Shown here piece after piece: positions 1 to 32,701 of a stretch of 32,701 bases of DNA. Below the pieces are notes generated by a model. The model searched no databases and had not been told where the DNA came from. It saw only the letters and a program-made list of their open reading frames with translations. The position numbers were made by a program, and so were the translations under genes. Within the stretch, counting starts at the first letter, position 1, and the number at the start of each line of letters is the position of its first letter. The stretch is from Acidobacteriota bacterium (GTDB lineage: Bacteria; Acidobacteriota; Blastocatellia; Pyrinomonadales; Pyrinomonadaceae). The stretch is taken from assembly GCA_020200095.1 (NCBI GenBank), contig JAIVJJ010000242.1, positions 1-32,701 of the forward strand, given 5' to 3'.

Positions 1-2
1 TC

Positions 3-668
3 GTAATTCCGCTTGGCTTGAAAGATGCTTTCAATTCACTTTCGCCGCAAGGCGATGCGATTGCCGCACCGTTTGTGCTTGACCCGGAACTTCCAAAAGC
101 TATTCGGCTTGCCCTCAATGTTTTCAATGGCATTAACATCAATATACCGCCTGCTCCGCGTAACGATTTGGTAGCGATTTTTGCAACCGGTATTCCGGCT
201 GGTACGCCCGGCGCTCCGGCAGGCTTCACAACATTTCTTTCGGACGGTACACCGCACGATCTTCTGCGTCTGAACGTGGCAATTCCGCCGAGCGCAACTC
301 CAAGTCGCTTAGGACTTTTGGGCGGCGACATCGCTGGCTTCCCGAACGGTCGTCGTCCTTTTGATGATGTGGTGGACATTGAACTCCGCGCCTTCTTAGG
401 AGGAACGCCGTTTACACCGGCATTCAATGTTGCGCCGAATAACGCCGTAGGTGATGGTGTCGCGGCAAACTTTGAAGGTTTCCTTTCGCGTTTCCCATAC
501 CTGCAATCGCCGAATCCGGGCAACACGCCGCGTCCGGTGGATTTCCCGGCAACGCAAAACTTCCCGACGGCAACCTCTGCACCTGAAACGGTCGGAAGTA
601 TATTGCCAATTGTAGATCAAAACGGTAAATTAGTGCGGACGCCAAATACGTCAAAAGCAGCTAAGTAA
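3..668 (+). CDS. DUF4331-family protein, C-terminal part (5' end outside window)
   Basis: Frame is open to the window start (VIPLGLKDAFNSLSPQGDAIAAPFVLDPELPKAI...), with DUF4331-like motifs DDVVDIELRAFLGG and the C-terminal FPYLQSPNPG. TAA at 666-668. Confidence 0.8.
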   Translation, partial: VIPLGLKDAFNSLSPQGDAIAAPFVLDPELPKAIRLALNVFNGININIPPAPRNDLVAIFATGIPAGTPGAPAGFTTFLSDGTPHDLLRLNVAIPPSATPSRLGLLGGDIAGFPNGRRPFDDVVDIELRAFLGGTPFTPAFNVAPNNAVGDGVAANFEGFLSRFPYLQSPNPGNTPRPVDFPATQNFPTATSAPETVGSILPIVDQNGKLVRTPNTSKAAK

Positions 669-742
669 CCGATTTTTTTGGAGCGGAGAGAATAGTTTTC
701 TTCGCTCCAAAACTTTTTTAAAAGTTCTCTTAAAGCAAGAAA

Positions 743-2035
743 ATGAAATTGCAAAAAATTATATTTTTTAGCATCGGTCTGACAGTTATTGCTTTGACTA
801 ATTTTGCGTGTGTCGAGCAAAACCCTTCGCTGGCGAGCGTTTCGCCAGATGCTACTGCGGAAAATACAATTAATGCAGATGCTGAAGTCTCCGCCGCCCA
901 AAAGGAAATCGAAAAAATGCCGAACGCGGCAAAAGGCTACAACAAACTTGCTGTCGTCTATATCCGCAAAGCGCGGGAAACCGGCGATTTTAGTTTGAAC
1001 TCAAAAGCTGAAACTGCTGTTAATCGAGCGCTTGAAATTGAACCCAAAAACTTGGACGCGCAAAGAATCAAAGCGTCTCTGCTATTAACTTTCCATCGCT
1101 TTGAAGAAGCATTAAATTTTGGCAAGCAGTTACAACAAGCCTATCCGCAAGATGCTATTGTTTACGGCGTCTTGACTGATGCGAATATCGAACTCGGAAA
1201 TTATAAGGAGGCAATTGATGCTGCTCAACAGATGGTTAATTTGCGTCCGAACATGGAATCTTACGCTCGCGTCTCGCACGTTCGCTCGCTTCACGGCGAT
1301 GCGGAAGGCGCGATTGAAGCGATGACTCTTGCGGCTCGCTCTGCCAATCCAAGCGATAGAGAAGCGCAAGCGTGGTGCTTAACGACTTTAGGCGATGAAT
1401 ATTTCAAAATCGGAAAATATAACGAAGCCGAACAGGAATATGAAAAGGCTTTGAAAATACTTCCTGATTATCATTATGCCTTAGCCGGAAAGGGAAATGC
1501 CCGCGCCGCTAAGAGCGATTATGAAGGCGCTATAAACTTTTACACGCAAGCACAGAAAAAAGTTCCGCTAACCGAAACGGTTATTGCGCTTGGCGACGTT
1601 TATACAAAAATCGGCAAGCCGGAAGAAGCGCAAAAACAATATGAATTGGCGGAGTTTATTGAACAAAAACTCGGCGACTCCAGCGACCGGCGTCGTCTGG
1701 CGCTTTTGTGGGCAGACCGCGACGTAAAACTTGACTCGGCTCTGGAAATTGCCGGGCGTGAACACGAAAAGCGAAAAGATATTTACACCGCCGATATTTA
1801 CGCTTGGACTCTTTATAAAAAAGGACAGTTTCAGGAAGCAAAAGCAGCGATTAATGAAGCGATGCGCCTGAAAACAAAGGACGCACGCATTTTTTATCAC
1901 GCCGGAATGATTGAAAAAGCCTTAGGCAACAAAAAAGAAGCCACGCGCTTTTTGCAGATGGCTTTGCGAACAAATCCGTCATTTGACATTCTGCAAGCAG
2001 AGAAAGCAAAAATCGCGTTGCAGGAATTGCGCTGA
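743..2035 (+). CDS. TPR-repeat lipoprotein
   Basis: 430 aa; N-terminal hydrophobic stretch ending in a lipobox-like Cys (LTVIALTNFAC), followed by many TPR-like helices (YNEAEQEYEKALKILPDYHYALAGKGNA). Confidence 0.8.
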   Translation: MKLQKIIFFSIGLTVIALTNFACVEQNPSLASVSPDATAENTINADAEVSAAQKEIEKMPNAAKGYNKLAVVYIRKARETGDFSLNSKAETAVNRALEIEPKNLDAQRIKASLLLTFHRFEEALNFGKQLQQAYPQDAIVYGVLTDANIELGNYKEAIDAAQQMVNLRPNMESYARVSHVRSLHGDAEGAIEAMTLAARSANPSDREAQAWCLTTLGDEYFKIGKYNEAEQEYEKALKILPDYHYALAGKGNARAAKSDYEGAINFYTQAQKKVPLTETVIALGDVYTKIGKPEEAQKQYELAEFIEQKLGDSSDRRRLALLWADRDVKLDSALEIAGREHEKRKDIYTADIYAWTLYKKGQFQEAKAAINEAMRLKTKDARIFYHAGMIEKALGNKKEATRFLQMALRTNPSFDILQAEKAKIALQELR

Positions 2036-2064
2036 CACCGAGATGCAGGCGGAAAGTCTTTTCA

Positions 2065-3621
2065 ATGAAAAAAAAACTCTACATTTTAATTTCGCTTTTA
2101 TTTTTTTTATTCGTCGATTCGGCATCGTCGCATCCTTTAGGAAATTTCAGTGTTAATCAATACTCGCGGATCGAAGTTGAGAAAGCGCAAGTTAAACTTC
2201 GCGCCGTTTTGGATATGGCGGAAATTCCCACCTTTCAGGAATCGCAAACAATTGACTCGGACAAAGACGGTTCGCTTTCGCAAAATGAACTCAACGCTTT
2301 CGTCGAAAAAATCACACCAAATTATATCGCAAATTTACAGCTTTCTATTGATGGACAGCCGGTAGAACTTCGAGAAAGCACAAAAGACATCAGCTTGCCG
2401 ATGGGGTCGGGCAATTTACCGACATTAAAAATCAAGTGGGATTTAATCGGCAATTTACCGATTGAAAACTCAAATATCGTCCATCAAATAAAATTTGAAA
2501 ATAAAAATTATGTCGAGCGCGTCGGCTGGAACGAAATCGTCGTCGGACGCGTCAGCGGTATTAATATCTTTAACAGCACAGCATTCGGCACCGGAATTAC
2601 AAATGAATTAGAGGCTTACCCGGACGAAAATCTAAACGCGCCTTTAACAGAAAGAAGGGCGGAATTTTCCTTTACTTCAAGCGCAATTCCAAACAATGCC
2701 AAACCTCTGCAAAACCGCGACGGACACACTAGCGCGCCGGTTGAAAAAGATAAATTCGCCGAATTGATAAACGTGCCGGAAATCACATTTCCGATTGCGA
2801 TTGCCGGTTTGTTTTTGGCTTTCGGTTTCGGCGCGATGCACGCGATGTCGCCTGGACACGGAAAAACCGTCGTCGGAGCTTATCTAGTCGGCTCGCGCGG
2901 AACGTTCAAGCACGCCGTATTTCTCGGTTTAACCGTTACGATTACGCATACGCTCAGTGTTTTTGCGTTGGGGATTGTGGCGCTTTTCGCTTCAAATTAC
3001 ATTTTACCTGAACGCTTAATGCCGTTTCTCAGTTTTGTTTCGGGATTGCTTGTTTTCTTTATCGGCTTAACGCTTTTCAAAGACCGTTTGTTTTCAGCTT
3101 TAGGCTGGAAAACGAGCAGCCATCATCATCACCATCACGACCATGCGGACGGACACACGCATCATCACGACGAACACGGTCACGATCATTCGCACGGCGA
3201 GCATTCACACAATCACGAACTTCATTCACACGATGAACATCCGCATCAACACGCGCACGACGGCTTGACGCATACGCATGGTGGCTCGACACACACGCAT
3301 CTGCCGCCGGAAAATATAAGTTGGCGTAACTTGCTGGCGCTCGGTGTTTCAGGCGGATTGCTTCCGTGTCCGTCGGCTTTGGTATTGATGCTGTCGGCTA
3401 TTTCGTTAAATCGCATCGGTTACGGAATCATTTTAACGCTTGTTTTTAGTATCGGTTTGGCGGCGACATTAACAGCTGTCGGGCTAGTGTTTCTTTACGT
3501 CGGCAAATTTTTCGATAGTCCTGGACTGAGTAACAATCGTATAATAAAAGCCTTGCCTGTTTTCAGCGCGTTTGTCATTGCTTGCGTCGGCGCGGTTATC
3601 TGTTATAACTCTTTAATGTAG
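2065..3621 (+). CDS. RcnA/NicO-type nickel/cobalt transporter with N-terminal extracytoplasmic domain, EF-hand-like loop and His-rich loop
   Basis: Signal peptide, DSDKDGSLSQNEL loop, HAMSPGHGKTVVGAYLVGSRGT motif, His-rich segment at 3118-3300, then GGLLPCPSALVLM transmembrane motif. Confidence 0.85.
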   Translation: MKKKLYILISLLFFLFVDSASSHPLGNFSVNQYSRIEVEKAQVKLRAVLDMAEIPTFQESQTIDSDKDGSLSQNELNAFVEKITPNYIANLQLSIDGQPVELRESTKDISLPMGSGNLPTLKIKWDLIGNLPIENSNIVHQIKFENKNYVERVGWNEIVVGRVSGINIFNSTAFGTGITNELEAYPDENLNAPLTERRAEFSFTSSAIPNNAKPLQNRDGHTSAPVEKDKFAELINVPEITFPIAIAGLFLAFGFGAMHAMSPGHGKTVVGAYLVGSRGTFKHAVFLGLTVTITHTLSVFALGIVALFASNYILPERLMPFLSFVSGLLVFFIGLTLFKDRLFSALGWKTSSHHHHHHDHADGHTHHHDEHGHDHSHGEHSHNHELHSHDEHPHQHAHDGLTHTHGGSTHTHLPPENISWRNLLALGVSGGLLPCPSALVLMLSAISLNRIGYGIILTLVFSIGLAATLTAVGLVFLYVGKFFDSPGLSNNRIIKALPVFSAFVIACVGAVICYNSLM

Positions 3622-3643
3622 GTTTTATTTTTAATCAGGGTAT

Positions 3644-4387
3644 GTGATGTCAGAAGTTTTATTATTAATGTTTTCAACCTCGACGGCGACAGTTTTGTCT
3701 CTGGGATTTTTCCTCGGACTTAAACACGCCACCGAAGCCGACCATCTGGCGGCAGTTTCAACAATTGTAACTGAACGCCGAAGCCTTTTTAGCTCGGCTC
3801 TCGTCGGCGGTTTGTGGGGTTTGGGACATACGATTTCGCTTTTCGTCGCGGGAATTTTTGTTCTGCTTCTGAATTTTCAAATCAGCGAAAGAACCGAGCG
3901 AATGCTTGAATTCGGCGTCGGTGTGATGCTTGTTTTTCTTGGATTGAATGTCTTACGAAAAATTATTCAAGGCGGAACGCTTCATTTTCATTCTCACGAA
4001 CACGGCGGACACAAGCACATTCACCCACATCTTCACGAGCACGGACAAGAAGACGAACCGCACTCGCATCACGGATTTTCATTTAGTCCGCGCTCTTTGA
4101 TCATCGGAATGGTTCACGGTTTGGCTGGAAGCGCGGCTTTGATGCTGCTCGTAATCCCGACTATTAATTCAACCGCGATGGGCTTGCTTTACATCGTAAT
4201 TTTCGGTGTCGGCTCAATCGGCGGAATGATGCTGATGAGTTTTCTGGTTAGCCTTCCATTTCAAATTACCGCGCTGCGCTTTAATCGTTTCAATCTTCTG
4301 CTGCAATGCATCGCCGGACTGTTCAGTGTCGCTCTCGGACTTCTTATCATTTACGAAAAAGGCATTACCGAAGGTTTATTGGGTTAA
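3644..4387 (+). CDS. NiCoT/UreH-like nickel/cobalt transporter
   Basis: HATEADH matches the HX4DH signature of nickel/cobalt permeases; multiple TM helices and a short His-rich loop (HFHSHEHGGHKHIHPHLHEHG). Confidence 0.8.
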   Translation: MMSEVLLLMFSTSTATVLSLGFFLGLKHATEADHLAAVSTIVTERRSLFSSALVGGLWGLGHTISLFVAGIFVLLLNFQISERTERMLEFGVGVMLVFLGLNVLRKIIQGGTLHFHSHEHGGHKHIHPHLHEHGQEDEPHSHHGFSFSPRSLIIGMVHGLAGSAALMLLVIPTINSTAMGLLYIVIFGVGSIGGMMLMSFLVSLPFQITALRFNRFNLLLQCIAGLFSVALGLLIIYEKGITEGLLG

Positions 4388-4403
4388 TACGGTTTTATTA
4401 AGT

Positions 4404-5129
4404 TTAAGCCGCAATTTTGTGAATGAATGGCATTTCATCCCAAGTTTTACCTTCGAGGAGCCGTCCTGTTTTCTTTTTATTAACTCCGCCCCACTGTTTG
4501 AAGAAAAAAGGAACATTAAAACTTTGGCATTGCCCACGAATGTCTAAAACCCATTCTTCTTTTATCGGTCTTGCACCATAACCACTTTCCCCACCGACAA
4601 TCACCCAATCAATTTCCGTTAGGTCAAGATTTTTTAATGAGCCGAGCAGTGGTTCTAAAGATAAGAATTTTACCTTCGCATTGGTATGTCGTAAATCATC
4701 AATTCGATGAACGTATTTTTGGTTTTCAACCGAAACGCCCATCCAAATATTCGGCGACCATTCAAGTTGAGAACTTAACTCTGCTAGTCTATCGGCACGT
4801 TTAGTTAAAACCTGAAACCGATGCCAATAAGCGCGTTTCATAACATCGAAGACTTGCTGAATATAATCAAGCGGAATATCTTTATGAAAAAGGTCGCTCA
4901 TCGAATTAACAAAAATTGTTTGCGGTTTTTTCCAGCCGAGCGGAAGATCAAGCATTTGTGGCTGCGTTGTTAGTTTAAAGCCATTTTTATAATTAGATTG
5001 TCCCATTGCCTTGAGCCTTTTAGACAATCTTTCCGCATAGCAATTCTTGCAACCGGGACTAATTTTGTTGCAGCCGGTAACCGGATTCCAAGTGCTTTCC
5101 GTCCATTCAATTGGTGAACCTGACGCCAC
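4404..5129 (-). CDS. Phage Gp37/Gp68 family (DUF5131) three-Cys-motif protein
   Basis: [31 protein letters not shown] (C-x6-C-x2-C), [55 protein letters not shown] start overlaps the upstream TAG stop by one nt (TAGTG). Confidence 0.9.
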
Positions 5130-5971
5130 TATCGTAACTCCTTGTCTTTATATTTTCTGAGTATATAACTGCCAATTTTGTTTGCCGTTTCATTTTGTGA
5201 AGCAAAAAACAAATAATAAAGTGTTGCTCCTGTCGAATTTCTCATAGGGATAGGTTCAGGAACAAATTGAAAGCCTGCTACTTTTTGACGTCGTTCTCGA
5301 AACCTCTCTGCAATTGCCTGATTAGATTCCTTTTCTTTAATTTCTTCTCCGAACAAGCTTCCTTGTGGCGAATTTGAATAAGATACCTTTTTCCAAGATT
5401 CATCACCCCAGAATGATGTCATTCTGTCAATATATTCTTGCTCGACAGCATTAGGATTTCTTAAAAGAGCAGTTCTATTCATATCCATAGTTGGAAAATT
5501 CAGAAAAACATCTAAACTTTTCATTTCTCCTGCCTTTTTAAGAACTTCCCACTTTAAATGTAAACCAAAAGGGTCAAGCAAACACAATCCACGACGGTAA
5601 TCTTCATATCTAACATTTGGAAAAACCTTTTCTAACAGAATTTTATTACAATCACCTTGATAGACAAAAACATTTGAGTAATCCTTTGTTAGCTCGGCTA
5701 AGAAACGAGCCTTCTTTCCATCAAGGTCAATCAAGTGTAGTTCTTTAAAGGGCGGTTCGACATAGAGCGCATTTAGCGGACTTCCGGCAACAATTTCTTT
5801 GCTTGTTTTGGAAATGTGTATTCCTGCGCCTGCAAAAGCGTCAATATATATATGTTTTAAGTAACTTTGTTTTGAGAGAATAATTGAATATTTTTTTGCA
5901 TACTCTCTGATAATTTCTAACTTTATTTCCGACCAATATCCTATTTCACTAATTCGCGGGAGTTTTTCCAT
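5129..5971 (-). CDS. tcmP: Three-Cys-motif partner protein TcmP
   Basis: [75 protein letters not shown] at 5971 is preferred over the TTG at 6046 in the ORF track, because conserved sequence starts at [15 protein letters not shown]. Confidence 0.85.
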
Positions 5972-6103
5972 TTTTAATTTCCGGATGTGAGTTGATTTTA
6001 TTATTGAATACGGGTTGCATTTTACTATTTTTTCAAAAGTATTCAATAACTTTTTAATCGTGCTTTAATAGCCGAAAAGATAAAAGGAATTTAGAATGTT
6101 GGA

Positions 6104-8086
6104 ATGATTAGCTTCGGCATAGAAAATTGCACCAATTTTGATAAATCTTCTTCGAGCGAATGGCTCGAAACAAACGGCATCGGCGGATTTGCTTCATCAA
6201 CCGTTTCGGGTGCGAACACGCGCCGTTATCACGGGCTTTTAACTGCCGCGACGAATCCACCGCTCGGTCGCGTAACAATGCTTTCAAAGTTTGAAGAAAC
6301 GCTTTTTGTTGACGGAAAATCCCTCGACCTTTCGACAAATCAATACCCGAACGCAATTTATCCGAACGGCTACAAATACCTGAAAAACTTTCGGCTCGCG
6401 CCTTTTCCCATTTGGACTTTTGAAGTTGAAGGCGTCGAGATTGAAAAGAAAGTTTTTATGGTTTACGGACAAAATACGACAGTTTGTCAGTGGTCAATCA
6501 AAAATCAATCGCAAATCGCAAATCGCAAATTGCAAATCGAACTAAAACCGCTTTTGTCTTTTGTTGATTATCACAGTTTGCAGCACGAAAATTCCGATAT
6601 AAATCCGACTTTTGAAGTTTCAAATAATCTTGTTTCGATTCATCCTTTTTTGGAGATGCCTGCGCTTTATTTTGCTCACGATGCCTTTGCGGTTGAAAAA
6701 ACCGGAGTTTGGTATCGCAATTTTGAATACTCGATTGAGCGCGAGCGCGGTTTCGACTTTCGTGAAGATTTGTTTCAGCCGTTCGCTTTGAAGTTTGATT
6801 TATCGGAAAGAGCAATTGTTGTTGTTTCAACGGAATCGCAAAAAGTTTTTGACGCGCAAAATTTTGAAAATGAAGAAATCGAACGGCGAGAAGCATTGAT
6901 AAAAACCGCCGATGCAAAAGATGATTTTACCAAACAACTCACTCTCGCTGCCGACCATTTCATTGTCTCGCGTGGTGCGGGAAAAACAATAATCGCCGGT
7001 TATCATTGGTTTTCCGATTGGGGACGCGACACGATGATTGCCTTAAACGGTTTGACTCTGGCGACAAATCGAGCCGAAATCGCTAAAGAAATTTTGCTGG
7101 AATTTTCCAAACACATTTCCGAAGGAATGTTGCCGAACCGCTTTCCCGACGCGGGTGAAACTCCCGAATATAATACGGTGGACGCAACGCTCTGGTATTT
7201 TGAAGCCGTTCGCTCTTATACCGAAAAAACGAATGATTATGCTTTTGTTCGCAAAAATCTTTACGAAAAACTTATCGAAATTATTCTCTGGCATCTGAAA
7301 GGCACGCGTTACCAAATTCACGTTGACACCGACGGACTTCTTTTCGCAGGTGAAAAAGGCGTCCAATTAACTTGGATGGACGCCAAAATCGGTGATTACG
7401 TAGTTACGCCGCGCACAGGAAAAGCCGTTGAGATTCAAGCGCTCTGGTATAACTCTTTATGCATAATGGCAGATTTTGCCAAAAGATTTGGCGATGAAAA
7501 AGACCAAAAAAGATATTTGGAAATGGCAGATGCAGCGAAGAAAAGTTTCAATCAAATTTTTTGGAACGAAGCCGAAGAATGTTTATTTGACGCGATTAAC
7601 GGCGAGGAAAAAGACGCTTCGGTCAGACCGAATCAAATTTTCGCCATAAGTTTGTCGAACACAATGTTAAGCATTGAAAGAGCGCGAAAAGTTGTCAAAA
7701 AAATTGAAGCTGAGTTATTAACGCCTTTCGGTTTGCGCTCGCTTTCGTCGAAAGATAAAAATTATCGTCCCGTTTGTTCCGGCTCGCCTTTTGAACGCGA
7801 TTCCGCATATCATCAAGGCACTATCTGGGCGTGGCTGATTGGCGCTTTCGTTGACGCATATCGAAAAGTTAATACAAACGGACAAAAAACCGAAAATCGA
7901 ATAAATGAAATTTTAGAAGGTTTCAAAAATCATTTAACGGGCGCGGGCGTCGGACAAATCTCGGAAATTTTCGACGGCGCCGCGCCGCACAATCCGCGCG
8001 GCTGTATTGCGCAGGCGTGGAGCGTGGCGGAAGTTTTGCGCGTTTCAAGAGCAGAAGCCCGCGCCGTAAGCAAGGAGAAAATATAA
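6104..8086 (+). CDS. Glycogen debranching enzyme (amylo-alpha-1,6-glucosidase family)
   Basis: WLETNGIGGFASSTVSGANTRRYHGLL, AGYHWFSDWGRDTMIALNGLTL, PFGLRSLSSKDKNYRPVC, GQISEIFDGAAPHNPRGCIAQAWSVAEVLR. Confidence 0.9.
   Translation: MISFGIENCTNFDKSSSSEWLETNGIGGFASSTVSGANTRRYHGLLTAATNPPLGRVTMLSKFEETLFVDGKSLDLSTNQYPNAIYPNGYKYLKNFRLAPFPIWTFEVEGVEIEKKVFMVYGQNTTVCQWSIKNQSQIANRKLQIELKPLLSFVDYHSLQHENSDINPTFEVSNNLVSIHPFLEMPALYFAHDAFAVEKTGVWYRNFEYSIERERGFDFREDLFQPFALKFDLSERAIVVVSTESQKVFDAQNFENEEIERREALIKTADAKDDFTKQLTLAADHFIVSRGAGKTIIAGYHWFSDWGRDTMIALNGLTLATNRAEIAKEILLEFSKHISEGMLPNRFPDAGETPEYNTVDATLWYFEAVRSYTEKTNDYAFVRKNLYEKLIEIILWHLKGTRYQIHVDTDGLLFAGEKGVQLTWMDAKIGDYVVTPRTGKAVEIQALWYNSLCIMADFAKRFGDEKDQKRYLEMADAAKKSFNQIFWNEAEECLFDAINGEEKDASVRPNQIFAISLSNTMLSIERARKVVKKIEAELLTPFGLRSLSSKDKNYRPVCSGSPFERDSAYHQGTIWAWLIGAFVDAYRKVNTNGQKTENRINEILEGFKNHLTGAGVGQISEIFDGAAPHNPRGCIAQAWSVAEVLRVSRAEARAVSKEKI
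6511..6538. repeat. Heptanucleotide tandem repeat (GCAAATC)x4, third copy GCAAATT, inside the debranching-enzyme CDS
   Basis: Read directly: GCAAATC GCAAATC GCAAATT GCAAATC. Confidence 0.9.
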
Positions 8087-8087
8087 G

Positions 8088-8133
8088 TTCTAGTTGCTGA
8101 GTTTGACCTTAACTTAGAACTCAGCACTTAGAA
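8088..8133. terminator. Inverted repeat between convergent genes, putative bidirectional terminator/repeat element
   Basis: TTCTAGTTGCTGAGTT (8088-8103) pairs with AACTCAGCACTTAGAA (8118-8133), 14/16 matches, 14-nt loop. Confidence 0.6.
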
Positions 8134-8149
8134 TTCTTCTCCGTCTTCA

Positions 8150-9274
8150 TCACGGTAAATTCTCCGCTAACCGCTCAATATCTTCCCAATTATTAAAAAA
8201 ATGCGGCGCAACGCGAACTCTTTCGCCGCGCGGCGAAATGATTATATTTTTATTTTCCAAAAGCGCGGCAATTTCAGTTGGCATTTGACCATCGCAATGT
8301 TTGATGCAAACGATTTGAGATTTTTCGCCTTTCGCGCGGGAACTGATTGTTTCATAATTTTTTCCCGCGAGAAGCTCACACAAATAGTCGGTTAGTTCTT
8401 CTAAATAATTTTCGATTTTTTCCGCGCCTGTTTCAAACAAAAGTTTCGCGCTTTGCTCCAAACCATAAAACAGCGACGAGCCGCCGGTTCCCGTTTCCCA
8501 AGCCAGCGCATTTGGTTTCCAAGCTTGTTCGACATTTTCAAAATCCCAAGGCTCATCAACGCTAATCCAGCCCACGAGTGTTGGTTCAATTCTTTCTCGC
8601 GCTCTTGCAGAGAGATACAAAATACCGCAGCCTTCAGGCGAGCAAAGCCATTTGTGGCTCGCGCTCACTGCAACATCAACTTTTTGCGCTTCCAAATCAA
8701 ATGGCATTGCACCAAAAGCCTGAATAATATCTACCGCAAACAGAGCGTCAACTTTTCGCGCCGCCTCTCCGATTCTCTCCAAATCAGCGCGAAAGCCCGA
8801 ACCGTATTGCACCGCGCTAATTGAAACAAGCCGTGTGTTTTCATCAATCAAACCAATAAATTCGTTCAAATCGATCCGCCCGTTTCTTTCAGGACAAAGG
8901 CGAAGCTCAACGCCGAAAGCATCTCTAATTCTGCGCCAAGCATAAAAATTTGCCGGAAATTCTTTTTCAAAAGTTACGATGTTGTCGCCTTTCCGCCATT
9001 TCAAACCGTTCGCAACTGTTGAAAAACCATCAGATGTGTTTCGCATAAACGCAATTTGTTCAGCCTTAACCTTAAGCATTTGTGCGGTAATCTCGCGCGC
9101 CCGATTTTTTGTATTAACCCATTCGAGAAAATTTGCCGAGCCATTTTCGCAAACATCTTTTAATTGAGAAGCGACGGCTTTGACCGCAGTTGCCGGAATT
9201 GGCGCAACTGCCGCGCTATTCAGATAAGCGTATTTTTCTGCGGCGGGAAAAAGACTGCGGATTTTTTCGTTCAT
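8150..9274 (-). CDS. Class V aminotransferase (PLP-dependent, cysteine desulfurase/isopenicillin epimerase-like)
   Basis: YLNSAAVAPIP, RNTSDGFSTVANGL, VDIIQAFGAMPFDL, SASHKWLCSPEGCGILYL (PLP Lys), ETGTGGSSLFYGLEQS. Confidence 0.87.
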   Translation of the reverse strand: MNEKIRSLFPAAEKYAYLNSAAVAPIPATAVKAVASQLKDVCENGSANFLEWVNTKNRAREITAQMLKVKAEQIAFMRNTSDGFSTVANGLKWRKGDNIVTFEKEFPANFYAWRRIRDAFGVELRLCPERNGRIDLNEFIGLIDENTRLVSISAVQYGSGFRADLERIGEAARKVDALFAVDIIQAFGAMPFDLEAQKVDVAVSASHKWLCSPEGCGILYLSARARERIEPTLVGWISVDEPWDFENVEQAWKPNALAWETGTGGSSLFYGLEQSAKLLFETGAEKIENYLEELTDYLCELLAGKNYETISSRAKGEKSQIVCIKHCDGQMPTEIAALLENKNIIISPRGERVRVAPHFFNNWEDIERLAENLP

Positions 9275-9283
9275 AATTTTTTA

Positions 9284-9351
9284 TACCACAGAGACACGGA
9301 GAGATTAAAGAATTAGGTTAAAACTCCGGTGAATTCCGTGCTTTTATGGTA
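9284..9351. repeat. Degenerate MITE-like inverted repeat between divergent aminotransferase and lepB genes
   Basis: Begins TACCACAGAGACACGGAG and ends CTCCGGTGAATTCCGTGCTTTTATGGTA. The ends share TACCA...CACGGA...GGAG in inverted orientation. Confidence 0.45.
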
Positions 9352-9363
9352 AATTATATTCTT

Positions 9364-9393
9364 TTGACAAATTACACGATTAAAAGCTAATTT
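9364..9393 (+). promoter_or_regulatory. Possible sigma70-like promoter upstream of lepB
   Basis: Exact TTGACA at 9364-9369, then weak TAATTT at 9388-9393 (18-nt spacer). Confidence 0.3.
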
Positions 9394-9460
9394 TGAAATG
9401 GTTCAGGAAAAGTTTTTCCAACCCGAAACCTAAAAATGCACATCAGAAACTTTCTGAATT

Positions 9461-10159
9461 ATGTTTGATTTTCGAAGAAAAAACCGACACGGATTCGGAA
9501 TGCTCTCGGTGACAGATGACCGCGACATTGAAGTTTTGCGCTTAAGGAAAGAATCCAGGCAAGGACTTTGGTCGGAAAGTCTGAAACTTCTACGCGATAT
9601 TATTTTAATTATCGCCGTCTTTATTCTTTTAGGCGTTTTCATCGCGCAGCCTGTCGTCGTTGAAGGAACTTCAATGCTGCCGCAGCTTCACGACGGCGAG
9701 CGTTTGTTGGTTAATAAGCTGGTTTATTATAAATTCGAGAGTGTTAGCTGGGGACATCTCGAACGCGGGGACATTGTGGTTTTCTGGTATCCGAAGGAGC
9801 CTGATAAAAGTTATGTCAAGCGCGTTATCGGGTTGCCGGGCGAAACTGTCGAAGTCCGCAACGGTACAGTTTTAATCAACGGACAAGAACTGAATGAATC
9901 TTATCTCGACCCGTTTCATAATCAATCTTTACCGAGTTTTCCGGCAAAAAAAGTTGATGAGCATTTTTATTTCGTGATGGGCGATAACCGCGACAATTCT
10001 TCGGACTCGCGCTACTGGGGAACGGTTCCAGAAAAATACATTTACGGGAAAGCGTTTTTTCGCTACTGGAATCCGTCAAATATCGGATTTTTAACGCACG
10101 GCGAATATAATGAGGAAGAAGTGAAAACCGATGACATTCGCGCCGAAAGCGAGAAGTGA
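9461..10159 (+). CDS. lepB: Signal peptidase I
   Basis: VVEGTSMLPQLHDGERLLVNKL (Ser), KSYVKRVIGLPGETVEV (Lys), FVMGDNRDNSSDSRYWGTVP. Confidence 0.95.
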   Translation: MFDFRRKNRHGFGMLSVTDDRDIEVLRLRKESRQGLWSESLKLLRDIILIIAVFILLGVFIAQPVVVEGTSMLPQLHDGERLLVNKLVYYKFESVSWGHLERGDIVVFWYPKEPDKSYVKRVIGLPGETVEVRNGTVLINGQELNESYLDPFHNQSLPSFPAKKVDEHFYFVMGDNRDNSSDSRYWGTVPEKYIYGKAFFRYWNPSNIGFLTHGEYNEEEVKTDDIRAESEK

Positions 10160-10165
10160 TTTGCT

Positions 10166-10293
10166 GGAAACGCAGACGACTCGCCTGCAATGTTTGCGGA
10201 GCAAATAAAATTCGCCTTAATATTTAATGAGCTAATTTGGAATCCAATTTTTCGCACTGAACGCGCTCATTGCAGGTGAGACGCCTGCGTTCC
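10166..10293. repeat. REPIN/MITE-like element: two inverted GC-rich REP hairpins
   Basis: GGAAACGCAGACGACTCGCCTGCAATG (10166-10192) and CATTGCAGGTGAGACGCCTGCGTTCC (10268-10293) are near-perfect inverted copies. Each arm is itself an imperfect palindrome (GCAGRCG...CGCCTGC). Confidence 0.75.
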
Positions 10294-10299
10294 GACAAA

Positions 10300-11418
10300 A
10301 TGAATTTATCAAAAAAGGCGATTCTGATTCTCGAAGACGGACGCACGTTTCGCGGCGAATCGTTTGGCGCGCAAGGCGAAATTTTCGGCGAGATGGTTTT
10401 TAATACTTCAATGACTGGTTATCAGGAGATTTTAACCGACCCTTCTTACGCCGGACAAATCGTCTGTATGACGTATCCGCTTATCGGAAATTACGGAATA
10501 AACGAACAAGATGTCGAATCGCGCCGCCCGTGGGTTGAAGGTTTCGTCGTCCGCGAAGCGAGTCGCGTCGCATCAAATTGGCGTTCGACGGAAACTTTGG
10601 ATTCTTATTTAAAGCGCCATAAAATTGTCGGCATCGAACACATTGATACGCGCGCTCTTGTACGCCACATCCGCGACAAAGGCGCGATGCGAGCAGCGAT
10701 TTCGTCAACGGATTCGGACGAAAAAAGTCTTTTGGAAAAAGTGCAAGATTCGCCGAAAATGAAAAACCGCGAACTTGCAAGCTCTGTAACAATCGAAAAA
10801 TCTTTTGAAATTGAGCCGGAAGGCGTGGAAAAATTTCACGTCGTTTGTTTTGATTTTGGCGTCAAAACCAATTCTCTGCGCGAATTTGCTAAACACGGTT
10901 GTCGTCTGACGGTTGTTCCTGCCAAAACTCCCGCCGATGAAGTTTTAGCGTTAAAGCCGGACGGAATTTTTCTTTCAAACGGTCCCGGCGACCCGTCCTC
11001 GATGACAAAAACGGTTGGAGAAATCAAAAAACTCTCCGAAAAAAATGTGCCGATGTTTGGCATTTGTCTCGGACATCAAATTTTAGGGCAGGTTTTTGGC
11101 GGAGAAACTTACAAATTAAAATTCGGACATCGCGGCGGAAACCAGCCGATAAAAGATTTAACAACCGGAAAAATCGAAATCGCTTCGCACAATCACGGTT
11201 TTGCCGTGTCAAAGGAAAATCTTCCCGAAGCCATTGAGGTAACCCACATCAACTTAAATGACGACACAGTTGCCGGCTTGCGACATAAAACTCTACCTAT
11301 TTTCAGCGTCCAATATCATCCTGAATCCGCGCCCGGTCCACACGATTCGGAATATCTCTTTAGACGTTTTATAGAACTGATGGAAAAGGAAAGTGAAAAA
11401 TTATCTCTAATTGTTTAG
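10300..11418 (+). CDS. carA: Carbamoyl-phosphate synthase small subunit
   Basis: [47 protein letters not shown], glutaminase motifs [41 protein letters not shown] at 10300 lies after the repeat element; the ORF track start at 10270 is inside it. Confidence 0.95.
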
Positions 11419-11467
11419 TAAGCACAACAGATTATTTTTAATTTCATCTTTCTCATTCTTTTAATAA

Positions 11468-13951
11468 TTACTGCGGCAGACCAATGCGCCGCAACAAATC
11501 TTGAAAGCGCGGGTCGGATTTCAAACTGTCAAAAGATGTGTCAACTTTCAAAAAAGTTATCGCATCGTCGTGTTCGGCAAATGCCTTCTCTAACCATTCG
11601 AAAGCGCGTTCCTTTTCGCCAAGCCGCGCATAGTCTGCGGCAACATATACAGCCGAGCCTATGCCTTGTTCATATCGTTTCAAATCATTCTCAAGAGTCT
11701 TGCGCCAAAAGCCAGTTGCACCACTTGTCTTTATCGCCTGCCGAAAATCTGTGACTTTTTGTTCGCAGCTTTTTGCCGTTTCGATATTCAAAAGAACTTC
11801 GCCTTTACAACTAAGCTCGATTGACTCTTCATACATCCCTTTTTCAGCATACATACCAGCAAGAAACGCGTAAGGAAGGGGATATGTCGGCTCGGTTTCA
11901 ATCAATTTTTTGAATTGCGCCATAGCTTCATCATTACGACGCGATTCCCAATAGCGCAACCCAAGATTCAAATTGACGGCGCGGGAGAATGGGTCAATCT
12001 CGTAAGCTCTTTTTATTTCGGCGATGGCTTCGTCGCGCCGCTCCAATCTGGCAAGCAATTCCGAATACCATTGGCGTGCGGTGGCAAAATTCGGATTTAG
12101 TTCAATAGCGCGTTTGTAATGATTTTCGGCTCCATCGAAATTCCAATCGTCAATTTTTGCTTCCGCTAATACGGCATAGGCTTCGGGAAGATTGTTATCG
12201 AGTTCTAACGCTTTTAGTGCTGCCGCTTTTGCTTTCAGTCGAATTTCTCTATCTTCTTGTCTGGTGAGTGGGGCATTATCACTGTAAACTTCATATGCCA
12301 TCGCCAATCCGCCATAAGCCTTTGCATAAGCGGGGTCTTTGTCAACAGCTTGCTGAAACAGCGAGATGGCTTGCTTGAGATCGTCCGGCGTGCGTTTGTT
12401 CCAATGATAAAGACCTTTGAGATAAAGTTGATAGGCTTCCGGGTTTTCAGTATAAGTTTTCGCTACTTGTTGTTCCTGTGCGCCCGATAGTTTTGTTTTT
12501 AATTTGTTTGAAACATCTTTCGCAACGTCGCTCTGCAATGAAACGAGATTGTTCATTGAACGGTTGTAGTCTGCTTTCCACAAAACATTTTCACTTGCCG
12601 CATCAATCAATTCCACATATAAAGTTAAATCATTTCCGCGCTGCACAACACGCCCCGTTAAAATCGCTTGCACACTTAATTCCTGCCCGATTCGTTTCGG
12701 GTCAATCTCCTTACCCTTGTATCGAAACACGGAAGCGCGGGCTTTCACGTTGAGTTTCGGAATTTGCGAGAGACTTCCGATTAGTGATTCGGTCATTCCG
12801 TCAGATAAATACTCATTGTCGGCATTGCCGCTTTCGTTGACGAACGGCAAGACGGCGATTGATTCGATTTGTTTTGTCGAACGCCCCGCAAAATACCAGT
12901 AGCCCAAACCAATTGATGCAAGAAGTAAAACCATTAACCCGATAGCGAAACCGATTTTGTGGCTTTTTATTTCAGATACAACATATTCGGCATTTGAAGT
13001 TGTATGGGCAACATCAGTTATTGTCGCATTAAGAATCTGCGTCTTTGATTCTTCTCGATTTGGCGGAGAGGTTCGTTCCAATTTACTTTGAAATTTCAAT
13101 TCTTCTTTTACATCTTCCAAATCAATTAGCAAATCTTTCGCAGTTTGATACCTTTTGTCTGCGCCCTTTTGCAATGTCTTTCTGACAATGCGTTGTAAAT
13201 CCGATGGCAAATTTTCATCAAGCGGTAAAGGCTCTTTTGTTAAAATCGCAGCAATCGTATCGCTGGTCGTTTCGCCTGTAAAAGGTTGTCGCCCCGTGAG
13301 CATTTCATACAAACAAACTCCTAAACTCCAAACATCTGTTCTTTCGTCAATATCTTTCCCACGCGCTTGTTCTGGCGACATATATCCGACAGTTCCCATT
13401 ATCATTCCTGCCTTTGTATTAACCTGAGCGCGTGTTTCTCCTTCGGCATCGAAGATTTCTGATTTCTTCTCAATTAGTTTTGCCAGACCGAAATCAAGGA
13501 TTTTCACATAACCATCTCGACGAATCATTATGTTTTCCGGCTTTATGTCTCGATGAATAATATGTGCTTGATGGGCAACTGATAAGGCTGCGGCAATCTG
13601 TTCGGAAATTCTTACCGTTTCATAAACATCTAAATCATTTTTCTCTATCTTTTGGCGCAAGGTATCGCCTTCGATGTATTCCGTAGCGATAAACAATTGG
13701 TCACCTGTTTCGCCAATTTCGTGAATGGTAATGATATTCGGATGATTAAGCGCGGAAGCAGCTTGCGCTTCACGTTCAAAACGAAGCAAGCGTTCTTTAT
13801 CGGTGGCTATATTTTCGGGTAGAATTTTGAGCGCGACTTTGCGATTAAGGCGAATATCTTCAGCTAGATAAACTTCACCCATTCCGCCAGCCCCGATTGG
13901 AGAGAGGATTTCGTAACGTCCAAGTTTTGTATGAGCAGCAATTGTCATCAC
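11468..13951 (-). CDS. Ser/Thr protein kinase with TM, TolB/FlgO-like domain and TPR repeats (paralog A, intact)
   Basis: GAGGMGEVYLAED, HRDIKPENIMI, DFGLAKL, MSPEQARGK; TM VLLLASIGLGYWYFA; IAVLPFVNESGNADNEYLSDGMTESL; C-terminal TPRs. Confidence 0.92.
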   Translation of the reverse strand: MMTIAAHTKLGRYEILSPIGAGGMGEVYLAEDIRLNRKVALKILPENIATDKERLLRFEREAQAASALNHPNIITIHEIGETGDQLFIATEYIEGDTLRQKIEKNDLDVYETVRISEQIAAALSVAHQAHIIHRDIKPENIMIRRDGYVKILDFGLAKLIEKKSEIFDAEGETRAQVNTKAGMIMGTVGYMSPEQARGKDIDERTDVWSLGVCLYEMLTGRQPFTGETTSDTIAAILTKEPLPLDENLPSDLQRIVRKTLQKGADKRYQTAKDLLIDLEDVKEELKFQSKLERTSPPNREESKTQILNATITDVAHTTSNAEYVVSEIKSHKIGFAIGLMVLLLASIGLGYWYFAGRSTKQIESIAVLPFVNESGNADNEYLSDGMTESLIGSLSQIPKLNVKARASVFRYKGKEIDPKRIGQELSVQAILTGRVVQRGNDLTLYVELIDAASENVLWKADYNRSMNNLVSLQSDVAKDVSNKLKTKLSGAQEQQVAKTYTENPEAYQLYLKGLYHWNKRTPDDLKQAISLFQQAVDKDPAYAKAYGGLAMAYEVYSDNAPLTRQEDREIRLKAKAAALKALELDNNLPEAYAVLAEAKIDDWNFDGAENHYKRAIELNPNFATARQWYSELLARLERRDEAIAEIKRAYEIDPFSRAVNLNLGLRYWESRRNDEAMAQFKKLIETEPTYPLPYAFLAGMYAEKGMYEESIELSCKGEVLLNIETAKSCEQKVTDFRQAIKTSGATGFWRKTLENDLKRYEQGIGSAVYVAADYARLGEKERAFEWLEKAFAEHDDAITFLKVDTSFDSLKSDPRFQDLLRRIGLPQ

Positions 13952-13957
13952 AACCTT

Positions 13958-16437
13958 TTACTGCGGCAGACCTATTCGCCGCAGCAAATCCTGAAAGCGC
14001 GGGTCGGATTTCAAACTGTCAAAAGATTTATTAACTTTCAAATTAGTTATATTAACTTCGTGTTCGGCAAATGCCTTTTCTAACCATTCGAAAGCACGTT
14101 CCTTTTCTCCAAGCCGCGAATAGGTTGAAGCGACAGCGACAGCCGAGCCGATGCCTCGCTCATAACGTTCCAAATCATACTCAAGAGCCTTGCGCCAAAA
14201 GCCAGTTGCACCACTTGTCTTTATAGCCTGCCGAAAATCCGCGACTTTTTGTTCGCAGCTTTCTACTGTTTCGGTATTCAAAAGAACTTGCGCTTTACAC
14301 CTAAGCTCGAGGGATTCTTCATACATCCCCTCATCAGCATAGATGTCGGCGAGACGCGAATAAGGTGGGGGATACGTCGGATCGGTTTCAATCAATTTTT
14401 TGAATTGTGCAATAGCTTCATCATTACGACGCAATGCCAAGTAGCGCAGCCCGAGATTCACATTGACGGCGCGGGAGAATGGGTCAAGTTCGTAAGCTCT
14501 TTTTATTTCTGCGAGGGCTTCATCTAGTCGTCCAAGACTTGCGAGCAACACCGAATACCATTGGTGTGCGGTGGCAAAATTCGGATTTAGTTCAATAGCG
14601 CGTTTGAAATCATTTTCTGCTTCAGCAAAATCCCAATCGTAATTTTTTCTACTCGCTAATACGGCGTAGGCTTCGGCAAGATTGCTATCGAGTTCTAACG
14701 CTTTATGCGCTGCCGCTTTTGCTTTTAATTGCATTTCGCTGCGTTCCTGCTTGGTAACTGCGGCATTACTGATGAAAACTTCATAAGCCATCGCCAAGCC
14801 GCCATAAGCCTTAGCGTAGCTTGGGTCTTTGTCTACAGCTTGCTGAAACAGCGTGATGCTAGTTTGAGGTCGTCAGATGTGCGCTTGTTCCAATGATAAA
14901 GACCTTTGAGATAAAGCTGATATGCTTCCGCGTTTTCGGTGTAAGTTTTTGTTACCTGTTCTTCAACTGCGCCTGACAATTTTGTTTTTAATTTGTCCGA
15001 TACGTCTTTCGCAATGTCGCTCTGTAGTGAAACAAGATTGCTCATTGAACGGGCGTAGTTATCCTTCCACAGAACATTTTCTGTTGCCGCATCAATTAGT
15101 TCGATGTATAAAGTTAAATCCTGTCCGCGCTGAACAATTCGCCCTGTTAGAATCGCTTGAACGGATAACTCCTGCCCAATTCGTTTTGGGTCAATTTCCT
15201 TACCCTTATAACGAAACACGGAAGTTCTGGCTTTCACGTTTAGGTTTGGAAGCTGTGAGAGACTGCCGATAAGCGATTCCGTCATCCCGTCCGACAAATA
15301 TTCGTTATCCGCGTTGCCACTTTCATTAACAAAAGGCAAAACAGCTATTGAATCTATCTGTTTGGTTGAACGCGCCGTGAAATACCAATAACCCAAACCG
15401 ATTGACGCGAGAAGCAAAACTATCAGCCCAATAACGAAACTGCGTTTGTGTTGTTTGATTTCGCTTGCTATGTATTCGGCGCTTGAAGCCATGTGCGGTG
15501 CGGCGATTGTTGTCGCGCTGATAATTTGCGTTTTCGCTTCTTCTCGATTCGGCGAAGCGGTGCGTTCCAGCTTGTTTTGAAATTCTAGCTCTTGCTTGAT
15601 GTGTTTCAAATCAATCAACAAATCTCGCGCCGTTTGATAGCGTTCTTCGCGGTCTTTCCGCAAACACTTCTCAACGATGCGCCGTAACTCTTTAGGTATT
15701 TCAGTTTCATCTAAAGGCGCAGGCTCTCGGTGCAGAATCGAGCCGATAATGTCGAGTGCGTTCTCGCCCTCAAATGGCGGTTTCCCCGAAAGCATTTCAT
15801 AGAGCATCACTCCGAAACTGAAAATATCCGTCCGCGCATCAACCGTTTTTCCTCTAGCTTGTTCGGGCGACATATACGCGGCTGTTCCGATTATCGTTCC
15901 CGGACTCGTTTCTGCTTTTATCGCTGTTGCCGCTTCCGAATTGGTTTCGTGTTGTTTTTCGACGAGTTTGGCAATTCCGAAATCAAGCAGTTTCGCCAAA
16001 TTGTCAGAGCGAATCATCACGTTTTCGGGTTTGATGTCGCGGTGAACAATACCTGCCGCGTGTGCCGCATTGAGCGCGGAGGCGACTTGAATTGCAACTT
16101 CGAGAATGAAGCTCAATTCCGGCAATTGATCTTTCAGTCGTTTGTACAAAGTCTCGCCTTCGACGTATTCGGCGGCGATGAAATTGGTTTTAGCAACTTC
16201 ACCGATTTCGTAAATCGTCAAAATGTTCGGATGATTCAAAGCGGAAGCTGCTTTTGCTTCGCGGACAAAACGGCGCATCCGCTCCTCGTTTTCAGCGAGA
16301 GTTTCGGGCAGGATTTTCAAAGCAACTTTGCGTTCAAGGCGCGTATCTTCAGCGAGGTATACTTCACCCATTCCACCGACACCGAGTAGTTTGCGTATCT
16401 CAAAATGACCTAGCCGAGTATGGGGTGCGAACCTCAT
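13958..16437 (-). pseudogene. Ser/Thr protein kinase-TPR paralog B, split by a frameshift near 14857-14859 (ORFs 14833-16437 and 13958-14797)
   Basis: ORF 1 ends ...KRTSDDLKLASRCFSKL* exactly where paralog A reads ...KRTPDDLKQAISLFQQAVDKDPAYAKAYGGLAMAYEV; ORF 2 resumes MAMAYEV. Nucleotide comparison shows one base missing (A: gatggcttgcttgag; B: gatgctagtttgag). Confidence 0.85.
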
Positions 16438-16689
16438 ATTTTACTCATCTTTGTAACAAAGTTATATTTATTAACTTAAAATTAAGCAAGACCGTAAGCG
16501 ACAATTTTAAATTCATGATTCGTTATACTACAGTACATAAAAAGCGAATAATCAGATAAAAGCTTAGAAAAATTCAAGTTTCAACTGTTGATTACCAAAG
16601 TGTATTTGAATCTTTCCTATCAAATCAGCCATAATAACCCTTTTTGTATATTACATAATTTTTAACTAAACAGAGAGGAATATAAAAAA

Positions 16690-16969
16690 GTGGAACTTTG
16701 GCTGGTTCTTATTATCAGTGTGTTGGCAATTGCGTTTGCGTCCTTTTTAATTCAGAACGTAATGAAACGCAGCGTTGGCACACCAGAAATGCAAAATATT
16801 TCAAACGCGATTAAAGAAGGTGCGGAAGCGTTTCTTGCGCGACAAAACAATTGCCGGTTTGGCAATTGCCGTTGCGCTCTTACTTTTTGTCCTTTACGCA
16901 TTTTTGCGTGAACAATGTTCGGCTGACCCTGTGTCGCTGCTTTGGCTGATTTTTTTTGTTTTAATTTAG
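16690..16969 (+). pseudogene. Frameshifted N-terminal remnant of a membrane-bound pyrophosphatase
   Basis: MELWLVLIISVLAIAFASFLIQNVMKRSVGTPEMQNISNAIKEGAEAFLARQ then, in the +1 frame, KTIAGLAIAVALLLFVLYAFLREQCSADPVS. Together these resemble the N-terminus of a K+-independent-type HppA. Confidence 0.7.
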
Positions 16970-17056
16970 GATTTGGTTCTACCAGATTGAGGCAATAGAA
17001 TATTTGATATTTTGTATCCTTTGAACAGACTTGGTGAGAATTCTAATCTTTTTGTG

Positions 17057-17077
17057 GAATATAAATGGTTTATATTC
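17057..17077. promoter_or_regulatory. Perfect 9-bp inverted repeat in the hppA upstream region
   Basis: GAATATAAA-TGG-TTTATATTC read directly. Confidence 0.5.
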
Positions 17078-17124
17078 TGCGGCTTTAATACAGTAATTTA
17101 TTCATAAAATTAGGTGGTTTTTTA

Positions 17125-19335
17125 ATGGAATCTACAATTCTTTATCTGATCCCGGCATTAGGCATTTTTGGATTAGTTGTGATGGCAATTCAATCTGCAT
17201 GGGTTAGCAAGCAAGCGACCGGTGAAGAAAATATGGTTGAACTTGCGACTTATATTGCTAACGGCGCGATGGCGTTTTTAAAAGCAGAGTGGATAATTTT
17301 AACTTATTTTGCAATCGTCGCGGCAATTGTTCTTGGCTGGTCTGGAACATTAGTTGAAACTTCTTCTCCCGTTATCGCGGTTTCATTTCTTATCGGCGCG
17401 GTATTTAGCGCGACTGCCGGATACTTCGGGATGAATATTGCGACAAAAGCAAATGTCAGAACAACCCAAGCAGCCAGAACCAGTCTTAAAGACGCGCTTA
17501 AAGTAGCATTTACCGGCGGAACGGTAATGGGACTTGGAGTTGCAAGTCTCGCGGTATTGGGTCTGAGTACTTTATTTATAATCTTCTATCAAATCTATGT
17601 TGTGAGCGCCGGCGGTCCGGTAAACGGTGTTGCCGCAGTAAACGGTCTTCCCATGGAAAAAGCGATTGAGGTTCTTGCAGGTTTTTCTCTGGGTGCCGAA
17701 TCAATCGCTCTTTTTGCCAGAGTCGGCGGCGGTATTTATACCAAAGCGGCTGATGTCGGAGCGGATTTGGTCGGTAAAGTCGAAGCGGGAATTCCTGAAG
17801 ACGATGTGAGAAACCCGGCGACTATTGCGGATAATGTCGGCGATAACGTCGGCGACGTTGCTGGAATGGGAGCCGATCTTTTCGGGTCTTATGTGGCGAC
17901 GACTCTGGCGACGATGGTTCTCGGACGCGAGATTGTGGTTAACGATCAATTTAACGGTCTTTCTCCGATGCTTCTTCCGATGGTTATTGCCGGAGTTGGA
18001 ATTATATTTTCTATCGTCAGTTTTTCGCTTGTCAGAATTTCCGATGATAAAGGTAATGTTCAAAGAGCATTAAATATCGGGAACTACACTTCAATTATTA
18101 TTACGACCATTGCCTGTTTCTTTATTGTGATGTGGATGCTTCCCGCCAATATGACTCTCAGAGGTTATAGCTTTACAAATATGGGAGTTTTCTATGCAAT
18201 CTTAGTCGGCTCGATTGTCGGCGCTCTGATGAGCATTGTGACTGAATTCTACACATCTATGGGAAGCCGTCCGGTTAAATCAATCGTTCAACAATCTGAT
18301 ACGGGCGCTGCGACAAATATTATCGGCGGTCTTGCTGTCGGTATGGAATCTACTTTAGTTCCAACTCTTATTCTGGCAGCCGGTATTTATTTGTCTTACT
18401 ACTTTGCCGGTTTATACGGGGTTGCGATTGCAGCCGCAGGAATGATGGCGACAACGGCTATGCAATTGGCAATCGATGCTTTCGGACCGATTGCCGATAA
18501 CGCCGGTGGTATTGCCGAGATGAGCAGACTTCCGAAAGAAGTTAGAGCAAGAACAGATATTTTAGACGCAGTTGGAAATACTACAGCGGCAACAGGAAAA
18601 GGTTTTGCAATTGCTTCAGCCGCTCTGACGGCTCTCGCATTATTTGCAGCCTACGTCGGTCTTGCCGGAATTAATTCAATTGATATTTATAAAGCCGATG
18701 TTCTTGCAGGTTTGTTTGTTGGCGGAATGATTCCTTTTATCTTTTCTTCTCTTTGTATTGCAGCCGTCGGTAGAGCGGCAATGGCGATGGTGAAAGAAGT
18801 CAGACGGCAGTTTCTGGAAATTCCGGGAATTATGGAGTATAAAGCAAGACCCGAATATGAGAAATGCGTTGCTATCTCTACTAAAGCGTCTCTCAGAGAA
18901 ATGATGCTTCCGGGTGCGATTGCTTTAACTACTCCGGTTGTCGTCGGATTCGTTTTCGGACCGGAAGTTCTCGGCGGTTTATTGGCAGGCGTTACTGTTA
19001 CTGGTGTACTGATGGGAATGTTCCAAAACAATGCCGGCGGAGCCTGGGATAATGCTAAAAAATCATTTGAAACCGGCGTAATGATTAATGGGGTAATGCA
19101 GTATAAAGGAAGTGAAGCTCATAAAGCGAGTGTGACAGGTGATACTGTCGGCGACCCGTTCAAAGATACATCAGGACCTTCTATGAATATTCTTATTAAA
19201 CTTATGAGTATCGTAGCCTTGATTATTGCTCCACATATTAATGCCAATGTAAATAAAACTACTCCTCACGCAGAGATAGCTCCAAAAGTTGAAGTAGTAC
19301 AAACAGTTAAAGTTCCTACTGAAAAGAGACTGTAA
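17125..19335 (+). CDS. hppA: Membrane-bound ion-translocating pyrophosphatase (probably K+-stimulated)
   Basis: [91 protein letters not shown]. Confidence 0.95.
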
Positions 19336-19409
19336 AAGAAATTATGTAACTGTTCATTAAAAAATACCCTTTAGGTAAATTGTCGGCGTCCTATTTCTTT
19401 CTAGGTTTT

Positions 19410-19799
19410 ATGCAAATTATCACTGTCAATTCGGTTCAGCGCGAGGAAATGATTGACATTACGCGCGAGGTCGAATACGTCGTCGGCAAACAAAACGGGG
19501 AAGGCGTGTGCGTTCTTTTCACGCAGCACACGACGTGCGGTTTGACGATAAACGAAAACGCAGACCCGGACGTGAAAAGCGATATGCTCGGCTTTTTGCG
19601 AAAACTTATCCCGCAAGACTTTGCCGATTTTCGCCATTTTGAACACAATTCGGATGCGCACATAAAATCTACTTTGGTAGGTTCGAGCGTAACAGTTCCG
19701 TTTGAAAACGGCAGATTGCTTTTAGGCAGATGGCAGGGAATTTATCTGTGCGAGTTTGACGGCGCGAGAGAAAGAAAAATTTTGATGGTTTTAAGATAA
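19410..19799 (+). CDS. YjbQ/UPF0047 family protein
   Basis: CVLFTQHTTCGLTINENADPDVKSDM, HNSDAHIKSTLVGSSVTVPFENGRLLLGRWQGIYLCEFDG. MQIITVNSVQREEM chosen as start. Confidence 0.92.
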   Translation: MQIITVNSVQREEMIDITREVEYVVGKQNGEGVCVLFTQHTTCGLTINENADPDVKSDMLGFLRKLIPQDFADFRHFEHNSDAHIKSTLVGSSVTVPFENGRLLLGRWQGIYLCEFDGARERKILMVLR

Positions 19800-19818
19800 T
19801 ATAGTAGTGCTGAAATAT

Positions 19819-19893
19819 GAGTGGTGAATAATGAGTGAAAAGCAAACTCAATCTAAGCTTGTATCTTAACTTATCATTCACCATTCACAGCTC
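19819..19893. terminator. Imperfect inverted repeat between convergent genes (GTGAAT/ATTCAC family)
   Basis: GAGTGGTGAATAATGAGTG (19819-19837) vs reverse complement of CATTCACCATTCACAGCTC (19875-19893), about 14/19 matches. Confidence 0.45.
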
Positions 19894-19905
19894 ACCATTA
19901 AAAAT

Positions 19906-20130
19906 TCAATGATGATGTTTGTTCTCTTCAGCTTCACGAAGTTTCGCAACCTCAATTATTTTCGTATATTCGTCAAAGTGAAACATAGTCTCGTCTTTAC
20001 AATTTTCACAATAATACGTGATGTCTTCGCCGAGCCACATATCTTTCATATAAAACGCAATTAAACAACCGTAACAGCGTTGCACCCGCTTGCCAAATTG
20101 ATCGATAATTTCCGCTTGATTTTCCGTCAT
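19906..20130 (-). CDS. Small zinc-ribbon-like protein
   Basis: 74 aa with two CxxC pairs (RCYGCL, YCENCKDE) and a HHH C-terminus. Confidence 0.65.
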   Translation of the reverse strand: MTENQAEIIDQFGKRVQRCYGCLIAFYMKDMWLGEDITYYCENCKDETMFHFDEYTKIIEVAKLREAEENKHHH

Positions 20131-20142
20131 TTAAACTCTAAA

Positions 20143-21207
20143 TTACTTGCGCGGGAAAACTAAAATCGCGGCAGCTACTTTTCTTTCGCCTTCTTTGTCG
20201 GAAGGTTGATTGACGACTTTGCCGTTCAGAAACATCGTCGTCGAACCGCCGCCGTCTAAATTCATCGCTTCAACCGCGCCTAGTTCGAGAAGCATTTCGG
20301 CAAGTTCCTGCAAATTCATTCCGACGCTTATGTTTGGCTGCCTGCCGTCAACCGTAGCCATTAAAATTTTTCCGTCTTTAAGGCGCGCGACAGCCGTGCG
20401 CGGATGGCGTGTCGTGGCAAACTCTTTACCGATTTTTTCTCGTTCCCAAGTGATTTCAATTTTGCCGTTTTCAATCAAAAACGGAACGCCGTCAACAATA
20501 TCTTCGGATTCTGAAAAAAGGTTTTGCTGTTTTTCGTATTTCAAATCGGCTGAATTGCCGGTTTCGAGTTTTCCGTTGAAATTAACTTTCATACCGACTT
20601 TAACAGTGTCAAGAAGCTGCAGTCGTTGTTTGCCGCTGGCAGATAGAACGAATCCGTCGGAAGGTATTAAACTGCTTCCTTTTGCGTCGCGTATTTCAAC
20701 AATTTTTTCTTTGCGAACGAGGATTTCCAATCCGTTTGAATCGGTCAAAGTCGTGCGGTGAAATTCGGGCGTGAAAAGAATCAACTCATCGTCGCGGCGC
20801 TCACGGTTGATTCCCGAAACCTTGCGAGTTTGGTTCTTAAAGCGAGCTTCGACATTCATATTCAATCTGCCGATGACAATTTCTGTTAGATTCGATTTGT
20901 TCAAAATACCGAGCGCAACCCGTTCGCTGTAACTTTCGCTTAAAAGTTTACCGTCAATTTTCAAAACGCTTGTCGCGTCGCCTTGATGAAGTCCCGTCAT
21001 TTTAAAAAATCCGACATTTATTGCGGCAATTCCGCCGTGCCGCGTCGCAATAGAGGAAGTGGTTTCGATTCCGATTGCCGCGTCCAGAGCGTGAACCACA
21101 TCGAGCCGAACTTTCGTTAAATCGAGATTGATTATTGCTTTCGTTCGGTTGCGTGTTTTTAGTTGCCATAATTTTTCTCCTTGATTTACAAATTCAAATA
21201 TACACAA
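20143..21207 (-). CDS. Phosphodiester glycosidase (NAGPA-domain) family protein
   Basis: HPRTAVARLKDGKILMATVDGRQPNISVGMNLQELAEMLLELGAVEAMNLDGGGSTTMFLNGKVVNQPSD. Confidence 0.85.
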   Translation of the reverse strand: MCIFEFVNQGEKLWQLKTRNRTKAIINLDLTKVRLDVVHALDAAIGIETTSSIATRHGGIAAINVGFFKMTGLHQGDATSVLKIDGKLLSESYSERVALGILNKSNLTEIVIGRLNMNVEARFKNQTRKVSGINRERRDDELILFTPEFHRTTLTDSNGLEILVRKEKIVEIRDAKGSSLIPSDGFVLSASGKQRLQLLDTVKVGMKVNFNGKLETGNSADLKYEKQQNLFSESEDIVDGVPFLIENGKIEITWEREKIGKEFATTRHPRTAVARLKDGKILMATVDGRQPNISVGMNLQELAEMLLELGAVEAMNLDGGGSTTMFLNGKVVNQPSDKEGERKVAAAILVFPRK

Positions 21208-21237
21208 AAAGCGGCAGCAACAAAAAACAGCGCTGAA

Positions 21238-21921
21238 TCAATCCGCGAAATTTTCCCAATGCTTGTTCCAATCAAATTTTTCGAGCGCGTGAAAACGCTT
21301 TTTATAATCGTAAAAGGAATTTCCCTCGTAAGCGTAGCCTTGATAATAAAAACTTTTTCCTTTGGCGAGAGCAAAATCAATTTCCAAAAGCATTGTGAAA
21401 ATTCCTAAGCTGCGCGAAGTTTCTTCCGGCTCAAACACTGCGTAAATACCGGAAGTTGCCCTCGCGGCGACATCGAAAAAACTAGCGGCAAGCAATTTTT
21501 CATTTTTATAAGCGCAAATTTCCAATGCTTCGCAAGGCGTTTTTGCCGCATCGAAAGAAAGAAAATCGTAAAGCGAAGCAGGAACGCTGCTTTTAAAACG
21601 GCGTTTGTGCCTTTCAAATAAGTTTTCTTTTTCATCGGTTATTTCTATCGGACGAACAACTGTTTGCAAATCTTGATTTTTCTTAAAAATTCGGCGCTGG
21701 CTTTTTGAAAAAGAAAAATCGGAGAGACGAATTCTGAGAGGTAAAACGCGGCAGATTTTTCCTTCTTGCAGTGCGAGATTGTATCGAAAAAATTGCGTGC
21801 CGAAATGCCTCCAGCCATTTTCCCAAAGAGCGTCCATTCGTTGCGGCGAGACTTTTGAAGCGTAAAATTCTTCATTGATGAAAGAAAATTTATCTATGTA
21901 GAAAAAATTATCTTCAAGCAT
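21238..21921 (-). CDS. Arginyl/leucyl-tRNA-protein transferase-like (ATE/Bpt C-terminal fold) protein
   Basis: MDALWENGWRHFGTQFFRYNL...LPLRIRLSDFSFSKSQRRIFKKNQDLQ, CEALEICAYKNEKLLAASFFDV, AKGKSFYYQGYAYEGNSFYDYKKRFHALEKFD. Confidence 0.7.
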   Translation of the reverse strand: MLEDNFFYIDKFSFINEEFYASKVSPQRMDALWENGWRHFGTQFFRYNLALQEGKICRVLPLRIRLSDFSFSKSQRRIFKKNQDLQTVVRPIEITDEKENLFERHKRRFKSSVPASLYDFLSFDAAKTPCEALEICAYKNEKLLAASFFDVAARATSGIYAVFEPEETSRSLGIFTMLLEIDFALAKGKSFYYQGYAYEGNSFYDYKKRFHALEKFDWNKHWENFAD

Positions 21922-21947
21922 CGGGTGCGAAAAATTTACGACAAAAT

Positions 21948-22088
21948 CAAACGCGCAGAGAAGAGATATACGAATCTAATCCGTGGGTGGAAATCTGTGC
22001 CGCGCGGCAAATTGATGGCGCCGCTCAAGCGTCGACCAAAGATTCGGGTCGAAGTCAGGCTTTGTTCGCAGTGTTGCAGGAAAAATAA
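21948..22088 (+). pseudogene. Possible 3' remnant of a decayed gene
   Basis: Frame reading QTRREEIYESNPWVEICAARQIDGAAQASTKDSGRSQALFAVLQEK* with no ATG/GTG/TTG start in the open frame back to the stop at 21879. Confidence 0.3.
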
Positions 22089-22134
22089 AAACGGTGAATA
22101 ACAAGCGGAAAATCAGTTTGCCATTCACCTTTTG
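22086..22134 (-). terminator. Putative terminator downstream of the bactofilin gene
   Basis: GGTGAAT (22093-22099) pairs with ATTCACC (22123-22129) with further CAA/TTG pairing inside; followed on the minus strand by a T-rich run (GTTTTT). Confidence 0.55.
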
Positions 22135-22136
22135 TA

Positions 22137-22769
22137 TTAACGAGCCTCTGTCTCTTCATTCTCTTCTTCTACGGGTTCAAAATAACTGTTGGATTCTTCC
22201 GTTTCGCTTGTTTCGTAAGGCGAGACCTCATCTGCTTCGGTTTGAGAGTTAGCTTCGATATTGCGCTGTTCGAGCGCCTCTCTCGGTTTAATCATACTGC
22301 AGCTTCCTTCGAGCAGCGCGCCGTCTTCGATAATCAGGCGCGGCGCTTGAATATTACCTAAAATTTGCGCCGTGCTTCCGAGCTGTAGTTTTTCCGTCGC
22401 CACAATATCGCCGTTAACCATCCCGTTGATAATTGCCGCGGCAACTAAAATATTCGCATCAACTCGTCCCGTCGGACCGATAATCAAAGTTCCGCCTTCG
22501 CTTGATACACGTCCGGTTAAATGTCCGTCAACACGAAGCACCGCGTGAAAAGTGGTTTCACCCGTCAAAATTGTTCCGCTGCCGACAAAACCGCTTAAGC
22601 GACCTTCTTTAATGTCACGCGCCATAGATTCGCTCTCGGAGACGATGCGAGAAGATGATTGATTATTGCCCGAACCCGGATATAGAGACTTTGAATTCGA
22701 AGATTGTATTTGCGAGTTGTTCGCGTCGCCTGACTGTTCCGTTCTAGAACTTCTGCCCATTCTAATCAT
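22137..22769 (-). CDS. Bactofilin / polymer-forming cytoskeletal protein
   Basis: GFVGSGTILTGETTFHAVLRVDGHLTGRVSSEGGTLIIGPTGRVDANILVAAAIINGMVNGDIVATEKLQLGSTAQILGNIQAPRLIIEDGALLEGSCSM. Confidence 0.93.
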   Translation of the reverse strand: MIRMGRSSRTEQSGDANNSQIQSSNSKSLYPGSGNNQSSSRIVSESESMARDIKEGRLSGFVGSGTILTGETTFHAVLRVDGHLTGRVSSEGGTLIIGPTGRVDANILVAAAIINGMVNGDIVATEKLQLGSTAQILGNIQAPRLIIEDGALLEGSCSMIKPREALEQRNIEANSQTEADEVSPYETSETEESNSYFEPVEEENEETEAR

Positions 22770-22986
22770 AATTTTTGTAAACCTCCGCTTTTTTTAAAAT
22801 TGTCATTCGCCTGAAATATTATTCGGGAAAGCTCTAATTCAAGCGCAAACCTGAAAATTTATCTTGGTTCGTGCTTATTTCAGAAAAGAATATCTGAATG
22901 AAATTTCCAGTTAGATGTATAATAGATGACTTTTTAACAGACTGTCTAGTAATTCTCCGATAGTTGTTATTTTTTGTGGCGCGTGT

Positions 22987-23006
22987 CAAACTTTTAAGTT
23001 TGGAGG
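22987..23006 (+). promoter_or_regulatory. Small hairpin (CAAACT-TTTA-AGTTTG) abutting the GGAGG ribosome-binding site of ttcA
   Basis: CAAACTTTTAAGTTTG at 22987-23002, GGAGG at 23002-23006, TTG start at 23020. Confidence 0.4.
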
Positions 23007-23019
23007 CTAGCGAAAAAAG

Positions 23020-23904
23020 TTGTTTGTAGAAAGCAAGACAAAAACAAAACTGCTCAAAAAAATGGGCGAGGCAATCGGCGATTTTTCGATGATTGAAAAC
23101 GGCGACCGTGTAATGGTGTGTCTTTCAGGCGGAAAGGACAGCTACACAATGCTCGATTTATTGCTCGACGTGCAAAAGCGCGCACCCGTAGAGTTTGAAA
23201 TTCTCGCCGTCAATCTCGACCAAAAACAACCCGGATTTCCAGAAGAAGTTTTGCCGAACTATTTAGAAAGCATCGGGGTTCCATTTCGCATTGTCGAAGA
23301 AGATACTTATTCGGTTGTTACCCGCTTAGTTCCCGAAGGCAAAACTTTCTGCTCAGTTTGCTCGCGTCTGCGGCGCGGTATTCTTTACACGACCGCCGTT
23401 GCGGAAAAATGCACGAAAATCGCGCTTGGTCATCACGCCGACGACGTTATTGCTACGTTTTTATTAAATCTTTTTTATGTCGGACAATTAAAAGCGATGC
23501 CGCCGATTTTGCGTTCCGACGACGGACGCAATACGGTTATTCGCCCGCTTATTTATTGTCAGGAAAAAGACATCGCAAAATTTGCCGAAGAAAAACAGTT
23601 TCCTATAATTCCGTGCAATCTATGCGGCTCGCAGCCGAACTTGAAACGCGCCTGCGTTAAAAAATTGATTAATGAACTCGCCAAGGAAATACCGAATGTT
23701 CGTTCATCAATTATGACGGCTTTAACAAATGTTACAGGTTCACATCTGCTTGATAACGAGCTTTACGATTTTGAAAACTTTGCGCCGCTGCTGAAAAAAA
23801 TTCCGCTCGGACACGGCAGCGTCGAAAAAGAACTCGACGCCGTTTTTGACCATTCCGATGCGGAATTTGCCGAAAATAAAACTTTAGCCGTTCTCGGCAA
23901 TTAA
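23020..23904 (+). CDS. ttcA: tRNA 2-thiocytidine biosynthesis protein TtcA-like
   Basis: PP-loop [69 protein letters not shown]. Confidence 0.92.
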
Positions 23905-26339
23905 TTTTTGCCGACTGCTTTAGTTTCGCTTTTCGGCTTGAACATTTTATCGTCAATCGCCTGGTTATGTTTGACCTCTTTGATGCGCAAGATAACATTG
24001 CCCATTCCGAGATTCGCCAATTTAATTTTGAAAGGAATCATCACGCCGTCAACCGTCCGGTAATCCGCGTAAAATTCGCTGACCGGGAGGGAAGTTTGCG
24101 ACGTACTGGAAACAACCAAACTTGTTTTCTTTAGCGGCAGAAACGTTTTGGTTGAGATGAAATACTTGAGTTCGCTCGCCTTTTCCGGTTGAATCACAAC
24201 AACGTAAGCGTCTTCGCTGTCCACTTTTTCGACGCCGCGTACTTCCGCCGATTTGAGTCCGTTTTTCCAATTCAAAAAACCGTGAAAATCGCTTTCGACG
24301 CGCACGTCTTCGAGCCGTTTGCCGGTGTACGTTTCGGCGGGCGAAAAGCTGGTTTCCTCGCCGCCTTGCGTGCCATCAAAATATTCTCTGGCAGTCGCCA
24401 TCGGTTTGCCGAGCGCGGTCATCGTTGTTTCGGTAACAGTCATGCCGGGCGCCTTTTCGTAAGTCGTGCCGAAGCCTTTGATGCCCTGACTTTCAAAATC
24501 AAGGTCGAAGGTCATTACGCGCGACGAGAGTTTTCGCATCATTGCTTCGCCGCCGAGCGCGTTAAGGGTTTTCGACATTACTTCGTCAATTGAAATTTTC
24601 GGCGCGTTTGCCGCATCCGCTTCGACACGCCGGAACGCAAATTCGCCTTCTGGCTGCGCGATTGCAATGCCCGTGATTTTGCCGCTCGCGTCGCGCTTTG
24701 TTTTCAAGCTGTAAGAATCGGGTAAAGGCGACATGCTGAACAAATCCTTTTCTTTTTCAGCCAGAGCGTAAGGTTGTTGACCTTCGACGTTAAGCACAAT
24801 TTTTCCGTCTGCTTCTCTAACTTCGACAAATCTACCTTTCGCCTGTTCAGATTCGTATTTGCCGATTAACTCTTTCGCCGTGCCTGCGCGTTTCGCTTCG
24901 GTTTTTCCGTCTGCTTTGATGCGCGGCAGAGTGTAATTGCCCTGCGGTTGTTCGAGATAAAGCTCGCCGTCTTTGAAAGTTACAAAAAATCCGTCGGGCG
25001 CTCCCGTCAATTTATATTTGCGCGCGCCGACATTTTCCAAAACGTAATTCGGTTGACCGGGAACAAGAGCGACGAGTTTTCCGTCTTTGAAAACGATTTC
25101 AACATCCATTCCGGCGGCTTCAAAATGATATTTGCCAATTTCGTTTTCCGGTTTCCCCGTTGCCGCAGCTATTGTGTTTGACGTTTGCGGTTTGCCGAAA
25201 AATGTGTTCCAAACAATCCCGCGCATTTCGTCCGTGAGCGGCGAGCGCGAAACGTTTGTCAGCATCACAAAGCCTAATTTCTTTTCGGGAATCATCGCCA
25301 CCATCGCGTTAAAACCGTCAATCGAGCCGCCGTGATGGACGACTTTCATTCCGTTCCAATCTTCGAGCATCCATCCGAGTCCGTAGGAAGTTTTTCCGGC
25401 GACTTTCATCTGTGGTTTGACGAGTTCGGCAAAACTCTCTTCGGAAACAAGACGTTTGCCATTCACCGAGCCGCCTCCAAGCATAAATTTGAGCCACTGC
25501 GCCATATCTTTTGCGCTCGAATTTATCGCGCCTGCCGGAGCGACGTTCGGAAATTGTTTGAACGGCTGCCTTTTAGTTTCTTTTGTGTCGGGATTGTATT
25601 CGTAGCCAAACGAATAATCTTTTGCCTGCTCCATTTCTTTAATCGAAAGATTCGAGTTCATCATACCGAGCGGTTTAAAAATTCGCTGGGCGACAAAACG
25701 TTCCCAAGGCTGCTTCTGCACCTGCGCGACAATCTCGCCCGCCGCCGCAAACATTACGTTTTGATAGAGGAATTTTTCGCGCAGCTTGGCAATAGGTTTA
25801 GCTTCTCCGGCAACGCGGATAACTTCTTCGCGGCTGAGTTTTCCGGCATACCACGCCAAATCCGTGCGGTTTAAACCTGACGAATGCGACAGTAAATCTC
25901 GAACTGTAATTTTCTGGTCAATCTCGGTGTCGTTTATTTTGAAATACGGCAGGTGTTTTTTCGGGTTGTCGTCGAGATTTAGTTTTCCTTCGTCCTGCGA
26001 CATCACGACCGAAAGCGCAGTGAACGCTTTTGACGACGAACCGATGGCAAATTGCGTATCGGGCGTAACGGGAACTTGTTTTTCAAAATCTTTGTAACCG
26101 TAACCTTTCATCAAAACGACTTCGCCGTCTTTGACAATTGCTAAAGATAAACCCGGAATGCCGAGTTCTTTGCGTCTGGTTTCGAGTTTCTCTTCGATTG
26201 TCGCCAAGCTCTTTTGTAAATCGCTCGAAACCGCCGCTTGCGTTGCTGTTTGGGCGTAACCGACGCTCGGAAGAGAAACGGCGAAAAGCGAAAATATTAA
26301 ACCGAACGAAGGAGCGAATCGCAAATAAATTTTAGACAT
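23901..26339 (-). CDS. Serine beta-lactamase-like protein (PBP4-type esterase/peptidase) with C-terminal extension
   Basis: Signal peptide; SxxK ([13 protein letters not shown]), [41 protein letters not shown]. Confidence 0.9.
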
Positions 26340-26413
26340 CTTTAATCTCCGAAAATCTGTTTTGTAGAAATGCTTTTAGTTTTACGAGATAAATCCAAAA
26401 AGGTTTTATTGTT

Positions 26414-26719
26414 TTACATTTCTTCGCCGTCACTATGCGCCAGCAATTCAATGGCGCGTAAAACTCGCAGCGTATTTCGATTGACGAAAATTCCGAGCGC
26501 AATCAGCCCAGAAGCTAAGATTGTATAAATCGAAATCGACGCGATGAACAAAAGCAAATGTACGCGGTTGGAAAAGTCCGCCAAAAGCAGAAAACAGGCA
26601 AAGAAAGCGAGTTCAATAATTGCGACGCCGATAAAAACCCAAGTGTAATTGCGTTCGGTTTTTTCAATCTGTTCCAGCGTATTTGTACGAACTTTATCAA
26701 TATTGTTTTTTTCTGACAT
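26414..26719 (-). CDS. Small membrane protein (2 TM), ECF-sigma operon
   Basis: 101 aa; two hydrophobic segments (WVFIGVAIIELAFFACFLLLA, LLLFIASISIYTILASGLIALGIFV). Confidence 0.7.
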   Translation of the reverse strand: MSEKNNIDKVRTNTLEQIEKTERNYTWVFIGVAIIELAFFACFLLLADFSNRVHLLLFIASISIYTILASGLIALGIFVNRNTLRVLRAIELLAHSDGEEM

Positions 26720-26727
26720 ATTTCCTC

Positions 26728-26835
26728 CTATTGTTTGTAAAAAATGACGTAAACGATTGCCGGAATCAGCACGAGCGCTTCGACTATCGCAAAAACGATG
26801 ATTGTTTTGTTAAGTGTTGGTTTTTTCTCTGACAT
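26728..26835 (-). CDS. 35-aa single-TM microprotein (not in ORF track)
   Basis: Translation MSEKKPTLNKTIIVFAIVEALVLIPAIVYVIFYKQ*. Its TAG stop is embedded in TAGGAGG, the RBS of the next gene; it begins MSEK like the next protein. Confidence 0.7.
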   Translation of the reverse strand: MSEKKPTLNKTIIVFAIVEALVLIPAIVYVIFYKQ

Positions 26836-26842
26836 ATTTTTC

Positions 26843-27394
26843 TTACTCCTTTTTTATTTCCTGCCGTAATTTTTCCAATCCGTAAGCCAATCTAGATTTC
26901 ACGGTTCCGACGGCAATTCCCAAAATTTCCGCGATTTCAGTTAAAGGCAAATCGTTTTGATAATGCAAAATTAAGACTGCGCGGCTCGCCGGCGAAAGTT
27001 TGAAAATTAAAGTTGAAAGCCTTTCGAGCAATTCGCGTTTATCAATTGAATCGGTCGACTGCGACGGAATTGTCTCTAAAACTTCGTTGTCTCTGATTTG
27101 CTCCGACCAGTGTTTTTCATTTTTCAAACGCTTGAATGCTTCTCTTGAAGCTATTCGATAAGTCCACGCGCGAAAAAGTTTTGGCTCTTGCAGCCAGCCG
27201 AGTTTTCGGTAGATGAGAATAAAAACTTCCTGCAAAATGTCTTCCGCTAAAGCGTGCTCACCGGCAAGACGATAAACGTATCGGTAAAGCGGTTTTTCGA
27301 TTGCTTTGAGAAGTTTATTGAACGCTTCCTTGTCACCCGACTGCGCCAACAAAACCCAAAAACTTTCTTGTTTTGTGTTTTTTACTTCCGCCAT
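26843..27394 (-). CDS. ECF-type RNA polymerase sigma factor
   Basis: YRYVYRLAGEHALAEDILQEVFILIYRKL (region 2), RAWTYRIASREAFKRLK, LPLTEIAEILGIAVGTVKSRLAYGLEKLRQEIKK (region 4). Confidence 0.93.
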   Translation of the reverse strand: MAEVKNTKQESFWVLLAQSGDKEAFNKLLKAIEKPLYRYVYRLAGEHALAEDILQEVFILIYRKLGWLQEPKLFRAWTYRIASREAFKRLKNEKHWSEQIRDNEVLETIPSQSTDSIDKRELLERLSTLIFKLSPASRAVLILHYQNDLPLTEIAEILGIAVGTVKSRLAYGLEKLRQEIKKE

Positions 27395-27451
27395 CCGTTT
27401 ATTAAGAGCATAGAAATAACAAAAATGTTCGGAAAAATAGAATTTAAAAAA

Positions 27452-27520
27452 CCGAAACGATTGAAGTTCGTAGATATGTGTTAATTAATAACAATATCTA
27501 TTAGCAATCAACCGTTTCGG
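27452..27520. promoter_or_regulatory. Nested dyad-symmetric sequence upstream of the ECF sigma gene
   Basis: CCGAAACGATTG (27452-27463) and CAACCGTTTCGG (27509-27520) are inverted copies with one mismatch; AGATAT...ATATCT lies between them. Confidence 0.5.
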
Positions 27521-27582
27521 CTAAAAGTTATTAAAAGATTATTTCTGCCTTTACAGTTTTTTACGGATTTTACAATTCCTTT

Positions 27583-28653
27583 TTATTCTGCGCCGGCGTT
27601 TTTCGCTCGCGGTTTCTTTTCGGCTGTTTTTTTAGCAACTTTGGAAACTGTTTTAATCGGCTTCGGCACTTTTGTTTTTGGTGCAGTTTTTTGTTTGGTT
27701 TTTTCTCGCGTTTTTTCTGCCGGACTCAAAAGTGCGCTCCAGCGATATTCGGGTGTTTCAAAACCTGTTTCCAGTTTTTTGAAGATAAATTCGGTCATCG
27801 CGTTCACAATCCAATTGTGATTATATTCACCGACTGAAGCGAGTTCGGCGTCCGGCGCAGGATTCATAAAATCAATCGCGTAGGGAACGCCGTCTTTAAT
27901 CGCAAACTCGACCGTGTTCAAATCGTAACCCAACGCTTTACAAATCGTAATTACATCTTTCTCGACTCGCGCGTGGAGTTCGGGCGAAAGGTAATCTTCG
28001 ACATTAACGTATTGCATTCCCGACAAATACGGCTTCGTCGGGTCATACGGCATAATCAAAACTTTTTCCTGCCCGACGCAGTAGCAGCGCACGAATTGGT
28101 CAAACTCGATGCCTTCCTGCAAAGTCATACAAAGTTTGCCCGATTGATTGTATTCATACCAGAGTTGTTCAAGCGAATGAATTTTCGAGACGTTTTTCCA
28201 ACCGCCGCCGTCAAACGGTTTTAAAAATGCGGGAAAACCGACATAATTCACAATGCCTTCCCAATCAAGCGGAAATTCAAGGTTTTGCAAAGACTCGCTC
28301 GTGATGTCAGGAATATAATCTTGCTGCGGCAAGAGAACCGTTTTTGGAATCGCTACGTCGAGTTTTGCGGCTAAACTGAAATTGAAAAATTTATCGTCCG
28401 CCGACCACCAAAACGGGTTGTTGATAATGTAAGTTCCTTCCAGTGCCATGCGCTTTAAAGTTGCGCGATAATAGGGAACTTCGTGCGAGATGCGGTCAAT
28501 AATCACATCGTATTTTTTTGTTTCGTCGAGACGAATACCGCCGACTTTGACCATTTCGGCGATTACTTCACCGCCGCCTTTTTCGTTGATGCTTGTAATA
28601 ATTGATTCGGGAAACGTAACTTCACGTCCTGTTAAAATTCCGACTTTTTTCAT
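27583..28653 (-). CDS. ATP-grasp domain protein with Lys-rich C-terminal tail
   Basis: FPAFLKPFDGGGWKNVSKI, LQEGIEFDQFVRCYCVG, VEFAIKDGVPYAIDFMNPAPDAE; tail KTREKTKQKTAPKTKVPKPIKTVSKVAKKTAEKKPRAKNAGAE. Confidence 0.8.
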   Translation of the reverse strand: MKKVGILTGREVTFPESIITSINEKGGGEVIAEMVKVGGIRLDETKKYDVIIDRISHEVPYYRATLKRMALEGTYIINNPFWWSADDKFFNFSLAAKLDVAIPKTVLLPQQDYIPDITSESLQNLEFPLDWEGIVNYVGFPAFLKPFDGGGWKNVSKIHSLEQLWYEYNQSGKLCMTLQEGIEFDQFVRCYCVGQEKVLIMPYDPTKPYLSGMQYVNVEDYLSPELHARVEKDVITICKALGYDLNTVEFAIKDGVPYAIDFMNPAPDAELASVGEYNHNWIVNAMTEFIFKKLETGFETPEYRWSALLSPAEKTREKTKQKTAPKTKVPKPIKTVSKVAKKTAEKKPRAKNAGAE

Positions 28654-28786
28654 AATTTTATTAAATTCCTCTTCTAAAAATTGATTTTAAATAATTGCCT
28701 GCGTTTTCGGGAAAATCCGAAATTGTTAAGTTTAATTTAGAATTGAGCGAGTGACAAGCAGACGAAAGTAGGTTTATAACACAAAA

Positions 28787-29554
28787 TTAATTTACTCGCT
28801 GCAAAAACCAAACGGGCGCGTTAAATAAAAATTTGTGTTCCGTAGAATCTTGAAATAAAGGTTTGAAATTTTCCGCTAGCCAAAGTTTTACATTTTCTAT
28901 ATTTTCCTTTCCGCCTTTTACTGCCGCGATAACATTGGTAAGCGTCAATAAAAAACTTGTAAGTTCTGCGAGCGAAAAAATTATTGTATTTTCAATCCAT
29001 TCGTGTTTGAGCAAGCGAAAACCTTCTCTTTCAGTTTCTTCGGCGGTGAATGAAGCCCACGCTCGAGGCGGAGTCGGATATTTTTTGAGGTATGTTTCTT
29101 TATACAAGATGTGAAATTCGGGATTTGTCGGCATCTGACCCGAAAAATAGTTGTCATAGATGATTATCCAACCCTTTTCTTTGAGAACTCGCCGCGCTTC
29201 GGAGAAAAATTTCTCGCGCTCGAGCCAATGAACGACTTGACTCATCGTGATTAAGTCAAACTCGTTTGCACCGAACGGCAGATTTTCCGCAGTCGAAACA
29301 AAATATTTAATATCCGCGTCTTTCCGAGCCAAGGCTATCATCTCGCGTGAAGCGTCAATTCCGACAACAGTTTCTGCAATTGTTTTCAAAGCAACAGTAG
29401 AAAGTCCCGTTCCGCAACCGATATCGAGCGCGGAAGGTAAAAGTTTCTTTAGAGAAAGAAACTCTTTAGCACGTTGAATTATTAGCGGATGAAAAAAAGG
29501 ACGACCATCGGCGTATCTTTCGGCGACGGCTTTGGGATTGAAAAAGTTCATCAA
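28787..29554 (-). CDS. Class I SAM-dependent methyltransferase
   Basis: ALDIGCGTGLSTVALKTIAETVVGIDASREMIALARK, FDLITMSQVVHWLEREKFFSEARRVLKEKGWIIIYD. Confidence 0.9.
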   Translation of the reverse strand: MMNFFNPKAVAERYADGRPFFHPLIIQRAKEFLSLKKLLPSALDIGCGTGLSTVALKTIAETVVGIDASREMIALARKDADIKYFVSTAENLPFGANEFDLITMSQVVHWLEREKFFSEARRVLKEKGWIIIYDNYFSGQMPTNPEFHILYKETYLKKYPTPPRAWASFTAEETEREGFRLLKHEWIENTIIFSLAELTSFLLTLTNVIAAVKGGKENIENVKLWLAENFKPLFQDSTEHKFLFNAPVWFLQRVN

Positions 29555-29580
29555 TCAGCTGTAGTTTTGGAAAAATCAAA

Positions 29581-29940
29581 TCAAGCTAACTTCAAACCGA
29601 AAGTATGAGCCAAAGCAAACTCAACAGCATTCATTGTCGATAAGTTTCCGAGAGTTTTATCTATAAATTTCTCTTTAACAGTAACGAGGTTATCTGTTAC
29701 GATAACCGAATCAAATTGCAAACCGCTTTGCCTTCCCTCAGGCGAATTTTGCAAAACAGTTACGCGACTTTTATGATTTGCCCGCATCATACTGCTGGTT
29801 ATCATTGCAACAATGACTTGCGGTAAATTGGTTTGTAAATTGTCGGCTTGAACAACGAGCGCGGGACGTTTCTTTGCCGTTTGTAAATTTGAATCGGGAA
29901 ACAAAACCAAAACAACATCGCCGCGTTTATAGCTTGTCAT
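29581..29940 (-). CDS. MazF/PemK-type toxin
   Basis: MTSYKRGDVVLVLFPDSNLQTAKKRPALVVQADN...VIVAMITSS...GLQFDSVIVTDNLVTVKEKFIDKTLGNLS. ATG at 29940 preferred over the ORF-track start. Confidence 0.85.
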   Translation of the reverse strand: MTSYKRGDVVLVLFPDSNLQTAKKRPALVVQADNLQTNLPQVIVAMITSSMMRANHKSRVTVLQNSPEGRQSGLQFDSVIVTDNLVTVKEKFIDKTLGNLSTMNAVEFALAHTFGLKLA

Positions 29941-30214
29941 AAACTTCCATTTCGGGACGTTCCCAATCTTCTGCAAAAGAGACAAGCGCGGCGCGTTGCG
30001 CGGCGGCTTCTTCCGCGTTGATACCGCGTTCGCGCAGATTTACACTTCCCGTCTTTTCACCGCCGTTACGACTACGGGCGACAAACTTGGCATCAGTTTC
30101 AGAGTGTTGTTTTGCTTTTTGTTTTTCCGTCAAAAAATCAACAAAATTTTCAACTTCGACAACAGTTTCGGGCGAAAGTTTTTGGATTTTTTCGATTAAA
30201 TCGGCATTTTGCAT
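29927..30214 (-). CDS. DUF2281-like antitoxin module (in frame with the upstream membrane-protein ORF)
   Basis: MQNADLIEKIQKLSPETVVEVENFVDFLTEKQKAKQ ... EEAAAQRAALVSFAEDWERPEMEVYDKL*. Overlaps the MazF start by 14 nt. Confidence 0.7.
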   Translation of the reverse strand: MQNADLIEKIQKLSPETVVEVENFVDFLTEKQKAKQHSETDAKFVARSRNGGEKTGSVNLRERGINAEEAAAQRAALVSFAEDWERPEMEVYDKL

Positions 30215-30733
30215 TATTTTAAGAATTTGAATTCGGCAAAAGCTCGTAGTTTCCCATCTGTCGATTATGTTCAAATGCTGCTTGCGGCGGCGATAAACGT
30301 CTAAAAGGTCAACAAAATCTTCCCAACGCTGGTCAAGCGAAGTCAAATTTGTCGGCAATTCTTTCGCGCCGGTAAATTTATGATAATTTTCCTGAATTTT
30401 ATCTTTTTGCTTTTCAAGGTAAAGAACGGCTTCGCGCTCGCGCGGCGTGAAAGAGTTAATCAATTTTTTGCGATTGGCTTTAGCTAAATCACGCAAGCGT
30501 TCCTTTTCACGCCGATTAACAAGCTGGCGGTAAGCAGGCAGATTCGGAACGATAAACATATAAGCAATCTCGAAAATGATTGCGATGATAAGAGGAATAA
30601 CGCTTTGCGTATAAGCCGCGGCAACCGCAAAACCGGCTAAACCCCAAAAATTGACCGGCTCTTTGATAGCTTCTTTGGCGTAAGAGGAATTAAACTTTGT
30701 AATTTGTTGTTGATACTTTGCTAAATCTGCCAT
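30215..30733 (-). CDS. Membrane protein adjacent to PspA (no stop before the antitoxin; ORF track joins them as 29927-30733)
   Basis: MADLAKYQQQITKFNSSYAKEAIKEPVNFWGLAGFAVAAAYTQSVIPLIIAIIFEIAYMFIVPNLPAYRQL..., charged coiled region, then RRRKQHLNIIDRWETTSFCRIQILKI|MQNADL. Confidence 0.65.
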
Positions 30734-30788
30734 AACTATTACTAGATGCTAATTTTGGCGGTTGCGTTTTGCCGATTATTTTCCGAAA

Positions 30789-31562
30789 TCAACTTTCTTT
30801 TTCTTCGTTCAGCGAAACGCGGTCGAGCGTTACTTCGTCACTTGCTTCCGAATTAGCGGCAATCTGTTTTCCGCTCGAGTTTGAACCGCTTTCGAGCAAG
30901 CCCATTTGTTGTTTGTATTCGAGAAGTTTGTCTTGCAGTTGAATATCCATCGCTTCGCGTTCGATGTCCTGCATTTTTTGATCAACCGAAGACGTGCCGA
31001 GTTGTAGCTTTGCTTCGGCAGCGGCAACGCGGCGATCAATTTTCTCGCGCATTTCGTTAAATGTCGAAGCGTCGTCGCCGATGTTAAAAGTTTCCATCGT
31101 TTGCGCAAGCTGCTCTTGAAGTTTCGCTTGTTTCGACGCGCTGATTAGCTGCATCGCTTCGGCAGAGCGTTTCTGCATCTGCAAAACGTAATTATCACGT
31201 GCTTTTAAGGCTTGTTGCGAAGCATTTGCGGCGTGTTCAAGCTGGGCAGAAGTTTTTCCCAAATCGAGCTGCGCCTGCTGTAATTGACCGATGTAAGCCG
31301 TCGCTATATCGTCGCGTCCCAATTTCACGGATGCCTTAATTTTTGAATCGAGGTCAACAACCTGTTCGGAAAGACGTTCTTTATTTTTTGCCAGCATTCG
31401 TTCGGTCGCCATCACCTGCGCCACCGAATTATTCAAATCCGGCACGCGGTCGCGCATATCGCGGATAGTTTGCTGCAAAACCATTTCCGGATTTTCAACC
31501 TTGTCGAGCGCCGCGCCGGTTCCGGCAAAAAATAAGCGTTTTATTCTCATCCACAATCCCAT
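30789..31562 (-). CDS. PspA/IM30 (Vipp1-like) family protein
   Basis: MGLWMRIKRLFFAGTGAALDKVENPEMVLQQTIRDMRDRVPDLNNSVAQVMATERMLAKN. ATG at 31562. Confidence 0.9.
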   Translation of the reverse strand: MGLWMRIKRLFFAGTGAALDKVENPEMVLQQTIRDMRDRVPDLNNSVAQVMATERMLAKNKERLSEQVVDLDSKIKASVKLGRDDIATAYIGQLQQAQLDLGKTSAQLEHAANASQQALKARDNYVLQMQKRSAEAMQLISASKQAKLQEQLAQTMETFNIGDDASTFNEMREKIDRRVAAAEAKLQLGTSSVDQKMQDIEREAMDIQLQDKLLEYKQQMGLLESGSNSSGKQIAANSEASDEVTLDRVSLNEEKES

Positions 31563-31695
31563 TTTCTTATCTCGCTCCTCGAAGAAATTTGCGTGTCCAA
31601 CAACATAAATCACAAACTTTACGATTTCATTTTCGCCAAAGTTGCAAAATATAGTTTAAGTATAACAAGTTTTCTAGTTTGTCTAAAACTTTATT

Positions 31696-32701
31696 TTATT
31701 TCTTCGGACTTTTTTCCTGCGCCGTATTAAATTCTTGACTTGAAAAGTCTTCAACTCTATCTTTATAAAGAAAACCTTGCTGTTTTGAGTTTGCTAATTC
31801 GAGTTCTTTTCTCAACTTTTCGGGAACATTGAATTCTAATTCAAGGCTTGGCAACATATGACTTTTGTGCGTATTGTTCAATCCGACTTTAACAATGACT
31901 TTTCCGTTCTCTAAACGGTCGAACGCAAATCCAGAATGTAATCTCCGGGTTAATCTTCCGTTATAATCTTCACCGAAACTAACATCTTCCATTCCCCAAT
32001 CTCTTTTATCGTTATCCAGTTCATAAAGTTCTTTATCTTTTTTCTCAAACCATTCAATTAATTCGCTCGTATTTTTTGGCTTGAACTCTTTATCAATTTT
32101 CTCAATCGCTGCTCTGACTTTATTGTTTTTCAAAAGTGCTTCCAAAATTTGTTCGTCAGAAAAAAATTCTGTTAGTTTAACCGAACTGCCAACGAATTCC
32201 TCATCTTCTTTCGTATCAGAAATTAACTTAAAACTTTTCGGTTTATTTAAATTAAGAACGACTAAGTGTTTGTAATACTGCATAATTCCGCAAGCAAGAA
32301 ACACTTCCGTTTCTATTGTCATTGTCGAACCAACAAGAGAGGCTATTTCACCGTCAAACCAGACTGAACAATTTTCCATTTCAAGTATTTTCTTTGTTTG
32401 AATATACTTTCCTAGCTTTTCAGAATATTCGCGCTCATATTTGTAATTTTTCTCAAATAACCTTTCGGTGTAATACGAAAAAACTTTTTCAACACCCTTA
32501 TCTGATTCAACGTATATATCTTTTGTCGTCCAGCGAATTTTGAAACCGTCGCTTTCACCGTTCCAAATTTTCTTTTCTATATCTTCATCTATATTTCGTG
32601 TTGGGGAAGTTTCGATTATTTCAGCTTTAGTTGGATGAACGCTCTTTTCAATATTAAAAGGAAATGAATCATTTGTTTCAGCGTTTTGAGTTGAGCAAGC
32701 T
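31696..32701 (-). CDS. Partial lipoprotein of unknown function (5' end beyond window)
   Basis: The 227-aa ORF frame stays open upstream of its internal ATG (32379) to the window edge, reading ACSTQNAETNDSFPFNIEKSVHPTKAEIIETSPTRNIDEDIEKKIWNGESDGFKIRWTTKDIYVES...; AC-S at the edge suggests a lipobox. Confidence 0.6.
   Translation of the reverse strand, partial: ACSTQNAETNDSFPFNIEKSVHPTKAEIIETSPTRNIDEDIEKKIWNGESDGFKIRWTTKDIYVESDKGVEKVFSYYTERLFEKNYKYEREYSEKLGKYIQTKKILEMENCSVWFDGEIASLVGSTMTIETEVFLACGIMQYYKHLVVLNLNKPKSFKLISDTKEDEEFVGSSVKLTEFFSDEQILEALLKNNKVRAAIEKIDKEFKPKNTSELIEWFEKKDKELYELDNDKRDWGMEDVSFGEDYNGRLTRRLHSGFAFDRLENGKVIVKVGLNNTHKSHMLPSLELEFNVPEKLRKELELANSKQQGFLYKDRVEDFSSQEFNTAQEKSPKK

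Follow-up and report, generated by a model that had tools for sequence, protein, structure and literature searches.

Apparent in-place exchange of TcmP beside a probable radical-SAM-type DUF5131 protein in an Acidobacteriota family

Introduction

Proteins of the TcmP and DUF5131 (Gp37/Gp68) families occur across bacteria, archaea, phages and plasmids, and the literature that we searched describes no biochemistry for them. The closest described system is PDC-M41, a candidate phage-defence system in the PADLOC catalogue that consists of two gene models, PDC-M41A (TcmP) and PDC-M41B (DUF5131). In its sister, PDC-M30, the model M30B represents the same DUF5131 family as M41B. The PDC set is unpublished or largely unvalidated (PMC11811056, PMC12988326). 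Our searches of the open-access literature yielded no paper on the function of TcmP or DUF5131 and no experimental report of phage protection by PDC-M41, in agreement with the initial annotation of the locus studied here, which knew of no firm biochemical function.

Some contexts in which the two families are found have been described. The TcmP protein SMa2243 is encoded next to the defence gene hna and is co-regulated with it (PMC12445080). The variable region between integrase and repressor is a known source of prophage defence genes (PMC5559632), and regions of a similar kind in Gordonia prophages encode abortive defence, as in CarolAnn, by a different gene pair (PMC6426606).

Here we analyse a tcmP-DUF5131 pair from an Acidobacteriota genome, located in a stretch of DNA of 32,701 nucleotides that we call the window. 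The two overlapping genes match PDC-M41A (237 bits, TcmP) and PDC-M41B (418 bits, DUF5131), and the pair agrees with PDC-M41 in both models and in adjacency, with no structural difference. Judged by these profile matches it is an already catalogued PDC-M41 pair of known kind, and its earlier description as a candidate uncharacterized module is corrected to that extent. New beyond the PDC catalogue are the fold assignments, the empty insertion site, and the exchange of M30A- and M41A-type partners beside one DUF5131 lineage.

Results

Organization of the locus

The tcmP gene (5129-5971, minus strand) encodes an RlmJ-like protein with a predicted class I SAM-methyltransferase fold; it has an ATG start and specifies 280 amino acids, or 305 if translation begins at an in-frame TTG at 6046. 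Its TAG stop codon (5129-5131, minus strand) overlaps the DUF5131 gene (4404-5129, minus strand; 241 amino acids) by one nucleotide: the G at 5129 both ends this stop codon and opens the GTG start. A gap of 16 nucleotides (4388-4403) forms the left edge of the extra DNA at this site and separates the convergent stops at 4387 and 4404. The gene on the far side of this gap is nickel/cobalt transporter-like (3644-4387, plus strand), and its orthologues adjoin the empty site in the congeneric genomes G003, G004 and G008. The right flank of the backbone is a glycogen debranching enzyme gene (6104-8086, plus strand), which has orthologues in 8 of 9 congeners; a congener orthologue matched Pfam GDE_N/GDE_C in a scan of neighbouring genes. 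The initial annotation had read this layout correctly, including the TAG/GTG overlap, the 16-nucleotide gap and the plus-strand metal-transport and glycogen genes on either side.

The family names that it proposed are supported as well, by matches too strong to be due to chance. The DUF5131 protein matches PF07505 with 346 bits (345.7) over profile positions 2-243 of 243, above the gathering cut-off, and TcmP matches TIGR04474 with 193 bits against a curated cut-off of 53. The DUF5131 protein is the sole member of its family found in the genome. GC content over the pair is 34-40%, compared with about 43-49% in most flanking 500-bp segments.

Upstream of tcmP lies a candidate control region (6001-6049, minus strand), in which a perfect 11-bp inverted repeat, with arms TTATTGAATAC (6001-6011) and GTATTCAATAA (6039-6049) and 27 nucleotides between them, encloses a sigma-70-like site, TTGAAT-16-TAAAAT (6046-6019). 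Among base-shuffled controls of 132 nucleotides, 0.35% contained a perfect repeat of 11 bp or more, and the repeat was not found upstream of tcmP in the related loci that we checked. It is a possible operator. Elsewhere in the window, the debranching enzyme gene contains a tandem 7-nucleotide unit, AATCGCA, in 4.7 copies (6507-6539), and positions 11468-16437 hold two tandem serine/threonine-kinase-TPR genes, the second of which an apparent frameshift has split into open reading frames at 14833-16437 and 13958-14797.

TcmP as a distant relative of RlmJ

TcmP carries a motif I, D44-x-F-A-G-A-G50, a G63-S-P motif and a motif IV, D133-P-F-G136; D44 and D133 are invariant in 53 homologues. The stretches DAFAGAG, LIDLDGKK and DPFG singled out in the initial annotation are all there. 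An AlphaFold model built from these 53 homologues (pLDDT 95.3) found entries of E. coli RlmJ as its best solved matches in Foldseek (E 1.6e-7, TM 0.54). Consistent with this, a TcmP profile compared with PDB sequences retrieved RlmJ at E 3e-4 in an alignment spanning motif I, GSP and motif IV, hhalign aligned TcmP with RlmJ at E 1e-6, and TIGR04474 picks up E. coli RlmJ itself with a weak score (E 1.2e-3). Searches of solved structures by sequence with single TcmP or DUF5131 proteins, or with a DUF5131 profile, returned nothing useful.

RlmJ (b3499 of E. coli) is the N6-methyltransferase of 23S rRNA A2030. TcmP shares with it the class I methyltransferase fold, the D-x-x-AG-G form of motif I, the GSP motif and an acidic motif IV. 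However, motif IV of RlmJ is DPPY, whereas TcmP has DP[YF]G, and the TcmP alignments contain LDPFG, LDPYG or IDPFG. Window TcmP is also much shorter between motif I and GSP, where RlmJ has a long stretch, and the family differs from RlmJ in its patchy mobile distribution and its obligate DUF5131 neighbour. From the sequence and model comparisons we take TcmP to be a distant RlmJ relative with a methyltransferase fold; because DPPY is absent, we do not file it as an RlmJ, and methylation by TcmP is not assured. The earlier reading of the first protein as methyltransferase-like is supported by the Foldseek, profile and TIGR04474 links.

DUF5131 as a probable radical-SAM-type barrel

The DUF5131 protein contains the motifs C20-x6-C27-x2-C30 (codons at 5072-5070, 5051-5049 and 5042-5040), N75SMSD79, T109KR111 and G179GESG183. 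The Cys pattern had been noticed before and is confirmed. The three Cys residues and GGE are invariant in 164 homologues, but the patterns used to collect these homologues included some of the Cys codons, and the conservation of GGESG and TKR is therefore less affected by bias.

The AlphaFold model (pLDDT 90.4) has a barrel-like alternation of strands and helices. Its top natural fold matches are viperin, a NifB-related entry and spore photoproduct lyase, all weak (E 4e-3 to 9e-3); with designed barrels set aside, viperin is the best (E 3.9e-3, TM 0.44). By sequence, the protein matches TIGR04471 (radical SAM mobile pair protein A) at E 8e-26, below the equivalog cut-off of that model. It did not match PF04055 in a Pfam profile search, and its CX6CX2C spacing differs from the canonical CX3CX2C, which is absent. 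Alignment of the DUF5131 profile by hhalign with each of 20 radical-SAM proteins encoded in the same genome gave nothing significant. True members of TIGR04471 were not found in 297 genomes of the phylum; the control was also silent, which makes this search uninformative.

A link to canonical enzymes is provided by a natural ParB_N-DUF5131 fusion (locus L255, 1145-2869), which adjoins a divergent tcmP and carries a canonical CX3CX2C motif, CLHDCPYC. This protein matches TIGR04471 (1.8e-22) and the Rv2578c radical SAM family (2.7e-4). By its sequence, it appears to bridge DUF5131 to canonical CX3CX2C radical SAM enzymes, and its ParB_N domain points to a DNA-linked function. DUF5131 resembles spore photoproduct lyase, Rv2578c-type radical SAM proteins and TIGR04471 proteins in a first-loop Cys triad followed by Tyr (CxxCY) and probably in its barrel-like predicted fold, and the ParB-DUF5131 protein connects them in sequence. 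It differs from spore photoproduct lyase and Rv2578c-type proteins, which have CX3CX2C, in its CX6CX2C spacing and in lacking PF04055, and from its radical SAM relatives in its own GGESG and FKQWG motifs, its small size (about 240 amino acids) and its exchangeable partner.

We conclude that DUF5131 is probably a divergent radical-SAM-type barrel enzyme, predicted to bind an Fe-S cluster. The fold matches, TIGR04471 and the L255 bridge likewise make the earlier proposal of an Fe-S or metal-binding second protein probable. The structure comparison suggested in the initial annotation returned an RlmJ-like and a barrel-like fold, with D44/D133 and the Cys triad invariant.

Insertion site in the genus

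We compared the site in nine genomes of the genus. The distance from the transporter stop to the debranching enzyme start is 1716 bp in the window, compared with 131, 129 and 120 bp in G003, G004 and G008, which have no pair at this site; the window therefore holds about 1.6 kb of extra DNA. G005 has a pair at this site too, oriented alike, and in G007 DUF5131 is found there on a contig edge. In G002 and G006 (L029:4664-7502 and L030:898-3741), genes resembling cbiM/cbiQ/cbiO, of a cobalt/nickel transport type and named by eye from the sequence, replace the second nickel transporter gene and the pair. A second site, in front of a saccharopine-dehydrogenase-like gene, carries the pair in G003 and G006, and a third carries it in G001, where DUF5131 is intact and TcmP looks truncated (L036:6183-7127 ends early). 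The family as a whole has at least three chromosomal sites for the pair.

In a tree of the flanking proteins (8 genomes), occupied and empty genomes are found in both halves of the genus, so that a single old insertion that was later lost several times explains the pattern about as well as a handful of separate insertions. The data support acquisition through insertion somewhere in the genus. The comparison with relatives that had been proposed as a check bears out an empty site, with transporter and debranching enzyme joined in three congeners, and the pair is not inherited at this position in all relatives. Because G005 and G007 carry DUF5131 here, a recent private gain by the window genome is not supported, and occupancy of the site may be older than the window species.

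Co-occurrence and mobile context

Among 119 genomes of the family, DUF5131 is present in 35 and was not found in the other 84. TcmP is present in 25, all of them within the 35 (hypergeometric p 6e-18); it never occurs without DUF5131 (0 of 25 genomes), while DUF5131 does occur without TcmP. In the family genomes with coordinates that we compared, the two genes adjoin. Across phyla, TcmP is adjacent in 69 of 80 chromosomal DUF5131 loci, often with touching gene ends, in variable order and orientation that includes convergent pairs. In viral loci, 48 of 81 DUF5131 genes have no recognizable TcmP, and solo DUF5131 genes in phages lie near replication and recombination genes. Apparent TcmP-DUF5131 fusions in three long open reading frames (L072, L128 and L196) looked like upstream read-through in an overlapping frame rather than domains and were discarded.

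Members of the DUF5131/TcmP family are present on 161 phage and 401 plasmid records, which supports the earlier statement that they occur on phages and mobile DNA. In Gordonia phage Angelique, a convergent pair (genes 42/43) lies between the integrase and the immunity repressor; the CarolAnn defence genes 43/44 were considered as the same pair and rejected as different from TcmP-DUF5131. Plasmid copies adjoin integrases and transposases. On pSymA of S. meliloti (L198:8221-13882), a record without gene annotation in which we called genes by open reading frame and profile, a DUF5131-TcmP pair and a second TcmP face each other, the latter followed by a helicase gene, giving two TcmPs in one defence locus. 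The helicase gene was identified as hna from the order of open reading frames, the helicase domain and the published description (PMC12445080). Genes for Fic, restriction-modification and HNH proteins are among the first neighbours across phyla; these counts are descriptive and claim no enrichment. In the family of the window, the pair is located between housekeeping genes and not in defence islands. Three divergent DUF5131 genes (L271:6481-7128, L272:6605-7225 and L065:4858-5529) adjoin lexA-type repressors, suggesting SOS-linked subtypes.

Exchange of the TcmP partner

In 97 paired loci (4656 locus pairs), the identity between two DUF5131 proteins says very little about that between their TcmPs (Spearman 0.13), and at DUF5131 identities of at least 80% the TcmP identity ranges from 14 to 93%, with a median of 28%. 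The window and its congener G005 are a case in point, with DUF5131 85-86% and TcmP about 30-34% identical. Many TcmPs from other phyla share about 51-60% identity with that of the window, and their DUF5131 partners only about 65-70% with the window DUF5131. These distant TcmPs are closer than that of G005 despite the lower DUF5131 identity, and fast evolution is therefore not the only cause.

The phylogenies agree with this. The DUF5131 tree unites the window with G005 (support 99/93), and an AU test rejects a single TcmP clade of window, G005, G003 and L040 (p 5e-39). Mapped on the DUF5131 tree, the TcmP subfamily switches 30 times, close to the 37.9 +/- 2.1 expected after shuffling; the TcmP tree needs 7 switches. 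Identities at the window site are 74-82% for the flanking genes and 86% for DUF5131, with TcmP at 34%. At the aat/saccharopine-dehydrogenase site, DUF5131 is 72-85% identical and TcmP 24-27% in exchanged pairs, compared with 48-67% in the others, and at a ROK-gene site DUF5131 is 80-85% identical and TcmP falls to 22-26% versus 56%. These sequence comparisons show TcmP to have been replaced repeatedly in place, beside a nearly unchanged DUF5131, at three chromosomal sites, and the two genes have largely separate histories and evolve almost independently. Of the acquired two-gene cassette proposed earlier, the mobility on phages and plasmids stands; the notion of simply one unit moving together does not, given the rank correlation, the AU test, the subfamily changes on the trees and the in-place replacements.

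No DUF5131 alignment column predicted a long or a short TcmP partner above shuffled controls. In the absence of such a signature of TcmP length class, no interface can be inferred from covariation, and the result speaks for an interface common to all partners, or for the two proteins acting in turn on a shared substrate, more than for a complex tailored to each partner.

Discussion

We tentatively prefer, at a little short of an even chance, to regard the pair as a compact mobile two-enzyme cassette for nucleic-acid modification that would most likely serve to exclude phages or rival mobile DNA. TcmP would bind or methylate a defined nucleic-acid site, and DUF5131 would act on the base so marked or presented, always by the same [4Fe-4S]/SAM radical reaction, whichever TcmP is present; the invading nucleic acid or the infected cell would be blocked or disabled. 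The exchange of partners suggests that TcmP sets the target. Supplying target choice, TcmP would therefore be the part that selection keeps exchanging, by analogy with hsdS in type I restriction systems, in which a conserved catalytic gene also lies beside a rapidly replaced specificity partner. The analogy goes no further, since TcmP-DUF5131 has no endonuclease or hsdS domain (profile searches found neither a restriction subunit nor an hsdS-type specificity domain in TcmP or DUF5131) and the variable partner itself has the predicted methyltransferase fold. The family and candidate-defence models, the RlmJ and radical-SAM links, the partner exchange, the restriction of TcmP to genomes with DUF5131, and the phage, plasmid and hna contexts count for an exclusion cassette. 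The housekeeping flanks in the family, the weak radical-SAM fold match (best natural E 3.9e-3) with PF04055 unmatched, the DP[YF]G form of motif IV and the 48 of 81 viral loci without recognizable TcmP count against it.

A role in repair or protective modification, in which DUF5131 would be a spore-photoproduct-lyase-like repair enzyme, TcmP its lesion- or site-targeting partner, and mobile elements would protect their own DNA or RNA, is rather unlikely. Spore photoproduct lyase and Rv2578c-type radical SAM proteins are among the nearest relatives of DUF5131, and the lexA neighbours and the solo genes near phage replication and recombination functions fit such a role, but partner exchange this fast is rare for repair enzymes, the lexA neighbour is confined to three loci, none near the window, and PADLOC lists the pair among defence candidates. 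Touching gene ends, the compact two-gene unit, the prophage repressor and integrase beside the Angelique pair, and the abortive defence known from similar Gordonia regions (CarolAnn, with a different pair) could also be explained by a toxin-antitoxin-like or abortive-infection pair, of which one protein poisons, the other restrains and the variable partner reflects different phage triggers. We consider this quite unlikely: free gene order and orientation, including convergent pairs, would be unusual for toxin-antitoxin operons, DUF5131 is often solo, both proteins resemble enzymes whose active sites are conserved, and DUF5131 does not covary with TcmP class.

Small-molecule or nucleotide chemistry, with DUF5131 making a modified nucleotide or peptide (compare viperin) and TcmP methylating or releasing the product, takes its appeal from viperin being the best natural structural match of DUF5131; that match is weak, however, TcmP resembles a nucleic-acid methyltransferase, and a DUF5131 relative beside TcmP is fused to a ParB DNA-binding domain, which leaves this explanation very unlikely. 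Hardly credible is a vertically inherited chromosomal pair with a housekeeping role in RNA modification. The relationship of TcmP to RlmJ and the presence of DUF5131 at the same site in two other congeners speak for it, but the patchy distribution contradicts it and led us to reject it: most family genomes (84 of 119) gave no DUF5131, the site is empty in three congeners, and the genes use at least three chromosomal sites and are common on phages and plasmids.

The exclusion cassette could take a more specific form, a combinatorial modification immunity of a new chemical type, in which interchangeable RlmJ-like methyltransferases would mark different nucleic-acid sites and a constant radical-SAM enzyme would turn the mark, whichever site bears it, into an unusual hypermodified or damaged base that blocks invaders; in this full form we hold it to be unlikely. 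The fold links and the in-place partner exchange turn an unlabelled pair into a testable model, and the natural swaps at the same site offer matched alleles with which to test whether the target depends on TcmP.
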